IMG/VR virus record: IMGVR_UViG_3300035698_012119
Coordinates: 1 to 64,000 of that record
DNA from: a virus
DNA length: 64,000 nt
Reading direction: 5' to 3' (one strand)
The translations under genes and the position numbers were made by a program. Positions 1-64,000 of this stretch are shown here, in pieces. Every line of letters begins with the position of its first letter. Within the stretch, counting starts at the first letter, position 1. The notes beneath the pieces are model-generated. The model saw nothing but the letters and a program-made list of their open reading frames with translations. It did no database searches and was not told where the DNA came from.

Positions 1-231
1 AGATGCAATTGCTTCTAATGTTGGGTTGGCCGATCCGCCAATTGATCCCCAGCCAGCCCCACCAAATCCTTCAAATGCAGCCGCGGTGCTGTTGTATCGT
101 ATCTGTCCAGTGACACCCGCAGGTCTTTCAAGATCAGCACCTACCGGAACCTTAATTGCAGTGGTTCCTGCTAAATCTATGTATGCAGTCTGATCGTTTA
201 TGATCGTGGTGCCTTGTATTTTGATTGCCAT
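1..231 (-). CDS. Tail-fibre-type structural protein, N-terminal part (runs off window)
   Basis: The reading frame is open from the ATG at 231 to the window edge, so about 77 N-terminal residues are visible. They begin MAIKIQGTTIINDQTAYIDL and contain a segment like RPAGVTGQIRYNSTAAAFEG, the pattern that starts many cyanophage-type fibre and appendage proteins. It is the last gene seen in the minus-strand fibre module and has its own late promoter at 269-276, about 38 bases before the start codon, inside the 3' end of the preceding gene. The family name rests on the N-terminal pattern and the neighbours. The receptor-binding part is outside the window, so no specific function is assigned. Confidence 0.7.
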   Translation of the reverse strand, partial: MAIKIQGTTIINDQTAYIDLAGTTAIKVPVGADLERPAGVTGQIRYNSTAAAFEGFGGAGWGSIGGSANPTLEAIAS

Positions 232-267
232 CTTCGCTTCCCCTTATGGATACTCGGCTATTTGGTT

Positions 268-1893
268 CTATTTATACTTCGTGGTTTCTATATTCTCTAC
301 GCGATCTGACAGTGTTTTAAAGCCGTCAATTAAGATGGCAATTAAAGGAATGTAATTCACATACTTCTTACCGGATGTATTTGTCACCAATTCAGGCAGT
401 ATTTGCTCAAGTTGCTGAGCAATTACACCGTAGCTTCTAACACCAGTTTCTTTCCAATCGAATGATATTGTTTCAATGCTATTAAGTATTGCATTTGAAT
501 TGTAGATTTTATTTGGGTTATCTTTAAGTGTAATATCAGAGAGTGAATTGAATTCAGTAGCGTTTAGTGTTCCAGTCGAAGGGTTGTAGAATAATTTTGT
601 AGATGAAACAAACAGATCATCCGTGGCACCAGAAGTATTGTTTACAAACGTAATGTATCTCGTGTTGTCAGTTGCAACATCATCAGTTATTACAAGATCT
701 GCTCCAGCGCCAGCACTTCCAGTAAATCCAACATTTCCCTGCGAACCTGTGAAGCCATTTGAACCAGAATATCCACTAGAACCACTAAAGCCATCTTCTC
801 CTTTTGATCCGGCAAAGCCTTGTGGGCCGACATCACTTACATTAATAACCCCTGCCATACTTGCGTGTATAGAACACTGGTAATATAGAGTACTTGGGGC
901 ATTGTATGGCAATCTAACGATCACTATCCCATTTTCAGCGCCATTATTAGTAACACCGTCATTATATTGACTGCCAGTACCGGTTACTTGTGCTGTCTTA
1001 ATGTAAAACGGATGTCCCGGAGCTGCGACGTTGAAAGCATACGTAAACCCACGAATGAGATTCAAGGTCGGCTGAGATGCACCGTCAATGATATAATTCG
1101 AAGAACCATTATTAGTTACTGTATATTCTCTTCTGCCTTCTATTCCAGCTGATCCTGTAAAACCTTGTGAACCTGTGAAGCCAAAAGATCCAGCAAACCC
1201 AGTTTCACCTTGGGAACCGGAGTAACCCAAGGAACCAGTAAAACCTACATCTCCTTGTGAACCAGTAAACCCAGTATCAGCCGCTTCGCCCGCAACACCT
1301 TGCGAACCAGAATACCCCATATCACCTTTAGACCCGTCAAAGCCAGTTGTGCCTCGACTGCCTGTAAAACCAAACGAGCCAGTAAAACCAACAAGGCCCT
1401 GTGAACCCGTGTAACCCAATTCACCTTGTACACCCTGCGAGCCAGTATACCCAAAAGAACCAGTATACCCTACATCTCCTTGAGAGCCAGTATAACCTTG
1501 AGAGCCAGTATAGCCGACGAAGCCGCCCTGTCCAGTCGAACCAGTAAACCCTTTACTTCCGGAATAACCTCGCGAGCCTGCATAACCCAAATCTCCTTGA
1601 GAGCCAGTAAAGCCAAACGAACCAGTAAAACCAACAATACCCTGAGAACCCGTATATCCTTGGGATCCATCAAATCCTGTAATACCTTGAGAGCCAACAA
1701 ATCCAGTTTCGCCTTGAGAGCCAGTATAACCTTGAGAACCTGTATAGCCTTGAGAACCCGTATAACCTATAGAAGCAGCTTCGCCGGGAACACCTTGTGA
1801 ACCTACGAAGCCAGCGCCTTGACTTCCCGTAAAGCCCCGAGAACCGTCAAACCCCTTATATGAACCACTTATAAAACTACTTAAAACTGTCAT
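268..1893 (-). CDS. Collagen-like tail fibre with cupredoxin-like insert and S74 chaperone domain
   Basis: 541 residues. Residues from about 10 to 255 are GxxGS repeats of the type GFTGSQGDVGYTGS, the collagen-like spacer found in marine T4-type fibres, expected to form trimers. Residues from about 256 to 355 form a beta-rich insert with APGHPFYI and later YYQCSIHASMAG, an arrangement of His, Cys, His and Met like a type 1 copper site. After more GxxGS repeats, a C-terminal domain with SDITLKDN and GVIAQQLEQILPEL matches the peptidase S74 intramolecular chaperone, which drives trimerisation and usually cuts itself off at the Ser of the SD motif. The gene lies in the fibre module and has a late promoter at 1954-1961. 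Copper binding is inference. The S74 call is firm. Confidence 0.88.
   Translation of the reverse strand: MTVLSSFISGSYKGFDGSRGFTGSQGAGFVGSQGVPGEAASIGYTGSQGYTGSQGYTGSQGETGFVGSQGITGFDGSQGYTGSQGIVGFTGSFGFTGSQGDLGYAGSRGYSGSKGFTGSTGQGGFVGYTGSQGYTGSQGDVGYTGSFGYTGSQGVQGELGYTGSQGLVGFTGSFGFTGSRGTTGFDGSKGDMGYSGSQGVAGEAADTGFTGSQGDVGFTGSLGYSGSQGETGFAGSFGFTGSQGFTGSAGIEGRREYTVTNNGSSNYIIDGASQPTLNLIRGFTYAFNVAAPGHPFYIKTAQVTGTGSQYNDGVTNNGAENGIVIVRLPYNAPSTLYYQCSIHASMAGVINVSDVGPQGFAGSKGEDGFSGSSGYSGSNGFTGSQGNVGFTGSAGAGADLVITDDVATDNTRYITFVNNTSGATDDLFVSSTKLFYNPSTGTLNATEFNSLSDITLKDNPNKIYNSNAILNSIETISFDWKETGVRSYGVIAQQLEQILPELVTNTSGKKYVNYIPLIAILIDGFKTLSDRVENIETTKYK
269..276 (-). promoter_or_regulatory. T4-type late promoter
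   Basis: The minus strand reads TATAAATAGAAC, an exact TATAAATA late -10 box, 38 bases upstream of the ATG at 231. gp55, the sigma factor that reads such boxes in T4, is encoded in this window. Confidence 0.75.
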
Positions 1894-1906
1894 TTACTTT
1901 ACCTTG

Positions 1907-3946
1907 TTATACTAGGAAATTTCCGGTATTTGTTGATGGATACTCTCTAGTGTTATTTATATTCCCCCAGATTATGCGAACTGCGCCGGAGCTGCCGCCG
2001 TAGCCTGTGCCACCCAATGTAGTAGATGGTACGATGTTACTGTTCCATCCACTGCCGCCTTGCCCGCCACCGCCTGCAAATATCGGACCAACTGAGCCAT
2101 TCCTTATAGCCCCACTGCCACTGACCGCACCAGATGTACCTTCTGCTATAATTCCAACCCGACCTCCATCGGATACGCTACCGGCTCTGTTTCCTCCAGC
2201 ACCGCCGCCGCCAGTTCCAGCAGCCGCGACTGTTGGGCCAGGTGCATATCCTGCACCCGCGCCGCCGTCACCAGAATAACCGGCAGCGCCTCCACCACCG
2301 CTGGGACTTCCGCCCAGTTCCTGGGTGGAGTGCTGTCCACCGTTGCCACCGTTGCCACCGCCAAGTCTTCCAGTACCACTAGACAAAATACTACCAGAAC
2401 CGTCAGGACCAATTGTACCGTATACGCCACCGCCTTCACCGCCACCTGCACCCAATAACGACGTGCCAGAAAAACTATCTCGTCTTATATAAGTAGACAG
2501 TCCGTCATTACCATGATTACCTTTGCCTATGCCAGCACCTGAACCAGTTCGATTGGCGCCACCAGAACCTACAGTAATGTAAAGAATCTCGCCAGGAGTG
2601 ACACTGAATGTTCCATATGCGAGTGCACCGCCACCGCCACCACCACCACCGGACGTAGCATTTGTTGAAGTTCCTTTATTTACGCCACTGGCACCACTAC
2701 CACCGCCGCCTATAGCAACAGCAGACAACTCTGATATTCCCAAAGGCACAACAAACTCATATAGCGACTCGGTTTGCGAAGAACTCAATTGACCATAATA
2801 CACCTCTTCTGGCAGTGCTTTATTTTCTATTGTTACCTCATGTGAAACTGATCTTGTTTGGTTTCCGGCACTGTCGGTCGCGGCCAGTGTTATTCTGAAA
2901 ATTTCAGCATCAGGTTCTACAACATAAACTGCGTATATACCGCTAAATGTAGCAGTAAGATCCCAGGTCGCCAAAAATTCGGAAGTGCTCAAATCCCACG
3001 GTGTAAGCAATTTATATACGTGTACTTTACCAGAGTCATCAGACAAATACATTTTTGTGCCTAATAGTGGGTCCACAAACACATCAGACACACTAAATCC
3101 TACAGTAAGTGTATGTGAGAGAGTCCAGTTGTTGCATTGGTTTGCGACTCCGCTGTACTCCAACACTACAGTAGGTGATAGACTCGAGACGAATGCCCTT
3201 GTACCATCACGGCTTACGGCAATCCCTGATGGAAGAGAAGTAGCAGCAGAAATATCGAGAGTTCTTGCAGGTGCGTCTGGAAAAAGTGGACTCCATGCTG
3301 GAATATCATCTTGCAATATGGTCTGAATATCGCGATCTACTTGGAATAGTATTGTTCCTGTTTCATCTATCCACATCCCTTGATGGTTGCCGCCGGTACT
3401 CCCATAACTTCCTGTGACTGCGGTAGGATTTATTGTGCTGAGATTCCACTGATCTACGCTAGGGGCTGCAGTCAATGAATACTCTCTAAACTGATCGTTC
3501 GTCGCATCTTGTAGCCACATTTTACTACCATCAGGCTTAAAAAACATGCCTAAGTTAGAACTTGATTCTACCTCGTTGTATGTTTCTTGTAATACAGGGG
3601 AAGAAAGTTTTCTATCTGTTGAATATCTTTTGACAGTTTTGGATCCTAAACCAGAATCTCCTAGGACAAAAATAAGAGTATCATCATTTTGAGTTGTCGT
3701 TGTGGACAATTGAGCAGAATTGTTTGTCAAAGAAAACTGACCAGACAATGACGAAGTAATATCATTGCTATTAATACCATCGATGGTGTAATTTACTGTA
3801 GTGCCATTTGCAAGAACTATGCCCTCGGCATCAAGTGTTATTGTAAATCCATTGCCTTCAGAAACCAATGCGGTAGAGCTTAATAAATTAAACCTTACCG
3901 ACGCCAAGAAATTTGCCAATACCATGTGTAAATTGCCTATTGACAT
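1907..3946 (-). CDS. Beta-propeller-like and glycine-rich adhesin, putative receptor-binding tail protein
   Basis: 679 residues from the ATG at 3946, chosen because it overlaps the upstream stop codon as TAATG. A longer frame to 3973 would add MCCGWGYIL and run into the upstream gene. The N-terminal third carries a short beta-rich domain. The middle has blade-like repeats such as FKPDGSKMWLQDA, MWIDETGTILFQVD and VFVDPLLGTKMYLSDD, suggesting a beta-propeller. The last 270 residues are extremely glycine-rich, with stretches like GGGGGGGGALAYG and AGGGGQGGSGW, similar in style to the polyglycine loops of T4-type gp38 adhesins. This composition suggests a host-recognition tip. The exact role is inferred from composition and from its place between two collagen-like fibres. 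Confidence 0.75.
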   Translation of the reverse strand: MSIGNLHMVLANFLASVRFNLLSSTALVSEGNGFTITLDAEGIVLANGTTVNYTIDGINSNDITSSLSGQFSLTNNSAQLSTTTTQNDDTLIFVLGDSGLGSKTVKRYSTDRKLSSPVLQETYNEVESSSNLGMFFKPDGSKMWLQDATNDQFREYSLTAAPSVDQWNLSTINPTAVTGSYGSTGGNHQGMWIDETGTILFQVDRDIQTILQDDIPAWSPLFPDAPARTLDISAATSLPSGIAVSRDGTRAFVSSLSPTVVLEYSGVANQCNNWTLSHTLTVGFSVSDVFVDPLLGTKMYLSDDSGKVHVYKLLTPWDLSTSEFLATWDLTATFSGIYAVYVVEPDAEIFRITLAATDSAGNQTRSVSHEVTIENKALPEEVYYGQLSSSQTESLYEFVVPLGISELSAVAIGGGGSGASGVNKGTSTNATSGGGGGGGGALAYGTFSVTPGEILYITVGSGGANRTGSGAGIGKGNHGNDGLSTYIRRDSFSGTSLLGAGGGEGGGVYGTIGPDGSGSILSSGTGRLGGGNGGNGGQHSTQELGGSPSGGGGAAGYSGDGGAGAGYAPGPTVAAAGTGGGGAGGNRAGSVSDGGRVGIIAEGTSGAVSGSGAIRNGSVGPIFAGGGGQGGSGWNSNIVPSTTLGGTGYGGSSGAVRIIWGNINNTREYPSTNTGNFLV
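1954..1961 (-). promoter_or_regulatory. T4-type late promoter
   Basis: Exact TATAAATA on the minus strand, 61 bases before the ATG at 1893 and inside the 3' end of the upstream adhesin gene. Confidence 0.65.
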
Positions 3947-5874
3947 TAGAATATAGCCCCACCCACAACACACTTATTAGTATCAACAAACAACACAGTA
4001 CATATTCCTCTTGTAGCTAAGGTAACAGAAGACACGTTGGTATTTACACCGGATATATATGCAGTAGCAACAGAGCATGTAATTGTTGCATTTCCTGTAG
4101 TATCGTTATAGATGGTAATTACATCGCCAGGCGAAAACACGCTATTTGGAATTGTAATACTTCCACCAGTTCCTATCGAAACGTATTCGCCTTTGTCTGC
4201 AATCGCTAAGGTATATGATGTCGTTTTATCTGTGCCTGCACTTGGTACTGTATTTACACCTTGCGAGCCTGTAAAGCCGATGGACCCCTGTGAACCTGCA
4301 AAGCCTGTAGAGCCTGTATTACCGCTTGAGCCTTGAGAACCTGAAAATCCACGAGAACCTGTGAAGCCTGCAACAGTACTTGCCTCACCTGCAGGTCCCT
4401 GAGATCCGGAAAACCCACGAGAACCTGTAAAGCCTGTATCAGCTACAGCTCCTTCTATTCCTTGTGCACCACGGGAACCTGTAAAACCTATATCGCCTTT
4501 TGAACCTGTATAACCAATTGCGTCAGCTGCGCCCGGAATACCTTGCGAGCCTGTATACCCAAGATCGCCCCCAGATCCTGTATAACCAATTGTGCCGAAA
4601 GAACCTTGCTCTCCTTGAGAGCCAGTGTATCCGATTGCTTCTGCTGCCCCAGGGACACCTTGCGAACCTGTATAACCAACTGCGTCAGCTGCGCCTGGAA
4701 TACCACGGGAACCTGTAAAACCTACATCGCCTTTCGATCCTGTATAACCAATTGCATCAGCTGCGCCTGGAACACCTTGTGAACCAGTAAAGCCGATGTT
4801 GCCCCTAGATCCATCATATCCTGTGCCAGCAGAGCCTGTAAATCCAACAGGGCCCTGGTTTCCGACGTTGGCATAAAGCTGCCAAGTAGATCCGTCCCAT
4901 GCAAAATCTACACGGACATTAGGAAGATCAATAACAAGGTCTTGAGCAGAACCTTCAATTGTGTTGCCATTGCCATCTACAATTAAGTTGAAAGTCTGAA
5001 AACTACTTCCGTCTGCAATCGTTATGACACTGCCTTCTTCTGGGTTGAGAGGAAAAAATATCGTAAATGTGCCGCCGCTAGTATCTGCAATAATACCATC
5101 TTGGTTGATCGCTGTGTAGTTTGATGTCTTTCTTGCCCAATTAAGAGTAGCATTCAGTCCAGCAGATCCTGTAAAGCCAAAAGATCCTGCAAATCCCTGT
5201 GAGCCTGTGAAGCCACGGGAGCCATCATATCCACGAGATCCTGTAAAACCAATAGCACCGAAAGATCCAACAGATCCTGTAAAGCCTTGAGAGCCAGTAA
5301 AGCCAAACGAACCAGTGAAACCACGAGATCCTGTAAAACCACGAGATCCTGTAAAACCACGAGATCCTGAAAAGCCCCGAGATCCATCAAATCCTGTTGA
5401 GCCTGAGAAACCTTGTGAACCTGTGTATCCAAACGAGCCCGTATAGCCAATAGAACCTGTAAAACCGGTTGGGCCCAAGATAGGTCCTATCACGTTGAAT
5501 TCAGATCCGTTCCACACGTAAAGAATTGCTTCATCTTCTACAAAGTATGCTGTGTTTGTCTCGTTGCCTACAGTAGGAAGGTCATTGGCAGTGGGTACTG
5601 CGTCTTCGAACGTAAAGCCCTCTCCTCTTTCGCCGCGAGAACCTGTGAAACCACGAGAACCTGTAAAACCAAACGAACCTGTGAAGCCGCGGGAACCTGT
5701 GAAACCAGAACTAACAGGCAGCCAAATATATCCATCCGATGCGTAAATTACATCATCATCGCCATAAACCATTGCTCCACGGTATACGGCCGGGTCCAGA
5801 CCGATCGGTGTTGGTTGAGGCAACCCGTGTGACAGAAGCTGCGTTCTACCTCGTGTTGTTTTAAACGACATCAT
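3946..5874 (-). CDS. Collagen-like tail fibre protein
   Basis: 642 residues starting MMSFKTTRGRTQLL, a start typical of marine T4-type fibre proteins. A GGAGCAAG ribosome-binding sequence lies just before the tandem ATG codons, and the start overlaps the upstream gene by 14 bases. Three blocks of GFTGSRG/GYTGSQG repeats (about residues 57-80, 135-235 and 340-520) alternate with small beta domains. One of these contains NEEGSVITIADGSS-type sequence, a fold common in phage fibres. The C-terminal 90 residues form another beta domain ending in VLFVDTNKCVVGGAIF. The protein is expected to be a long trimeric fibre of the virion. It shares repeats with the 541-residue fibre at 268-1893 but has no S74 domain. 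Confidence 0.85.
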   Translation of the reverse strand: MMSFKTTRGRTQLLSHGLPQPTPIGLDPAVYRGAMVYGDDDVIYASDGYIWLPVSSGFTGSRGFTGSFGFTGSRGFTGSRGERGEGFTFEDAVPTANDLPTVGNETNTAYFVEDEAILYVWNGSEFNVIGPILGPTGFTGSIGYTGSFGYTGSQGFSGSTGFDGSRGFSGSRGFTGSRGFTGSRGFTGSFGFTGSQGFTGSVGSFGAIGFTGSRGYDGSRGFTGSQGFAGSFGFTGSAGLNATLNWARKTSNYTAINQDGIIADTSGGTFTIFFPLNPEEGSVITIADGSSFQTFNLIVDGNGNTIEGSAQDLVIDLPNVRVDFAWDGSTWQLYANVGNQGPVGFTGSAGTGYDGSRGNIGFTGSQGVPGAADAIGYTGSKGDVGFTGSRGIPGAADAVGYTGSQGVPGAAEAIGYTGSQGEQGSFGTIGYTGSGGDLGYTGSQGIPGAADAIGYTGSKGDIGFTGSRGAQGIEGAVADTGFTGSRGFSGSQGPAGEASTVAGFTGSRGFSGSQGSSGNTGSTGFAGSQGSIGFTGSQGVNTVPSAGTDKTTSYTLAIADKGEYVSIGTGGSITIPNSVFSPGDVITIYNDTTGNATITCSVATAYISGVNTNVSSVTLATRGICTVLFVDTNKCVVGGAIF

Positions 5875-6307
5875 CTTGCTCCGCTTGTCCTACGGTATAT
5901 GAAATTGTTATGTCGATTGCACCATTGACAGATGCAAGAACATCCAACGTATCTCCCCTAAAGATGAACTGACCGTTCAGTGGAATTGGTATCATGTCAT
6001 TTACTGGAATCGGCACATCCTTCATAACAAAGAAATATGTCCCTGTATTGTTGCCCAAGTCTTCTTGATTTTCTCTGTAGATGCGAATACTCACTGTTGC
6101 GGTTGCTGCTGAAAAGTTAGAAATAAGAAGAGGGCTGATAATTTCCCCGACGCCAGGAACAATATCAACTCCGCCACCGAATGACTGTTGCGGAACTTCG
6201 TATGAAGGAACTTCAATAATTGAAACCCAGTCTGTAGTAAGTGTTGTACTAAAAGCAACGGGTTTCGCGTCTGGAGCTTGACTTGTGATAATTAGCTGTG
6301 TTGTCAT
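5861..6307 (-). CDS. Small structural protein of the fibre module, function unknown
   Basis: 148 residues, beginning MTTQLIITSQAPDAKPVAFS. It has no recognisable enzyme motif. The sequence is rich in beta-branched residues and ends QAEQDDVV, and it looks like a single beta-sandwich domain. Both ends overlap neighbours: its start overlaps the upstream beta-helix gene by 4 bases (ATGA), and its end runs 14 bases into the collagen-like fibre gene, so the three genes are translationally coupled. Similar small proteins sit between fibre genes in cyanophage genomes. A role as virion component or fibre connector is inferred from position only. Confidence 0.7.
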   Translation of the reverse strand: MTTQLIITSQAPDAKPVAFSTTLTTDWVSIIEVPSYEVPQQSFGGGVDIVPGVGEIISPLLISNFSAATATVSIRIYRENQEDLGNNTGTYFFVMKDVPIPVNDMIPIPLNGQFIFRGDTLDVLASVNGAIDITISYTVGQAEQDDVV

Positions 6308-9231
6308 AGTGTTGTCCTACTGTTAGCGGCTCTTCTAGCCAATCTTCTTACTGATGATGTGAAGGGGCGACCTTCAAGTCGCCCGGTTCTTCCGTTAATT
6401 TTCAAACCTCTCGCAAAATACTGGTTATTAAGTTCGTCAGCACCTGACCAACGGACTCTACCAAGATCTTCTTGGAGAACAGAACCGCTTGCTGCAAGCG
6501 GAGTTCCCACTCTTCTGAAGTTCAACGGAAGAGCGTTCGTGTTAACACCAGCGCCAGCAAGGTTGAACTGATGACCAATAGATTCAATTAGACTTCCGAA
6601 TTGTAATTTTTTAGGTTTCAATAGTGTTGTTTTAAGTAATATAAACAACTCGTCCAGCATAACGAGTTCTGGCGTTGTCAATGTCACGTTATTTACTATA
6701 TATTCTTCTATTTTTCCATATGCAAATACAAACGAATCTAAGACTGATGTGTTGTTCGGACCGTCATTTATCCATGCAGAACCGCTCCAGTAATATATAT
6801 TTCCTTCATAGTAATTATTAACTGTCACTGCAACAATATATGCATCATTTACATTAGGCAGAAGAACACTTTCGTCAAGAGAAGCAATGCTGAAAAGACT
6901 TTTAATATATGTCAAGCCATCTGTTACTGGGTTGAATACTCTGAAAACATGATCTCCCTTATAATCGAAAAATCCAGCTGCATAGTTTCGAATTGGTGAT
7001 TGATTGCCAGATTGGAAGTCATACACAAGAGAAGTTATAAGATTCCCGGTATCCCTTCTAGTAAAGATTTCATCAATGAAGTTATATTCAAGATTGATAT
7101 AAACTGCTGTGTCAATTTTAATTTTCTCTGCGTCAGCCTCGATCAGTTCTTTACTTTCGATGAAGTTGGATGCAACCCAATCGAAATCTGGTTCAAATCC
7201 AAGTGCAAGTGCGCCAAGAGTATTTTGTTTAATTACAGTTGATATAATACCTGTTAGCCGTGCACATAGCAGAGCTTCTACGTCCGATGCAACATTGCCT
7301 GATATTACCTGAGTAGGTAATGTGCCAACAACCGCAAGTGCACATTGGCTGCCTAGGTATTCGATAGCTGCGGCAGTGGATGCTCTCTGATCAGCGGGCA
7401 ATTGACTCGAAGATCCAAGAAAATAAGCTTGTGCATTGACTATAGAAGCAAGGTTGCCACCGTAGTTTAAATCGTGTGAAAGCGCATCAATGATGTACCC
7501 AGTATCTCTAACACACGTGGCTGTGTTATACGATATAGAAGGATGATTCGTACCAATCCAACTTATTACGCTATCTATAATCAGAGATCTGTTTGCTAGC
7601 AATTGAGTTCTTGCACTTACTTGATTTGGCACACCAGAATCTGCGAAAGTGAGGACATTTGCATTTGCACTTCCGTTTACTAATATGTCAAGCGTTTCAT
7701 CAAAAGAAGCGTTTGATCTTGTTATGCTTGGAGCATCAGTTAGAAGTGCAGCAACTGCATTCCTAGCATATACAATTCCACCAACAGTTTCCTCTAACTG
7801 ATCAGTAATTACAAGGGCGGACATTGCTCTTCTGTATGATATACCATTTACTATTGACCAATAGTTCGTATCAAGAGTAATATCTCTTCCCACACCATCT
7901 AGTATATAACCAATGTCTCTTTTGCACTTAGTTGAATCATAACCTTGGTAGCCTAGATCAGAAACAAGCGCGTCCCATACATAATCAGTGATGTCGTCTT
8001 TAATTGCCGTTATGTCAGCAGCGGCCTGTTCGCCTACGACCATAAGGTCTGTGTCTGACACCTCGAAAGGATCTACTACAAACGTCGAACCTTTCGAGCG
8101 CATTGATATGTCGCCGAATTGAGTGCCTGAGTTGTTTAATGTAACCTGGCCGCCATTGAGTGCGAAGAATGCACATCTCTGGAATATTGTGATAGAACCA
8201 ATTCCGTTAATACCAGCGCCATTCTTAGCAACATATCCTAGCCCGTTTGGCGAGCGAGGAGTAGCACCAAAAGCAAGCATGTATGGGAATATTGAATTTT
8301 GATTTAATACTGATCTGTCTGCAAGAAGCATGCCGCCGCCACGGCCGACCAATGAGTTAGGATGGTCAGTACCGCCAAGATCACTAATTCCGCCTAGACT
8401 GTTTGTTGGATTTAAAGGGGCAGCAATTGTTTTGCGTCTATAGTTTGAAATTTGACTACTATCTCTTATATAAGGAGATCGAAGAATAAGAGCACCAGGT
8501 CTATATGCTACTGCAAATCCCTTAGTAGGGTTATCAAAACTGTCAACTTGCTGGCCTATAAATGCAAACCCTTGCACATAGCATCCAGATCCAACTAGGA
8601 AGACATTGTTTACTTCATAACCTTCTTGCATAATGATATTTGTTGCGTACTGGCCGTTTGTGGAGACGACAGAGCAGTCGTCTGGTAACGCCAAATTGCC
8701 TTTTGTGTAGTAACTACCTGGAAGTACAGATATTGCTACAGGAGTCAAGCTACGCTGTGCTGCAGCAAAGCCATCTTCAAGTGTGTTGTAGGGCTTCATG
8801 TAACTTCCGTTGGCGGAAGTTGCGGAATATCCATCAGCTGAAATGTACACTTTTGTAGTTTTCTTGAATTCGTCAGCAATGCTAGCTGTCAAGTCAGCCC
8901 AAGAAAAAGATACAATGGTATCGGCTGACTGGTCTTTTAGCAGGAAATGATCATCTTCAGCAACAGTATCGGTTAGGACAGGAAGATTTGAAAATGTCGG
9001 GTTTAAAATATCAATAACATCGAATGACGAGTTTCTTATGGTAACATTAGATATGTCACCGCCTGTAATATTAATATCAGAAAAATCTTCTTGCTGTATA
9101 GCGTTTACAAGTTCTTTTCGTGTAATGTTCTTAGTACCAAGATCACCAGCTTCTACATCAACTGTAACAAACAAATCGTTGGTTTTTGTTTGAATACCGG
9201 CCTTTGGTAATAACTCAGAGATTTTTGACAT
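6304..9231 (-). CDS. Large beta-helix virion structural protein with internal repeats
   Basis: 975 residues, beginning MSKISELLPKAGIQTKTNDL. The N-terminal 130 residues resemble the attachment part of marine T4-type structural proteins. Residues from about 130 to 400 (VYISADGYSATSANGSYMKP, PGSYYTKGNLALPDD, YVQGFAFIG) look like a right-handed parallel beta-helix of the pectate-lyase type found in tailspikes. Residues from about 400 to 640 hold two copies of a module with Cys-x-Arg-Asp-x-Gly-Tyr-Ile followed by an Asp-rich helix (CKRDIGYILDG and CVRDTGYIIDA). The C-terminus is strongly basic. The leader contains a duplicated late promoter. It is a virion protein; whether it is an enzyme-like spike or a passive fibre cannot be told. 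Confidence 0.8.
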   Translation of the reverse strand: MSKISELLPKAGIQTKTNDLFVTVDVEAGDLGTKNITRKELVNAIQQEDFSDINITGGDISNVTIRNSSFDVIDILNPTFSNLPVLTDTVAEDDHFLLKDQSADTIVSFSWADLTASIADEFKKTTKVYISADGYSATSANGSYMKPYNTLEDGFAAAQRSLTPVAISVLPGSYYTKGNLALPDDCSVVSTNGQYATNIIMQEGYEVNNVFLVGSGCYVQGFAFIGQQVDSFDNPTKGFAVAYRPGALILRSPYIRDSSQISNYRRKTIAAPLNPTNSLGGISDLGGTDHPNSLVGRGGGMLLADRSVLNQNSIFPYMLAFGATPRSPNGLGYVAKNGAGINGIGSITIFQRCAFFALNGGQVTLNNSGTQFGDISMRSKGSTFVVDPFEVSDTDLMVVGEQAAADITAIKDDITDYVWDALVSDLGYQGYDSTKCKRDIGYILDGVGRDITLDTNYWSIVNGISYRRAMSALVITDQLEETVGGIVYARNAVAALLTDAPSITRSNASFDETLDILVNGSANANVLTFADSGVPNQVSARTQLLANRSLIIDSVISWIGTNHPSISYNTATCVRDTGYIIDALSHDLNYGGNLASIVNAQAYFLGSSSQLPADQRASTAAAIEYLGSQCALAVVGTLPTQVISGNVASDVEALLCARLTGIISTVIKQNTLGALALGFEPDFDWVASNFIESKELIEADAEKIKIDTAVYINLEYNFIDEIFTRRDTGNLITSLVYDFQSGNQSPIRNYAAGFFDYKGDHVFRVFNPVTDGLTYIKSLFSIASLDESVLLPNVNDAYIVAVTVNNYYEGNIYYWSGSAWINDGPNNTSVLDSFVFAYGKIEEYIVNNVTLTTPELVMLDELFILLKTTLLKPKKLQFGSLIESIGHQFNLAGAGVNTNALPLNFRRVGTPLAASGSVLQEDLGRVRWSGADELNNQYFARGLKINGRTGRLEGRPFTSSVRRLARRAANSRTTL

Positions 9232-9264
9232 AGTCTGCCTTTTCCATGTGGTGTTATTTGATTC

Positions 9265-9272
9265 TATTTATA
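9265..9272 (-). promoter_or_regulatory. T4-type late promoter, proximal copy
   Basis: Exact TATAAATAGAATC on the minus strand, 34 bases before the ATG at 9231. Confidence 0.8.
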
Positions 9273-9335
9273 CTTTTTGAGTTGACAGAAATGTGTTGAC
9301 CTAGTCTGCCTTATCCATGCGGTGTCATTTGATTC

Positions 9336-9343
9336 TATTTATA
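9336..9343 (-). promoter_or_regulatory. T4-type late promoter, distal duplicated copy
   Basis: The same TATAAATAGAATC box as at 9265-9272, displaced by 71 bases in the tandem duplication, 105 bases before the ATG at 9231. Confidence 0.75.
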
Positions 9344-9365
9344 CGTTTGAGTTGACAGAAATGTG

Positions 9366-9394
9366 TTGACATGCTTCAAAGTGAGTGGTATAAT
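9366..9394 (+). promoter_or_regulatory. Consensus sigma-70 promoter pointing antisense into a fibre gene
   Basis: TTGACA at 9366-9371 and TATAAT at 9389-9394 are separated by exactly 17 bases, a perfect sigma-70 promoter. It reads rightwards on the plus strand although all genes for 20 kb on that side are on the minus strand. No convincing plus-strand gene follows, so the product would be an antisense or non-coding RNA. Confidence 0.55.
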
Positions 9395-9457
9395 GGATTT
9401 ATCCCCTATAATATGATAGAGTGTGTGTAGGTCCGTTGTAGTGGAATTCTTAGAGAT

Positions 9458-10894
9458 TTAAGGGAATGTAGGATCGACAGGTGCAGTTGGTGACAACTGT
9501 GTCTTTGTTCCACTTCCGTTAAGTGGAACTGTAAGAGTAGCATTTTTTGAGAAAGTATAAGAGTTGCCATTAAACGATATTTCCGCGTAGCCCTGCCTTG
9601 CAGGCGCACCCGAATATCTAAAGTCGTGACCTTGTCCACCAGCGCCCAGTTTAATTTTTATTGTGTCGCCTATGTTGACATTAATCGTGCCCGACACGAT
9701 TTTACCTGCCTCGCCGCCACGTCCTCCATTGCCACTGGAATCAAAAGTACTAGGGCTGTCACCACCACCACCGCCGCCCCCAGATCCCCAAGCGCCAGCT
9801 CCAGGTGAACTGCCCCTTTGTTTTAAGCCACCGCGTCTACCGCCCGTGTTTGGAAACCAACCAGATTTTCCATCCATTTGGGTAAGATCATTATAGCTAT
9901 TCGCAAATGATCGACCAGCTGTTCCTCCCGCGGCAGTTTTCTTTACTGTGTTGTTAATCGCAAAGGTAGAACTTCCGCCAGGAGCAGGATATATGCCAGC
10001 GCCAGCGCCACCGTCATCTTCTCTGCCAGCACCTCCACCACCACCGCCTCCTATAATTTTATAGGTTACAGTATAAAAAGTAGGCAGTGCTGGTCGTACT
10101 GCAATAAATACATTTGCTGATCTACTAACTGATTGAGTTACGTTGCCTGCATATGTGGCGGTAACAGTAGTATTTGTTGCAAGCAATTGGTAATTAGTGG
10201 TTGATGTAGCACCACTTCCTGAATATGTTGGAGATACAGATCTCGTGCCAGTTGAAGATACGGTCCCAATTCCTACTAATTCAACTTTGGTCGCACCTGT
10301 AACACTCCACGATAGAGTAGCACTGTCACCTGAATATATAGTGGCAGGGCTTCTAGAAAATGTGATGCTGGGTGCAACAGGAGGTGTGATAGATTCATCA
10401 AGTATCACAACAGTAGATGATGTTGATACTATAGTACCAGATACCGAGCCAGTTCTTAGTTGAATATTAAATGACTGAGTGCCCTCTGTTAACAGATCCT
10501 TTTTAAGTGTCCTTGTAAATTGTGCAGCGTTGTTAACAATAGTAATAGAACCCGTTAGAGCAGAATCAGTAAAATCTGCTGCTGTTGCAGAACCAGATGT
10601 TGACCAATACAATTTGGTGCCGTCTACTATAGCGGTAGTTCTGACTTGGAAAGTTGCAGTGGAACCTTCTGGGATTGAACCTGCCGAAGTCACAACACTA
10701 AACGATTCGTTTACTGAACCATAAAAATTAGAGAAAAGAATTCTGCCAGATGTTGGTATATTAATATTTTCTGTGCCACTAGGAACACGGACACCGCTGC
10801 GATAGTATTCACTTACATCATGAGGTGCAGTTCCGCCAAACTCTGCTACTACGTCCGCGCTTAAACCCAGAGCTCCAGCCGATTTAATTACCAT
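9458..10894 (-). CDS. Glycine-rich adhesin with Calx-beta-like and Ig-like domains
   Basis: 478 residues, beginning MVIKSAGALGLSADVVAEFG. The first 65 residues contain SEYYRSG and ILFSNFYGS, a conserved N-terminal block of marine T4-type tail proteins. Residues from about 66 to 165 (FSVVTSAGSIPEGSTATFQV, ITIVNNAAQFTRTL) look like a Calx-beta-type beta-sandwich. Residues from about 170 to 265 (ITFSRSPATIYSGDSATLSW) look like an Ig-like domain. The C-terminal 200 residues are glycine-rich, with runs such as IIGGGGGGGAGRED and GSGGGGGGGD, like the C-terminus of the adhesin at 1907. It is probably a surface-exposed host-recognition protein of the tail. Its end overlaps nothing; its start overlaps the upstream S74 fibre gene by 11 bases. 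Confidence 0.78.
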   Translation of the reverse strand: MVIKSAGALGLSADVVAEFGGTAPHDVSEYYRSGVRVPSGTENINIPTSGRILFSNFYGSVNESFSVVTSAGSIPEGSTATFQVRTTAIVDGTKLYWSTSGSATAADFTDSALTGSITIVNNAAQFTRTLKKDLLTEGTQSFNIQLRTGSVSGTIVSTSSTVVILDESITPPVAPSITFSRSPATIYSGDSATLSWSVTGATKVELVGIGTVSSTGTRSVSPTYSGSGATSTTNYQLLATNTTVTATYAGNVTQSVSRSANVFIAVRPALPTFYTVTYKIIGGGGGGGAGREDDGGAGAGIYPAPGGSSTFAINNTVKKTAAGGTAGRSFANSYNDLTQMDGKSGWFPNTGGRRGGLKQRGSSPGAGAWGSGGGGGGGDSPSTFDSSGNGGRGGEAGKIVSGTINVNIGDTIKIKLGAGGQGHDFRYSGAPARQGYAEISFNGNSYTFSKNATLTVPLNGSGTKTQLSPTAPVDPTFP

Positions 10895-11936
10895 TTTTAA
10901 AAACTTCTATTTCTTGCTTTAACTCTTTGATCGCTTCTATCAAGAGGCCTACAATATTTCCGTATGCTACAGATTTATAGTCTCCATTGTCAACAACAAC
11001 TTCAGGTATTACTTTTTCAACTTCTTGTGCAATGACACCCATGCCGTTCTTGTCATCTTTTGTAAAATAGACTCCTCTTAGCTTTAAGACTTTTTCTAAC
11101 GCTGAATCTATTGTTACGACGTTACTCTTTAGGCGAATATCAGAGAACGCAGTCACGTCACCAGAAGCCAAAATACTGCCATTGACTGTCAATGCTTGAG
11201 TTGGATTTGAGTTGTTGATTCCTACTCTTGCAGTTGCACCAATCCAAGTCACTCCACTTATTGCAACATTCCCAGTACCATTTCCTACTAGTAGCTTGTT
11301 TGCTTGAAGAGTTGCAAGTCCTGTCCCGCCACGCACCACGGGCAAAGCTCCGGCAGTGATCTTGTCCGCATCAAGATCGGGTATTCTTGCCACGTCGAAT
11401 GTTCCTGTGCCAATAGCATTGGGATCAATGTTGGTTATGAGAGACCCGTCGCCTTGGAGCTTTGCTACAGTAAGAGTTCCATTCTGATCTAATCTTAGCT
11501 GGGGGTCTACTCCAACTCCAGTTCTTATTACAAATGGTGTCGAAGCGTTAGCTGTTTCAAGAGCTACGTTCCACGTAGTGACTGCACCGTTTGTAAGTCT
11601 TATTATAGGTCGAAAGCCAGAACTTGCAATCACGTCTAAAAGGTTTTCTTGGGATCCTGGTCCGTTAATTCTAAGAGGCGAGTTTACATCAATGGAAAGT
11701 TCTGCGTCAGTTTCACGAGTTATCGAACTTAATGCAACGTCTGATATTGTAGAAAAATCTGCAACAAAAGCACCTGCGGAAAATTCTCCATCAATTGCAA
11801 CATTGCCTATTCTTGGAACTGGGGTTCCTGCTGTTACAACAAGAGCACTATCATTTATTACGCTAATAACCTCATTGGTTCGGTTTAACCAAACCTGAAA
11901 GGTGTCTGATATTACGATTGGGTCTACAGTTGACAT
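10884..11936 (-). CDS. Tail fibre with C-terminal peptidase S74 chaperone domain
   Basis: 350 residues. The N-terminus, MSTVDPIVISDTFQVWLNRT, is typical of cyanophage-like fibre proteins. A middle region with VVRGGTGLATLQANKLLVGN resembles repeats of fibre shafts, and ARVGINNSNPTQALTVNGSI leads into the C-terminal S74 domain. That domain shows FSDIRLKSNV, where the Ser is the expected self-cleavage residue, then GVIAQEVEKVIPEVV, and ends in a coiled coil (LLIEAIKELKQEIEVFKN). The domain folds the trimer and is usually released. A late promoter lies at 11979-11986, 43 bases upstream, within the small upstream gene. Confidence 0.88.
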   Translation of the reverse strand: MSTVDPIVISDTFQVWLNRTNEVISVINDSALVVTAGTPVPRIGNVAIDGEFSAGAFVADFSTISDVALSSITRETDAELSIDVNSPLRINGPGSQENLLDVIASSGFRPIIRLTNGAVTTWNVALETANASTPFVIRTGVGVDPQLRLDQNGTLTVAKLQGDGSLITNIDPNAIGTGTFDVARIPDLDADKITAGALPVVRGGTGLATLQANKLLVGNGTGNVAISGVTWIGATARVGINNSNPTQALTVNGSILASGDVTAFSDIRLKSNVVTIDSALEKVLKLRGVYFTKDDKNGMGVIAQEVEKVIPEVVVDNGDYKSVAYGNIVGLLIEAIKELKQEIEVFKNGN

Positions 11937-11940
11937 TTAA

Positions 11941-12117
11941 TTACCTATTCTCTAGTCTTATAACAGTTTCGCTCAATCTATTTATACACTCTGTCAAAGA
12001 CTTCACTTCTAGTCTCAGATCTGTTAGTTCCTTTGCCCGATTTCTTTCTGCCTGGTACTTTTTTAATTCTTGTAGATTTGTTTCGACGATTGCTTTTGAA
12101 AAATTATCTCTTATCAT
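11941..12117 (-). CDS. Small coiled-coil protein
   Basis: 58 residues, starting MIRDNFSKAIVETNLQELKK and ending VIRLENR. The ATG overlaps the TGA of the giant upstream gene as ATGA, so translation is probably coupled, and the gene ends 4 bases before the next start codon. The sequence is highly charged and shows heptad-like spacing of Leu and Ile (LRLEVKSLTECINRLSETVI), so a short coiled coil is likely. Genes of this size occupy the gap between baseplate and fibre genes in related phages. No function can be assigned; a minor tail component or assembly factor is a guess. Confidence 0.7.
   Translation of the reverse strand: MIRDNFSKAIVETNLQELKKYQAERNRAKELTDLRLEVKSLTECINRLSETVIRLENR
11979..11986 (-). 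promoter_or_regulatory. T4-type late promoter
   Basis: Exact TATAAATAGATT on the minus strand, 43 bases upstream of the ATG at 11936 and inside the small coiled-coil gene. Confidence 0.75.
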
Positions 12118-15100
12118 TGGAAGGAAATCCCTCTATAATCTAGTACCTTTGGCACTCGAGCAACATCGTCCGAAAGTAAATCAATCCGAATCGAGAACGA
12201 TCTAAACGAATAGTATGTGCCAGTGGAATTTGTATATGTTGTAATGCCAGCGAGTTTTTCTGTTTCTGGTATTTCAAATACAAATTCCTTATAATCATTC
12301 ACGTTTGATGTGCTAGAGAATAGTGTAGAACCTTCAATTTTGTCCAATTCGAACCATTCGTTGTTACGCAACGAAACAGGGTCATCGCCATTCTTTACTT
12401 TCAGGTAAACCTTAATGTCAGAACCTATCGGTCTGTATCCTGTGAGATACAATCTAAAGTCTTCTGCATCAAATCCTTCTTGTAATTCCACTCTTTTGGA
12501 TATGTACTTAGAAGTAGTTTCGACAGTGTCTGTTATATTATAGACATATGCAAATATCTTGGCAGTTTCAATGTCAACAAGCGGGGTGGTTGTTGCAATG
12601 GAATCTTTCTCAAGTGTGAGAACTACACGCAAGTTCTTGTCGTTTGTGATATCATTTGATTTACTATAAACAACACAACCCTTTTCGTTGAATGCTTTTT
12701 TGTCTGCAAAGCTGAACTCACTTGTATAAGCAGCATTTCCAGGCGCAGCAGGGTCTATCGCCTTCACTGCAGTTCTAACATTCGTATTTGTGTCAGTTAT
12801 TCTATTGACCATAGCCTGTATGTAGCTCAATTCAATGTTATCAACTGAAACAATTGAAGCAGTTGCTCCGCTATCAATGCCGTATATAATCCCAGCAGAT
12901 GCAAATATTCTTGTGTCTCTTGCAGACGAATCTTCAAGAACTAAGAAGTCTGGCTTTCTGGTATTAAAATAATTGATTTTTCCTGCAACTACTGGTCTTG
13001 AATTTATGGTACCTGCAAACTTTGGAAGCTTGTCTACAATAATTTGGGTAGAATTTGTGACAGATACGACCCGCAGAAGATCTTTTTCTCCTGAAGTGTG
13101 TTCAACATACACATAATCGCCTGCGCTGTAATTATTTAGAGCAGAACCTGTAACTACATTTGTTGTTACGTTGAGAACTAACTGATATGTGGTACCTGCC
13201 GCAGCAGTGAACACGTATGCAAGTTCGTTGTTAGCAAATCCACCTACAGTATTTTGAATGGAGAAGAATTCTGCGTTATCAGTTTCTAATTCGACAGTAC
13301 CCTGGTCAACATTGAAGTTGTAGCGATAAAGATCAAACCTGATATCCTCATCCTGATACGAGTTCCATGAGCGGTTGTTTGTCGACGTAAACAGAACACC
13401 GTCACCCCAATCCGAATTTACAGCAGTTCCTGTTAAGAGGTCAGTGCCTCCTACTTTCTGTGTAAAGATTAGGTAGTCTGGGTCTGCTGCGTCTGGCATT
13501 ACAACTATTGCGTATTCTTTTTCGGTGTCTAGTCTTACAGGAGCCTCGAAGATTATAGAAGTTACGACTGATGCGTCATTGGATATGTTCACTTGGGATG
13601 CTCTTAGGTGTATCTTTGAAAAAGGAAGTATTTCAAAGCTAGGATATCCGTTTTCTACTTCTCTTATCATCACAGTAATGCCATTAGTGGCACTTTTTCT
13701 GCTAAAGTAAAGATCGAGTCTTCCTAGGTATAGGCAATCCGCCCCTTGTGTCATGGTATCTTTAACAAAGAAGGTCTGTGCGAGAGGATCTCTTGGTGGG
13801 TCGCGGTCATCTCTTTCGCTTCTTTGTATTACCGGTGGAACTGGCGGTATGTTTCTTATAGTAACCGAGTTTGTGGTCGTGACAGAGCGCGTGCTCTTAA
13901 TGTCAAACTCTGGTTTTCTTGTAGACATCGTTAGCCCAGTTTTTTCAATGCTGAAGTTATATGCGTTGAATTTCAGTCTTCCTGCTGATGCAGCAGCGCT
14001 TTCTATATCTTCGAATGTGCCGACGTCTGCAATTACTAATTCTCTTTCGCCAATGATAAACGTATTGCCTGGGATTTTAAATATAGCAAACAATTCTCCG
14101 TTACTGTTTGTTGTAACGGAGGTTCCAAATTTTCCTGCTCTACGGACTCTATCACCTGAAGTTGCTCCAGAGATATCACTGCGTAGCGTTCCAGGCGCAA
14201 TGAAGTCATCTACAATTTTTTCGTCAAAGAAGAAGAAGTGTTGCGTGTTCGGTCTTAGACCATACATTTCGACAGAAAGCTCAATCGATTTGATGTAAGG
14301 CTTGTATTGGAAATTGGTAACAAAGTCGCCTACAAATTCCTCTTGTGCAGGTCCACTAGCAACATTTAATTCTTTAAATATGTTTTTGAATGTGTCGGTT
14401 GTAGTAGTTGTAATCTGCCTACCTGCCGCAGCATTTCCAGTTTCAGACACCTTGTTCGTCGATTTGATCTTTTTCTTTTTCGAGGACGTGAGAGGCACGA
14501 ATTCGCTTATTGCCTCAGCAAATTCAGCAAATGGCGACACAAGATCGATTGCGTATGTCTTTGGAGTCGTTACAGTGTCATACGCAACATCGTATTCTGG
14601 GGTAAGGTAACCAGTGCCTTTGTAGCTATAGAAATTGCTTGTACAGGTTCTAACATTTGTTGCATACTGCTGTCTCAAAAACCGAACATACTGGTTTGAA
14701 CTTAGCGTAGCAGTTTTGTTGTCTACATCAAACGATTGGGTATCAGTAAATCCTTTCACCTTCAAGTTCAAAGGGAATTGTCTAAAGCTTGGGTATAGAG
14801 CATTTTCAGTAAAGTCAACAGAAGAGTTGAATGTGGGATCGCTGACGTCAGCAATTGACAGGTCGTTAAACGGATCCACTACGATTCCATTTTTAAATCT
14901 GTTCAAGCCGTTTTCATCTTGAATTAGCAAATCACGTGTTGCATTTTCTAGCGCAGTAAGCTGCGTGTAGTATGTGATTTGATCAAGTTGCGAAGAAATT
15001 TTATCAATGTCTTGCATAGTGTATGTTTTTGTAGTTTTTCTCGTGAGCTGCAACGTCTCGTTTCTGCGACCCAATCTTGCAGCAAGTTCAGAGGACAGCA

Positions 15101-17582
15101 AAGGATATCCAGGAACTGTTATTTCAGCAATAATAGAATTTTCGCTCTTGTCAATTGCGTTGGCGGAATTGCCAGTAACGTCGCCAACAATATATTTGAA
15201 GCGACCATAAGAGTTGCCCACAATATAATCTACTCTGCTTCCGTAGTATTCAATGTCAACAGAAGCGCTAGTATTAAATGCAGGAACCACGTGATTTATG
15301 TCTATATCAAATAACTGTGTTGCGCTTGTTGGTAGAGAGACACCTGGTGCTAGCGTAGTAGCACCCCCAACAGTTGCGGAATAACTAGCAGTCGCTAGTC
15401 TATAAGGTCTAAAGTCTATTGACGATTTTAAATCAAAAACGTCTCCGTTTTCTGTCTCGAAATACGAGACGTATTCTTGGTCAATGTTAACATAGCTATC
15501 TACTGTAAAGAAGTTAATATCAGAGCTTACATCTACTTTGAATGTTCTTACTTTTATAGTCAACGCTGCGTTGTTAGCAGGTAAAGTGCGGCCAGGTATC
15601 TTTTCGATGTATGAGTGGTCATAGAAATTGTCTTTTTGGTTTTTTACTAAGCGGAAGCTACTAGTAAAATCTTTATTCGAAGAGTCTACTATGCTAATAA
15701 TCTCAGCTACATCAGGGAGACCTAACGTATATTTTGATATGTCTGCATCTGTTTTGTATGTGGTTTTTACATACACATCAAGTAGTTGTTTCACTCTTTG
15801 TTCAGCACTTGTAAGTTTTGCGTTATAATAAACTGTTACGTTTTGCGTGCCTGCAGATGTTGTAATAACAAGGTTGGATCCTACAATGGCAGTATTTGTA
15901 ATTGTCGAAGCAGTATTATTGTTACTTTGTATTACAAGAACATCTCTTAGTGTTTCCGCATCAAACACTTCATCGACCGCTGGTTCTACTGTTATGGTAC
16001 CAGCCGAAGAAGGTGCAACTTTACTTTTTCTAATGCTGAACGACATGTCTGAAAGTGATTTTACAAAAGATTTGTTTGCATCAAAGATTAGTTTTGATTC
16101 GGACGAATTGATGATTTTTGGCGTTATCTGAATTTGCCCATTAGTAGAACCTTCTTTCACGTAGCCAACATTTTCAAATGCTTGACCTGTGTTCATACGA
16201 ATGGCATATAGATATACCCTGTCTCTCGTGTAGTTTTTAACAATAGCGGAACCAATTGCAACAAGTGACGAGTTCAAAAGTGAAACGTTGGCCATGGTGC
16301 CTATCGTGACACTACCAGTTGCTGCTATGACTTTACAGAAGCCGCCGTAATTGAAGTTTACTGGTTGGCTGTTAATGTCGAATGTTACAGTATTTGCATT
16401 TGGAACTTCGAATATTCTTTTTGAATCGTTTGCAATGCGATATCCTTTTGAATATGCGATTCCTTCGCCCATTTCAACAAAGAATGTGTCTGTTGCATCG
16501 TTCTTTACAATTTCAAATTGAAATTTGTTCTTCGTAAAGTCACCGTTTGTTTCGTACGTTCTACGTGCAAGCTCTTTAGCAATCGAATTAAATTCAGAGA
16601 CGTTTCTTGTTTCGACTGCGTATCCATTTTCATATCTACGAAGAATGAAAAACTCAGCATCAGCTTCTGCTGCTACTGTATTCAGTGCAATCAATCTTGG
16701 GACGAGTAGCAATCTGTCCGCACCGGGGGCGTTCTCGTTCGCTGAGCCGTTTGCGTTATCAAGCAGTGAAGTGTCCTGTTGGGAGTTAACGATTGACTCA
16801 TCAACTGCGTAACCCACCGATGTGTTATTAGGCTGAATTGCAAAGGGGTCTTCTTCATCAACTTCAGACAAATATTTACTAACAATGACTGTTTGATCAT
16901 CAACGAATAGGAAGTGCCCACGCTGGAACACAATACCTTCGGATGAGTTAAGACCGAACGACTTTCCGATTGGGCTAGAGAAACCTGCAACTGAAGTGCT
17001 TGCTACAATGCCGTTGTCTATAGTTGTTTCGCTCGATACGCCCTCGACAACTTGTGTTCTAAGGATGTATTCTCTTACTGAAAGTGAATCGTTAGGTTCA
17101 TACACTTTCTTTTCAATGCCTTCTACTTCAACGGTGTTTAGATATACCATGAAGAACGTGTTAAGGTCTGGTGCTCTACTTTGAAAACCACTTGTTCCTT
17201 GAATAATAAGAGACTTGAGACCCGAACTGTCTTCTATCTCGAAGTAATATTCATCAACCGTGCCGTCAATCTGAACTACAGTACGCTCGATAAAATCTTC
17301 TGGTCTTGCTCTTCCTCCACCACCAGCAAGTAGAATACTATCTACAACTTTTGCATATTGAAGGTTGCGAATCTCTGTGAATGTGCAGCCCTTAATGATT
17401 GAACCTTCTTTATAGATATTCTCCCCAAACTGTTCAATTTGGTTTTGAAGCGTTGTTTGTAGCTGAGTCAATTCTCTCGCTTGAACCGCAAAGCCAGGCT
17501 TAAAAAGCACTCTATAATATTTGTTGGCAATATCATAGTCGTCAAAGTACGGTGCAATATTCAGATCTGTTTTGATACTCAT
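12114..17582 (-). CDS. Giant DUF4815-type baseplate/tail structural protein (gp10-like position)
   Basis: 1822 residues. The N-terminus, with APYFDDYDIANKYYRVLFKP followed by GFAVQARELTQLQTTLQNQI, matches the DUF4815 family of large virion proteins found in T4-type cyanophages, often annotated as gp10-like baseplate wedge or tail-pin proteins. A middle region (DPLAQTFFVKDTMTQGADCL, YFSRKSATNGITVMIRE) is a further conserved block of this family, probably a beta-sandwich. The C-terminal part has IVVMPDAADPDYLIF-type sequence and ends VLDYRGISFQ. It follows gp8 directly, the position that gp10 takes in T4. A late promoter of full T4 type lies at 17717-17724. The structural call is firm; the gp10 identity is inferred from family annotation and gene order. 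Confidence 0.8.
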   Translation of the reverse strand: MSIKTDLNIAPYFDDYDIANKYYRVLFKPGFAVQARELTQLQTTLQNQIEQFGENIYKEGSIIKGCTFTEIRNLQYAKVVDSILLAGGGGRARPEDFIERTVVQIDGTVDEYYFEIEDSSGLKSLIIQGTSGFQSRAPDLNTFFMVYLNTVEVEGIEKKVYEPNDSLSVREYILRTQVVEGVSSETTIDNGIVASTSVAGFSSPIGKSFGLNSSEGIVFQRGHFLFVDDQTVIVSKYLSEVDEEDPFAIQPNNTSVGYAVDESIVNSQQDTSLLDNANGSANENAPGADRLLLVPRLIALNTVAAEADAEFFILRRYENGYAVETRNVSEFNSIAKELARRTYETNGDFTKNKFQFEIVKNDATDTFFVEMGEGIAYSKGYRIANDSKRIFEVPNANTVTFDINSQPVNFNYGGFCKVIAATGSVTIGTMANVSLLNSSLVAIGSAIVKNYTRDRVYLYAIRMNTGQAFENVGYVKEGSTNGQIQITPKIINSSESKLIFDANKSFVKSLSDMSFSIRKSKVAPSSAGTITVEPAVDEVFDAETLRDVLVIQSNNNTASTITNTAIVGSNLVITTSAGTQNVTVYYNAKLTSAEQRVKQLLDVYVKTTYKTDADISKYTLGLPDVAEIISIVDSSNKDFTSSFRLVKNQKDNFYDHSYIEKIPGRTLPANNAALTIKVRTFKVDVSSDINFFTVDSYVNIDQEYVSYFETENGDVFDLKSSIDFRPYRLATASYSATVGGATTLAPGVSLPTSATQLFDIDINHVVPAFNTSASVDIEYYGSRVDYIVGNSYGRFKYIVGDVTGNSANAIDKSENSIIAEITVPGYPLLSSELAARLGRRNETLQLTRKTTKTYTMQDIDKISSQLDQITYYTQLTALENATRDLLIQDENGLNRFKNGIVVDPFNDLSIADVSDPTFNSSVDFTENALYPSFRQFPLNLKVKGFTDTQSFDVDNKTATLSSNQYVRFLRQQYATNVRTCTSNFYSYKGTGYLTPEYDVAYDTVTTPKTYAIDLVSPFAEFAEAISEFVPLTSSKKKKIKSTNKVSETGNAAAGRQITTTTTDTFKNIFKELNVASGPAQEEFVGDFVTNFQYKPYIKSIELSVEMYGLRPNTQHFFFFDEKIVDDFIAPGTLRSDISGATSGDRVRRAGKFGTSVTTNSNGELFAIFKIPGNTFIIGERELVIADVGTFEDIESAAASAGRLKFNAYNFSIEKTGLTMSTRKPEFDIKSTRSVTTTNSVTIRNIPPVPPVIQRSERDDRDPPRDPLAQTFFVKDTMTQGADCLYLGRLDLYFSRKSATNGITVMIREVENGYPSFEILPFSKIHLRASQVNISNDASVVTSIIFEAPVRLDTEKEYAIVVMPDAADPDYLIFTQKVGGTDLLTGTAVNSDWGDGVLFTSTNNRSWNSYQDEDIRFDLYRYNFNVDQGTVELETDNAEFFSIQNTVGGFANNELAYVFTAAAGTTYQLVLNVTTNVVTGSALNNYSAGDYVYVEHTSGEKDLLRVVSVTNSTQIIVDKLPKFAGTINSRPVVAGKINYFNTRKPDFLVLEDSSARDTRIFASAGIIYGIDSGATASIVSVDNIELSYIQAMVNRITDTNTNVRTAVKAIDPAAPGNAAYTSEFSFADKKAFNEKGCVVYSKSNDITNDKNLRVVLTLEKDSIATTTPLVDIETAKIFAYVYNITDTVETTSKYISKRVELQEGFDAEDFRLYLTGYRPIGSDIKVYLKVKNGDDPVSLRNNEWFELDKIEGSTLFSSTSNVNDYKEFVFEIPETEKLAGITTYTNSTGTYYSFRSFSIRIDLLSDDVARVPKVLDYRGISFQ

Positions 17583-17597
17583 GGTGTGCTTTTATCC

Positions 17598-19196
17598 TTA
17601 GAAGTCTATGATTAAACGTATTTGCTCAGCTTTGTCTTCTGTTCTATCAATTGGTGTCGAATCCGCAATAAATAAAACATCTCCGCTATCACCAACATAC
17701 GGTGAATATTCAATAGTATTTATACCAAAACTTGTAGAGTTGATTGTTAGTGGAAGTGAATCCACAAAACTTTCAGAATAAGGGCCTTTGTAGTCCGAAA
17801 GATATATTGTATTTTCTGCTGCAATCACTTGATGCACGATGCCTTGAACCGGTTCTTGTGTTACAGTAGAACCAACATCTATGCCTACAGATCCAGATGC
17901 TGTAACTATTTTTACACGATTGTCAAACGTCACAGCATCTATATCATCTTCAAAGGTTGTCGAAAATCGTGGCTTTTTTACCAAGCCTATTTTACTATAA
18001 GTACCGAACCCAGGTATACTTGAGCCATTCAATTCGGATATAGTTTTTGCAATTCCTATGTGCCGACATTTTAATTCTCTTAATATATTTGTGCCATGAC
18101 CACCGTCAGGTGAAATAATAGGTCTTAGTATTGCCCTTACAGCTCCCTCTCCTGCGTTGAAGCCTTGAGCTGCATCAACAACTACAGCCGTTGCCCTTGT
18201 ATAGCCAGTGCCATAATTAAGAATTCTGACTGATACAATTCTTTGTTCTACAAACACAGGCATCGCAGTAGCATCTTCACCATCGCCGGTAATTATTATT
18301 GTAGGAGCTATTTGAACTGTGTCTCCCGACTCTATGAAAGAATTTGCTTCTACTATTAAAAATGGCTTTGAATTTTGTAGCCCAGACTCTACTATTCTGA
18401 AAGAAGACGTTTCAAGAATAGGCGAAGATTCATTTTTTCGGACATACAGCGTTCTGCCAACATAGAAGTTGGGTGTCGCAAAGTCAAATGATTGGATGGT
18501 AGAAAAAGAATTGCTATTTGTGTTGTCTGACGAATCAAGTTTTACTGTCGCATTTAAGAATATTTTTGAAGTAACAACATCAAAACTTTCTACGACTCCA
18601 GCTATCAATTCGTAATTTCTATTTAGATCCTGATTTTCAACGAGTATTGAATAGATTCCATCATTAGCAACATTTTCTACTTCAGCATTTCTTACTACTG
18701 GCATAAATGTTCTGGCAGCAAATCTTCTATGTGTGTTATAAGGTGTTGACGACATATACTTCCAGATATAGCCATCAGGTAGTTCGTATATGCCATCCTC
18801 AATGCTGCTTGTAAATTCTGGTTTATTGAGAGAAGGAGTACTTCTTGCGTTTGATATGCACTTAAACAGATTGTAGTTGCCTCCTTCAATGTCAGGCTCT
18901 ACCACAACATAAAAAGTTTTTTCGGTTAGTATTGCCATATCATCAAACGGGGCATATGTGGTACCTTGCCTCCATACAATAACAGGTAGCATAAACGAAA
19001 TGTCTTTAGGTCCGATCTTTGTACCAAAGATAGTTTTACCTAAGAAGTCTCTGGCAGTAGACAAAGTGTTGAATGAGTTCGGCTTAACAGTATCGACCGA
19101 ACTCGAACCGAATAACCAGAAGTCGTTGGCAATCAGATTTTTCAAATAATAGTTCTCGACCATATCATAGTCAAATTTATCAAATTTAGTTGTCAC
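17598..19196 (-). CDS. 8: Baseplate wedge subunit gp8
   Basis: 532 residues. The N-terminus, with NYYLKNLIANDFWLFGSSS and then PKDISFMLPVIVW, is the conserved start of gp8 of marine T4-type phages, as is ELPDGYIWKYMSSTPYN around residue 145. gp8 is a dimeric component of the baseplate wedge, joining gp10/gp7 to gp6. The gene sits between the gp7-like protein and the DUF4815 giant protein, the T4 order 6-7-8-10. It is separated from both neighbours by fewer than 20 bases, so it is part of one wedge operon. Confidence 0.85.
   Translation of the reverse strand: MTTKFDKFDYDMVENYYLKNLIANDFWLFGSSSVDTVKPNSFNTLSTARDFLGKTIFGTKIGPKDISFMLPVIVWRQGTTYAPFDDMAILTEKTFYVVVEPDIEGGNYNLFKCISNARSTPSLNKPEFTSSIEDGIYELPDGYIWKYMSSTPYNTHRRFAARTFMPVVRNAEVENVANDGIYSILVENQDLNRNYELIAGVVESFDVVTSKIFLNATVKLDSSDNTNSNSFSTIQSFDFATPNFYVGRTLYVRKNESSPILETSSFRIVESGLQNSKPFLIVEANSFIESGDTVQIAPTIIITGDGEDATAMPVFVEQRIVSVRILNYGTGYTRATAVVVDAAQGFNAGEGAVRAILRPIISPDGGHGTNILRELKCRHIGIAKTISELNGSSIPGFGTYSKIGLVKKPRFSTTFEDDIDAVTFDNRVKIVTASGSVGIDVGSTVTQEPVQGIVHQVIAAENTIYLSDYKGPYSESFVDSLPLTINSTSFGINTIEYSPYVGDSGDVLFIADSTPIDRTEDKAEQIRLIIDF
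17717..17724 (-). promoter_or_regulatory. T4-type late promoter
   Basis: The minus strand reads TATAAATACTATT, the full extended T4 late consensus, within the 3' end of gp8 and 135 bases before the ATG at 17582. Confidence 0.6.
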
Positions 19197-19214
19197 TGTT
19201 TAAACCTCGATGAG

Positions 19215-21785
19215 TTATGTAATTAGGTATTGAAAGCCGGTTTCGGCAAGCACGACTGCGTCATCTTCTATGTAATCAGCAGCAACATCTAGGCCAATGT
19301 CAGTAATTCTAGGTGCTGGTAATGTTATATTTATTTCGATTATGTCTGTTTTTCCAAATTTAGTGAATAGTTTAAGTCCTGCAGGATGCATTAATTCTTT
19401 GTATTCTTCTTGATATACGTTGGTCGATACATCAGTATTTATTTCGTATGAATAGTCCTGATAGTAGAAACTATCTTGTATGACCTTGTTGCTGTTAAGA
19501 TGTGAAAAGAAGCTTACCCAACGACCTTCGGTTAAACCTTGGCTTCTTGCCGAAGCAATTCCCTCAGCATCGGGACTAGAATCAAGCAAAATGAACAAGT
19601 CAGTATTTTCCTGATACCAAGTCTCTTTGACTAGCTGAGGCACAATTATATTCTTCCATCTGTCAACGATACCTTCACTTGCAGTGCCATCTGCAATCTT
19701 TTCAAATTGAAGAACGTCTAGTGAACCAAAATGTTCATTCTCGTCAATGTCCCCGTATGCAAAGCCATCATAATATATTGTTCTTAGAAATAGATCAAGT
19801 TCCACAGATTTAAGATTGCTATCTACCGCACATTTTAAAAGTTCTACTGCAAACGTTCCACCTTGAGAAGCTGGTTTTGGTCGAATTGGTATTACATTTT
19901 CTCTGTCTCTTTTTGTAATGTTATACAACCGAACAGTGGCATCGTCTCGATAAGCAAAGCCACTATCAATTATATCTAATTTTTCTATTTTGCCAGTAAC
20001 TGTTTCAACAATCCCGTTTATTTTTGCATTGAGACCCATTGGTTGTGAATCGAGGTCTCTTGATATTGTGCTAATAGATATTGGTATTGAACCGTTTTCT
20101 TTAAATAGTGGTTGTGTTTGTACAAACGATTCAAAGGTAAGCTGAGTAACGTATATATTATTTCCCTCAACTTTTACTACTCTGCCTTTTACTTCAACTG
20201 TTGTGTTTATGCCATCAAAACTTTGTATTACTTTTGATTGTACGAGAGTGTCGTCTTCAAAAATAACAACACCAGCAACAGGAAGTGTCCGTATAATTTG
20301 ATCACGCAGATTAAATCTGCGTATGATATTCTCTCTAGCAACAACGAAGGTATCGCTGAAATATTCTGTCCCTGGATTAATATTTGCCAAAGCAGCGAGA
20401 ACACCTATCGTAAACGTCTCTGGTACGAAAGCTACATTTAAACGTGTGCTCAACTTAGGGACTATGGAATTTACTCTAGTTCCACTCATTTCAAGCAGTG
20501 CGGGTGGTATCTGCGAATAATTTGACGAATTTATTGGAACGTCTAAATAATTTTCAATTGTGTCCACAATAACAGTAATGGTTTCGGTATCACTTATCGA
20601 CCCTATATCAGCACTTGCAGAACTGTTAGTATCTGTAACGAATACAGGTTCTACCGTGATGTTGTCTATTCTGTCTAGAGTCGAAACATCATAACCGCCT
20701 TCTAAGAAATACGTGGTCGGGTCTGCAATAGCTTCTGATGTTGTTGTGTCAAGTCTTAGTCCCACTGAAATGTTATTTTGTCCGATTATCGATGCTGTAA
20801 CAGTTGTTCCATAGCTGTTAATTTGTTGAACATTTTCGCCTACAATAAATTTTATATCGACCGCGGCAGCTAATGGATCTGGATCTGCAAAAAACAGAGA
20901 TTGAGTGGAAATTTCGACGTCTGTATCTGAAGTAGTATAACCATAGCCGCCAGATACAATATCAAATACAATCTCGCCTGTAAGTTCGTCTGAAACTTTT
21001 GTAACTCTGCCCTTTGCTCCATAACCAGTAGACGATTCTATTTCTATAATATCGCCAATTTGGTTATTGCTTCTAGGTGCATTAGTCACATCAACAGTTT
21101 TAAGCGAACCATATACCCTGCCGTAAGTTGCATCGGGGTCGGCACTGTATATAACATCAAACCCTTTAAATTCGCCTCTTACATCACTCAAGAAAATGAT
21201 GGGTATAATAGAATTTTGAATATTTACGAAGTAGACACTATCGACAAATGCTTCTGCTTGCGATTTATCTCCAAGTATTCTTTTGTTGACAATGTCGTTA
21301 AACGGAATGATACTATCAACTGCATGAAGTTGAATAAACGTACCTACCTTCCACTTGGATGATGACAGCCTCAGCATATCTTCTGAAGGATAATAAATCT
21401 CTACTTCAGCGTCAAAAAACAACTTGAAGAACAGCTCTATGCCTTCTTTCGACCCTTTTCTGCGATATAGATCAAGTATGTTCTTTACAATAAATCTTGT
21501 GTCTTCTTCAAAAAACAAACCGCTCAGAAACTTGTTCTTGAAGTATATAAGCATCCTTTCAAGAGTCGTATCAATGTTGCGATACTCATACATTCTTCGA
21601 GCATTGTATATCGATTGATTTTCTTCCGATTCAAGAAATTCATAATAGCCTTTGACGAGCTCTACGAGTTCTTTGCCTTCTTCTCTGTAGATTGCAGGAA
21701 ACTGATTTTCTATGAGGTATGATATCTTTTTTGGTTCAGCAAATACGTAATCTGAAAGACGAATATCGTTTAGGTTTTCTGTCAT
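19215..21785 (-). CDS. 7: Baseplate wedge protein, gp7-like
   Basis: 856 residues. The N-terminal 150 residues, with YLIENQFPAIYREEGKELVE and DLYRRKGSKEGIELFFKLFF, are the conserved block of the large wedge protein found directly after gp6 in marine T4-type phages. The family is usually equated with gp7, although it diverges strongly from T4 gp7. The rest is beta-rich with repeated short domains (GYTTSDTDVEIS, TGKIEKLDIIDSGFAYRDDA). The C-terminus carries MHPAGLKLFTKF, another conserved block. The start overlaps the gp6 stop by 4 bases, consistent with stoichiometric coupled translation of wedge components. Confidence 0.78.
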   Translation of the reverse strand: MTENLNDIRLSDYVFAEPKKISYLIENQFPAIYREEGKELVELVKGYYEFLESEENQSIYNARRMYEYRNIDTTLERMLIYFKNKFLSGLFFEEDTRFIVKNILDLYRRKGSKEGIELFFKLFFDAEVEIYYPSEDMLRLSSSKWKVGTFIQLHAVDSIIPFNDIVNKRILGDKSQAEAFVDSVYFVNIQNSIIPIIFLSDVRGEFKGFDVIYSADPDATYGRVYGSLKTVDVTNAPRSNNQIGDIIEIESSTGYGAKGRVTKVSDELTGEIVFDIVSGGYGYTTSDTDVEISTQSLFFADPDPLAAAVDIKFIVGENVQQINSYGTTVTASIIGQNNISVGLRLDTTTSEAIADPTTYFLEGGYDVSTLDRIDNITVEPVFVTDTNSSASADIGSISDTETITVIVDTIENYLDVPINSSNYSQIPPALLEMSGTRVNSIVPKLSTRLNVAFVPETFTIGVLAALANINPGTEYFSDTFVVARENIIRRFNLRDQIIRTLPVAGVVIFEDDTLVQSKVIQSFDGINTTVEVKGRVVKVEGNNIYVTQLTFESFVQTQPLFKENGSIPISISTISRDLDSQPMGLNAKINGIVETVTGKIEKLDIIDSGFAYRDDATVRLYNITKRDRENVIPIRPKPASQGGTFAVELLKCAVDSNLKSVELDLFLRTIYYDGFAYGDIDENEHFGSLDVLQFEKIADGTASEGIVDRWKNIIVPQLVKETWYQENTDLFILLDSSPDAEGIASARSQGLTEGRWVSFFSHLNSNKVIQDSFYYQDYSYEINTDVSTNVYQEEYKELMHPAGLKLFTKFGKTDIIEINITLPAPRITDIGLDVAADYIEDDAVVLAETGFQYLIT

Positions 21786-23566
21786 CTGATTTCTACTACA
21801 TTAATTGTTACATCTTCGTCCTTGAGCACCAACACTCTTCCTTTAGGTGACGAGACGTTCTTCTCTTGTGTATTTGCTGATACCCTTATTCCGGCACCAG
21901 CGTATGAATCGACCACGAAGTCAGACAGCCTTGCAATACCGTTCTTGTAGTCAACAGTACCGACATTTCGTCTTATTATATCGAAGATTCCTTCATTTCT
22001 TCGGGCTTCGTTGATGATATTAATAATACCCAAGCCGTCATCTTCAAAGATTGCATTAATACCATCATACACAAAAACACTACTACGAACAAACGTATTA
22101 TAACTTAGAGTATTATTAGATTGTAAGAATATTCCCTGACTTGCCAGTGAAGTGCCAAAATCAAATTTCGGATTGTCGCTTTTCTTAAACTCTGGAGAAT
22201 AGAGAATATACGGTAGTGCATCGAGCGTGTTACTTGTGATGGAAGCATTGCTATTATCTATTAGTGTCGACGCTCTTGATACTTCAAATACAGCACCAAA
22301 CTTTTCAAGTGATGTGATGTTGTACTGAGTCAACACTTCTCTTACTGCCTGCTCCAAATCAGACTTTGATTGAGATGTCTGCTTAGGTGAATAGAATAGA
22401 TTTATGCTCAGGGTGACATAAAGGAATTCAGGCGGCAAGAATATAGGCTGAATTGCAACAGGTGTCTTATCTCTTAGATACACTTCATAATTTCTAGCCG
22501 CAGCTTCTGACAGACCACCGTCAAGATTGACAGATATAGCAACTTTGCCATAACGTGGCGGGTCCAATTCGTCGCCGCCGTAAACAGAAATGTCTCTTAT
22601 TTCATTGAATCTCTGCTTCAGCAATACTTCGTAGTCTCTTTCAGTTACTGCTCTTTCCTGTATCTGAATTGACCGGGGTGCAAAAAACTTCGTGTCTTCA
22701 ATTGTCTCTTTTTCTGCTCCGCCCGCTGCGTGCGTAACTGTAGTAACCGTGACATTGCTTTTGAACGCAGTAGAAAATCTGCAAGCTCCGTTTGCTTCTG
22801 TACCGCTTGAGAGCCTGTAAATAACTCTTATCTGCTCGTTTGCCGCTGGAGTTCTACCAAATCTGTTGTTACCGAATATGATTTCATATGTGCTATCGAA
22901 GCTTGGCTCAATATAAAAAACAGGATCATCCGCTGCGACACCAAAGATGTCCCCTCGGTATACATATTCAATTCTATCGAGTGGCTCATCGAAAGACTCA
23001 AATACCTTGATGCTTGATGTGTCAATATTTTGATTTAAAAGCCTAATTGTGTTTCTTGTTCCTGTAACAAAGAATGCTTCATCAACAATTTCTCCCTCGA
23101 AGATGTCAACACCTTCAACTACATACTTGCCACTTGTTGTATCTTTTCTGGCGATGTACGTCTCGTTTGTAAAGAAGTTATACCTATCACCTGCATGAGT
23201 GGTTGTAAACCTAGTATTTTCTGGTATTACAATGGTTGAGCTAGTACTATTAGTGTCAGATATTGAGATGTTAACGGAAGACACCGCAGATGTTGAAGAC
23301 CTAGGTAGATAGTTTAACTCTTTCGCGTGCGATACAACTGAATTTTCCATCTGTGCAGTATCAAGAAACATCTCAGATATTGCCATATTAGTATAAAAGT
23401 TGTTCTGATATGTGTTGTATGCCAACACATCAAGTAATACTGACATGTTAGAACCTTCAAAGTCAAAATCTTTGAAGCGGTCAGCGGGGTCCGCTCTTAG
23501 ATATTCTTTAAGTTGATTTTTAACTCGAAAGAAGTCTAGCTCTGTGATGGGTGTCTTCAATGACAT
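21782..23566 (-). CDS. 6: Baseplate wedge subunit gp6
   Basis: 594 residues. The N-terminus shows VLAYNTYQNNFYTNMAISEM and ENSVVSHAKELNYLPRSSTS, the diagnostic gp6 sequence that is also shared with gpJ-type proteins of contractile tails. gp6 dimers form the inner ring that holds the six wedges together around the hub. The region RYGKVAISVNLDGG and FLPPEFLYVTLSINLFYSPK marks the C-terminal J-like domain. It follows gp25 by 5 bases and overlaps the gp7-like start. This is one of the best-supported assignments in the window. Confidence 0.93.
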   Translation of the reverse strand: MSLKTPITELDFFRVKNQLKEYLRADPADRFKDFDFEGSNMSVLLDVLAYNTYQNNFYTNMAISEMFLDTAQMENSVVSHAKELNYLPRSSTSAVSSVNISISDTNSTSSTIVIPENTRFTTTHAGDRYNFFTNETYIARKDTTSGKYVVEGVDIFEGEIVDEAFFVTGTRNTIRLLNQNIDTSSIKVFESFDEPLDRIEYVYRGDIFGVAADDPVFYIEPSFDSTYEIIFGNNRFGRTPAANEQIRVIYRLSSGTEANGACRFSTAFKSNVTVTTVTHAAGGAEKETIEDTKFFAPRSIQIQERAVTERDYEVLLKQRFNEIRDISVYGGDELDPPRYGKVAISVNLDGGLSEAAARNYEVYLRDKTPVAIQPIFLPPEFLYVTLSINLFYSPKQTSQSKSDLEQAVREVLTQYNITSLEKFGAVFEVSRASTLIDNSNASITSNTLDALPYILYSPEFKKSDNPKFDFGTSLASQGIFLQSNNTLSYNTFVRSSVFVYDGINAIFEDDGLGIINIINEARRNEGIFDIIRRNVGTVDYKNGIARLSDFVVDSYAGAGIRVSANTQEKNVSSPKGRVLVLKDEDVTINVVEIR

Positions 23567-23570
23567 TTGA

Positions 23571-24011
23571 TTACCTTACTCGTTCTATAAATACAGTTAC
23601 AGATATCGGATCTTCGCTACTCTTCACGTAAAAATAAATTATTACTTTTACTTTGTTGTCACCGTAAAGAGAAGTGACATCAACGTCAATCAGAGACACT
23701 CTCGGTTCAAAGTTATTTATAACATCTTTTACACGTTCTTCTAGAATTTTAAGAGTAACGGGCGTTGCGTTCTCAAATAATGATGCTCTTACGTCAGAGC
23801 CGAGATTGGGTTGAAACAATCGTTCTCCACGGTCAGTTAGAATTAAGTTCTTTAGAGATTCTTTGATGGATTCCTCATTGCTTTTTAGTGCCAAATCCAA
23901 AGACAGTGGATTTATTGTCAGATCTTTATGAAAGTCTGTGTATATTACCCGCTTCTTCCGTAGTGGCGAAACTCTAGGTATTGGGCTGAGTGGATCGTTT
24001 AATGTGGTCAT
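23571..24011 (-). CDS. 25: Baseplate wedge subunit gp25 (lysozyme-like fold)
   Basis: 146 residues. The sequence contains SIKESLKNLILTDRGERLFQ, then PNLGSDVRASLFE and the NNFEPRV segment with the invariant Glu-Pro-Arg of gp25. This family is conserved in all contractile tails (gpW of P2, TssE of type VI secretion). It sits at the junction of wedge, tube and sheath and helps trigger sheath contraction. The gene is 3 bases downstream of the M15-peptidase protein and 5 bases upstream of gp6, which matches the T4 order 25-6. Confidence 0.95.
   Translation of the reverse strand: MTTLNDPLSPIPRVSPLRKKRVIYTDFHKDLTINPLSLDLALKSNEESIKESLKNLILTDRGERLFQPNLGSDVRASLFENATPVTLKILEERVKDVINNFEPRVSLIDVDVTSLYGDNKVKVIIYFYVKSSEDPISVTVFIERVR
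23714..23721 (-). promoter_or_regulatory. Possible internal late promoter in gp25
   Basis: Exact TATAAATA on the minus strand, within the gp25 coding sequence and 148 bases before the gp6 start. It overlaps codons for Ile-Asn-Asn, so it could be chance. Confidence 0.4.
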
Positions 24012-24014
24012 ATC

Positions 24015-26156
24015 TTATGCTCCTTTTGCTCCTGATGGACCTGATAGTTGGTAATACTGAAAATAACCCCAATCCCTTGAATCTGATGTATCAATGTGAG
24101 TAAAAGTGCTGTATGACCCAAACCCTCTAAAACCAACCTGATATGCAAGGTTCATAAATTTTATCTGGTTGGCCTGACCGCTGATATTACAATCAAACGC
24201 TTTTCCTGCTAGGTGCAAAGATCCGCGAGCACCTCCTGCTGATGCGTTTGCTTGAGGATTTCTAAACGCACTGACTACATTGAAAGGCGAACCCCAACGC
24301 TGAACTAGTTTGTATAGCTTATACATTGCCTCTGTATCTACTCCGCCTCCGATGGAAATTGGAGTAAACCCCGCTTTGCCTGATATCTTCGACGAAGGCC
24401 CAGGAGTGTAGGTAATACCGCCCATGCCCTTCAGAGCCTCTTCGTACGATGGAAACTCGTAACCCTCTGAGGTATTTGGCGTTGGTCCAAAGCCGTCGTA
24501 TGGTAGTGTGCCCTGTGGCAAATTCACGATGCTGCCCGACGACACGGTAGTAGCTGGAATTAATCCTGCCTGAGTAAATGCCGACACTCTTGCGCTTGTA
24601 TCGAATCTGGTTGCTCCTGCCTGCATTGTACTCAAGGTTCTTCTATTGCCAGCAGCAGACAAAACCCTATCTGCTTCTCTGTATTGGTTATGCAACTCTT
24701 CTAGTGGCTTTGAAGTCCCATCATATATCCTTTGAATTTCTGCATTGAGATTGCTAAAGCGAAGAACGACAAAATCAACTTCTTCCTTTTTTGATTCTCT
24801 GTATTTTTGAGACGCAATGGCAATTTGTCCTTTTACCACATCCTTCATCTGATTAGTTGTGTCGTCAGTTGACGCTTTTTGGGCGTCCGCCAGTAAGCCT
24901 GCGTTCTTTGCATAAACAGCACCCATATTGAAATTGAAACTGTTATTCAATGATTTTGAGTTGAAGAAGTGTATCTTAGATTTAAGTTGAGATACTGCAG
25001 TGTCAATGCTGTTTGATAGCTGTTCGTGTAGATTATCTAGCACGCCCACAGCTGCATATGATCTTGAAAGTTCTCTCAATCTGTCTGATTCTACTTCAAG
25101 CGACAGTCCCGTATCTTTTGATGCTTTGCCCAAGGAAGAAAATGATGATGAAAGGTTGCCATTTAATGCACTCTTGATTAAATTGCTTATCTCTAATGTT
25201 CTGGCCGGATCTGTGACAGAAACTTGTTCTGCTTCAACATAAAGACCTTTTGCCAAAGTATCAATTGTGCTTGTCACAGCAACAAAATCACTGTACATTT
25301 TAAAATTTAACTCGCCTGTCAAAACTGACAGTGTCGACAAATAAGACAACAGTGAATCTATGCTGACCTTTGATATTGGGCAGGTAAGTTCGTTGTTCGC
25401 ATCTTTAATGCTATCTATGAATGAAACAACGTTGCGTATTAGAGATATTAACGCTAGTGCCTCTGTAATGCCAAAATTAGAAGCAAAGATGTTACCCAGT
25501 GACACAGTAGTTATCTGTGTCACTGCTACCATGTTAGCAACCAATTCTTGAATAGTCTGAACGAGCGATAAAAGTTTGTCGGTTATGCTTATTAGTTCAT
25601 CAAGCTTCGCGCCAATTGAATTGACTAAGCTGTTAAATTCGTCAATAAATGAGTATAGGTTCCCAAAAGGATCCTTTGTTGGAGGTATGGCTGCATATAC
25701 GTTTCTTACTGCAAAGCACGGGCTGATTATATCGATTCTTGTGCCAAGGCTTTCAAGATACTTTTCAGTAAGATCAATGAATCTAGTAGGTTTTGATGCT
25801 ACTTGCAAACTCAGTAAAACTGGATCGATTCCATTTATTTCGATTATTTGATTTACTTCTGCTGATGACAAATCGTTTATGATGAACTGAGAGTTTGTAG
25901 TAGTTGCCGTTGAAGCACCTAAAGTAATTCTTTTCTCTAGTATAGGATACTCGTCAGAAAATAATCTAGATGTGATAGCCAGAGAGTTTCTTGTATTGCG
26001 ATACTTTTTTATCTCTGAGTTTATCAAGTCGGTGTTGCTATTTAATAGCGACACGTTGAGATTTTCAATCCCCATTGAAGTAGAAAACAGATCCTCGGAT
26101 GCTGCCTGCAACATATTAACTAAATCTTCTGAGTAACTACAATCTTTAATGTTCAT
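24015..26156 (-). CDS. Baseplate/hub protein with C-terminal M15 peptidase domain
   Basis: 713 residues. The first 550 residues are helical, with coiled-coil stretches such as LDELISITDKLLSLVQTIQE and ELHNQYREADRVLSA. The C-terminal 110 residues form a peptidase M15-like domain: VVSAFRNPQANASAGGA, then the zinc motif SLHLAGKAFDC (His and Asp) and FTHIDTSD (final His). M15 enzymes cut peptide links in peptidoglycan. The gene sits between gp5 and gp25 in the baseplate operon, so the domain is likely carried on the baseplate or hub to open the wall during infection. It is a second wall-degrading activity beside the lysozyme of gp5. The helical part is not recognised. Confidence 0.82.
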   Translation of the reverse strand: MNIKDCSYSEDLVNMLQAASEDLFSTSMGIENLNVSLLNSNTDLINSEIKKYRNTRNSLAITSRLFSDEYPILEKRITLGASTATTTNSQFIINDLSSAEVNQIIEINGIDPVLLSLQVASKPTRFIDLTEKYLESLGTRIDIISPCFAVRNVYAAIPPTKDPFGNLYSFIDEFNSLVNSIGAKLDELISITDKLLSLVQTIQELVANMVAVTQITTVSLGNIFASNFGITEALALISLIRNVVSFIDSIKDANNELTCPISKVSIDSLLSYLSTLSVLTGELNFKMYSDFVAVTSTIDTLAKGLYVEAEQVSVTDPARTLEISNLIKSALNGNLSSSFSSLGKASKDTGLSLEVESDRLRELSRSYAAVGVLDNLHEQLSNSIDTAVSQLKSKIHFFNSKSLNNSFNFNMGAVYAKNAGLLADAQKASTDDTTNQMKDVVKGQIAIASQKYRESKKEEVDFVVLRFSNLNAEIQRIYDGTSKPLEELHNQYREADRVLSAAGNRRTLSTMQAGATRFDTSARVSAFTQAGLIPATTVSSGSIVNLPQGTLPYDGFGPTPNTSEGYEFPSYEEALKGMGGITYTPGPSSKISGKAGFTPISIGGGVDTEAMYKLYKLVQRWGSPFNVVSAFRNPQANASAGGARGSLHLAGKAFDCNISGQANQIKFMNLAYQVGFRGFGSYSTFTHIDTSDSRDWGYFQYYQLSGPSGAKGA

Positions 26157-26166
26157 ATATTACCTT

Positions 26167-28392
26167 TTATGCAAAGCCTGTTTGGTCTGGCGTGATAACC
26201 GATCTTGTGGGCGGAATGTCAATCCCGTCTTGCTCAGTTGTTGTTGCTTCTGTTGGCTGTTCAGCTGTGTCAGCCTGTTCGCCCGCAGCAGTTGGGTCGT
26301 AGTTAAAGTCTGGCGCATCAAGTTGTTGCTTTACAAGAGCAGGGTCAGAGTTCCCACCCGCCAAATCTATGATATCGTCTATGTAAACAGTAGGACCGCT
26401 TATATGCACGTTCCCTGCACCTGTCACACGCACTTCTGAGCCTGCATTCGCATGGATTGATCCAGAACCACCATCAAGATAAAGCGTAGAAGATTTCAGA
26501 GAAACCAGTCCGCTCGAATTGATGTTGGTAGTTGCATTTGATTCGAGCATCATATTAGCTTCAGATTTGATACTCATAAAGCTTTCTGACTTCATGACTA
26601 TTGCAGCACCTGAATTTATTCTCAGATTGCCAGTTGCTTGCAAGGATATGGTCCCTTCCCCAGAATTTAAATATAGATTCTGTGTAGGGTTAAGGAAAAC
26701 ATTGCCTTTTGCTTTCATGTGTAAACTATCATTGGACTCCAGATACACACCTTTTTCGCCAGTGACACTTGTCCAATCACCGCCAAGGCGCATATTCTTC
26801 GATTTGGTATTAAACGATTCAACAGATTGCATTATAATATTCTTTTTAGCGCGAACTTGGAAGTTTTCTATATTTGCCTCGATGCCTATCGATGCGCTTC
26901 GAATGTCGGTTCTGTCTGCTGCGTTCAGTTCAAGCTTGCCAGCGCCGCCGATCATTATATTTCCATGAACTATTTGCTTGTAGTCACCTTGAATTTCCTC
27001 AACTTTATTTCCCTTAATAAGCATGTGGCAATCACCGTCAATTGTTACAAGGTTATTCCCCTTGATATAGACGTGGTGGTTTCGATCGTGGATATCGTAG
27101 CTGTCGCCTGTATTTTTGTTTGTTGTAGACGTTGCTGCAATTTGGATATAAGATCCGTTTTTGTGCCAGATCATAATACGTTCTGCATTTGGAGTATCGT
27201 CAAGCTCGATCGAGTGACCAGATGCAGTTTCGATGACTCTATTATAAGGGTACTGTGCTGCGTATGCTGATGCTGGTTCTTCCCACGAAGTGGTCTCGAC
27301 TGTTTCTGTTGAAGAACTATCCATATATCCGCTATATGTATTATTGGTCCCTGCTTGACCTGTGCTCGCAACGTCGAACTTGGTTTCGTCACCAAAATTA
27401 ATTGTTGCTAATCTTTGTGCTTCTGCTATTCTTTTTCCCATATTGGGAATTCCTGGGCGTAGATTTTGCTCAGAGAAAATACGTGCCGCCTGTACTGGAT
27501 CATTGGCGGCTGCAAGCGATCTTCCTGATCTTGCTTCTGTGGTGTTGAGTTCTTCCACTAAAAAGTCTAATTGAAAATCTACATTCGAAACAGGGACACC
27601 ACGTGCACGCGCGGCAGTCTCTAATGCTACTCTGCGCGGCCCTGTCCACTGAATTAAGCCAAGGCCGCCTCTACTGCCTGCAACGGTAGGCGATATTTCA
27701 TTTATTCCAGCATCTAATCCACTTTCAGCAACCATATTAGCAATGACACCTCTCGAGGCAGCATCTGACAGTCCTCTGCGGCGCAATCCATTATAAACAG
27801 ATTCTTCATTTGCACCGGGAGTCCCAGTTCTGCTTGTCGGTGCTTGCCCCGTCTCGCTAATATCAATTCCCCAAGCATTTCCATTTCCGATGCTGGTGTG
27901 ATTTTTAATCTTACCACCGCCAATGGGGACATTCTTAACACGGTTTGTTTCAAGCGTCTCGTTATATGTCTCATTTAAAAACTCACCAGTCGCAAGTTTC
28001 GACATCGGAGATAAGCCTAAATCTCTTGGTCTTGAACCCTGTGCTTGTCTATCATAATTTTCTACTGGTATTGCTCCCCAGCCCGTCGCTGATGGGTCAA
28101 TGACAGAAGTAACTTGGGTAGGTATCAAACCAAGAACCATTGGCTGCTGTGCATCTCTGCCATCTATAAAGAAACCAAATATCCAAGCATTGAGTGGAGG
28201 TATTGTAAAGTTTACATCATGACTGCCAATAATAAGTGTTGCCCAAGGAAGGTCTTCTGTTGGCACGTCTTGGTTTGACCCATGCACGCCAAAAGCTCTT
28301 ACTTGCACTCTACCTTCTGCACGAGGATCTTCTCGGTTTTCAACTACGCCAATAAAGAAAAGAGGTTGAATAAAGCCAAGACCAGTGTCCAT
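26167..28392 (-). CDS. 5: gp5-type central spike with tail lysozyme domain
   Basis: 741 residues. Residues from about 5 to 120 (FFIGVVENREDPRAEGRVQV, PWATLIIG, PLNAWIFGFFIDG) are the gp5 OB-fold domain. Residues from about 195 to 345 (VYNGLRRRGLSDAASRGVIA, GLGLIQWTGPRR, VDFQLDFLVEEL) match the phage tail lysozyme family and replace the T4-lysozyme-like domain of T4 gp5. Residues from about 390 to 680 are repetitive short beta-strands (HHVYIKGNNLVTIDGDCHML, LHMKAKGNVFLNPTQ) typical of the triple-stranded beta-helix needle. The protein should form the trimeric membrane-piercing spike. Its start overlaps the hub gene by one base. The call is strong; the domain swap is seen directly. Confidence 0.9.
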   Translation of the reverse strand: MDTGLGFIQPLFFIGVVENREDPRAEGRVQVRAFGVHGSNQDVPTEDLPWATLIIGSHDVNFTIPPLNAWIFGFFIDGRDAQQPMVLGLIPTQVTSVIDPSATGWGAIPVENYDRQAQGSRPRDLGLSPMSKLATGEFLNETYNETLETNRVKNVPIGGGKIKNHTSIGNGNAWGIDISETGQAPTSRTGTPGANEESVYNGLRRRGLSDAASRGVIANMVAESGLDAGINEISPTVAGSRGGLGLIQWTGPRRVALETAARARGVPVSNVDFQLDFLVEELNTTEARSGRSLAAANDPVQAARIFSEQNLRPGIPNMGKRIAEAQRLATINFGDETKFDVASTGQAGTNNTYSGYMDSSSTETVETTSWEEPASAYAAQYPYNRVIETASGHSIELDDTPNAERIMIWHKNGSYIQIAATSTTNKNTGDSYDIHDRNHHVYIKGNNLVTIDGDCHMLIKGNKVEEIQGDYKQIVHGNIMIGGAGKLELNAADRTDIRSASIGIEANIENFQVRAKKNIIMQSVESFNTKSKNMRLGGDWTSVTGEKGVYLESNDSLHMKAKGNVFLNPTQNLYLNSGEGTISLQATGNLRINSGAAIVMKSESFMSIKSEANMMLESNATTNINSSGLVSLKSSTLYLDGGSGSIHANAGSEVRVTGAGNVHISGPTVYIDDIIDLAGGNSDPALVKQQLDAPDFNYDPTAAGEQADTAEQPTEATTTEQDGIDIPPTRSVITPDQTGFA

Positions 28393-29885
28393 TACAATCC
28401 ACCTACAAGTGCGCCACCAGCACTGATTCTCAAATCAGTGCTGCTCCAGTCCTTTTTCACCATGACATAGTAATTTTTCATCTCATCTTGTTCCATTCTG
28501 TGATTTACCGATCTTACTATATACTTGCCACTTAGGTGTTTATTTCTTTCTGGAGAACTTCTGCTTGTACCATCTGCTTGTTGAAACTTCTTGACGTCCA
28601 AATCGATAATGTCTCCAGCAGTAATGTCGAGTCGACCAGGCCCTATAGCAGATACAGTAACACTTTCAATGTGCTTTTCATATGCTTGTCTATTTGAAAT
28701 TATTTCTGCATAGTAATTTTCCGAATTTAGAGAATTTGCATCACTCGACGCGTCGCCATTCTTATCATAATTTACAACCACAATGAATTTCTTCTGAATA
28801 TCTTCATCGCGGCCAGTGGCTTGCAAACTTCGATGGGAAGCATCTACAAATTTGTTTGTGTGTTTATCTTGTAGCTTTTGATAACTTTCAATATTGAAAT
28901 ACTTGTCACGCTCTTGGAAATAGTTATACTGGCCGTCATCATTTAGAAGATTTGTTTGTCTTCTGAGAATGTCCAATTCAATCACTTTGTTTCTATATGC
29001 GCCGTTGTAAAGATCATCAAGACTGTTTATTCTGTGGGTATTTTCGATAGTCTCTAAGTTGTTTAGCTGAGCATCAAAAAAGTCAAGCGTATTTGGTATC
29101 GCATCATAATACGTAAAATTGAACAATCTTGTTTCATCATAGTCAGGCGTTTTTATGTCTTCCGCAAGTCGAAATAGATGTTCGTCAGTAACAAAATGGT
29201 AACCACGAGAAGACTCGAAGAATCTATATGTGCACGAGGGGCTGTTGTCAGCTGAATAGGCTCTCTTGGTAAGAAATTCCATTGCTTCTTCTGCTCTCAT
29301 AGCAGGAATTATACAACGTGTTCTTCCACTTGTTTCTTCGACGATAAGATCTTTGTTGTCATACGATCTTCTGTTTAATGACTTTGAAAATGCATCAGCA
29401 CTGTTATCAAAGTAATCAGCAAAAACAATTTTTGCCATTTCTGAAATAGGGACATCGCGAAACGGGCGTGTTATTTTATAGGTGCCAGCTTTGTATGATT
29501 GGTACGAGATGAAGTGTAGGTCGTAGTAGATGCCATCGTTTGTGTCTTTTACAGTTACATTGTCAATCTTATAGATGAAGCCAATAAATCTAAATGGCTC
29601 AGCAACCGCACCTGTTTGAACACCACCATTCTCGTTTATGATTTTTGAATCAGCAAGTTCAAAAACAATCTGCTCTTCGCCTCTCAGCGGAGTTTCTTCA
29701 AGCAATCCAACAGAATCGATTATACGGACTGTGCCGTGCATAGTTTCACTGTTAGTAGATGAATTTAAACTAATCGAAGGGATCAAGGCTGTTATGTCAA
29801 GATCGCGTTGACTATCATCAAATTCAAATCTAATAGTAGCTTTTTGAAGATTGTAATATGTTGGGTTGACAAACGAATCGCTCAT
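28392..29885 (-). CDS. Baseplate hub protein, gp27-like
   Basis: 497 residues. The sequence includes ATIRFEFDDSQRDLDITALI, RFIGFIYKIDNVTVKDTND, YDLHFISYQSYKAGTYKITR and GDIIDLDVKKFQ followed by GKYIVRSVNH. These fit a tube-like beta-barrel hub protein of the gp27/gpD type, which forms the trimeric ring holding gp5. It lies immediately upstream of gp5 in transcription order and shares one base with it, consistent with a gp27-gp5 complex. Sequence identity to T4 gp27 cannot be judged by eye, so the name is inferred from position and fold pattern. Its start overlaps the small upstream ORF by 4 bases. Confidence 0.6.
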   Translation of the reverse strand: MSDSFVNPTYYNLQKATIRFEFDDSQRDLDITALIPSISLNSSTNSETMHGTVRIIDSVGLLEETPLRGEEQIVFELADSKIINENGGVQTGAVAEPFRFIGFIYKIDNVTVKDTNDGIYYDLHFISYQSYKAGTYKITRPFRDVPISEMAKIVFADYFDNSADAFSKSLNRRSYDNKDLIVEETSGRTRCIIPAMRAEEAMEFLTKRAYSADNSPSCTYRFFESSRGYHFVTDEHLFRLAEDIKTPDYDETRLFNFTYYDAIPNTLDFFDAQLNNLETIENTHRINSLDDLYNGAYRNKVIELDILRRQTNLLNDDGQYNYFQERDKYFNIESYQKLQDKHTNKFVDASHRSLQATGRDEDIQKKFIVVVNYDKNGDASSDANSLNSENYYAEIISNRQAYEKHIESVTVSAIGPGRLDITAGDIIDLDVKKFQQADGTSRSSPERNKHLSGKYIVRSVNHRMEQDEMKNYYVMVKKDWSSTDLRISAGGALVGGL

Positions 29886-30133
29886 TCACGAAGAGACCTT
29901 CTAAATTCTTCGACAATTTGATTGCGATATACTTTATCAATCAAAATAATCTCGCGTTTGTTCTCGTTCATCTGCCTTTCAAAATCATACAACCGGATTG
30001 GCTTCCACTCATCTGGTATAATCTGCCGAATGGTTATTCTTCTACCTTCTTCAGTCAGAAGAACAACTTCATCCTCTTTTCGCAAGAAAAGTGTTCTAAA
30101 CGATTCGGGGCTAATTCTTACAACATCTGTCAT
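29882..30133 (-). CDS. Small conserved baseplate-operon protein
   Basis: 83 residues, beginning MTDVVRISPESFRTLFLRKE and ending EFRRSLRE. It overlaps both neighbours by 4 bases (ATGA type), so it is translated as part of the gp53-hub operon. The sequence is charged, with a predicted beta-hairpin (DEVVLLTEEGRRITIRQI) followed by a helix. No enzyme motif is seen. It may be a minor baseplate or assembly protein. The coding call rests on the double overlap, on the length and on ordinary codon use. Confidence 0.75.
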   Translation of the reverse strand: MTDVVRISPESFRTLFLRKEDEVVLLTEEGRRITIRQIIPDEWKPIRLYDFERQMNENKREIILIDKVYRNQIVEEFRRSLRE

Positions 30134-30519
30134 TTTACTACATCCTTATAGTAGTATACAATATTATCAGTTCTTTCTTCGTCCTGAGCCCACGATATAA
30201 CATCATACGTGCCACCAGTAGTTCTTGATATATCTGCGTATTTATTGGCAAAGTATTGATTGAATTCTCTTTCGTCCATTACCCATTTTGTATAGGGATC
30301 TGTAATGCCATTCGAAAGCATTACTAACCAAGTATCATCTACTGACCCGTAATAATTTTGAGCAATGTCTTCTGGTTTCTCTCCTTCCCTCACTGTGTAT
30401 GGCAAAAAGATGTAGGGATCTTTTAGTAAATCATCAATGATTTTGCTGCGCCTTGTTATGTCTGTAATTGTTTTACCGTCATATTGTATCAGGGGAAAAT
30501 TTGCAAAGTATTTTGACAT
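30130..30519 (-). CDS. 53: Baseplate wedge subunit gp53
   Basis: 129 residues. The N-terminus MSKYFANFPLIQYDGKTITD, followed by DPYIFLPYTVREGEKPEDIA and YYGSVDDTWLVMLSNGITDP, is the conserved gp53 sequence. It includes a LysM-like segment around EGEKPEDIAQNYYG. In T4, gp53 completes the wedge and joins wedges to each other around the hub. It lies between gp48 and a small ORF, overlapping the latter by 4 bases and gp48 by 1 base. Confidence 0.9.
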   Translation of the reverse strand: MSKYFANFPLIQYDGKTITDITRRSKIIDDLLKDPYIFLPYTVREGEKPEDIAQNYYGSVDDTWLVMLSNGITDPYTKWVMDEREFNQYFANKYADISRTTGGTYDVISWAQDEERTDNIVYYYKDVVK

Positions 30520-31475
30520 TAAGTGGATCCTACTCGTCCAGGGAACGTTGGATTGTTGCCAGATGAATTTACATTCGTGCTTGTTGCACCGTAATCTTCC
30601 GCCGTGTGGATGTCTGATTCGATTACAGTCATTTGCATTTGAACAGCAGCAGGTCTTCCACCACGCAACACAGCATTTCCGTTTGGTGTGAAGTTTGAGG
30701 AAAACGTTTGAACCATTGCTGTTTTAAAATAGAAATAGTGTCCTGGGTCGATGCCGACAAAGAACATATCAACCATCGCAGGATATTTAAACATTGCTCT
30801 TTGAACTACAGAAGTATTTACGTATTGAGGCAGCATATTCTTTTTAATTGTATCTGATATTTGTTGCAAATTAAAAGATTCCTCAGCGCTTTTGGGTGCA
30901 AGAGTCCAATCAAAACTGTGGGTTTTCATTTCCACGCCATCGAATGACAGCGCAGCTTTTGGGTTTACGAATGTCCCGGTTCCAGCATCTATATTCCTAC
31001 CTTGATTTGAAAACACTCCGTCAATGCCCTTTCTTGCAAGGAAAGCAATGTCCTTAGATAAATTGCCAGCAATTTCCTGCAAATTGTTACCCTGAATGCC
31101 GGGAATGTTCTTGAGAGCACCTTTTACTATTGCGCCCGATAGGTTACCGAGGCCTAGATCTTCCACATCGATTTCTGACAGAAGGCTCGAAACGACGTCT
31201 CCAGCGGTGCCTTGGTCAAATCTCTGAATGCGGACGTTAAATGTATCTGATATATTTGCGGGTAGTGGCAAGAAGATTGTATCAGTAGATCTTGTACCGG
31301 CGCTTACCAATTGAGAAAACCCTCTTTCAGAAGACGTCCGATATTGATATTCTCTGAACATAAGTAGAATACCATAATCATTATCTTCGATCGGAAAGTT
31401 AAGATTTTTAGGTGCGTTTTTTGCTGCCCTAAATAATTCTTCTTTTATCGGTTTAAAATTTGAACCGTTAGGCAT
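30519..31475 (-). CDS. 48: Baseplate tail-tube cap/initiator protein, gp48-like
   Basis: 318 residues. The C-terminal half (FDWTLAPKSAEESFNLQQIS, YPAMVDMFFVGIDPGHYFYF, VLRGGRPAAVQMQMTVIESD) matches the tube-domain part of gp48/gp54 proteins, which form the last baseplate rings on which the tail tube grows. It begins the minus-strand baseplate operon and has its own late promoter at 31513-31520. A second protein of this general class is encoded on the other strand at 32605, so the two could divide the gp48 and gp54 roles. Which is which is inferred. Confidence 0.75.
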   Translation of the reverse strand: MPNGSNFKPIKEELFRAAKNAPKNLNFPIEDNDYGILLMFREYQYRTSSERGFSQLVSAGTRSTDTIFLPLPANISDTFNVRIQRFDQGTAGDVVSSLLSEIDVEDLGLGNLSGAIVKGALKNIPGIQGNNLQEIAGNLSKDIAFLARKGIDGVFSNQGRNIDAGTGTFVNPKAALSFDGVEMKTHSFDWTLAPKSAEESFNLQQISDTIKKNMLPQYVNTSVVQRAMFKYPAMVDMFFVGIDPGHYFYFKTAMVQTFSSNFTPNGNAVLRGGRPAAVQMQMTVIESDIHTAEDYGATSTNVNSSGNNPTFPGRVGST

Positions 31476-31489
31476 TTTGTTCCCATCGT

Positions 31490-31497
31490 TATAAATA
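31490..31497 (+). promoter_or_regulatory. Late promoter for the plus-strand gp4 operon
   Basis: Exact TATAAATAACTATT on the plus strand, 38 bases before the TTG start of gp4. Its start point falls only a few bases from that of the opposing promoter at 31513-31520. Confidence 0.8.
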
Positions 31498-31512
31498 ACT
31501 ATTGACTAGTTC

Positions 31513-31520
31513 TATTTATA
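31513..31520 (-). promoter_or_regulatory. Late promoter for the minus-strand baseplate operon
   Basis: Exact TATAAATAGAAC on the minus strand, 37 bases before the ATG of gp48 at 31475. It faces the plus-strand box at 31490-31497, with 15 bases between the two boxes. Confidence 0.8.
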
Positions 31521-31535
31521 CAGAAAGATAAAAAT

Positions 31536-32000
31536 TTGGCATATAGTGGAAGGTTTCGCCCGAAAAATCCTGGCAAATACAAGGGCGATCCAACAAAGAT
31601 TACTTATCGATCTTTGTGGGAATTAAAGGTATTTCGCAGATGTGATGAACATCCTGATATAGTTGAATGGCAATCTGAAGAGATTGCCATACCATATATG
31701 AATCCGGTCAAAGGCAAAACAAGTAGATATTTTCCAGACATCGTGATTAAGAAGCGCGTATCTGCGGATAAATACCATATGATAATGATTGAAATAAAAC
31801 CTAAGAGCCAGACTAAACCGCCAGATCCTTCTGGAAGAAACAAGACAGCAACAGGTAGAGTATCACGGCGGTACATAAACGAAGCTGCAACTTATGCGGT
31901 CAATGAAGCAAAATGGAACGCAGCGGAAAGATATTGTAGAGAACGCAATTGGACTTTTCATATTATGACAGAAGATGAAATTAAACCACTAGGGAAGTAA
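31536..32000 (+). CDS. 4: Head completion protein gp4
   Basis: 154 residues from a TTG start at 31536, the first possible start after the late promoter. The sequence YKGDPTKITYRSLWELKVFR, then IPYMNPVKGKTSRYFPDIVI and YHMIMIEIKPKSQTKPP, is typical of gp4. It has a nuclease-like Glu/Asp-xx-IEIKPK core that resembles TnsA and restriction-type nucleases. In T4, gp4 is needed to finish DNA-filled heads so that tails can attach. The gene opens a plus-strand operon and is followed after 2 bases by the next gene. Confidence 0.9.
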   Translation: MAYSGRFRPKNPGKYKGDPTKITYRSLWELKVFRRCDEHPDIVEWQSEEIAIPYMNPVKGKTSRYFPDIVIKKRVSADKYHMIMIEIKPKSQTKPPDPSGRNKTATGRVSRRYINEAATYAVNEAKWNAAERYCRERNWTFHIMTEDEIKPLGK

Positions 32001-32002
32001 AA

Positions 32003-32599
32003 ATGGCAGCATCACTATTCGATGACATTCTATTAAAAGGACTTCGGTCAGGTCAAGTGCCTGCTCGGTCGGAGTCAGCGCGTACTTGGTTTAGAGACAA
32101 AGCAAAATCCATGGGTAAAGTATCAGAAACAAAAATTCTGAGAGATGATACTTCAAGATTGAAAAATCGTTCTGCTATAGGTAAAATGTATTTCTTCATG
32201 TATGACGCAAAGCATAAGAAAACACTTCCTTACTATGATGCGTTTCCGCTTATTTTTCCAGTTGATAGAGTCGAAGGCGGATTTTACGGACTTAACATGC
32301 ATTACCTGCCTCTGAAATTAAGAGCACAGCTAATGGACGCGCTGTACGACATAGCAAGTAATAGCAGATATGATCAAAGTACAAAGCTAAAACTCTCATA
32401 CAGTGTTCTAAAAGGCGCTGAAAAATTTAAGATATTTCAGCCTACATTCAAACGATATTTGAGCAGTAACGTAAGAAGTAGATTCGTAGAAGTAGAGTCT
32501 GCAGAGTGGGACATTGCACTATTTCTCGGTTCGGAGCAATTCGTCGGCGCATCGAAAACAAAAGTCTGGGCAGATTCTAGAAAAATAATAAAAGGTTAA
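32003..32599 (+). CDS. Conserved T4-type virion protein, candidate gp2 DNA-end protector
   Basis: 198 residues. The sequence SAIGKMYFFMYDAKHKKTLP, then YYDAFPLIFPVDR and GGFYGLNMHYLPLKLRAQLM, is highly conserved among marine T4-type phages. In T4, gene 2 (DNA-end protector) lies close to gene 4, and the protein enters the cell with the DNA to protect its ends from RecBCD. The gene's position after gp4 makes gp2 the best candidate, but I cannot confirm homology with T4 gp2 by reading alone. The pattern is alpha/beta with a basic character (KARTWFRDKAKS-like N-terminus). It ends 5 bases before the next gene. Confidence 0.6.
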   Translation: MAASLFDDILLKGLRSGQVPARSESARTWFRDKAKSMGKVSETKILRDDTSRLKNRSAIGKMYFFMYDAKHKKTLPYYDAFPLIFPVDRVEGGFYGLNMHYLPLKLRAQLMDALYDIASNSRYDQSTKLKLSYSVLKGAEKFKIFQPTFKRYLSSNVRSRFVEVESAEWDIALFLGSEQFVGASKTKVWADSRKIIKG

Positions 32600-32604
32600 T
32601 ATAG

Positions 32605-33315
32605 ATGTTCAACATCTCAGAGTTTAAAGCAAGAATAGACCGTCACGGCGGTCCTGCTCGCACGAGTTTGTTTGAGGTGGCTATATCACCAACGAATAGA
32701 CGCGGGGAACTAATCGTCCCTGGAGTTATTTCGACGGATGACCTTCGTTTCTTTTGTCAGACTGTATCCATGCCAGGCATCAACCTAGAGGTAATGCCGT
32801 ATAGACCAAATGGCTTGGGTTTTACCGAATCAATGCCAATGAACTCGTCTCCCGACCAATTAAATGCGGTATTCATGCTTGATAGTAATCAGCGTGTTAT
32901 GACTTATTTTCATCGTTGGATAGCATCAGTTGTAAACGTGAATGGGAACAGAGGAGACAGTGTAACAGGACTTGCACCTAAGCTCATTGAATATAAAGAT
33001 ACATATGCTGCATCTGAATTGACCATTAGACACTATTCCACGCATAACCCGTTTGAATATTATGAATGTCGCTACGAGGGTGTGTTTCCTACTCAAGTCG
33101 GCGCACTTGAGTTAAGTTGGGCTGGCGACGGCGCAGCAACAATAACCGTAAATTTCACATACAACAGAATGGTGTATTCTGGGTTTACAGAGTCGAATGT
33201 TGACGTGTCGTCCAGTTTTGTTGGGACACAAGGCTCTACAATAAGAGGCAATAACTTGGCTCAGACAATACAAGACTTCAACACGAGATCGGTTGATTTA
33301 CTTACAACAGTATAA
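32605..33315 (+). CDS. Tail-tube-related baseplate protein, gp54-like candidate
   Basis: 236 residues, beginning MFNISEFKARIDRHGGPART. The sequence SLFEVAISPTNRRGE, FFCQTVSMPGINLEVMPYRP, LNAVFMLDSNQRVMTYFHRW and WAGDGAATITVNFTYNRMVY shows the strand pattern of tail-tube and tube-initiator proteins. T4 gp54 is the ring that starts tube polymerisation on gp48. A longer copy of the tube fold plus an N-terminal helix fits gp54 better than gp19. It lies between the gp2 candidate and gp26. The fold is likely; the specific gp number is inferred from context. Confidence 0.6.
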   Translation: MFNISEFKARIDRHGGPARTSLFEVAISPTNRRGELIVPGVISTDDLRFFCQTVSMPGINLEVMPYRPNGLGFTESMPMNSSPDQLNAVFMLDSNQRVMTYFHRWIASVVNVNGNRGDSVTGLAPKLIEYKDTYAASELTIRHYSTHNPFEYYECRYEGVFPTQVGALELSWAGDGAATITVNFTYNRMVYSGFTESNVDVSSSFVGTQGSTIRGNNLAQTIQDFNTRSVDLLTTV

Positions 33316-33341
33316 TTACAACATAAAGGATACTACATATT

Positions 33342-34043
33342 ATGGCACTACCTAAAATTGAGCTTCCAGTCTACCAATGTGAATTACCATCAACAGGCAA
33401 GAAGGTCAAATTCCGCCCATTTACCGTTAAGGAGGAAAAGATACTGTTGACTGCTCAAGAGTCAAAGGAAACTGAGCAAATATTACTGTCTATTAAACAG
33501 ATTCTGACTAACTGTATTGTTGATAAAGACGTGGCCGAGCTTGCTATTTTTGACGTTGAATATTTGCTTATTCAACTTAGATCAAAATCAGTCGACAACA
33601 GAGTTGAATTTGAGATAACAGATCCTGCAACAGAAGAAAAGATTAAACTTGAACTTGACCTAGGAACAGTAAAGGTAGAGCACAACAAAGAGCATACGGA
33701 TAAGATTGTGATTTCCGAACAATATACACTGTTTCTAAAGTATCCAACCATTGACGACTTTGAAACACTGATGTCGAAAGAAGAGCCAACTGCGGAAGAT
33801 AGCTACCAGTTAATGATTTCTTGCCTTGACAAACTTGCATCAGAAGATGAAGTTTTTAACTTTAAAGATTTTCCCAAAGAGGAAATTGACGAATTCGTTG
33901 AAAGTCTGCACAGTGATACGATCAAAAAAATAAAGACATTCTTTGATACAATGCCTAAAGTCCGCCACGAAATAAAATATAAAAACTCTAAGGGCGACTC
34001 GAACATATTTGTGATGGAAGGAACCCAAACTTTTTTTATCTGA
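33342..34043 (+). CDS. 26: gp26-type baseplate/tail assembly protein
   Basis: 233 residues. The N-terminus, with PVYQCELPSTGKKVKFRPFT and VKEEKILLTAQESKE, followed by ILTNCIVDKDVAELAIFDVE and LIQLRSKSVDNRVEFEI, is the T4 gp26 baseplate family. The last codons are ACT TTT TTT ATC TGA. The seven-T run just before the stop is a good -1 slippery site leading into the overlapping small ORF. The gene precedes the tape measure by one small ORF, exactly where tail assembly chaperones lie in other tailed phages. A chaperone-like role for gp26 is therefore plausible. The coding call is firm. Confidence 0.88.
   Translation: MALPKIELPVYQCELPSTGKKVKFRPFTVKEEKILLTAQESKETEQILLSIKQILTNCIVDKDVAELAIFDVEYLLIQLRSKSVDNRVEFEITDPATEEKIKLELDLGTVKVEHNKEHTDKIVISEQYTLFLKYPTIDDFETLMSKEEPTAEDSYQLMISCLDKLASEDEVFNFKDFPKEEIDEFVESLHSDTIKKIKTFFDTMPKVRHEIKYKNSKGDSNIFVMEGTQTFFI
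34031..34037 (+). promoter_or_regulatory. Candidate -1 ribosomal frameshift site (T7 run)
   Basis: The last sense codons of gp26 are ACT TTT TTT ATC before TGA at 34041-34043. Two tRNAs decoding TTT TTT can slip back one base on T TTT TTT without losing pairing. The -1 frame is then open from 34037 to the stop at 34217-34219 and includes the gp51-like ORF, giving a gp26-gp51 fusion about 60 codons longer. Confidence 0.6.
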
Positions 34044-34219
34044 TGTTGAGCCATACAAGTTTGTCGATATATTACCAAAAAATATTTTCCATGGCTCAAC
34101 ACCATAAATATAGTATTACAGAATTAGAGGCAATGTTACCGTACGAGAGGGACATTTATTTTGAATTGTTAATTGATTTCATAGAAAAACAAAGAGAAGA
34201 ACAAAGGAATCGAAGCTAA
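34043..34219 (+). CDS. Small gp51-like assembly protein (also reachable by -1 frameshift from gp26)
   Basis: Two starts are possible. An ATG at 34043 overlaps the gp26 stop as TGATG and gives 58 residues. An ATG at 34091 gives 42 residues, MAQHHKYSITELEAMLPYER onward. The segment KYSITELEAMLPYERDIYFE is the conserved part of the small protein called gp51 (hub assembly catalyst) in marine T4-type phages, though it is far shorter than T4 gp51. The stop overlaps the tape-measure ATG as TAATG. The whole frame also continues upstream to the T7 slippery run, so it may be made mainly as a gp26 fusion, in the manner of gpG-gpT of lambda. A weak late-like CATAAATA box lies at 34103-34110. Confidence 0.7.
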   Translation: MLSHTSLSIYYQKIFSMAQHHKYSITELEAMLPYERDIYFELLIDFIEKQREEQRNRS

Positions 34220-35997
34220 TGGCGGAAGCAACTCTACAGAATGTCATTCAACATATGAAGGTAGAAGGTCAGCTGGTGCGAAACACTGGCACAAATTCTA
34301 TCAGATCGGTAAAAATTGAACTGCAGAGTATCTACAAAACTGTGTTCGAACAGACCGCAATTCTGCAACAGATGTTGGACCTTACGAAAGTTGATTCAGA
34401 GGCGGCAGAGCGACGCAGGCAGACTGCACAGGCAGATACGTCTAATGTTGTACCACAAATGGTTGCACCTCCTGTGGTACAACCTGTCACTTCTTCTATG
34501 TCAAGCGACTCTGCGCTCATGTCAGCAATATCCAGTCTTAAAGGCGTAGGTATTCTTGCGGGCTCGATGGCACTAGGTCTGGGAACTGCATTAGGCTTGG
34601 TCTCAGGACAATTAAAGGCAATAAGAATCTTAATTCCCGGTCTTAATTCTACAATTGCTTCTATATCAAAATTCTTTTCTGATTTTAAAGCAAACCTTAC
34701 AAGTAAAATTACAAGCATTACAACTATCACTGGAAAGATATTTGACGGCGCATTGTCATTCATAAAGAACACTTTTTCATTAGGCGACAATTCAGGTATA
34801 GCTAAGGTTCTTGTGCCAATAAAAAATTATTTAAGCGACGCTGTAAAAATGTTTACAGGTATAGGTAAAACACTGGGCAGCATTTTTAGTTTTGTGGGCA
34901 AATGGTCAATTACATTTAAAGCGCTAAAAGGCAGTTTTGGCCTGATAGGATCAGCAATAGGGTCCATCGGAAAGGTAGCAGGAAAACTATTTGCTCCTAT
35001 AGCTATAATCACAACAGCATTCGACACGATAAAAGGCGCACTTGACGGCTTTGCTTCTGGTGGTATTCTTGGAGGTATACAAGGCGCAATCACTGGGTTT
35101 GTAACATCATTAATTACAGTTCCGTTAGATTTGATAAAGAATGCTGTGGCATGGGTATTAGGCAAATTTGGCTTCGAAGGTGCATCAGAGGTTCTAAAAG
35201 GTTTTAGTTTTACAGACCTATATAAAGAATTAATAGGCTCGATATTCTCTGGCGTAGAAGGTGTGATAAATTTTGTTAAGGATCTGTTTACAAGTCTTAT
35301 TGACGGCGCATTTTCTGGTATTAATATGGCAATAGATTTTGTAAAAGGTATCTTTGGATTTGATACGAGTGAAGAACCATTCAAACTTCAAGACTGGATT
35401 ATGTCTAAGGCAACAGAAATTTTTGAATGGATAGGTAAACTCTTCTCATTCCTTCCTTCAGTAGAGGAAATAAAGAATACTCTCATGTCTTATCTGCCCG
35501 AGTGGATGCAACCAGATTCTATTAATGCGCAACGAGACTCAATCTCCAATCAAATTTCCCAGCAAAGAGCATACATGTCAAGTGGCGATATGCGTGACTG
35601 GAAAGGCAAAAGCAGAGAAAATATAGTACAGGAGCTAGAAGATCAGAAGTCCCTATTGCCAGGATATAGCACAGGCACTCGAGGATTTGTCGATTTTGGT
35701 GTCGGTTCTCCTGCTATGCTTCACGGCATAGAGGCTGTGGTTCCTAGAAACACTGCTGCGGGCTTGTTTCTTGCCAACAACTTTGATAAGAACTATGCTC
35801 CGATTTCAAAGAACATTGCAAACGTATCAACTGCTGCAATACAGGCGTCTGGCGCTGCACCGATTGTAATTGCAAATGCGCCAACCATTGCCCCAGTGAC
35901 CAATAACGTGCGAGGAGCAACTAACTATAGCAACCAACGGATAACTGCTATGGGCAGTGGTTCTAGTGGTTCTGGCCTAGGCAGGTTTGCAAATTAA
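34219..35997 (+). CDS. 29: Tape measure protein, gp29-like
   Basis: 592 residues. An N-terminal helical region (SVKIELQSIYKTVFEQTAIL) is followed by a hydrophobic middle rich in Gly, Ala and Ile. Examples are LKGVGILAGSMALGLGTALG, IGSIGKVAGKLFAPIAIITT and GGILGGIQGAITGFVTSLI. These resemble the membrane-interacting segments of tape measure proteins. Repeated units with FTSLIDGAFSGINMAIDFVK follow. The C-terminus (AMLHGIEAVVPRNTAAGLF) is a conserved tape-measure end. It sits directly after gp26 and the small gp51-like ORF, the standard place for a tape measure. In T4, gp29 sets tail length and is part of the hub. The gene is followed at once by a strong terminator. Confidence 0.8.
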   Translation: MAEATLQNVIQHMKVEGQLVRNTGTNSIRSVKIELQSIYKTVFEQTAILQQMLDLTKVDSEAAERRRQTAQADTSNVVPQMVAPPVVQPVTSSMSSDSALMSAISSLKGVGILAGSMALGLGTALGLVSGQLKAIRILIPGLNSTIASISKFFSDFKANLTSKITSITTITGKIFDGALSFIKNTFSLGDNSGIAKVLVPIKNYLSDAVKMFTGIGKTLGSIFSFVGKWSITFKALKGSFGLIGSAIGSIGKVAGKLFAPIAIITTAFDTIKGALDGFASGGILGGIQGAITGFVTSLITVPLDLIKNAVAWVLGKFGFEGASEVLKGFSFTDLYKELIGSIFSGVEGVINFVKDLFTSLIDGAFSGINMAIDFVKGIFGFDTSEEPFKLQDWIMSKATEIFEWIGKLFSFLPSVEEIKNTLMSYLPEWMQPDSINAQRDSISNQISQQRAYMSSGDMRDWKGKSRENIVQELEDQKSLLPGYSTGTRGFVDFGVGSPAMLHGIEAVVPRNTAAGLFLANNFDKNYAPISKNIANVSTAAIQASGAAPIVIANAPTIAPVTNNVRGATNYSNQRITAMGSGSSGSGLGRFAN

Positions 35998-36026
35998 AAA
36001 AGGAGCCTTCAGAAGGCTCCTTTTGT
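35995..36026. terminator. Bidirectional intrinsic terminator
   Basis: A 9-bp perfect stem (AGGAGCCTT at 36001-36009, AAGGCTCCT at 36013-36021) with a 3-base loop is flanked by A-runs and T-runs on both sides. It separates the converging tape-measure and dUTPase genes. Confidence 0.9.
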
Positions 36027-36048
36027 TTCGATTGCGTTGAGATAGGTG

Positions 36049-36564
36049 TTATTCTACTCCCGTCGAACCCAAACCGCCTTCGCGGTCAGTCTTTTGAGTC
36101 GGACGTGACAAACGCTCTGTGAGTTTGCACTTATCCCTATCGATCTTCTGCAACTGTGCTTGGGCAATTCTATCGCCTGCATATATTGTAATCGGCGTAT
36201 CGCTTGCATTGTAGACCATTACGTATGTAGGATCAATGTAGTCCGAATCGATAACACCAACACCGTTTGCAAGCATCAGTCCATATTTTAGAGCCATGCT
36301 TGAACGAATGTAGATCTTCATCTCGTGATATTTGGGGATATCAAATATCAAACCTGTAGGGACAAGAGTTCTGAACGATGCGTGAAGCTGAATAGAAGGT
36401 TTGCCACCTGCAATTCTAACTGGTAGTTGCATAGTTTTGTTGTGAGGATTGTATGCTGTAACTTTGTCTTCCAGATCAAAACATGCACGAAGATCAAAAC
36501 ATGCTGACCCTTCTGTTGCAAATTCGGGGATTACAGCTGACTCTTTATCACGAAATATTCTCAT
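36049..36564 (-). CDS. dut: dUTP diphosphatase (trimeric dUTPase)
   Basis: 171 residues from the ATG at 36564, chosen because an AGAGGAAG ribosome-binding site lies 8 bases upstream; an earlier TTG at 36591 has none. The five dUTPase motifs are present in order: EGSACFDLRA, RSSMALKYGL, NGVGVIDSDYID, DRIAQAQL and the C-terminal REGGLGSTG that closes over the substrate. The enzyme converts dUTP to dUMP and pyrophosphate, keeping uracil out of DNA and feeding dTTP synthesis. It overlaps the end of regA by 17 bases and is the last gene before the bidirectional terminator. Confidence 0.93.
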   Translation of the reverse strand: MRIFRDKESAVIPEFATEGSACFDLRACFDLEDKVTAYNPHNKTMQLPVRIAGGKPSIQLHASFRTLVPTGLIFDIPKYHEMKIYIRSSMALKYGLMLANGVGVIDSDYIDPTYVMVYNASDTPITIYAGDRIAQAQLQKIDRDKCKLTERLSRPTQKTDREGGLGSTGVE

Positions 36565-36997
36565 TGTATGTTCTTCCTCTTTTGGTGCCAACTGTGTACT
36601 TGCTCTCTAACGACCAATTACTTTTTTCTTTGAAGGCAATGATTTTAATTTTGTTTAACTCCGCCACGGGCGTATCAGATTGATCAGGGTACACAATTTC
36701 TAACAGTCCCCATTCTTCAAGAAGAATGGCTGTGGTGTTTCTACGTGCAATGTCTTCTTCGTCTAGGGTATTATGCTTTCCATCAAGAATAAACAACTCT
36801 TTGAAATGCATAATAGCGTACCGACTTGCATCTGTACTTTTGTCTTTTTTGTGTAGTATGTGACAGGACTGGTACAAGATGCGTTCTCTCCGTGACGCAA
36901 TTCCTATTCGTGTTAGTGTCTCTTTTATCTTTAGGAAATTGTCTGGGGTGATTAGCTCGATTTCTACACCGTGTCCTCTAAATAGGTTCTGATACAT
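36548..36997 (-). CDS. regA: RegA translational repressor
   Basis: 149 residues. The block DNFLKIKETLTRIGIASRRE followed by LYQSCHILHKK and MHFKELFILDGKHNTLDEED aligns closely with T4 RegA, as does LLEEWGLLEIVYP and the C-terminal KSNWSLESKYTVGTK. RegA binds ribosome-binding regions of early phage mRNAs, including its own and those of replication genes, and shuts off their translation. Here it is downstream of gp62 and gp44, as in T4. The protein has a short N-terminal extension (MYQNLFRGHG) compared with T4. Confidence 0.95.
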   Translation of the reverse strand: MYQNLFRGHGVEIELITPDNFLKIKETLTRIGIASRRERILYQSCHILHKKDKSTDASRYAIMHFKELFILDGKHNTLDEEDIARRNTTAILLEEWGLLEIVYPDQSDTPVAELNKIKIIAFKEKSNWSLESKYTVGTKRGRTYNENIS

Positions 36998-37060
36998 GTT
37001 ATGTTCACTCTCATTTCTTGTTATTATCTACGACGAGTTCATTGTGAATGTTCGCATGTT

Positions 37061-37068
37061 TATTTATC
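37061..37068 (-). promoter_or_regulatory. Possible near-consensus late promoter before regA
   Basis: GATAAATA on the minus strand, one base off consensus, 64 bases before the regA ATG in a very AT-rich spacer. Weak evidence. Confidence 0.3.
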
Positions 37069-37078
37069 ATTTTTATTT

Positions 37079-37558
37079 TTATTTTTTTGTGGGCTTCTGC
37101 TCTCCTGTTTCTGATAATGTACGTAGATCGCTGAGATTTTGCTCTGTAAGTAGTTTCAGGTATTGTTTTGCTATTTCAGGACGAACACCATACAACTTTT
37201 GAACCATCACAATGTCATCGTTCTTTTCTAGTTTGTGCCACTTTGAAAATCTCTTTCGCTTTCTGAGCGAACCCATGTAATAGTAGAACTGTGCTGTATC
37301 TGGTATACACGAATGTATATTCATCTCATTGGCGTGCAAGACCGTATCAGGGAAAAACCCAAACCCACGATTGATGATATACGCTACATAGTCTTTTGCA
37401 ACCTCAGGCTCCTGTGCAATCATGTCTTTTTTGGTTTCAGATACAGCTGTCATGAACTCGAACGGACTTTTCTTCAACGTCTTCGTAACGACTTGTTCCT
37501 CAGCACAACCTTCATATGGCTTTATCACATCACACGCGTCAATTTCTACCAAACTCAT
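37079..37558 (-). CDS. 62: Clamp loader small subunit gp62
   Basis: 159 residues. The middle region, with ANEMNIHSCIPDTAQFYYYM followed by GSLRKRKRFSKWHKLE and MVQKLYGVRPEIAKQYLKLL, matches gp62. One gp62 joins four gp44 subunits to load the gp45 clamp onto primer-template junctions. Gene order gp45, gp44, gp62, regA is the same as in T4. Its start overlaps the stop of the small zinc-ribbon ORF as ATGA, so translation is coupled through gp44, the small ORF and gp62. Confidence 0.9.
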   Translation of the reverse strand: MSLVEIDACDVIKPYEGCAEEQVVTKTLKKSPFEFMTAVSETKKDMIAQEPEVAKDYVAYIINRGFGFFPDTVLHANEMNIHSCIPDTAQFYYYMGSLRKRKRFSKWHKLEKNDDIVMVQKLYGVRPEIAKQYLKLLTEQNLSDLRTLSETGEQKPTKK

Positions 37559-37725
37559 AAATCCTTCCCACTGACCATTTTTTGCATCGTATCAGCACAC
37601 TCTAAACACACAACAAGTACATGATCGCCGTCCGCCGTATTGATATGTAGACTGAACTTCTCTTTTTCACTGACCATCGCTGGACATAGCTTACACTTGA
37701 CTTTCTTGGCTTTGAATATGCTCAC
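37555..37725 (-). CDS. Small zinc-ribbon-like protein between gp44 and gp62
   Basis: 56 residues from a GTG start whose bases overlap the gp44 stop (GTGA), ending in ATGA overlap with gp62. The sequence has two Cys pairs, VKCKLCPA and VVCLECADT, spaced 25 residues apart, the pattern of a single zinc ribbon or treble clef. T4 has no gene at this place. The double overlap argues that it is truly translated in the clamp-loader operon. A DNA- or protein-binding role linked to the replisome is possible but not shown by the sequence. Confidence 0.7.
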   Translation of the reverse strand: MSIFKAKKVKCKLCPAMVSEKEKFSLHINTADGDHVLVVCLECADTMQKMVSGKDL

Positions 37726-38666
37726 AAATCACACGATGCCATTATTTCTGTCAAACATGCAACCAAATTCAACTCGTGATCAGGAACGGAAGTGTGTTGA
37801 AACTGGTATTTTCCAAGAAGAACAACAAAGTCAGCCATAGAGTTAAGGGGAACAACAGTAAGTCCTGTATCAAACAACTTGCGAAAGATGTTCGCGAAAT
37901 CTTGGTCAGTATTAGAAGCGACCCACTTACGCATTTCTGTGAAGTTCTTGTCTTTCAAAAACACAAACAATCCGTCAACAGACTCTTGTTTGAAGTTAAC
38001 AAATATCCCCTCGTCAATTCTACCCGAAGAAGCGTATTTTTGCAATTCGTTAAGGGTCCGACGGAAATCAGGGAAATGCTTTTCAACAACTTTCGCTACT
38101 ACTTTTGTGTCAAAGTCCACACCTTCCTCTTTAAGGATCGAAAGTACTCGTTTGAAGAACTGCGCGGCTATTACAGGCTTCTCAGATTTGTCGATGGAAA
38201 ATTCTACAAGAGAAAAACGTGAGTGAAGAGGCTCAATGATACGGTTTTTAAAGTTGCATGTGAAAATGAATCCACAGTTGCGGCTAAACTCTTCAGAGAA
38301 CGATCGAAGTGCATATTGTGTGTTTGGAGTGAGGTAATCAGCCTCGTCAATTATCACATACTTGCGACCGCCCGCAAACGATACAGAGGACGCAAAATTT
38401 GAGATCTCATAGCGGAGAGTGTCGATGCCACCATTCAACGATCCGTTGATAATGATGTAGTCGCAGCTAAGCTCTTTGAGCATTGCGACTGCAGCAGTCG
38501 TTTTACCTGTTCCAGGCGTTCCAGAAAGTAGTAGGTTGGGGATGTTTTTATCGTCTACAAACTTTTGAAAAGACTTCGTTGTCTTTTCTGGTAGGATGAT
38601 ATCAGAAACTTTTTGAGGTCTGTACTTCTGGCACCACAGCATTTCAGCAGCAATTGAATCGAGCAT
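37722..38666 (-). CDS. 44: Clamp loader ATPase subunit gp44
   Basis: 314 residues. The AAA+ motifs are all visible: the N-terminal WCQKYRPQKVSDIILP, Walker A GTPGTGKTT near residue 48, Walker B YVIIDEAD near residue 105, sensor 1 FTCNF and the arginine-finger motif LHSRF. The protein forms the four-subunit motor that opens and loads the gp45 clamp. A moderate AAAGG ribosome-binding site lies 9 bases before the ATG. A perfect 38-base palindrome lies 35 bases upstream, between this gene and the 71-residue ORF. Confidence 0.95.
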   Translation of the reverse strand: MLDSIAAEMLWCQKYRPQKVSDIILPEKTTKSFQKFVDDKNIPNLLLSGTPGTGKTTAAVAMLKELSCDYIIINGSLNGGIDTLRYEISNFASSVSFAGGRKYVIIDEADYLTPNTQYALRSFSEEFSRNCGFIFTCNFKNRIIEPLHSRFSLVEFSIDKSEKPVIAAQFFKRVLSILKEEGVDFDTKVVAKVVEKHFPDFRRTLNELQKYASSGRIDEGIFVNFKQESVDGLFVFLKDKNFTEMRKWVASNTDQDFANIFRKLFDTGLTVVPLNSMADFVVLLGKYQFQHTSVPDHELNLVACLTEIMASCDL

Positions 38667-38700
38667 AATATAATACCTTTGTGTGTGTTAATCAAATAGG

Positions 38701-38738
38701 GTGGATGGTGATGGTCTTTAAAGACCATCACCATCCAC
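38701..38738. repeat. Perfect 38-bp palindrome between clamp and clamp-loader genes
   Basis: Positions 38701-38719 are the exact reverse complement of 38720-38738, giving 19-bp arms with no spacer. The centre TTTAAA contains the stop codon of the 71-residue ORF. Transcripts in either direction could form a long hairpin. No T-run follows on the minus strand, so it is not a standard terminator. Confidence 0.9.
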
Positions 38739-38933
38739 TTCGTGATCCATTTCGCCATCCACTTCGGTGGCTTCAGCTGAGTGGCTCTCTATAAACACAA
38801 CAAACCTCTCGCGTACAGTTCCCACTGCAACTAACTCACTTCCTTTGAACGAGCCACGCTCTGTACAGGCATCAATGATGTTGACCACCATTCCAAGATC
38901 GTTTAGTGTCAGGCTGTTTTGTAGGTCAGTCAT
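38718..38933 (-). CDS. Small conserved protein between gp45 and gp44
   Basis: 71 residues from the ATG at 38933, preceded by AAAGGGG as ribosome-binding site and overlapping the gp45 stop by 8 bases. The sequence begins MTDLQNSLTLNDLGMVVNII and continues with DACTERGSFKGSELVAVGTV. It ends with an acidic tail made of repeats of Val-Asp-Gly and Glu-Met-Asp. Similar small ORFs sit between gp45 and gp44 in marine T4-type phages. The acidic tail is encoded by one arm of the palindrome, so its sequence may be shaped by RNA structure. The function is unknown. Confidence 0.75.
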   Translation of the reverse strand: MTDLQNSLTLNDLGMVVNIIDACTERGSFKGSELVAVGTVRERFVVFIESHSAEATEVDGEMDHEVDGDGL

Positions 38934-39600
38934 GTCGTTGCCCCTTTTTATATGTTGATTTTGATTCGATTGCAATGAAGTATGTAACTTTAGATGAACA
39001 GAATTTTGATATCCCTTTTGAGGACAGTTCAACTTCATAGTCGCCTGAGAGAAGAGGTAGATTCTCCGTTTTAATAATCAGCGAAAAAGTATCATCTGTA
39101 TTGCCCAATTCGAACCCATACGAGTCAGCAGACGGGTTTGCACTGTCAATTGCTTGTAGATAACACTTGCCCTCAGCGCCCACAAACGCAATCTCAGGCA
39201 ACTGAAAGACACTCGACGCCTTCAACACCTTTGATAGATCATCTGCAGAAAGTGAAACAGACACGTCAACAGATGGCAGCTTAATTTCTTTCTCTGGGGG
39301 CGAAATTATCATGGACGGATCAGCATAAACATACTTCGCCTTGCTCTTTCCTTCAACGATTGTGATAAAGCTGCTACCAAAGTCAAGATCAGGATCTGAA
39401 TATAGGCTACATACAGACAAGAAGCGTGGAAGGTTGTATATTCCTGCTGTTCGTGGAAACTCGTCAGGAACAGTGGCAATTGCCATGATAGTTTTTAGCG
39501 GACTGATCGTTTTGAGTGTGTTGCCTTCTTTAAGAAGGATGGATTGGTTGATTCCTGCAAAATTCTTTAGTACTGTCATCGTTTCACTTGATAGCTTCAT
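38926..39600 (-). CDS. 45: Sliding clamp gp45
   Basis: 224 residues. The N-terminus, with SSETMTVLKNFAGINQSILL, then SPLKTIMAIATVPDEFP, IYNLPRFLSVCSLYSDPDLD and VSLSADDLSKVLKASSVFQL, is the gp45/PCNA-like two-domain clamp of T4. The trimeric ring tethers gp43 to DNA, and in T4 it also activates late transcription through gp33 and gp55. A near-perfect sigma-70 promoter (39633-39661) lies just upstream, so the clamp operon gp45-gp44-gp62-regA-dut is set up for early host-type transcription. Confidence 0.95.
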   Translation of the reverse strand: MKLSSETMTVLKNFAGINQSILLKEGNTLKTISPLKTIMAIATVPDEFPRTAGIYNLPRFLSVCSLYSDPDLDFGSSFITIVEGKSKAKYVYADPSMIISPPEKEIKLPSVDVSVSLSADDLSKVLKASSVFQLPEIAFVGAEGKCYLQAIDSANPSADSYGFELGNTDDTFSLIIKTENLPLLSGDYEVELSSKGISKFCSSKVTYFIAIESKSTYKKGQRHD

Positions 39601-39632
39601 AGTATATCCTTTGTATGTGTTGGAGTGTTATA

Positions 39633-39661
39633 ATTATAACAGATCTTGGCGTCGAAGTCAA
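39633..39661 (-). promoter_or_regulatory. Sigma-70 promoter for the gp45 operon
   Basis: On the minus strand TTGACT (39661-39656), a 17-base spacer and TATAAT (39638-39633) precede gp45 by about 33 bases. This is near-consensus and oriented towards the clamp genes. Confidence 0.8.
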
Positions 39662-39664
39662 TGG

Positions 39665-39689
39665 GGGACCGCTCTTCAATAGCGGTCCC
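39665..39689. terminator. Stem-loop upstream of the gp45 promoter
   Basis: A 9-bp perfect stem (GGGACCGCT at 39665-39673 with AGCGGTCCC at 39681-39689) and a 7-base loop. There is no T-run, so it may end or process the upstream transcript weakly. It insulates the gp45 promoter from the operon above. Confidence 0.5.
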
Positions 39690-39777
39690 GTTCTATGACA
39701 GACGCTGATTTTCCTCGATAGCTGGGGCTGTATTCCAGACACAATCTACTGATCATTTCCTCACGAGTAGTTGTCAT
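39676..39777 (-). CDS. Possible tiny ORF upstream of gp45
   Basis: 33 residues, beginning MTTTREEMISRLCLEYSPSY. A GGAG ribosome-binding site lies 8 bases before the ATG, and the stop falls in the loop of the hairpin at 39665-39689. No homologue is recognised. It is listed because the initiation site is good and the gap is otherwise empty. Confidence 0.35.
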   Translation of the reverse strand: MTTTREEMISRLCLEYSPSYRGKSASVIERDRY

Positions 39778-39811
39778 TTGTCACGCTCCATTTTTTGTAG
39801 AAGGGCGATTG

Positions 39812-40456
39812 TTATCTGTCGACGTTTTCCATGTCGAGCTCTGCACGCATAATTGCTTGCATACGAAGAATATTAGCCATAACGTCGATGCTCGAGTCTG
39901 CTTTTACATGAATGCTTTTCCAATATTCTTCATCGTTAATTGGCGCCATGTCAAGCTTGGGAAGATTGAACTCAAACTTCGAATCTATAAACGTTGACAT
40001 GTCGCGGGACTTGTGACGAGGAAGGTGTTCGCGGATCACACCTTCTTTCGTTGATTCACAGAACAGACGCCACAAGATTGCTGCATCATCCATGCTGTTC
40101 CAAGACCACCAAAGATCGATTTTACCGTACGGTGCTAGGTAATTTACGAATTCTTTCGTAAATTCGTCTACTGTAAGATCTTTAGAATGTGGCTTCAACG
40201 TCCTTTCAATAATCGCTTTGGGCTGAGATGTCCAAAACTCAACACCGTCTGACAGTGCCACACGTCCACGCGCTTTTTGGTCAGCAATGCTAAACTTGAA
40301 TCGTCTTATCTTTGAATAGGCTGATTTTGTAGTGTACGGAGTAGAGGATACCATTGTTTTTGTGTCGACTACAGCAACAGAGCAGTCCAAGACAATACAG
40401 CTTTCAGGGTGGTAACCAAGCATTGAGAAGTCTATGAACAGAAACTTATCCTTCAT
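39812..40456 (-). CDS. DexA-like DEDD-fold exonuclease, active-site residues altered
   Basis: 214 residues from the ATG at 40456, which overlaps the upstream stop by 11 bases and has a CGGGAA ribosome-binding site. The pattern follows T4 DexA: FLFIDFSMLG at the N-terminus, then VEFWTSQPKAIIE, WWSWNSMDDAAILWRLFCES in the middle and ADSSIDVMANILRMQAI at the end. In DexA these hold Asp-x-Glu, Asp and His-Asp...Asp. Here the first Glu is Ser (DFS) and the final-motif His is Ala. The family assignment is by pattern; the protein may be inactive, altered in activity or a regulator. It is also annotated as an exoribonuclease-like protein in related phages. Confidence 0.65.
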   Translation of the reverse strand: MKDKFLFIDFSMLGYHPESCIVLDCSVAVVDTKTMVSSTPYTTKSAYSKIRRFKFSIADQKARGRVALSDGVEFWTSQPKAIIERTLKPHSKDLTVDEFTKEFVNYLAPYGKIDLWWSWNSMDDAAILWRLFCESTKEGVIREHLPRHKSRDMSTFIDSKFEFNLPKLDMAPINDEEYWKSIHVKADSSIDVMANILRMQAIMRAELDMENVDR

Positions 40457-40979
40457 TACACGTTCCCGCTTTATACAAATTAAGTTCCATTTGCTTGGTT
40501 GTACCGTCCGTTGCACGTCCATAGTCACCGTCATACGTCTTCAATGCTTCTGCTTCAAACAACACAAATTGAGCAATTCGAGTGCCTTGTTTGACTCTGA
40601 CAGGCCCTGTTGTAACATGCAGTGCACCACCAACATTCCCACTGTATCCTGTATCATAAACACCCGACGTGATGAACACTCCATTACGATTAAACGAGGA
40701 GCGAATTACCAGCCATCCAGCCTCACTCTCCCCGACCGAGACATCGCTACCCATTACAACATCATAAACACCAACGTCTAAGTTAAAATATCCGTCGGCA
40801 TCAACCTCGACATTGGTGCGATCGCGGTGCTGTTTTTTATCGTCATCAATCTCAAAAAGCGCAGATGAAATGGCGAATACTCTGTCCAATCGTACATCTA
40901 TCGCGTTGGAGCTTACCATGTCCTTATCGACGTTGGTCGCTGTACTGTTGCTCTGTTCACTGGCGATGTGTTTCATCAT
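40446..40979 (-). CDS. dCTP deaminase/dUTPase-fold protein
   Basis: 177 residues. The C-terminal two thirds show AGWLVIRSSFNRNGVFITSG, VYDTGYSGNVGGALHVTTGP and QGTRIAQFVLFEAE, followed by YDGDYGRATDG. These are the RSS, Gly-rich turn and RIAQ motifs shared by dCTP deaminases and dUTPases; the YDGDYG motif is closer to dCTP deaminase. The protein probably acts on dCTP or dUTP. It is distinct from the trimeric dUTPase at 36049, so the phage carries two members of the fold. Its start overlaps the DUF3310-like gene by 4 bases. Confidence 0.65.
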   Translation of the reverse strand: MMKHIASEQSNSTATNVDKDMVSSNAIDVRLDRVFAISSALFEIDDDKKQHRDRTNVEVDADGYFNLDVGVYDVVMGSDVSVGESEAGWLVIRSSFNRNGVFITSGVYDTGYSGNVGGALHVTTGPVRVKQGTRIAQFVLFEAEALKTYDGDYGRATDGTTKQMELNLYKAGTCNEG

Positions 40980-41314
40980 GTTTCCCGACGCTCCTTGTCC
41001 GTAAAATGTGTCAGAAGGATGATGTAATGCATCGACTTGAGAAGGTCCTTCCGGTTGATACCTTCTTTACGTCCAAGTCTCATGAGATATTTGATGGCTG
41101 TCCCTTGACACATTTCACTGGCAATGTCGAGTGATTCCCACACGTCTATTGTTTGAATCTCTTCCTTGCCGACGTAGTGTTGAGAATAAGTACTTCCGAT
41201 GTACTCTCCTACGTCGCGGAGTATTTCTTGCTCACTAAACTTGTATTTAATTGGAGGCAAGTAGTGGTCGTCTGTCGTTTCTTTATGTTGGGGTTCGTCT
41301 AATTCATCTTGCAA
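40976..41314 (-). CDS. DUF3310-like protein
   Basis: 112 residues from a TTG at 41314, preceded by GGAG at 7 bases and overlapping the upstream stop by 11 bases. The sequence IQTIDVWESLDIASEMCQGT, then AIKYLMRLGRKEGINRKDLL and KSMHYIILLTH, is the conserved core of DUF3310. These are small phage proteins sometimes linked to nucleotide kinases, with unknown activity. It lies in a run of nucleotide-metabolism genes, which agrees with that link. Confidence 0.7.
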   Translation of the reverse strand: MQDELDEPQHKETTDDHYLPPIKYKFSEQEILRDVGEYIGSTYSQHYVGKEEIQTIDVWESLDIASEMCQGTAIKYLMRLGRKEGINRKDLLKSMHYIILLTHFTDKERRET

Positions 41315-42161
41315 GGTCAGTCTCCATGTTAATAAGGTTGTCGATATAATCACAATTGGTCCTGGCAAGGTTGATCAAGGCTGAATCGGTACATACCATG
41401 TCAAAATCAACCTCGTGCTCATACTTGCCGTTCACTAAGCCTGAAGGACTATTGTCGAATCTGACGTTGTTCAATCCTGCCCACACAGCAGCAGAACTGT
41501 CCCACGTGTTAATATACCCAAGGTGATCTTTGACCAGAGATATTTCATTGGGACCGTCGACCATTCCAAGCATGTGAACACGCTTGTTGTTGTCCTGGAT
41601 CTTTTGTACAATCCCACGATCAACGAGGGCGTTCAGAAAGTGCCATCTGGAAAGAAACCGTTGAAGTTTGTTGTCTTGCTCTACGCCATATGCATTCGGT
41701 ATAGCAAGAATGGACACGCCAATGTAATCTACGTGTTTGGAATCAGCTGCCCATGCAAAACCATCGATTAGATCTTCGATGTCACCAATATTCGACTGTG
41801 GGACAAAGAATGTCCCAAACCCACCATCCCTGATTTCTCGGCTAGTTTCAACAGCTTTGTCGATTGTTTTTTGACCTGGCTCAGCAGGATAATCAGACAT
41901 TACAATGTAATCGGCACCTACTGTTGTGCCCATCTCGACAAGCTTTGATGAAGGATACATAGGTAACCCTTGCTTGAACATCTCAAACCCGCCGTTATCA
42001 AGAATTGTGATGTTATCAGGGTTTTCAAAATTTTCGTCGCTATACCACTGTGCATAACGTTGATCTGTTTCAACAAGATGTGCCAACACAAGATGTGTCT
42101 TTCTTCCTTTAGCAAAGTCGTCAAGGTGGGGGGTGGGCGCAATGTGACAAAAGTCTGTCAT
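41304..42161 (-). CDS. TGT/DpdA-like TIM-barrel protein, candidate 7-deazaguanine transglycosylase
   Basis: 285 residues from the ATG at 42161, chosen for the GGAG six bases upstream; an ATG at 42173 is in frame but poorly placed. The sequence NITILDNGGFEMFKQGLP resembles the DSGGFQ substrate site of tRNA-guanine transglycosylases. RVHMLGMVDGPNEISLV followed by INTWDSSAAVWAG resembles the MGVG and catalytic Asp region. The zinc motif of bacterial TGT is absent, as in phage DpdA proteins that put 7-deazaguanines into DNA. Genes folE, queE and queD lie 4 to 7 kb upstream on the same strand. The barrel call is moderate. The DpdA role is inferred from motifs plus context; another TIM-barrel function is possible. 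Confidence 0.5.
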   Translation of the reverse strand: MTDFCHIAPTPHLDDFAKGRKTHLVLAHLVETDQRYAQWYSDENFENPDNITILDNGGFEMFKQGLPMYPSSKLVEMGTTVGADYIVMSDYPAEPGQKTIDKAVETSREIRDGGFGTFFVPQSNIGDIEDLIDGFAWAADSKHVDYIGVSILAIPNAYGVEQDNKLQRFLSRWHFLNALVDRGIVQKIQDNNKRVHMLGMVDGPNEISLVKDHLGYINTWDSSAAVWAGLNNVRFDNSPSGLVNGKYEHEVDFDMVCTDSALINLARTNCDYIDNLINMETDLAR

Positions 42162-42188
42162 GTAGTTCTCCATACTATAAATGCAAAG

Positions 42189-42216
42189 AAGTGGAGGGCA
42201 TTGGTGCCCTCCACTT
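42189..42216. terminator. Intrinsic terminator-like hairpin
   Basis: A 12-bp perfect stem (42189-42200 with 42205-42216) and a TTGG loop follow the stop of the 126-residue gene. On the minus strand it is followed by CTTTGC, moderately T-rich. Confidence 0.65.
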
Positions 42217-42227
42217 ATTAGTTCTGG

Positions 42228-42608
42228 TTATTGGTAGATTGAAGTGGAGCCGTTCTCACCATCTTCAGATATTTCGATGTGAATGCCACGATCGGGATAT
42301 CGCGCTGATATCTTCTCTGCAAGATCATCTGAAATCATCTCACAGCTTTTGTAGTCTAGCTGCAGGGTACCGTCACCATACAACGATTCAAGCCAACGCT
42401 TGAATTGAATAAATTCAATGTCACGGTCGTCGTGAAAGACGTCAATGGCCACTTTGATGTGAAAGATGTGACGATGTGGATAACCCAAAAAGCTGACATC
42501 ATACTCGTCACCTGTAGCGAGTTCCGGATCAGTCAGGGCAGCGGGATATTTGTGAATCCCCTCTCGCTGAAACTTGACCCAAATACGGTTTGTAATTTTA
42601 TTTAGCAT
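42228..42608 (-). CDS. Conserved marine T4-type protein, possible T-fold
   Basis: 126 residues, with MLNKITNRIWVKFQREGIHK at the start, YPHRHIFHIKVAIDVFHDDR and EFIQFKRWLESLYGDG in the middle and SCEMISDDLAEKISARYPDR then IHIEISEDGENGS at the end. The last part recalls the arrangement in 6-pyruvoyl-tetrahydropterin synthase and QueD (a beta-alpha unit, then a short helix, then a strand ending with an acidic residue). It lies next to the TGT-like gene in a genome that carries FolE and QueD. A T-fold pteridine-type enzyme is a guess. The protein is strongly conserved in this phage group. A GGAG site lies 8 bases upstream. Confidence 0.6.
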   Translation of the reverse strand: MLNKITNRIWVKFQREGIHKYPAALTDPELATGDEYDVSFLGYPHRHIFHIKVAIDVFHDDRDIEFIQFKRWLESLYGDGTLQLDYKSCEMISDDLAEKISARYPDRGIHIEISEDGENGSTSIYQ

Positions 42609-42628
42609 TATACGTCTCCATTATATAG

Positions 42629-42660
42629 AAAATGATGTAGGACAGAACCTACACCATTTT
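42629..42660. terminator. Intrinsic terminator-like hairpin
   Basis: AAAATGATGTAGG (42629-42641) pairs with CCTACACCATTTT (42648-42660) with one mismatch and a 6-base loop. It lies after the stop of the 88-residue gene, and the minus-strand 3' side ends TTTTC. Confidence 0.65.
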
Positions 42661-42683
42661 GATTGTTGTTCGTCGGTTCGTCA

Positions 42684-42950
42684 TTAGTCGATTTGCGTAA
42701 CAGGAACCATCGTCATTCCTCCTTTGTTATCAACTTCAACTTTTGCATAAGATCTGCCGCCGCGATTCTCAAGACCTTTATATCGTCCAGTTGTCTTCAC
42801 ACCCTTGGTGTTTGTAAAGGATACAGGATCGCCTTTTTTCATCTTTTGTACGCGCTTTTTGGCTTTGTCATATTCTGCATCGCGTGATGCAGGCATGTCC
42901 TCGGAAAGCTTAGCTTTAATTGATTCTTCGATTAGTTGTTTGATTGACAT
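42684..42950 (-). CDS. Small basic protein of unknown function
   Basis: 88 residues from the ATG at 42950, which has AGGAGA as ribosome-binding site; a longer frame has no better start. The N-terminal half is helical and charged (IKQLIEESIKAKLSEDMPAS, KAKKRVQKMKKGD). The C-terminal half, with PVSFTNTKGVKTTGRYKGLE and SYAKVEVDNKGGMTMVPVTQ, looks like a small beta-barrel of the KOW or SH3 kind. A late-like CATAAATA box lies 41 bases upstream. A virion or nucleic-acid-binding role is possible; none is shown. Confidence 0.65.
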   Translation of the reverse strand: MSIKQLIEESIKAKLSEDMPASRDAEYDKAKKRVQKMKKGDPVSFTNTKGVKTTGRYKGLENRGGRSYAKVEVDNKGGMTMVPVTQID

Positions 42951-42990
42951 GTGCAATTCTCCTGTTATTGACTTGATTAGCATTGTCGTC

Positions 42991-42998
42991 TATTTATG
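42991..42998 (-). promoter_or_regulatory. Near-consensus late promoter
   Basis: CATAAATAGACG on the minus strand, one base off TATAAATA, 41 bases before the ATG at 42950. Confidence 0.45.
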
Positions 42999-43010
42999 TG
43001 AAAACGAAAA

Positions 43011-43241
43011 CTACACAACGCGGTTATCTGGAAATAATGCAAGCTGGGCTGCAATTCGGTCAAGTTCATTGGGCGTAGAGGCTTTGCGAATCGTCGACTG
43101 AAAGCGTTTGACGTTTTGGCTATTCTCGCCTTTAGCGACGAATTCTTTCACAGCTTTCAAGAGAATCTGTTGTTTTTCGTCTGCTGATTGTGCTGCCCAT
43201 ACTTTTTTTGCTACGTCGCTATAATCATTCAGAGTTTTCAT
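43011..43241 (-). CDS. Small helical protein of unknown function
   Basis: 76 residues, beginning MKTLNDYSDVAKKVWAAQSA and ending AALFPDNRVV-like sequence (QLALFPDNRVV). The protein is predicted to be all-helical and is rich in Lys, Ala and Gln. The ATG at 43241 follows the previous stop by only 5 bases and is preceded by AAAGGAT. No homologue is recognised. The coding call rests on spacing, ribosome-binding site and composition. Confidence 0.6.
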   Translation of the reverse strand: MKTLNDYSDVAKKVWAAQSADEKQQILLKAVKEFVAKGENSQNVKRFQSTIRKASTPNELDRIAAQLALFPDNRVV

Positions 43242-43246
43242 TTGAT

Positions 43247-43645
43247 CTATCCTTTTATTGACGCCTTATGATACGATTTAGAGCGACGGGAGTCAACACT
43301 GGTACTCATGAATGTAGGAGGACCGTCGCAATAAATTGTCCTATCGCCTCCTCTTTTGAGATGGTCTTTTAAGATTTTTGTGTCACACCATGCCATCTGT
43401 TGGTTTGAATTGTCAACAAAGAACATCCGATGTGTCTTGACAGACTCGATTAATTTGTCATTAAGCATGAGGTGTCCTCTTGAATTGAATGGAACGACAG
43501 TGCCTGTATATCCATTTGACCACTTAGGGTTCTTGAATCTTATCGTGTTGTTACCTGTTCTGTTGCATTCCCATCTCCATTTGACGATTGTATAGACTGC
43601 AGTCTTTACCGCACCATCTACTTGTAGATCAACAAATTCTTCCAC
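43247..43645 (-). CDS. Protein of unknown function
   Basis: 132 residues from a GTG at 43645 with AAGGAACG upstream. The sequence includes AVYTIVKWRWECNRTGNNTI, RFKNPKWSNGYTGTVVPFNS and HRMFFVDNSNQQMAWCDTKI, then a basic C-terminus (SRRSKSYHKASIKG). It looks like a small beta-rich fold with aromatic residues. It follows the Vsr-like endonuclease gene and precedes the small helical ORF. No family is recognised. Confidence 0.6.
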   Translation of the reverse strand: MEEFVDLQVDGAVKTAVYTIVKWRWECNRTGNNTIRFKNPKWSNGYTGTVVPFNSRGHLMLNDKLIESVKTHRMFFVDNSNQQMAWCDTKILKDHLKRGGDRTIYCDGPPTFMSTSVDSRRSKSYHKASIKG

Positions 43646-43661
43646 AATTACGTTCCTTCGA

Positions 43662-45374
43662 TTATTTTGTATACTTCAACTTTCCACAATCATACACTTT
43701 TAAAAACCCGTGATTTAGTGCGTTCTGGTGCTCTGTCAATTCGGGACAAAAAGTGTCAGGATACTTTGCTTGGAGTTTGGCTCTTGTCATTTGCCTCCGA
43801 GGGATTCTCCTCTTTGTAGCTCTACAGTAGTAAGTGTAATCTGGTTTTGTCTGATGGGTCAGACTCATCCCCGACTTTTGATATATGTTGTTTTCAAAAT
43901 CAGTCCACAACAAATCAGCATACGTGTAGACGTTGGTAACCTTTGACATTATTTTTGACAGTCCACCTACAACAGGGAGTTTTGACGCAAATCTTGTAAG
44001 ATCGTGACTGTCACCATACCGCTTAAATGTCGCAACAGAAACCAACAGACCCTCATGCTCGAGGCCTATGTTGAAAGAGTGATTGACATTCCCTTGAATG
44101 TGATGATGCTCGAGAAACTCCTTACAATCAACATCATATACTACTTTTGTCTTTCTTGCCCCTATAGATATATCTGATGGCTCCAAAAGAGACATGATTT
44201 TTCGTCGGATTAGATCTGGACCATCTCTTAGATCATCTTCAAACAGGTGGATCAATCTTATACCATTATGTGCAGCATCTTTCTTTTTGTCTAAATGATA
44301 ATTTGTAGGTTTGAATTTCTCGGAGTGCCAATAACAACCATTTATTTCAAACCCTATGTTATAATCAGGGAGAAAGATGTCAATCTCCTTACGGTCACTC
44401 AACAATGTTCTATCATTGAATATAGGAGAATAATCAGCTAGCCATCTACCAACCATGTGCTCGTAGGATGAAGGCTGTCCAATTCCCTTTCTCAGAATGT
44501 CGAAACTATCAAGCATCTCTGCTACAATAGGGTGGCTGCATCCTAGAAATTCGCCCATTTGCTCGAGTGACATCGTTTTATAAAGTTCCTCCAACAGAAC
44601 TTTGTCGTAAAGACCTTCAATGTTTTCTCTTGGTGTTCCTTTTGTAAACACACCCAGTTTGTGTATTTGTGTGTTGATTATGTGATTCTTGACCTTATAT
44701 TTTTTCGCAATCTGTGGTATCGTATATTGCTCTCTTAGTTTACGTAGAGTATCAGCACTCTGTATGTCTATATGAATCTCTACATGTGTGTTTCTTTTTG
44801 TGTCTTCTCCAGACTGTTTAATAATATCTGATGCTGTCTGAACACTACAGCCAATTTCTTTTGAACATTGTGTGACATTAGAACCGCTATGCCATTGTTT
44901 TAATATCTGTGTTTTCACACTCTCTACATCGAACTTAAACTTGTCAAACTTTTTGTACTTTTTGGCCCACTTGGTTACAGTAGAGGGTGCATGTCCTGTA
45001 ATTGCTGATATTCCAACAATTGTCTCGCACGAATCGAATAGGATAGGATCGAAGGGGATTGATTTAATCACAACAATCTTGCTAATTCTCACAAATCTTC
45101 GAACAGAATCTACTGGAACCTCTAACCTGTCTGCAATGACTCTGCAATTGATATTTCCGCTAATATAATCATCCTGAAACTCACAGAACCTACGCGCGAC
45201 AATATCATAGAACGTCTCCCTCAATACTACGCCCCAACGATCTGCAAGTTCCTGCACCGACGAAGACGATACGCCGTACGTATTTGCAATGGAAGAGAAG
45301 CTCTCTCCCGAATCGATTAGATCCTGAAAAGAGCTTCTATTAAGAACAGACGTAAGTGTTCCTCTTTTAGACAC
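43662..45374 (-). CDS. Vsr-like (EDxHD-type) homing endonuclease with tandem helix-turn-helix modules
   Basis: 570 residues from a GTG whose G is the last base of the folE stop (TAGTG). The nuclease core is at about residues 310-400: EIDIFLPDYNIGFEINGCYW followed by HSEKF, and later KDAAHNGIRLIHLFEDDL, the pattern of the Vsr-like endonucleases found in fractured phage genes. The first 300 residues hold about six helix-turn-helix-like units, for example FSSIANTYGVSSSSVQELAD, NVTQCSKEIGCSVQTASDII and LEQMGEFLGCSHPIVAEML. The C-terminal domain (KEFLEHHHIQGNVNHSFNIG) is also typical of this family. It is a free-standing mobile gene, and no split host gene is seen beside it. The nuclease family call is firm; mobility is inferred. 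Confidence 0.85.
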   Translation of the reverse strand: MSKRGTLTSVLNRSSFQDLIDSGESFSSIANTYGVSSSSVQELADRWGVVLRETFYDIVARRFCEFQDDYISGNINCRVIADRLEVPVDSVRRFVRISKIVVIKSIPFDPILFDSCETIVGISAITGHAPSTVTKWAKKYKKFDKFKFDVESVKTQILKQWHSGSNVTQCSKEIGCSVQTASDIIKQSGEDTKRNTHVEIHIDIQSADTLRKLREQYTIPQIAKKYKVKNHIINTQIHKLGVFTKGTPRENIEGLYDKVLLEELYKTMSLEQMGEFLGCSHPIVAEMLDSFDILRKGIGQPSSYEHMVGRWLADYSPIFNDRTLLSDRKEIDIFLPDYNIGFEINGCYWHSEKFKPTNYHLDKKKDAAHNGIRLIHLFEDDLRDGPDLIRRKIMSLLEPSDISIGARKTKVVYDVDCKEFLEHHHIQGNVNHSFNIGLEHEGLLVSVATFKRYGDSHDLTRFASKLPVVGGLSKIMSKVTNVYTYADLLWTDFENNIYQKSGMSLTHQTKPDYTYYCRATKRRIPRRQMTRAKLQAKYPDTFCPELTEHQNALNHGFLKVYDCGKLKYTK

Positions 45375-46081
45375 TATGCGCGATTACCTGCAAACTGCTG
45401 CTGCATTTTCACATTGTCAAAGAACTCTTGCTTGACACTTTGGTTGAAGAATTGTCCCCTAAGTTCTGTTGTTTGAGTCAAAGAGCTGTTTGCCATCACT
45501 CCTCGTGTGGAACAACATCCGTGTGTAGCTTGGATGTAGACAGCAACATCACGCGTTTCTGTCGCCTTGCTGATCTCGTTAGCAATGTCCATCGTCAACT
45601 GCTCTTGGAGTGTTCCACGACGTGCTGCATGTTGAGCAATTCGAATGTACTTCGAGAGCCCGATCACACTTGATGATGGCAAAACTCCGATATATGCGAC
45701 ACCTTGAACGTCCTTGTGGTGGTGACTACACATTGAGTGGATCTCTGCACGTACAACAATCATTCCGCTATACCGTGTATCAGGATCAGTGTTTGGGAAT
45801 GAAGTTACAGGTGGAGGTGGCGTGTAGCGACCTCGCATCGTTTCGTTGATGTACATCTTTGCAAGACGCTTTGCTGTTCCCATTGAGTTTGGATCTGTAT
45901 TGCGATCGATAATTAGAGAGTCGAGTACACCTTCAAACTTAATTGCCAATTCATCGATCAGCATATCCGTTTCGCCCTCTTCAATGAATGGCGATATGTT
46001 GTCATTTGCCCAGAAACGGCTATTACTGTCTTGTATCCGCGCACGTATTGTCTCGGAGATTGTTTTGTTTTCTTTCGTCAT
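45374..46081 (-). CDS. folE: GTP cyclohydrolase I
   Basis: 235 residues from the ATG at 46081, preceded by GAAAGG; the longer frame upstream would run through the structured leader. GTP cyclohydrolase motifs are MYINETMRGRY, EIHSMCSHHHKDVQGVAYIG (zinc Cys and His), VIGLSKYIRIAQHAARRGTL and QATHGCCSTRGV (second zinc Cys). The enzyme turns GTP into dihydroneopterin triphosphate, the first step of both folate and 7-deazaguanine synthesis. With queE and queD upstream the second use is favoured. The leader forms a pseudoknot that hides the ribosome-binding site. The stop codon overlaps the start of the Vsr-like endonuclease gene. Confidence 0.93.
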   Translation of the reverse strand: MTKENKTISETIRARIQDSNSRFWANDNISPFIEEGETDMLIDELAIKFEGVLDSLIIDRNTDPNSMGTAKRLAKMYINETMRGRYTPPPPVTSFPNTDPDTRYSGMIVVRAEIHSMCSHHHKDVQGVAYIGVLPSSSVIGLSKYIRIAQHAARRGTLQEQLTMDIANEISKATETRDVAVYIQATHGCCSTRGVMANSSLTQTTELRGQFFNQSVKQEFFDNVKMQQQFAGNRA

Positions 46082-46091
46082 GTTTGTAGTG

Positions 46092-46138
46092 CCTTTCAGA
46101 TTGTGTTTTATGTCAGTGGAAAGGAGCGAGGACTGACA
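46092..46138 (-). promoter_or_regulatory. Candidate preQ1-II-like riboswitch in the folE leader
   Basis: On the minus strand a 7-bp perfect stem (TGTCAGT at 46138-46132, ACTGACA at 46117-46111) closes a 14-base loop. The loop contains CCTTTC, the exact complement of the folE ribosome-binding sequence GAAAGG at 46097-46092. A 13-base A-rich linker (TAAAACACAATCT) lies between. This is an H-type pseudoknot that masks the Shine-Dalgarno sequence, the architecture of preQ1 riboswitches; the loop GCTCCTTTC and the CATAAAACAC segment resemble class II. Ligand binding is inferred. Confidence 0.5.
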
Positions 46139-46145
46139 CACTCGG

Positions 46146-46177
46146 CCAACAGAAAACCTTACGGTGCAACCTGTTGG
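46146..46177 (-). promoter_or_regulatory. Second hairpin in the folE leader
   Basis: CCAACAG (46177-46171) pairs with CTGTTGG (46152-46146) in the minus-strand RNA. Inside, ACC-GTAA-GGT forms a small GNRA-capped stem. It lies between the phosphoribosyltransferase stop and the pseudoknot and could be part of the same switch or a separate processing hairpin. Confidence 0.45.
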
Positions 46178-46193
46178 AAAGTCTTGTTGCTTT

Positions 46194-46634
46194 CTATTGT
46201 TGTTCCCAGGGAAATGTGACCCAGGGCGCATCGGCTGGGATCAACATGGCTGTCACATCACTGTTGAATATGCTATCTACTTTTGTAACAAGTGATGCGT
46301 ATACGACGTTGTCTGTGCCGCCATACACATTGTTTATTGAGTTAAAAGTATGACCAGTATCATTGATGTCGTCAACAAATACAACTCTTTTACCTGATTT
46401 TATACCTTCTTTGAGTTCAGAGTTGTGCTCACACTTCTGAACATCGCGTGTTTGCCACACAATAGTTTGGAGCGGCAACTCAAGATGGTGTGATAGGTAA
46501 AGAGCAGGAAGAAGCCCCCCTCTTGTAATTCCTACAATAATGTCAGGACTATGTGTTTCGACGTGCGTCCTGAGGTGTTTACACATGAGATCAATATCAT
46601 TGTAGCTGATATGCATTTTAGCGACTGTGCTCAT
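46194..46634 (-). CDS. Type I phosphoribosyltransferase (Gpt-like)
   Basis: 146 residues. The sequence DIIVGITRGGLLPALYLSHH is the N-terminal phosphoribosyltransferase strand and loop, and GKRVVFVDDINDTGHTF is the PRPP-binding motif of type I enzymes. The closest pattern is xanthine/guanine phosphoribosyltransferase, including the C-terminal tryptophan-rich end (PADAPWVTFPWEQQ). It would join a purine-like base to PRPP. It lies between folE and queE, so a 7-deazaguanine base is a possible substrate; ordinary guanine or xanthine salvage is the alternative. An AGGAG site lies 8 bases before the ATG, and a 13-bp hairpin lies in the leader. Confidence 0.85.
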   Translation of the reverse strand: MSTVAKMHISYNDIDLMCKHLRTHVETHSPDIIVGITRGGLLPALYLSHHLELPLQTIVWQTRDVQKCEHNSELKEGIKSGKRVVFVDDINDTGHTFNSINNVYGGTDNVVYASLVTKVDSIFNSDVTAMLIPADAPWVTFPWEQQ

Positions 46635-46791
46635 TTACGTGCTCCTATTGTAGGCGGAATGAACGACAGATCTGCTTCATTCAATCAGATCTGTCGTTTG
46701 TATGTTAGGTTACGATTTGGTTTTCAAATCGATACACGTGAACTCTTGCAGCTACGTTGGGTGTGGGCACAAGAGGCTCACCACCTTGATG
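46635..46791. other. Structured intergenic region between queE and the phosphoribosyltransferase gene
   Basis: 157 bases with no gene. Two hairpins are seen: 46662-46698, a 13-bp stem (ACGACAGATCTG core) with an 11-base loop, 28 bases from the phosphoribosyltransferase start; and 46713-46731, a 7-bp stem CGATTTG/CAAATCG with a 5-base loop. Neither has a T-run. They may be processing or attenuation sites. Confidence 0.6.
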
Positions 46792-47676
46792 TTACGCTAA
46801 ACTGGCATAGAGGTGAATCTGAAGATTGAGAACGTAACCGTGTTCGATGCAGTATTGTGCTGCATATTCATGATTACGTTGATTTGCATCCATATCCAAC
46901 AATCCAGGTTCCCAGAAGCTAATTACCTCATCGACTGTAGATCTTTCTCCGATCTCAATTCTATTTGCTCCACTGTTCCGCAACTCCTTACTCTTTATTG
47001 GCTCGTCGTTGTATACGTTCATTGGACTGATGTAGATTGGCTTGTTTGTCTTTTCGTGCCATTCTTGTGCCCACTCTGGAATTGAGCTGTATGGGCTGTC
47101 CGGATCCGCTTCCATCACGAACTTCAAACAATCCGCATCGATCATGTTGTCTTTGTGTGGTTTGATGTACTTGCCCATCATTCCACCCTTCTCGATGCAC
47201 TTTGGACTCATAACCAAAACCGTTGTTTTCGGAATACTCGATTGATGAACGATCCCATTGGATTCGATTTGAGTATTCTTAAATACCTTATTCATCCGTT
47301 CCAACAGCGGTCCAATATTCTTCTGTAAGAGGGGTTCACCACCCGTCATTACAAGAACCACTTGCTTTTTAATTCCCGTCAACGGATCATGCAAAGTCCA
47401 ATCAGGACGATTCATCCCCTTGTCTGAATAGAATTTGTCTATTGCTGTTTCGATGTTCGCATCGACCTCGTCGAACGTCATCCAATCGCCATCATCAAAG
47501 AATGTGTCACAAAAACTACAAGCCAGATTACATTTTGCTAATCTAATAAAGAAAGCTGGTTCGCCCCGGAATGGCCCTTCCCCTTGTAAGGTCATGAACA
47601 TCGAAGTGACGAACAACTTGTCTTCTTCTGCGTCCTTAAAATATTTTTGTCCTACTATTTCGTTTTTTCCAAACAT
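46792..47676 (-). CDS. queE: 7-carboxy-7-deazaguanine synthase QueE (radical SAM)
   Basis: 294 residues. The segment MTLQGEGPFRGEPAFFIRLA followed by KCNLACSFCDTFFDDG carries the QueE N-terminus and the CxxxCxxC iron-sulphur motif. VVLVMTGGEPLLQKN is the radical SAM GGEP motif, and TQIESNGIV follows. QueE converts 6-carboxytetrahydropterin to 7-carboxy-7-deazaguanine using SAM. It is downstream of the queD homologue, separated by about 60 bases, and upstream of the phosphoribosyltransferase and folE. All the steps from GTP to CDG are thus coded in 3 kb. Confidence 0.93.
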   Translation of the reverse strand: MFGKNEIVGQKYFKDAEEDKLFVTSMFMTLQGEGPFRGEPAFFIRLAKCNLACSFCDTFFDDGDWMTFDEVDANIETAIDKFYSDKGMNRPDWTLHDPLTGIKKQVVLVMTGGEPLLQKNIGPLLERMNKVFKNTQIESNGIVHQSSIPKTTVLVMSPKCIEKGGMMGKYIKPHKDNMIDADCLKFVMEADPDSPYSSIPEWAQEWHEKTNKPIYISPMNVYNDEPIKSKELRNSGANRIEIGERSTVDEVISFWEPGLLDMDANQRNHEYAAQYCIEHGYVLNLQIHLYASLA

Positions 47677-47740
47677 TACATGTCCTTATTTCTTGAGTGT
47701 TGAAATTTCATTGATCAGTTGAAACTGTGTGTCGTTCACT

Positions 47741-48385
47741 TTACGGTGTGCCACAAGAGCATTCATGATCTCCTTGCTCGATTTTTGTTAGATGTGACCA
47801 GGATCCAAGACGCTCAATCGCATCGATTGGCGCTTCCCAATCCCATCGTGATTTGATAGGAAGAGTTTCGTGACCGCCATCAATCTTACTATTTGCATCA
47901 GCAAAGGCTGTTTGTTTATCTACTTCGCACATTGCATCGTTGCGGTTGTGCTCATATACACGTACACGTTCTACATAACAGCGTCCGTCCGTTACCTTAT
48001 ACACGTAATGGTTGACGTGCTCCCAGATAAACAGCGAGCTCATTTCCATAGATACACCACTTGGCAATACACGCAACGTGCCAAGTATGCCACCAGGCGC
48101 TGTCAGTTCGGACGTGATTTGTCCAAGTCTCGGATCGTCAGCAGGAAGTACTGTGACGTGATCGAAGTAATATTCGAGGAAGTGTTTCACAGGACCGAGT
48201 TCACCAAACGGAACAATCCATCCATGTGGATCAATCTCTCCTGCAAATGTAAACTCAACTTCACGATCGTATCCGTGAACGCTTGCACAATCACCTGGCG
48301 TGCCGTCAGGATTCTTGTCAAAATGTTGTGCATGGCCACACGGAAGGTACTTGAACACCTTCGTTGCCTTAATTTGTATTGCCAT
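47741..48385 (-). CDS. queD: 6-carboxytetrahydropterin synthase homologue (QueD/PTPS family)
   Basis: 214 residues, longer than the usual 120-150. The sequence YLPCGHAQHF, then GDCASVHGYDREVEFTFAG, DPHGWIVPFGELGPVKHFLE and YYFDHVTVLPADDP follows QueD: zinc His, catalytic Cys, the HGH zinc motif, the FGELK segment and the LDH catalytic triad part. Here HGH is HGY, so one zinc ligand is replaced. The C-terminal 70 residues carry WEHVNHYVYKVTDGRC and an added tail ending ECSCGTP. The role, dihydroneopterin triphosphate to 6-carboxytetrahydropterin, is assigned with queE and folE next door. The HGY form appears typical of the phage branch, as far as I recall. Confidence 0.8.
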   Translation of the reverse strand: MAIQIKATKVFKYLPCGHAQHFDKNPDGTPGDCASVHGYDREVEFTFAGEIDPHGWIVPFGELGPVKHFLEYYFDHVTVLPADDPRLGQITSELTAPGGILGTLRVLPSGVSMEMSSLFIWEHVNHYVYKVTDGRCYVERVRVYEHNRNDAMCEVDKQTAFADANSKIDGGHETLPIKSRWDWEAPIDAIERLGSWSHLTKIEQGDHECSCGTP

Positions 48386-48453
48386 TGTAAATACTCCTTT
48401 GATTATCGGTCGGAGTGTTTAGAGAGGGTCGATCCGTAGTCCTCTTGCTTAAT

Positions 48454-48915
48454 CTATTGTACGGCATTTCCATAGTTGACGTCAACAAAATTGTCGCTTA
48501 TAGACGTGCCGTAATATCTGTACCAACTAGGTTTAGATCGGATTCGCTCGACGACTCTTGCTACATTCACAGCGAGATCTACACTGTTGGGGACCCAATC
48601 TTGCCACAGACCCTCAGCTCGTTGAAACACTGTCCAATCTATCACCCTTTCTTCTGGTTTCATGTTATAACCACGCATACGCAACTCAGCGATTAGGCTA
48701 TGGTACCTGTTTAAGAGATACAGGCCCTTGTCGTAGTGAAAGGTTACGTGTCCCTTATTTAGCGTATAATTCTTAGGGATCCGTCCTTTGACTAGTCCAC
48801 TTTTTGAGTCTAATGTGCGTCTCAGAGATGCGTTGACCATAGGCAATTCCCTATATTCAGCCATTGCATGTTGATCTGTGAGTTTCGATGGAGGAATCAC
48901 GTTAATTCTAGTCAT
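48454..48915 (-). CDS. denV: Pyrimidine-dimer DNA glycosylase (endonuclease V)
   Basis: 153 residues. The N-terminus MTRINVIPPSKLTDQHAMAE followed by YRELP matches T4 endonuclease V position for position, including Thr2 (the nucleophile once Met is removed) and Glu23 (catalytic). GHVTFHYDKGLYLLNRYHSL and KPSWYRYYGTSIS also match. The enzyme cuts the glycosyl bond at UV-induced cyclobutane pyrimidine dimers and nicks the backbone, useful for a phage of sunlit water. It lies between the 61-residue ORF after gp43 and queD. Confidence 0.96.
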   Translation of the reverse strand: MTRINVIPPSKLTDQHAMAEYRELPMVNASLRRTLDSKSGLVKGRIPKNYTLNKGHVTFHYDKGLYLLNRYHSLIAELRMRGYNMKPEERVIDWTVFQRAEGLWQDWVPNSVDLAVNVARVVERIRSKPSWYRYYGTSISDNFVDVNYGNAVQ

Positions 48916-48916
48916 A

Positions 48917-49102
48917 TTAGCAATTCCAAAGGTAAGTAGTGTCTGTCTCTGGATTGTCTAGGATGTCTTCTGACATTCCAACGATCATTTCCGCTTCTTC
49001 TTCTACGTCGCCTTCAAGCTGTACAGTGTTGATGTAATGCTCCATCGCTTTTTTGATAATTTCAAGTTGGTCAGAGTTCATCTCAATGCTAATTTTACTC
49101 AT
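48917..49102 (-). CDS. Small acidic protein of unknown function
   Basis: 61 residues from the ATG at 49102 with GAGGAACACGCA upstream. The sequence MSKISIEMNSDQLEIIKKAM followed by EHYINTVQLEGDVEEEAEMI is charged and probably helical. The gene ends one base before denV and starts 55 bases after gp43. No family is recognised. The ribosome-binding site and tight spacing to denV support coding. Confidence 0.65.
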   Translation of the reverse strand: MSKISIEMNSDQLEIIKKAMEHYINTVQLEGDVEEEAEMIVGMSEDILDNPETDTTYLWNC

Positions 49103-49157
49103 TGCGTGTTCCTCAATGTTACTTATACAAATAACGTACACTTCATATGAGGCAGCG

Positions 49158-50870
49158 TCAAGCGAAAAAGTCTTCCAACGTGTCAACCTTTGTGGCAGAC
49201 CACCCCAATGAGTCGAGAATGTTTTGAATTGGATCTAGGAACACTTTTGAGAACTGCTTCTCTCTGTCAACGTAATTGTCTATTTCCATTTCAGCAGGAG
49301 GACTCTCAATGAACGATATTATATTTTCGCGAAGAGGATTCGGCAGCTTCAAGTACACGAACTTGATTTTGTCTCCTGACTGTATAAGAGGATAACGATT
49401 GACGAGGTCATTGTCTACAGTCCACTTGTTTGATAGAAGACAACCACGGATGTGAATTGGACAGGCCTTTTTGTATATCGTCCTTGGATCAGCATAGCCA
49501 TCCACGTCGTTGGTCCCAGAGACCTTAGCTATGTGTTGAACAGACAAACCAAAAAACTCCTCCTTGAAGTCTCTTATAAATTCCTGTGTCTCAGACTCGC
49601 CTTGCGTAACAATGATCTTAAACGCTTCAAAAAACTTCTTTCTACATATTTCTGGTGTAGAGCTTCTTGCCGCATCAATTCCCGTGACAGACACCTTTGG
49701 CTCATCATAGTGAACACCCTCACTATTAAGAACATTTAATATGTATCGCTTCTTTGCAACAAAGATGGCCTTGTCTGCAATCTTTTCACGTTTCATTTTC
49801 ATTGCATTACGATATGCACCCATTCTTTCAGCTAAATCATCATACGCATCGTCAAGCAACGGCTCAATCTTTTCTTTGCACACTTTGTCAATAAAAGACT
49901 CGCCTTGCTCGCGCGTAACATTGACGGTTCCAAACACCTTTTCGACGAGTGGACCAAGATTGACATACACACTGTCTGTGTCGCAATACACACAATAATC
50001 AACATCTGTCGTTTTGAGCACTTTGTTTACGTACATGTTAATTGCCTGTGCGGCCCACTTGGTGGAAAGCTGTCCTGACGTTGTAATGCCCTCAGCCATG
50101 TCACTAATGTAGTAGATAAAAAATGCGTTGGCTGTACTTCCATAAAGTCCGTTCATTAGAATCTTGATGGACATTTGGCTGTTGTGTAGCTGGGTTATCA
50201 GCTTTTTCAACCGTACAATTTCATCCTTCGTTGTTGCTATCTCAAGCTCAGACTCTGCCATGAGCATCTTTACTTTGATCTCTGCACGTTCGTCGTAGTA
50301 TCCTTGAATGATCTGAGGAATGATCCCCTCACGTTCTTTAGAGAAGCAAGCTCCATTTGCTGCTACTGCATACTTGGTCGTGTTTTTGTAGTTGCCGTCT
50401 AGTACAATCTGTTGTGACACGTCCTCTTTTACGTTGTGTTGATATGTTTCTGGTGACATGTTGTATTGCATCATTAAGTGCGGATAAAGGCTGTTAAGGT
50501 CAAAGGACACAACCCAATCTTTCATTCCCTTTTGTGGGTCCTTTACATATCCACCAACGATGCCCCTTGCACTTTCCTCTGATGCAGATTTGATGAATGG
50601 TACGCGTCCTTGATCCATTAGGGCTCTGAATATAGTGGTATCCCACAGTCCCACAGTTCCAAACGCCTCGTTAAAATTGACACCACTCTTGTATGCAACA
50701 GTAAACGACAGTGCAAGAAGAGCTACTTGCTCTTCAAACATCTCAACAAGCCTCGTGTCATACAAGTTGTAATCCAATCCAAGCTGATAATATTCACGAT
50801 CGGCAAGGTCGGAATACTTGCGATGCATTTCAAGCAACTGCTTGTCCGTTAGGTCCTTCATATCTTCCAT
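49158..50870 (-). CDS. 43: DNA polymerase gp43, C-terminal (polymerase) part of a split gene
   Basis: 570 residues from the ATG at 50870 with GGAG five bases upstream. It contains the family B polymerase motifs: VVSFDLNSLYPHLMMQYNMS (motif A), MSIKILMNGLYGSTANAFFI (motif B) and VYCDTDSVYVNLG (motif C with the two Asp), then MKREKIADKAIFVAKKRYIL of the thumb region. The N-terminal part begins within the sequence that follows the exonuclease domain (DYNLYDTRLVEMFEEQVALL). The exonuclease half is the separate upstream ORF at 50965-52011. The two proteins presumably assemble, as split gp43A/gp43B do in Aeromonas T4-like phages. Confidence 0.93.
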   Translation of the reverse strand: MEDMKDLTDKQLLEMHRKYSDLADREYYQLGLDYNLYDTRLVEMFEEQVALLALSFTVAYKSGVNFNEAFGTVGLWDTTIFRALMDQGRVPFIKSASEESARGIVGGYVKDPQKGMKDWVVSFDLNSLYPHLMMQYNMSPETYQHNVKEDVSQQIVLDGNYKNTTKYAVAANGACFSKEREGIIPQIIQGYYDERAEIKVKMLMAESELEIATTKDEIVRLKKLITQLHNSQMSIKILMNGLYGSTANAFFIYYISDMAEGITTSGQLSTKWAAQAINMYVNKVLKTTDVDYCVYCDTDSVYVNLGPLVEKVFGTVNVTREQGESFIDKVCKEKIEPLLDDAYDDLAERMGAYRNAMKMKREKIADKAIFVAKKRYILNVLNSEGVHYDEPKVSVTGIDAARSSTPEICRKKFFEAFKIIVTQGESETQEFIRDFKEEFFGLSVQHIAKVSGTNDVDGYADPRTIYKKACPIHIRGCLLSNKWTVDNDLVNRYPLIQSGDKIKFVYLKLPNPLRENIISFIESPPAEMEIDNYVDREKQFSKVFLDPIQNILDSLGWSATKVDTLEDFFA

Positions 50871-50964
50871 AGAGTCTCCGAGATTGGTTATTTTTCAAAA
50901 AGAGGATTCATAGTACAACGAAACATTAATTCTGATGCTTAACAGAAATAGTAATGGACACAAG

Positions 50965-52011
50965 CTAGACAGAAAGTCCTCTACGCTGGATTTCTTCCAG
51001 CAAAACGTCCCTTCGTTTTACACACATTTCTCCATGTGTCAGTACATCATCGGGAAGGTCGCGCGATATTTTTACGTCCTTGGCTCCATCAGAAATGAAT
51101 CGGTGAGTATCAACTTTGTTTCCGTGCGCCTCATAAGAAAGCTTCTTTGTGCCAAGTACAATCGTAGCGACGTTATCAAGCTTGTATGACTGCATCGTGC
51201 CGTACTTGTATCCGAACTTCTTAAATGCATTCATGTAATCGACAATGCTGATACCGCTAATTACGTATGTTTTTTGCATCTTATTGAACATCTCGAACGA
51301 CCGTTCGCGAACATGTCCCCACGGCGAAAGTCGTTTGACAGCAGCCATTCCAAGTATGTTTTCAATTCTCTTTACAATATACGTGATGTCAAACAGCTCG
51401 ACGTTCCACCCCGTGACAACATCTGGATAGTCACTACACCACAAATCGACAAACCTGTTCAGCATGTCATACTCTGATTGACACTTGTGGTACTTGATCA
51501 ATGAGGGATCAATTCCTGTTATAGTCTTTTCTGGATCGTAGTCTTTTGTACCAAACATGTAGTAATTAGACGATTTAGACGATTTAATTGCGACAGACGT
51601 AATCTCGTTGTCTGCAGTCTCCATGTCAGGCTTCTTCTTGCTGATATCTACCTCGATGTCAAAGGTAAAGATGTTAATCAGCGAAGGATCAAAATCAATG
51701 GTACCAGGATACATGTCATATGTGAAAGACGCGACGTAATTGGTATTCCCACACATGACCATGTTCTGAACGTCTTTGTACCTCTCCACAAATTCTGTTG
51801 CACGCTTCATGTCATCACACTGGATCGACTTCAATGGCCTGTCACCTATTAACGACACGTGCGATGGCTTTTGGTCCTCATTCTGACGATCCTCTACGTA
51901 GAATGTAGGCTGATACTTGACCTTCTTGTAGAACCGTTTGCCGTTGTCATATCCTGTCCATAGGATATCATTTCCATAACGTTCGATCTTTGTGTACATC
52001 GTGTTGTTCAT
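50965..52011 (-). CDS. 43: DNA polymerase gp43, N-terminal and exonuclease part of a split gene
   Basis: 348 residues from the ATG at 52011 with AAGGACA upstream. It contains the gp43 N-terminal domain and the 3'-5' exonuclease motifs: IFTFDIEVDIS (Exo I, Asp and Glu), VVTGWNVELFDITYIVKRIE (Exo II) and YKLDNVATIVLG near the end. Homology to gp43 stops at LSYEAHGN. The last 50 residues (coded at 50965-51117, starting KVDTHRF and ending RRGLSV) have no counterpart in gp43. Just before the ATG of the downstream part, the frame reads Asn-Leu-Gly-Asp-Ser, which could continue the family sequence after Gly-Asn. About 240 bases of foreign sequence therefore separate the two halves. Confidence 0.9.
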   Translation of the reverse strand: MNNTMYTKIERYGNDILWTGYDNGKRFYKKVKYQPTFYVEDRQNEDQKPSHVSLIGDRPLKSIQCDDMKRATEFVERYKDVQNMVMCGNTNYVASFTYDMYPGTIDFDPSLINIFTFDIEVDISKKKPDMETADNEITSVAIKSSKSSNYYMFGTKDYDPEKTITGIDPSLIKYHKCQSEYDMLNRFVDLWCSDYPDVVTGWNVELFDITYIVKRIENILGMAAVKRLSPWGHVRERSFEMFNKMQKTYVISGISIVDYMNAFKKFGYKYGTMQSYKLDNVATIVLGTKKLSYEAHGNKVDTHRFISDGAKDVKISRDLPDDVLTHGEMCVKRRDVLLEEIQRRGLSV

Positions 52012-52069
52012 TGATTGTCCTTATATGATCTGCGTGGATTCTTCATTATGCATCAAAACGTACGAAACA

Positions 52070-53800
52070 TCAATTGTCATCATCTGCTGATTCAGCCACT
52101 TGGGTGAAATTCTTCACCTTCTCGAACTTGAGGTGGCGATCAAATCGCTCAGTGAAAGCATCACCACGGTGGGTAATGACAAAGATGTTGTCGTTTGCAT
52201 TTAGCTTTTTGAGGATCTCAAGGAGCGAATCTACTCCTTGTGCATCGCTACCGCTGTCGAGTATCTCGTCCAGAATTAACAGGTTGGTCGAGACACTGTT
52301 TCTTAGTTTTGATAACGCTCTCCATGAGAACAGCAGGCTCAGGTTGATTCGCATCTTTTCGCCCTCTGAAAATGAGCCGAACGAAAACGTATCACGGAAT
52401 CTGCTTTTTATCACTTCGTTGAAATTCTCGTCAAGATTAAAGTCTACAAACAACTCGAACCCTGAAAGATATTGATTAATTAGCGTGTTCATTATTGGAA
52501 TGTAGGTCCTGACAATACTCGTCTTGATTCCTCCATCCTTTAACATTGTTGCCACAACACCAAGAGTCTCTCTTTGTTCGTACAAATCTGTCTGAACGCC
52601 TTCTAAGTCTGTCAAACTCGCCGCATATTCAACAATTCTACTTTGATCGATCTCCCGGACGTCCTTTTCAGCAGATTGTAGTTCTTCCTTGATGTTGTTT
52701 AGTTGATTGATGGTCATCTTGACTGACAAACGACATTCACTCGCCTTGGTGTGCAATTTCTGAATGTCGTCTTCTACGACAGATATTTCTTCCAGTCGTT
52801 GTTCCAGTGCAGTTTTTTTGTTTTGAAGTTGGACAATGCCATTTCCAAGCTCGACGCCTCTGCTTGTTTTCTCCTCAACAACAGCCTGTTTGAATTCGTG
52901 TTCAATTCCCTGCTTGCAGGTAGGACAGTTGTCATGTACAGAGTAAAAGTCAATCTCTTTTTCAAACGTTTTTTGTTTTGTGTCGAGATCGTAAATCAAT
53001 TCTTTGACTTTTTCGTGTGATGTCTTCTGCTTGGATTTATCACGGATCGTCGTTGCTAGTTCTGTAATATTCGTCTCGTATCCTTCTATCTCAACTTTGT
53101 CACGCTCTACTGTAGTAAGATGCTCCGATATTCTTAGTTTGAGTTTATCAACCTCTGTTAGTTTGAGTTTTCGGATCTCTACATTGTGTTCTTTAGCGGA
53201 CGTGATTTTCATCTTCAGCAAATCAACAGAATGGTTGTTGTCCGATATAAGCGTCTTGTTTGAGGATATCCGATCCTTTAGCAACGTGTTCATCGTACTG
53301 AACACTTGAATGTCGAGGAGATCTTCGATTATTTCCCTTCGTTGGCCTGTAGGAAGGTCCATGAACGGGACGTACGTTGCACTTCCCAAGATTACAATTT
53401 GTGTAAATGACTTGTAGGTCATTTTAAGAATAGACTGTTCCAAATAATCCTGATAGTCTTTTGAGGCTGCATCCTTGTTGAGTATTACACCGTCCTTGAG
53501 GACCTCAAATATGTTTGGTTTGATTCCTCTGCGAATTGTGTAGTCACTCGACCCTATTGAGAATTCAACTTCGACGAGCATGTCCTTTTGGTTGACAGAA
53601 TTGACAAGCTGTGGCTTGTTTATTTTTCTGAAACTACGACCATACAACACAAAAACAATTGCCTCAATCATCGTTGACTTGCCTGCACCATTACTGCCTG
53701 ATAGCAACGTGGTCTTCACGTCCGTGAAGTTAATTTCGACAAATTGATTTCCGACAGAAAGGATGTTTTTATATCTAATGTTCTTAAAGTGAATATGCAT
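52070..53800 (-). CDS. 46: Recombination endonuclease subunit gp46 (SMC/SbcC-like)
   Basis: 576 residues. Walker A TLLSGSNGAGKSTMIEAIVF lies near residue 35, a zinc hook with DNCPTCKQG sits at the tip of two coiled-coil arms in the middle, the ABC signature is FGSFSEGEKMRINLSLLFS and Walker B is LLILDEILDSGSD, followed by the ITHR switch histidine. gp46 with gp47 forms the Mre11-Rad50-type complex that resects ends for recombination-dependent replication. The stop-start overlap with gp47 is one base. Confidence 0.97.
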   Translation of the reverse strand: MHIHFKNIRYKNILSVGNQFVEINFTDVKTTLLSGSNGAGKSTMIEAIVFVLYGRSFRKINKPQLVNSVNQKDMLVEVEFSIGSSDYTIRRGIKPNIFEVLKDGVILNKDAASKDYQDYLEQSILKMTYKSFTQIVILGSATYVPFMDLPTGQRREIIEDLLDIQVFSTMNTLLKDRISSNKTLISDNNHSVDLLKMKITSAKEHNVEIRKLKLTEVDKLKLRISEHLTTVERDKVEIEGYETNITELATTIRDKSKQKTSHEKVKELIYDLDTKQKTFEKEIDFYSVHDNCPTCKQGIEHEFKQAVVEEKTSRGVELGNGIVQLQNKKTALEQRLEEISVVEDDIQKLHTKASECRLSVKMTINQLNNIKEELQSAEKDVREIDQSRIVEYAASLTDLEGVQTDLYEQRETLGVVATMLKDGGIKTSIVRTYIPIMNTLINQYLSGFELFVDFNLDENFNEVIKSRFRDTFSFGSFSEGEKMRINLSLLFSWRALSKLRNSVSTNLLILDEILDSGSDAQGVDSLLEILKKLNANDNIFVITHRGDAFTERFDRHLKFEKVKNFTQVAESADDDN

Positions 53801-54861
53801 TACAGATTCAAAGCCTCCTGATAGAGATCGTCGACCACGGTCTTGATCTTTATTTTGTTAATTTTTGTGTCAACCAGATCTATGTATGTGTGCATCACGT
53901 CTTTGGTATCTTTTGCTCCATCCATCACAACATCAACGCCAACATCAGAAAGATTTAAGACATCCTCTACAGCTTTAACATCTGCAGCATTGCTGTCATT
54001 GAGACGGTTCATGAACATATCATACAAGTAAGGATTGGTGCGGTTCTTTACCATTACCTTGACATAACAACCATCTAACATTGACAGATCAAGAGATGTA
54101 ATCTCATCAATTGTCAAGTCCGAATCATCGTACTCTAGCTTGTGGTGTATTGTCGACTGATTAGCAACAAATGTCAACTCTCTTGTTTCACAATCAAGTA
54201 AGTAGAATCCGCGCTGTGAGTTGTAATCAGACCAGCTCATTTCGTATTGAGCGCCGAGATAACGTACATTACCGTATTGGGAAGGGTGATGAAAATGTCC
54301 TGAAAACACAGATTCAAAGTGGCTAAACTTTTTGTGATCGTCACCGTGATCACTGACAAACCCCTTCATCATCTCAAAGCCTTTTAGCTCGAAATGTCCC
54401 ATCAAAATGTGAGCTGTTGATTGTTGAACAGTGCTCATCGAATCAGCATAGTTTTCCTTTACGAGCCACGGACACATCATTATCCGCGTCTGATCAAACT
54501 GAAGTTCGACAGGATCCTTCTCATAAACATGAATATTTTTGTACTCTTTTAACAGTAAAGACGATGAATTCACATCGTTTGTTGTTGTATATGTGGTATC
54601 GTGGTTACCGAGTATTGTGTGCATGGTAATATTCTGATCGCGTAGCACATCGAAAAAGAATTCTTTGCTACGCTTCAGTGTTCCAAAGCTGATATATTTT
54701 CTACGGTCAAACACGTCACCAAGATGTAGGACCGTGTCCACTCCGTGTTTAGCCAATGTTGGGAAAAACGTATCTGTGAAGAATTTAGATTGGTGATCAA
54801 GGAAGATCTTCGAATCGTTTCTTACGCCAAAGTGCGTATCGTTAAGTAGCGCTACCTTCAT
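53800..54861 (-). CDS. 47: Recombination endonuclease subunit gp47 (Mre11/SbcD-like)
   Basis: 353 residues. The metallophosphatase motifs are in order: LLNDTHFGVRND, VLHLGDVFDRRKY, HTILGNHDTTY, HILMGHFELKG and FSGHFHHP. These bind two metal ions in the nuclease site. The C-terminal part (YVKVMVKNRTNPYLYDMFM) is the capping domain. gp47 works with gp46. It lies directly after gp55 in transcription order, as in T4. Confidence 0.97.
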   Translation of the reverse strand: MKVALLNDTHFGVRNDSKIFLDHQSKFFTDTFFPTLAKHGVDTVLHLGDVFDRRKYISFGTLKRSKEFFFDVLRDQNITMHTILGNHDTTYTTTNDVNSSSLLLKEYKNIHVYEKDPVELQFDQTRIMMCPWLVKENYADSMSTVQQSTAHILMGHFELKGFEMMKGFVSDHGDDHKKFSHFESVFSGHFHHPSQYGNVRYLGAQYEMSWSDYNSQRGFYLLDCETRELTFVANQSTIHHKLEYDDSDLTIDEITSLDLSMLDGCYVKVMVKNRTNPYLYDMFMNRLNDSNAADVKAVEDVLNLSDVGVDVVMDGAKDTKDVMHTYIDLVDTKINKIKIKTVVDDLYQEALNL

Positions 54862-54864
54862 ACA

Positions 54865-55383
54865 TTACTCCTCGCGCTTTTTAGCTTTTGCCTTGTCTCT
54901 TGCAAGTTTGTCTTCAAAGTCGCCAATGAAGGTGTCGATATAGTCTGCATCAAGACTAAGGTTCAATCCTATCTCACTGCCACCGACGTGCGTTTCGCCC
55001 ATTGCAAGTAGCGCCTGTGAGGACTTGAGTTTTGTGTAGAGGAACTTCTTCTCTTTTGCAATCCGGCGCAAGAAAGCGAACCAAATGATCTGAGTGAAAT
55101 ATGCAAACGGATTGCTCGATTTAGCTGCATCGAAATTCTCGATGTACAGCAGCGAGTTTTCTATTCCATCCATAACCATGTCCTCTCTGAAGGAATATCC
55201 TGAGAAGTTAGGCTTTGATGATAGTCGATTAGAAATGTGGTAAATACACTCTCCAAGATAATTAGGAACAACGGGAAGCTGTTTACTTGCATCTCTCGCA
55301 TCTTGACAGTTCTTCTTGTGCAGGATTAGCGCTTCGAGAAAGTCAGGATTGTTCACGTAGTTTCTCTTTTTTCTCTTTTGCAT
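54865..55383 (-). CDS. 55: Late sigma factor gp55
   Basis: 172 residues. The sequence MVMDGIENSLLYIENFDAAK followed by SSNPFAYFTQIIWFAFLRRI is the sigma region 2-like core of gp55, which recognises the TATAAATA box. AKEKKFLYTKLKSSQALL continues it. gp55 binds the host RNA polymerase core with gp33 and, with gp45, directs late transcription. Many exact TATAAATA boxes in this window are its expected targets. It is followed 3 bases later by gp47. Confidence 0.93.
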   Translation of the reverse strand: MQKRKKRNYVNNPDFLEALILHKKNCQDARDASKQLPVVPNYLGECIYHISNRLSSKPNFSGYSFREDMVMDGIENSLLYIENFDAAKSSNPFAYFTQIIWFAFLRRIAKEKKFLYTKLKSSQALLAMGETHVGGSEIGLNLSLDADYIDTFIGDFEDKLARDKAKAKKREE

Positions 55384-55404
55384 TTTGTACCCTCTGATGG
55401 TTTT

Positions 55405-55437
55405 ACAGCGGTGCGGACGTTACATCCGCACCGCTGT
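55405..55437. repeat. Strong stem-loop between the PARP-like gene and gp55
   Basis: A 13-bp perfect GC-rich stem (ACAGCGGTGCGGA with TCCGCACCGCTGT) and a 7-base loop lie between the stop at 55456 and the gp55 ATG at 55383. On the minus strand it is followed by AAAACC, not a T-run, so a plain terminator is unlikely. Processing or partial attenuation would fit. Confidence 0.7.
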
Positions 55438-55455
55438 ATTTGTTAATTGTATATT

Positions 55456-58400
55456 TTAGGTTGTTGTCAACATCTTCTCTTTGAGATACGCTACGAACCG
55501 TTCCGCATAAAGAACCAGTCCATCACCTACTAAAAGATGAGCATATCGCTCGTCGTACACTTCACTCATTGTTGCGCTTGGAAACACGACTGCAGGTCCT
55601 TGACTTGTTATGTCATAAAGCTCTTCGGGCAGTTTACCTTGTTGTAGAGCCTCTTGAAAATCGACATATTCAATTTCATTCGTTTCCACATCTACAATAG
55701 GGATCATTCCGTCCCTGAATATAAATGTGGTTGTTGGCGCAAAGTTGTCCATTAACTGTTCCGTAATGTAATTTTTGAAGGTAGATACCTTGTTATTATT
55801 ACAGTATACACCCTCAGCCAAGTGTTTGTCAACGTTTTGTTTTGTGGCTAACTCAACTTCGTACACTTGCTGAATGCGCAACTGCGCAGGCGGATTGAAC
55901 ACGCACCATTCAGGCGATCTGATACCACCACCTGCTCCAGGGACACCTGCAACCTGATAGTCTGTTCTTTTTTCCCCAAGGTTGACGTCCATCGAGAACA
56001 AATAGCCCTTTTGGCCTGCACGTCTTGAGTAACCGCCGTTAGAAACATATTGTAGCGCTTTGTCGACCTTGTTGCTGAAATATATACCGTCACCAAGCAT
56101 TCTACCAACAACGCCTGAATCAGAAGGCTTGATGACTCTGAACCCATATCTCAATATCATTGATGCTGCAACACCACCTGTACCATGGTAAGCAGGTTCT
56201 ACTGTTCCATCACCAAACTTGTTTTTGCGGAAGTCGTCAAACAGAGGGTTGTCTGTTGTTCCGTCATATACGTTTAGAATCTTAGGAAACACATCGCCAT
56301 GCTTTCCTGCATGATCTCTTTGAATAATGGTTTTGTTCAGCGCATTAACGTTTATAGTATCGTTTTTTGCAATCTCCGGTTCGGGAAGAATTGTCCCTTT
56401 CCGAGCAATTGTAGCTTTTGCGCGTGCAAAGAACTGTGTATACGTCTCGCCCTTCTTTTTCTTTGATACTGCGCCTGATACAATTGCAGACAAATCAATG
56501 TCGTTGTATAAAAACAGCTGCTTTAATCTATTGTTATCGATTTTATCGAACGGTTTAATCTCTCCGCTAGAAATTTCATCTATCAAAACTTGCGAGCCGA
56601 CAAGTGACATTCTAATCTTCTGTACAACATGAGGTGCGAGCCCATCGATGATGTCATTGACATAATCTTCGACATCTGTGCCAATAGTGTCAAGAATGAT
56701 TCCTGTTAACACTTCAACATATTTACCTTTCTCGTCTTTGCGGATGCTTTTATACAGTCCTACACTCATAATGTATTTCTTCTGTGAGGATTTTGCGAAT
56801 CTCATCCACTCTAATACTGTCTCTGATGTTGCACTTGAAAGAAGGTTCATGATAGTATCGCCACCCTTTGACGTATCAAAATCAAAACCGGTGTCTTTCT
56901 TTGCAACGATCAGTGACGCTTTGGCCAAAGCGTCACTGATCTTGTCTTTATCACCAGGCGCATATTTTGCGACACTTAGATTGCTGTAGAAACTGTTTCT
57001 TGATTCAAGGAAGTCTACTAACACTTGTGTATCAAGATCCCCAACGCCGTCACGTCGAACCTTCACTCCCACTAGTGCCTCATCGTTGGGGAATTTAGCC
57101 ATCATTTGATCAAGATCAATGTTAAGCACTCTAACAACTTTGACAGTTTTATCTACATTATATATACTATTTGAACCTATTAATTTGCCTATCAACGACT
57201 TTTCAAAACCTACATCTACAAGGTCCGCTGCATAGCGGTCGTGCAGCAGCTCAAAGAGCATGCCGCCGTTTTGAGGAGCCTGTGTATCATACACCTCTCC
57301 CTTTCTGAATTCTTCAAACAATTTTGGAACGATAGAAGCCTCATAGGTAGAAAACAAATCAGCTTGAATGAAGTGTTGAGCCATCTTCTCAATACGGTCC
57401 ATCGTTGACTGTTTAAGTCTCGTAGTTACATCGGTAACTTTTGATCTACTGTCTCCTGATACTATAAGCAATTCTATAAAATTTGCCTGCGACGCTCCAA
57501 CAGTCACTGTATCGTTGTACACAGTTGATAAGAAATCTATCGGCTGTGCAGCAACAAATTCCACCAGCATCTGGTCATAATATCTTCCATATTGGATATC
57601 ACCACTAGGATACGATCGCGTTAAGCCATTAAATGTGTTTTGAATAAGCATTTTGCTTGAGATTTCCGGATCAGAAACAATGAACGATATCAATCTTTGT
57701 TTTTGTTTTTCCTGAACAGTGTTTTTGTATACATCTGATAGAAGAGAACTATAAAATTCACCTATATTGATTATACGCTTTATTAGTGGATCTTTTGCCT
57801 CTATTTCAAGTGCAGCGTTTATAAACGCTGCAACAGATGATTTGCGATAGGACGCCATTTTACCACTACTGTATATCTGATCGACGAACATTTCAAGAAA
57901 ACCAATTGGCGTATATTTAGTCTTCCGTACAGCATTAGCTTGTTTAAGCACTGGTGTAAAATCTTGGGAGGTGTCACGATCTCTAAAAGCTTCAATATAA
58001 TTTTCAACGTTAGTCACAGTTTTATATATTGCTTCAAATGCTTGGCGAGGTGCATCAGGTAAATTATCAGCATAAATCAAGGTATCTGCAAGATTGTATT
58101 TTGTTTTAACAAATTTAAGGGCCGCTGCTGCAAGTGCATCACTTTGATACATACCGTCCACGTGTATATCTACAAGGAGCTTTATGCCCTCATCAATCAA
58201 TTGATCTATGTCGATGTTACTTGCAACTAATGTCTGCGCTGCCTCTCTTTCCTTCTGATCAATAGCAGCCTGAGCATCACGTGCCTTCTGATCAATAGCA
58301 GCCTGAGCATCAATCGCTTGTTGTGCTTGTTGTGCTTGTTGTGCAGCAGCTTGTTTAATCTGTTTTTGACGTTGATAATAACCCAGCTTCGGTGCTGTAG

Positions 58401-59175
58401 GCGCAGGAACAGCAGGGTCAACAGGCGCACCTGTCAGTGCCGCAAGCTTCTTCAGTTTTTGACGTTGATAATAGTTCATTGGTGGTGCAACAGCAGGTGT
58501 TGTAGTGACCTGAGCTGACGGATCAACAATTGGTGTTGGCACTGTAGGAGCTGCAGGTACCGCAGCTGTGGCCATAGGAGACACTCCAGCAGGCTGCGGT
58601 GTTATTTCTGTCAATCCAAAGAATCTCTTGGCATATTTTTGATAGTCACCACCACCATCAACTGTATTGACTCTCTTCTTCAATTGAACAGCAAATCTGG
58701 AAACATCAACAGCCGTTCCGCCACCACCTACGAAATCATCAAATACTTGACGCATCTTTGCATCTTTAATATTCAATCGGAAACTTGGAACCATCCCTCT
58801 AAGCCATCCTGCAACAACGTTCGAGTCAATAGAATCGATTTGGCCTGATTTCAACTTGAAAAGGAATTTTGTTATTTCGTTTGCTGTGATGTCCTGCTTG
58901 AAGAATCCTGCCTCATGAGCCAACTTCACGGACAATGAAATGTCATGGTTATCATCGCCGATTGATCCAAGACGTACCTGTTTGTCTTTGCGCAAGAACT
59001 TGATAATTGTTCCACGTTGGGTAGGGCTCGTTGCGTTAATCATCCCCAGCATTCCGAGAAAGTTAAACATGAAAGCAGCAGCAACTCGATCTTTATCTGC
59101 GAGTAACGCAGCTCTTTCTGCATCGTTAGAGTAAAGAGAATTTTCCCCAAGAAAAGATTTGAAGTTTTTGGTCAT
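55456..59175 (-). CDS. Very large protein with C-terminal PARP-like ADP-ribosyltransferase domain
   Basis: 1239 residues from the ATG at 59175 (MTKNFKSFLGENSLYSND), with AAGGAT upstream; a frame to 59223 is also open. Residues 1-200 are a conserved-looking helical domain. Residues from about 200 to 330 are Ala/Pro/Gln-rich, with a duplicated YYQRQK motif and a coiled coil of AQAAIDQK repeats. The middle 600 residues are helical and unrecognised. At about residues 990-1110 the PARP pattern appears: AYHGTGGVAASMILRYGF, then GRMLGDGIYFSNKVDKALQY and RSPEWCVFNPPAQLRIQQVY, giving the His-Tyr-Glu triad. Such domains move ADP-ribose from NAD to protein or nucleic acid. A near-consensus late promoter lies 40 bases upstream. 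Packaging and injection like T4 Alt is a hypothesis. Confidence 0.8.
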   Translation of the reverse strand: MTKNFKSFLGENSLYSNDAERAALLADKDRVAAAFMFNFLGMLGMINATSPTQRGTIIKFLRKDKQVRLGSIGDDNHDISLSVKLAHEAGFFKQDITANEITKFLFKLKSGQIDSIDSNVVAGWLRGMVPSFRLNIKDAKMRQVFDDFVGGGGTAVDVSRFAVQLKKRVNTVDGGGDYQKYAKRFFGLTEITPQPAGVSPMATAAVPAAPTVPTPIVDPSAQVTTTPAVAPPMNYYQRQKLKKLAALTGAPVDPAVPAPTAPKLGYYQRQKQIKQAAAQQAQQAQQAIDAQAAIDQKARDAQAAIDQKEREAAQTLVASNIDIDQLIDEGIKLLVDIHVDGMYQSDALAAAALKFVKTKYNLADTLIYADNLPDAPRQAFEAIYKTVTNVENYIEAFRDRDTSQDFTPVLKQANAVRKTKYTPIGFLEMFVDQIYSSGKMASYRKSSVAAFINAALEIEAKDPLIKRIINIGEFYSSLLSDVYKNTVQEKQKQRLISFIVSDPEISSKMLIQNTFNGLTRSYPSGDIQYGRYYDQMLVEFVAAQPIDFLSTVYNDTVTVGASQANFIELLIVSGDSRSKVTDVTTRLKQSTMDRIEKMAQHFIQADLFSTYEASIVPKLFEEFRKGEVYDTQAPQNGGMLFELLHDRYAADLVDVGFEKSLIGKLIGSNSIYNVDKTVKVVRVLNIDLDQMMAKFPNDEALVGVKVRRDGVGDLDTQVLVDFLESRNSFYSNLSVAKYAPGDKDKISDALAKASLIVAKKDTGFDFDTSKGGDTIMNLLSSATSETVLEWMRFAKSSQKKYIMSVGLYKSIRKDEKGKYVEVLTGIILDTIGTDVEDYVNDIIDGLAPHVVQKIRMSLVGSQVLIDEISSGEIKPFDKIDNNRLKQLFLYNDIDLSAIVSGAVSKKKKGETYTQFFARAKATIARKGTILPEPEIAKNDTINVNALNKTIIQRDHAGKHGDVFPKILNVYDGTTDNPLFDDFRKNKFGDGTVEPAYHGTGGVAASMILRYGFRVIKPSDSGVVGRMLGDGIYFSNKVDKALQYVSNGGYSRRAGQKGYLFSMDVNLGEKRTDYQVAGVPGAGGGIRSPEWCVFNPPAQLRIQQVYEVELATKQNVDKHLAEGVYCNNNKVSTFKNYITEQLMDNFAPTTTFIFRDGMIPIVDVETNEIEYVDFQEALQQGKLPEELYDITSQGPAVVFPSATMSEVYDERYAHLLVGDGLVLYAERFVAYLKEKMLTTT

Positions 59176-59213
59176 TGTGCACGGTATCCTTGTGAAAGCT
59201 GGTGTGTCTTGCT

Positions 59214-59221
59214 TATTTATC
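59214..59221 (-). promoter_or_regulatory. Near-consensus late promoter for the PARP-like gene
   Basis: GATAAATAAGC on the minus strand, one base off TATAAATA, 39 bases before the ATG at 59175, the usual distance in this window. Confidence 0.5.
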
Positions 59222-59244
59222 AAAACACTCCAGCTTCGACTCTT

Positions 59245-59607
59245 TCACGTAAATTTTACAGACGTGTGCCAATATTCAACTTGTTCAGATGTCACGATCA
59301 TTTCAGGATTATCATCAATCCACACATCAACCTTGATGTTGTTGTCTTCCGCAAACGTCTTCTTATAACTGCCGCCTGTCGGCCTACAATTGTGTACTCC
59401 AATAGTCACGCCAAGTGTATCATACACTTTCTGCATCTCGTCGTGTCGTCTGAACGTGATGCACAGAACTGTATGTCCCCTCTCCATAGCTGATTTGGCC
59501 CACAACGTCCAAAGGTCAGGATCTGCCGTATAAGTCCCATCAAAATCCAAAGCAAAAATCATGTCTTTATCTATCCCTGACATACAAAAATTAGCACCCC
59601 AAATCAC
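59245..59607 (-). CDS. HAD-superfamily hydrolase
   Basis: Up to 120 residues; starts at 59607, 59583 or 59562 (MIFALDFDGTYT) are possible and none has a clear ribosome-binding site. The sequence FALDFDGTYTADPDLWTLWA has the HAD nucleophile Asp and the second Asp, MERGHTVLCITFRR is motif II and VDVWIDDNPEMIV is the metal-binding motif with two Asp. Small HAD proteins of this shape in phages are often phosphatases of nucleotides or sugars or parts of polynucleotide kinase. No cap domain is present. The substrate is unknown. Confidence 0.8.
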   Translation of the reverse strand: MIWGANFCMSGIDKDMIFALDFDGTYTADPDLWTLWAKSAMERGHTVLCITFRRHDEMQKVYDTLGVTIGVHNCRPTGGSYKKTFAEDNNIKVDVWIDDNPEMIVTSEQVEYWHTSVKFT

Positions 59608-59623
59608 AAGGATGCTATTTTTA

Positions 59624-59950
59624 TTACATTGTGCGTGCTACACTCGAAAGCTTCTGGTAGTATGTTGCTGCTGTGCCGCGTGACACGCCTTGCTTGACTG
59701 CAAGGTCGATCACGTCTTTGCGACGAAGCAAACCGTAGTTTGCTTGAAAGATTTGACGAAATTCAGCAACAGGAGATACAATCGAGGACGATACAGGTGA
59801 ATCTTTTTTTGTCTTTGCTTTTGCAGGAAGTGTGACAAGAATTTTACCGCCATCGCGTTTGGTGAAAATGGGCTGTACCAAGCCTGCGCGAACTGCACCG
59901 CGCTTTGCACTTGACATTGAGGTGTATGTTTTTTCAAAGTTCTTAGTCAT
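59624..59950 (-). CDS. Small basic protein with helix-turn-helix-like C-terminus
   Basis: 108 residues from the ATG at 59950 with GGAACA upstream. The N-terminal half is basic (SSAKRGAVRAGLVQPIFTKR, PAKAKTKKD). The C-terminal half, with FRQIFQANYGLLRRKDVIDL followed by AVKQGVSRGTAATYYQKLSS, looks like a winged or simple helix-turn-helix seen in small proteins of marine T4-type phages. DNA binding is likely, and the target is unknown. It lies between the ParB-like gene and the HAD hydrolase. Confidence 0.7.
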   Translation of the reverse strand: MTKNFEKTYTSMSSAKRGAVRAGLVQPIFTKRDGGKILVTLPAKAKTKKDSPVSSSIVSPVAEFRQIFQANYGLLRRKDVIDLAVKQGVSRGTAATYYQKLSSVARTM

Positions 59951-60039
59951 TTTTATGTTCCGTTTATTTGTTGCTGTTTGCTTACCTTTATAAGCTAGCG
60001 CCAAGCAAATAGAATGGCAACAATGTTTTTGGAACATTC

Positions 60040-60537
60040 TTAACTAATTTCTACCAGACTGACTTTTATCTGTTTTTCACCTCTGAGTTGAGCAGCGACG
60101 ACAGCATGGTGCCCATCACTTATGAAGAACCTCCCAGCATACTTAACAACATGGATGTGGTTAGGGTTTGTGTTTGTGATCTTGTCGCGTAGCTTTTCAA
60201 CGTCGTTTGTCATGACGTATGGCTGTGTGGCAACCAACTGACTGATGTTCAATGTGGTCTGTTTGTTCATCTTGTCGTACTGACGCTGGCCTTCATCTCT
60301 CACCTTCTTATCTACGTCTTCCATTCCCAACTCCATCTGCAAGTCATATAGTGCCTCTGCTGCCTGACTTGAAAGTTTTTCATCGAAGGACGTAAGGGGG
60401 ATGTGACCTCCCTTTGGGACCTTCTCCCATGTGCCAAAGCTTGAACGTGTGCCGTATCTACGTGATGCACGCTGCGCGAGCCTTACAGGGTCCACCTTAC
60501 GTTCAAATAATTGACAAAATTGTGTAAAAAGTATCAT
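60040..60537 (-). CDS. ParB/sulfiredoxin-like domain protein
   Basis: 165 residues. The last 70 residues (LNISQLVATQPYVMTNDVEK, HIHVVKYAGRFFISDGHHAV, VAAQLRGEKQIKVSLVEIS) match the ParB N-terminal/sulfiredoxin-like fold, in which DGHHR-type motifs bind nucleotide; here DGHHAV. The N-terminal 90 residues are basic and unrecognised (RLAQRASRRYGTRSSFGTWE). Proteins of this type in phages are CTP-binding clamps, nucleases or unknown. The gene is separated from the uvsW C-terminal fragment by an 83-base gap. Confidence 0.7.
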   Translation of the reverse strand: MILFTQFCQLFERKVDPVRLAQRASRRYGTRSSFGTWEKVPKGGHIPLTSFDEKLSSQAAEALYDLQMELGMEDVDKKVRDEGQRQYDKMNKQTTLNISQLVATQPYVMTNDVEKLRDKITNTNPNHIHVVKYAGRFFISDGHHAVVAAQLRGEKQIKVSLVEIS

Positions 60538-60620
60538 TTTGTTGTTGACCTGCTTGTGAAAATAGGGATAATAGAGTTATGGCTCTGGATATAAGAGGCT
60601 ATAGTAGGTGCTGAGGTGGT

Positions 60621-60899
60621 TTAGTTTAGGTCGATGTTGAACACTTTGAATGGAAATTGTTCAGAAGAATATATCTCAATTCGCTTCTTAAAGTGGTCTA
60701 ATGTATAGTTAGTGTATGCGCCATGGGTGATATCATCAGCAATGTCATACAGTGTAGCTTCGTCAGCATTGTTACCCTTTCTTAGCACTCTACCAATGGA
60801 TTGAAGAATACGAACTTCTGATTTTGATCCTGAGGCGAGAATTAGATTATCAAGCCGCTTGATCGACACACCTGTGGAGAAATGTTCCATACGAAGCAA
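60621..60899 (-). CDS. uvsW: UvsW helicase, C-terminal fragment of a split gene
   Basis: About 90 residues. FSTGVSIKRLDNLILASG, then EVRILQSIGRVLRKGNNADE is helicase motifs V and VI of UvsW, with the arginine finger in GRVLRK, and LDHFKKRIEIYSSEQFPFKV is the UvsW C-terminus. The frame as read can start at the ATG at 60890 or a TTG at 60899, but neither has a ribosome-binding site. The codons just upstream in another frame spell Ala-Ser-Tyr-Gly-Thr-Phe, the natural UvsW continuation. That frame has a good start (ATG at 60954, AGAGGA upstream) overlapping the endonuclease stop. A single extra T in the TTT at 60880-60882 separates the two frames: either a true frameshift or a sequencing error. 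Confidence 0.85.
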   Translation of the reverse strand: MLRMEHFSTGVSIKRLDNLILASGSKSEVRILQSIGRVLRKGNNADEATLYDIADDITHGAYTNYTLDHFKKRIEIYSSEQFPFKVFNIDLN

Positions 60900-60940
60900 G
60901 TATATTGTGATTCTTAACAGCGTATGACCTCCGTTCTATT

Positions 60941-62095
60941 TTAGTCGGTTTCATTTATAATTTCCTCTATTTTATGTTCATATCCATTTAACATACCGTA
61001 TCTTTCACAATATATCTTTATGATGTTGTGTAAATTTTCAATCGAAGTTCTATACCACCCTCTATCTGTAAGAGGATCCTTGCTAACTTTATTTTTTAGT
61101 TTATACGCTTTAATAATTTTTATTTCTATACGTTTTGCAAGTTCTGTATTTGGAGTTTTAGTATTTAATTTTCTGGAGTATTTTCCGTATGTTTTTATTA
61201 TTTCATCATCAGCTAAATCTTCTAATAGATGTATCATGTCACTTGGTATTTTATTTCTTATATGACTTATTTTTCTGCTTTTTAGTGTTCTTTCTTTGTA
61301 ATTTGGATCTTTCCAAAGTTCTGAAATGGCAGATCCATCAGAACCTCTGTATTTCCTATTTTTCATTTTTTCTATAAAGACTTCATCATTTTTCCAAAGA
61401 CTTTTTAATTTTTTAGAAGCTTGTTCTTTTTTCTCTTTTGATCCATTTATTTTTTTCATAGTATTTTTGAAATTGTTAAAATCGCTTTCGGACATTTCAG
61501 AATATCTCTTATTCAGCGCATCTGAATATCTTTGTGTACCATTTATTATATTATACTCTATCATGTCTTTTGATTTTTGCTCTCGTCTTTCAGGTATCCA
61601 CCACCTTTTTAATTGCTCTGATTTTTTAACACGATTTTCTGGAGAATTGCCAATGGCAGACATATTTTTAGAATGCCCATTGAGCATTTGTGCTCTGGCA
61701 ATGTTTCTTCTTTTTTCTCTCCAGTCTTCATATTTTGGAGACTTTTTAAATTCTATCCACGCATTTTTTGTCGCCGTTGATATTATTTTTCTATATTCTT
61801 TTGATTCTCTGGTAGTTTTAGGAAGCATAAAGTTTAATGGTCTCGTAAATCTCCTTATTGGATACGCTTTTGACAATAGAAAATGTGCTTCCACGTGATC
61901 GGTATATGTTAAAGCATATACTAAATCATTTGCGTATATACATCGTGGAATTATATGGTGATCTTCACAATATAATTCTGATGAAATCTTGTCTGTTTTA
62001 TTTTCAAGAACAAAATCTATATATTTTTCTAGTGTAGACTCGTCTGATGGATCACCCAAAAGTTCAACAAATTTATCAAATATGATCTTTTCCAA
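60941..62095 (-). CDS. HNH homing endonuclease inserted in uvsW
   Basis: 384 residues from a TTG at 62095 with AAGGAG seven bases upstream. The N-terminal 110 residues carry the HNH core: LYCEDHHIIPRCIY, then YTDHVEAHFLLSKAYP. The rest is Lys- and Ser-rich with repeated DNA-binding-like segments (EYRKIISTATKNAWIEFKKS, SAIGNSPENRVKKSEQLKRW, SAISELWKDPNYKERTLKSR), like the modular tails of phage homing endonucleases. The gene is much more AT-rich than its neighbours, in line with recent transfer. It sits between two halves of uvsW. Expression seems controlled by the late promoter and hairpin at 62097-62124. Confidence 0.9.
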   Translation of the reverse strand: MEKIIFDKFVELLGDPSDESTLEKYIDFVLENKTDKISSELYCEDHHIIPRCIYANDLVYALTYTDHVEAHFLLSKAYPIRRFTRPLNFMLPKTTRESKEYRKIISTATKNAWIEFKKSPKYEDWREKRRNIARAQMLNGHSKNMSAIGNSPENRVKKSEQLKRWWIPERREQKSKDMIEYNIINGTQRYSDALNKRYSEMSESDFNNFKNTMKKINGSKEKKEQASKKLKSLWKNDEVFIEKMKNRKYRGSDGSAISELWKDPNYKERTLKSRKISHIRNKIPSDMIHLLEDLADDEIIKTYGKYSRKLNTKTPNTELAKRIEIKIIKAYKLKNKVSKDPLTDRGWYRTSIENLHNIIKIYCERYGMLNGYEHKIEEIINETD

Positions 62096-62096
62096 T

Positions 62097-62124
62097 ATAA
62101 TACTCCTTATAGGTATTATTTATC
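62097..62124 (-). promoter_or_regulatory. Late promoter overlapping a hairpin that holds the endonuclease ribosome-binding site
   Basis: On the minus strand GATAAATA (62124-62117) is followed by a 7-bp stem ATAATAC/GTATTAT (62119-62113 and 62103-62097). The loop holds AAGGA of the Shine-Dalgarno sequence, and the TTG start follows directly. A transcript begun at this promoter would start near 62111, inside or after the 5' arm, and so could not form the hairpin. Confidence 0.65.
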
Positions 62125-62136
62125 AAAGATGACATT

Positions 62137-63489
62137 TCAACCGCCATTAGCTTTATTTTTTATCCAATTTTCGGAAATGTCAGAATTTTCGGTTATATTT
62201 TTTCCTAAACAGACAGATCCGTCAGTAAGAATTACTTGTTCATCTTCTTCTATTTCAAGTTTATGTTCACCGAAAAAAAGAACTACCATTGTTTTGTTAT
62301 CATTTTCGATTAAATGTCGAATTCGTTCTCGTTCTTCTCCTTTGGTATCTCCGTAGATGAAGTGAAGATTTGTATCTGGGCTTTCAAGCATTGGAGCAAG
62401 AACCTTACCATGCTTCTCTACAAGTTCAAACAAAATAAGATTGTTCTGACCTTTGAGTGACCATACGAGATTGCGTATGAATGTGTTTCTCTTACTGCTA
62501 TTTATGATGAACTCGCGCTCTGCATGGTAACGCTCTTCTTTTTTCAGCTTCTTAATTGCCTTTGAGAACGTTGACCGTGTCTGTGCAGGATGTTTGAGAA
62601 CAATTGCTTTGACATTAAATGTTGCAACTGTACCACTATCAATTAGGTCCTTTGTCGATACATATCTCTTAACATTTCCAAATAGTCCTGTCAAGATTAA
62701 AACGTGTGTTTTAGAATCAGAGGAGATGGTACCAGTAAAGCCAAATCTGTAGGGAGCTTCAGTGCATTTTTCCATGATCTGGGTAAGCGACTTGCCTGTA
62801 AACAAATGTGCCTCATCACCCATCACAACGCGGAATTGGTCAAACCACTCCTTTTGTAACGGTCCTAACGACTGCCATGTTGATATTACAATTTGTGCCG
62901 AGGTGTTTTTATCAACACCCCCTTGGATCTTGTATATCAAACTTGGATCACAGCCATAATCGATGAAGTCTCCTGCCATCTGATGTACAAGGGAAATTGT
63001 TGGGACAATTATTAGAACACGGTGTTGAAAGGCAGAAATGTAGTGGTGAGATATTAAATACTGCATGAACGATTTGCCACTAGAAGTTGGCGAAAGAGAT
63101 AGGGTTCTCTTTTTACGAATGGCATTAACAATGTAGTCGTTTTGATACTCACGAAGCTCGAGCTTCGTCCCTGTTTCTTTTGCTAGTTGGTATCCGTAGT
63201 CATCAGGAACATTTGGTTCGTCGCATATTTCTTTGTCTACAATCAGATCATACGATCTGATTTCACAAAATTGTCGAAGCTGATCGATTAGACCTATGTG
63301 GAGATAAGGCTTGAATGGGGTGATCAGGCGAATGTACCCATCCCAAACCTTCGCCTTGTACTTCGGTGAGAATTGATAGTTTGCAGGTTGGAAGGCAAAG
63401 AATTCCATCAACTCTTGCATTATGCTCACATCAGCGATTACCTTCATGTGAACTTCGTTCATTTTCTCAACTCGAATTGTATCAGTCAC
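62137..63489 (-). CDS. uvsW: UvsW helicase, N-terminal fragment of a split gene
   Basis: 450 residues. The N-terminal domain (FFAFQPANYQFSPKYKAKVW) and helicase motifs I to IV of UvsW are present: motif I LSPTSSGKSFM, motif Ia IVPTISLVHQMAGDFI, motif II MGDEAHLF, motif III GFTGT and the C-terminal RecA-like start KRNTFIRNLVWSLKG. Homology ends at Asn-Lys-Thr-Met-Val-Val, where UvsW should go on with Ala-Ser-Tyr-Gly. The last 47 residues (coded at 62137-62280, LFFGEHKLEIEEDEQ to IKNKANGG) replace that. UvsW rewinds and branch-migrates R-loops and forks and, in T4, switches replication from origins to recombination. The missing motifs V and VI are in the fragment at 60621. Confidence 0.93.
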   Translation of the reverse strand: MTDTIRVEKMNEVHMKVIADVSIMQELMEFFAFQPANYQFSPKYKAKVWDGYIRLITPFKPYLHIGLIDQLRQFCEIRSYDLIVDKEICDEPNVPDDYGYQLAKETGTKLELREYQNDYIVNAIRKKRTLSLSPTSSGKSFMQYLISHHYISAFQHRVLIIVPTISLVHQMAGDFIDYGCDPSLIYKIQGGVDKNTSAQIVISTWQSLGPLQKEWFDQFRVVMGDEAHLFTGKSLTQIMEKCTEAPYRFGFTGTISSDSKTHVLILTGLFGNVKRYVSTKDLIDSGTVATFNVKAIVLKHPAQTRSTFSKAIKKLKKEERYHAEREFIINSSKRNTFIRNLVWSLKGQNNLILFELVEKHGKVLAPMLESPDTNLHFIYGDTKGEERERIRHLIENDNKTMVVLFFGEHKLEIEEDEQVILTDGSVCLGKNITENSDISENWIKNKANGG

Positions 63490-63495
63490 GGTATA

Positions 63496-63933
63496 TTAAT
63501 AGCCTCCGTTTTGGAATTTCTGAAAGTCGATCATGTTCTTTATGATGAAGTTTCTGTTATTTATCTGCTTGATTACATCTTCAAGAAACTTAGCCATTCC
63601 TGTATAGTAATCGATCTGTAGGGACAATTTAATTACCTCCTTGTCAGAGTGAATATATTTATCCATGTCGCTCCGAAGTATTTTCAAAGGGTTTGGCTTC
63701 CACCCACGCTCCTTCAAATCTTCCATGGCCATCGTACCGTTGTAATATTCTATCTTGTCCTTCTCAAGGACCTTTAGGTCCGCTTTAAGTTTATTAGCTT
63801 TCATTACAGCACGGTAGTATATTTTATAGTATTTTGCGTGTAGTCCAGGGATCTTCCCCGACTCTTGCGACAAGTTAGTTTCGTTTATTGTTGCGTCTTG
63901 GGCCCACATCTCTTCATATTTTTCAATGTCCAT
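63496..63933 (-). CDS. uvsY: Recombination mediator UvsY
   Basis: 145 residues. The sequence contains KYEEMWAQDATINETNLSQE, KYYKIYYRAVMKANKLKADL, LKILRSDMDKYIHSDKEVIK and YYTGMAKFLEDVIKQINNRN followed by FIIKNMIDFQKFQNGG. This follows T4 UvsY: the N-terminal helix, the Lys-rich middle and the conserved RxFxIKxxIDxxxFxxG end. UvsY loads the UvsX recombinase onto gp32-coated single-stranded DNA. It lies 6 bases before uvsW; in T4 the two genes are separate. Confidence 0.92.
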   Translation of the reverse strand: MDIEKYEEMWAQDATINETNLSQESGKIPGLHAKYYKIYYRAVMKANKLKADLKVLEKDKIEYYNGTMAMEDLKERGWKPNPLKILRSDMDKYIHSDKEVIKLSLQIDYYTGMAKFLEDVIKQINNRNFIIKNMIDFQKFQNGGY

Positions 63934-63951
63934 AAATTCAATCCTATCATA

Positions 63952-64000
63952 TTATTTTGGTATCTTTTCAATTGTGAACGAGTCGTATTGAAACGTCGCC
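63952..64000 (-). CDS. C-terminal end of a gene running off the window
   Basis: The minus-strand frame ends ATFQYDSFTIEKIPK and a TAA at 63954-63952, 19 bases before the uvsY start. Only about 15 residues are visible, too few to name the product. Confidence 0.5.
   Translation of the reverse strand, partial: ATFQYDSFTIEKIPK

Follow-up and report, generated by a model that had tools for sequence, protein, structure and literature searches.

The gene folE, encoding GTP cyclohydrolase I, is preceded in a 64,000-nucleotide stretch of viral DNA (positions 1 to 64,000 of IMG/VR record IMGVR_UViG_3300035698_012119, referred to here as the window) by a leader that raises the question of whether translation of this gene is controlled by an RNA switch. 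The original prediction, made from the letters of the sequence, described a hairpin whose loop pairs with the Shine-Dalgarno (SD) sequence, and regarded the resulting pseudoknot as a reduced or new variant of the class II preQ1 (preQ1-II) riboswitch. Here, the reality and extent of this pseudoknot, its class and the signal to which it may respond are considered.

Structure and extent of the folE leader

The predicted hairpin is present on the minus strand as a perfect 7-bp stem (TGTCAGT, 46138-46132, with ACTGACA, 46117-46111), which the minimum free energy fold extends to 9 bp by two outer pairs. As described, its loop CCTCGCTCCTTTCC (46131-46118) contains CCTTTC (46124-46119), the exact complement of the SD GAAAGG (46097-46092), and a 13-nt linker, TAAAACACAATCT, joins the stem to the SD, with the folE ATG located at 46081-46079 on the minus strand. 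The stability of the nested fold is ordinary (z 0.02). When the sequence of the leader preceding a fixed SD was dinucleotide-shuffled 20,000 times, 14 shuffles contained a stem of at least 7 bp with CCTTTC in its loop, a frequency that is not decisive by itself because the window contains many leaders; it is the relatives that decide.

Comparison with these relatives showed that the leader is a conserved RNA of ~112 nt (minus strand, 46193-46082) composed of two pseudoknotted domains. The proposed pseudoknot over the folE ribosome-binding site was thereby borne out, while proving too small, as it represents only the 3' part of an RNA reaching 46193. Beyond the hairpin, the RNA comprises a second, 5' pseudoknot and a helix in which the strand following this pseudoknot pairs with the 5' half of the P2 loop. 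The leader occupies the whole gap between the stop codon of a phosphoribosyltransferase (PRTase) gene, directly 5' of it, and folE. Its parts, in window numbering and with pair counts from 19 sequences, are as follows.

46194..46634, minus: PRTase gene, directly upstream and in the same direction (PF00156, E 8.4e-11)
46079..46193, minus: whole conserved leader RNA up to the folE start codon (cmsearch 109.8 bits, E 1.1e-26)
46186..46190, minus: S1 5' strand GCAAC of the 5' pseudoknot, partner of S1' GUUGC (96.8% of cells paired; double changes in two of five pairs)
46171..46177, minus: S2 5' strand CCAACAG (95.6% of cells paired over six pairs, five with double changes; 10-12 on the tree)
46166..46170, minus: S1' strand GUUGC (pair counts)
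46156..46165, minus: small hairpin P1a, ACC-GUAA-GGU, within the 5' pseudoknot (94.3% of cells paired; double changes in two of three pairs)
46153..46156, minus: U-rich strand (UUU in 19 of 19 by column counts)
46146..46152, minus: S2' strand CUGUUGG (pair counts)
46141..46144, minus: A strand CGAG, complement of A' CUCG in the P2 loop (helix shuffle tests)
46132..46138, minus: P2 5' strand UGUCAGU (97.0% of cells paired; double changes in three of seven pairs; 10-14 on the tree)
46127..46130, minus: A' segment CUCG in the P2 loop (helix shuffle tests)
46119..46124, minus: B, the anti-SD CCUUUC (94.5% of cells paired; double changes in four of six pairs)
46118, minus: last P2-loop base (U in L512, C in the other 18 sequences), at the position of preQ1-II U41 as assigned from PMC11625349
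46111..46117, minus: P2 3' strand ACUGACA (pair counts)
46098..46110, minus: A-rich linker UAAAACACAAUCU (in alignment A6, AA at columns 103-104 and C at column 113 are invariant in 19 of 19)
46092..46097, minus: SD GAAAGG, partner of B (sequence and pair counts)
45374..46081, minus: folE, GTP cyclohydrolase I, 235 aa (PF01227, E 3.3e-37)

The window leader belongs to the seed of covariance model R1, so that its 109.8-bit score is a seed self-match; it is the sole R1 match at E≤1 in the 80,667-base record. An alternative reading of the conservation, in which the FolE reading frame runs through the leader, was rejected because locus L025 carries a one-base insertion there and the SD and ATG are common to all copies.

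Distribution and covariation of the leader

A tblastn search with FolE in IMG/VR yielded five loci, three of which carry a leader identical to that of the window or differing by one base. A FolE alignment search added 80 loci (the best 80 of 577 relatives), among which L028, L029 and L032 exhibited a diverged but recognisably homologous leader. Patterns drawn from leaders of this type yielded further copies, and R1 was built on 14 sequences. R1 matched in seven of the 92 FolE-bearing sources and identified 19 full copies in 96 pattern-derived sources, several being FolE-search contigs again or identical copies. In total, 19 distinct full leader sequences were found on 24 IMG/VR contigs and the window record. 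Searched with R1 over their whole length, 13 records contained one strong copy each, the two other matches being weak (E 0.30 and 0.40).

Three of the search patterns required part of the 3' domain, and the invariance of its letters is therefore partly built in. A pattern restricted to the 5' domain (requiring GCAAC, CCAG and GUUGC; 75 stretches) brought four new copies, all with the 3' domain and folE, so the co-occurrence of the two domains is not an artefact of the first patterns. Among named phages, a divergent copy was identified in Aeromonas phage Ahp1_CNU-2021 (MT161459.1), directly before an annotated GTP cyclohydrolase I (R1 37.6 bits, E 2e-7). Two further candidates were omitted from the pair counts, namely L137 (21.5 bits, E 0.083, without P2) and L127 (26.5 bits, truncated where its contig stops), the latter also preceding folE. 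The FolE behind this truncated copy (L127:43-1224) carries an N-terminal extension of ~165 aa of unknown function.

The folE leader of Vibrio phage D479 (L528:3130-3240) has almost no sequence similarity to the family, but visual inspection and a descriptor both indicated comparable pairing in A, P2 and B. It gave no R1 match up to E 10; it may be a far relative of the family and entered only the 21-sequence A:A' test described below. Neither an R1 match nor a convincing descriptor hit was obtained for the folE leaders of eight other named phages (L530-L537). One of these, from Vibrio phage Bakedbeans (L532), contains a pyrimidine-rich loop, closed by the stem GATGTCC/GGACATC, ahead of UAAACUCGAA, an arrangement that was considered doubtful by eye and is not matched by R1. 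Six more named-phage leaders (L007-L012) contained no copy according to R1. Against phage records, blastn with the window and L032 leaders returned chance matches only, and with the Ahp1 leader only itself and one chance match.

Further patterns added little: the first (15 stretches) returned near-identical copies only, another 3'-domain pattern (at least 119 stretches) no copy beyond those known, and a late pattern (83 stretches) none among the 80 not already known, the best being L574 (20.3 bits, E 0.14) and L615 (16.8 bits, E 0.15). At least 119 pattern stretches from bacterial genomes included no convincing copy; the best were L422 (21.8 bits, E 0.033), judged on its sequence to be a chance match, and L351 (18.8 bits, E 0.33). 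R1 found none in 299 genomes of one phylum, a weak negative obtained with strict filters, 12 candidates scored per genome in the results displayed and no positive control.

Covariation was assessed in the 19-row alignment A6 for 27 named pairs in five helices, i.e. S1 (GCAAC/GUUGC), S2 (CCAG../..CUGG), P1a, P2 and B:B' (P2 loop with SD). Across 505 cells, 95.8% were standard pairs, and double changes were observed in 16 pairs and 79 cells; in 500 shuffles, these values were reached by zero (pairing), one (pairs) and zero (cells) shuffles, respectively. When partners were slid by one to three columns, pairing fell to 32-46%. Further pair types did not exceed shuffles (58 of 500 with 14 sequences, 95 of 500 with 19), and the covariation picture was unchanged with 14 sequences and 24 pairs. 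Counted on two trees, double changes numbered 10-14 in P2, 10-12 in S2, 4-6 in P1a, 2-3 in S1 and 2-3 in B. A6 was fitted to R1, the structure of which contains S2 and P2 only, and S1, P1a and B were consequently not fitted as pairs; a second alignment, A3, was made with MAFFT. P1a was not seen in L157.

Since S1 and S2 cross, the 5' domain forms a pseudoknot, and the same holds for the 3' domain, in which P2 and B cross. Of 133 ungapped cells in the 19 sequences, 120 retained the pairing between SD and loop, compared with a mean of 108.9 for re-dealt SDs, of which one in 5,000 reached this value. The covariation in both helices and the conserved loop-to-SD pairing on which the original prediction had staked itself were thus found among the relatives, and the two-pseudoknot structure is, judging from these pairing statistics, almost certainly real. 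The few independent double changes in S1 and B (2-3 each) count against the explanation favoured below.

The additional helix, A:A', varies in sequence between CGAG/CUCG (window type), CAAAGG/CCUUUG (L167), CAGG/CCUG (L176) and CAAG/CUUG (Ahp1). Its summed longest helices amounted to 62 in 19 sequences, compared with a shuffled mean of 56.3 (reached in 26 of 3000), to 71 versus 61.6 (0 of 5000) when Ahp1 and D479 were added by hand, and to 53 versus 44.7 (3 of 5000) for the 15 distinct combinations. A:A' is less sure than the other helices because 12 of the 19 sequences form no more than 2-3 bp of it, pairing AGG/CCU (eight), AG/CU (one) or GG/CC (three). Many unpaired leader bases were also invariant across the 19-sequence alignment.

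Comparison with preQ1 riboswitches

At gathering scores, the window contained no Rfam match. At E≤10, the sole entries for the leader region were mir-9223 (plus strand 46185-46246, 14.2 bits), on the opposite strand, and sR32 (45956-45985), outside the leader; both were judged chance matches. Nine further loci (seven with the RNA, i.e. L126, L186 and L336-L340, and the chance hits L154 and L188) had none at the leader, and their snoR9 and SCARNA18 matches were likewise attributed to chance; no Rfam 15 family matched any leader copy scanned. For preQ1-II in particular, cmscan of the leader region gave no RF01054 match up to E 10, the window's genome had none, and the three nearest relatives (G001-G003) had one, located away from the leader (G001:45543-45624, 12.7 bits). 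Conversely, L618, a probable preQ1-II RNA, scored 44.4 bits with RF01054 (below the 47-bit cut-off) and only 6.5 bits with R1.

In layout, the leader resembles preQ1-II. In both, the SD is taken up entirely by pairing with the stem loop (for the leader, in 94.5% of cells with double changes in four of six pairs), and they share an A-rich joiner, an extra upstream stem and a 7-deazaguanine pathway context. The loop opens with C in all 19 leaders, as at the C30 position, an agreement partly built in by the search patterns. The letters of the window loop and linker, which the original prediction had likened to preQ1-II, do resemble the RF01054 consensus (CUUAgUucCUUU and CAUAUUAcA), but this likeness fades across the family.

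The differences concern the pocket and other features. According to PMC11625349, preQ1-II reads its ligand via C30 and U41, with U40-A71 below; from this description and the RF01054 consensus, C30 and U41 were assigned to the first and last positions of the P2 loop. The last loop base of the leader is C in 18 of 19 sequences (U in L512) instead of U41, and the loop-SD pair beside the stem is C-G in 19 of 19 instead of U40-A71. Leader loops measure 12-16 nt and also contain A', and the RNA carries a 5' pseudoknot. The P4 hairpin between P2 and SD is absent, as had been noted at the outset, the window having a linker of 13 nt in this place and the remaining A6 rows short ones, although PMC11625349 reports only a mild effect of P4 deletion on binding. 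Finally, preQ1-II is found before queT in Bacillota, whereas the leader precedes phage folE or folE2.

Features of preQ1-I type III, described in PMC10622847 as a pyrimidine-rich loop, a variable A-rich tail and an SD within the pseudoknot helix, are likewise shared by the leader, as is a C just before the 3' strand of the stem, which recalls the specificity base of preQ1-I (PMC11625349). In type III, however, the 5' side of the loop is UU and AC stands before the 3' strand, whereas the leader has CC (19 of 19) and CC (18 of 19; CU in L512), respectively; preQ1-I types I and III both open their loop with UU. The leader loop is, moreover, almost twice as long, a second pseudoknotted domain is present, and the gene is folE rather than yhhQ.

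It is accordingly very unlikely that the leader is a reduced member of preQ1-II, or a preQ1-I type III RNA: the shared layout and the conserved C before the 3' strand are set against the missing Rfam matches, the altered pocket and loop-opening bases and the extra domain. Because the pocket bases, linker and 5' domain differ and RF01054 misses the family, the leader is set apart from preQ1-II, and would represent a new class among the leaders that sequester the SD in a pseudoknot.

Gene neighbourhood and a candidate switch

The genes surrounding the leader include the following.

46792..47676, minus: queE-like radical SAM gene (phrog_2076, E 1.8e-51)
47741..48385, minus: queD-like gene (PF01242, E 2.4e-14; phrog_2389)
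41304..42158, minus: gene for a DpdA-like protein with a tRNA-guanine transglycosylase (TGT) fold (AlphaFold2 pLDDT 92.8; Foldseek)

The 13 best Foldseek PDB matches of the DpdA-like protein are TGTs (best E 1.5e-8; query TM 0.56-0.61, moderate), other TIM barrels ranking after these from E 2e-6, while no Pfam, NCBIfam or PHROG match was obtained. The model suggests that this protein is likely a DpdA-type DNA base-exchange enzyme. Phage DpdA and DpdA2 are TGT relatives that insert preQ0 into DNA (PMC6884629). By tblastn, the DpdA-like protein matched in four of 50,697 phage records, Vibrio phage nt-1 (the DpdA2 source) not being among these, and in no plasmid.

Across the 20 member sources (19 and Ahp1), tblastn identified QueD in 17, QueE in 15, the DpdA-like protein in 15 and the PRTase in 10, the QueE match of L176 being only a 29-aa fragment at the contig end. 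Of the five loci in which no DpdA-like gene was found, four have at most 1.4 kb of sequence past the leader, whereas L167 has 5.7 kb. L167 also encodes QueC (PF06508, E 4.7e-51), which was not found in G000 (the window's genome), G001 or G009, so that the window phage may stop short of preQ0 or borrow a host enzyme. The neighbourhood is, on its predicted gene functions, one of 7-deazaguanine DNA modification, in agreement with the pathway context originally proposed for folE.

Three further genes were noted. A phrog_17812 protein of unknown function (42228-42608, minus) shares the distribution of the DpdA-like gene, both occurring in the same 15 of the 20 sources, and the PRTase could have a role in 7-deazaguanine nucleotide metabolism. 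A 570-aa protein with HTH domains, encoded directly after folE (43662-45374, minus), is also found in L025, whereas none of the other loci listed showed it behind folE; its gene is possibly mobile.

A GTP cyclohydrolase gene follows the leader in 20 of 20 copies. FolE accounts for 19 (PF01227 in 16, tblastn in L157 and L486, annotation and tblastn in Ahp1) and FolE2 for one, which replaces FolE in the otherwise similar operon of L176 (5474-6430, minus; PF02649, E 1.7e-59; NF010200 above cut-off). FolE2 belongs to a protein family unrelated to FolE that performs the same reaction, and the leader has therefore outlived a gene replacement. Conversely, the leader is absent from 85 of 92 FolE-bearing sources (a few, e.g. 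L076, having too little upstream sequence to tell) and so is not simply part of folE. Tracking the reaction rather than the protein, it argues against autoregulation by FolE and for sensing of a pathway metabolite.

These data bear on the possibility that the partner of the leader could be a protein rather than a metabolite. In T4-like phages, leader structures serve in protein-mediated autoregulation, the gene 32 pseudoknot providing a precedent for translational control by a phage leader, and the tight operon with PRTase, QueD and QueE would also suit an operator through which folE is repressed when a pathway enzyme, or some general repressor of translation, binds to the pseudoknot. The gene 32 leader is bound by its own product, whereas the folE leader persists while the product changes from FolE to FolE2; FolE itself is consequently an unlikely repressor. 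The many invariant unpaired bases resemble an aptamer, although a protein site could also give these. On balance, a protein operator is regarded as rather unlikely.

The position of the leader invites a second alternative. The nearest upstream ORF (at least 60 aa) stops within 17 nt of the 5' end of the leader in 17 of 20 copies, the exceptions being L138 (no ORF listed), L157 (overlapping frame) and Ahp1 (ORF ending 33 nt before). Filling the gap between upstream stop and SD, the element could be remodelled by translating ribosomes, as in a static or temperature-sensitive 5' UTR (mRNA stability, translational coupling or an RNA thermometer) without a specific partner. This is quite improbable in view of the invariant unpaired bases, the restriction to GTP cyclohydrolase genes and a second complex domain that mere SD masking would not need.

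Regarding the ligand, the FolE product is a precursor of both folates and 7-deazaguanines, and a riboswitch of the same architecture might instead sense folate, pterin or GTP/dGTP. THF-II, also called the folE motif, resembles the leader in its link to folate genes. By lowering accessibility of the ribosome-binding site, THF-II regulates translation of folate-related genes, a precedent for control of this kind (PMC9881143). It is, however, a rod of two helices with the binding site in the right arm of P1, whereas the leader consists of two covarying domains of crossing helices; THF-II gave no Rfam match at the leader, and no THF family appeared in the E≤10 list for the leader region. With QueD, QueE and the DpdA-like gene as neighbours, such a ligand is considered unlikely.

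The leader exhibits the general hallmarks of a riboswitch, being a conserved structured leader tied to one pathway and overlapping an expression signal. Control of translation is favoured because the element sits between the upstream stop and the SD without a terminator-like site (none found in 45900-46800, 0.8 expected). The ligand would most likely be a guanine-like 7-deazaguanine intermediate (preQ0, CDG or preQ1), favoured by the pathway position of FolE, retention of the leader across FolE and FolE2 and the DNA-modification neighbours, with GTP, pterins and folates as alternatives. A plentiful pathway product would bind the leader and stabilize B:B', burying the SD and leaving folE or folE2 untranslated (an assumed OFF direction); with scarce product, the SD would be free. 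Feedback of this type, as originally envisaged, is plausible. We give about an even chance to the leader being a new phage riboswitch candidate class, built on two covarying pseudoknots and acting on translation initiation for the enzyme that opens 7-deazaguanine synthesis.

A phage-encoded riboswitch is reportedly mentioned in one published paper (PMC9004378), and phage riboswitches as such are therefore not new. Among the matches listed in a search of open-access literature, there was no report of a leader RNA or RNA switch for phage 7-deazaguanine genes. As far as these searches go, this phage-family leader RNA is previously undescribed, and its shape strongly suggests an off-switch of folE translation. 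A fuller reading, to which we assign somewhat less than an even chance, is that this new and so far phage-only class senses preQ0 or another 7-deazaguanine intermediate through its two pseudoknotted domains and thereby throttles synthesis of a hypermodified, restriction-resistant DNA base, with A:A', which would compete or cooperate with SD pairing in the same loop, as a possible switching element. The leader offers a compact RNA with a natural swap of FolE for FolE2 under the same leader, and a version is present in a named phage, Aeromonas phage Ahp1_CNU-2021. If true, this reading would connect the sensing of a metabolite by RNA with DNA modification that counters restriction.
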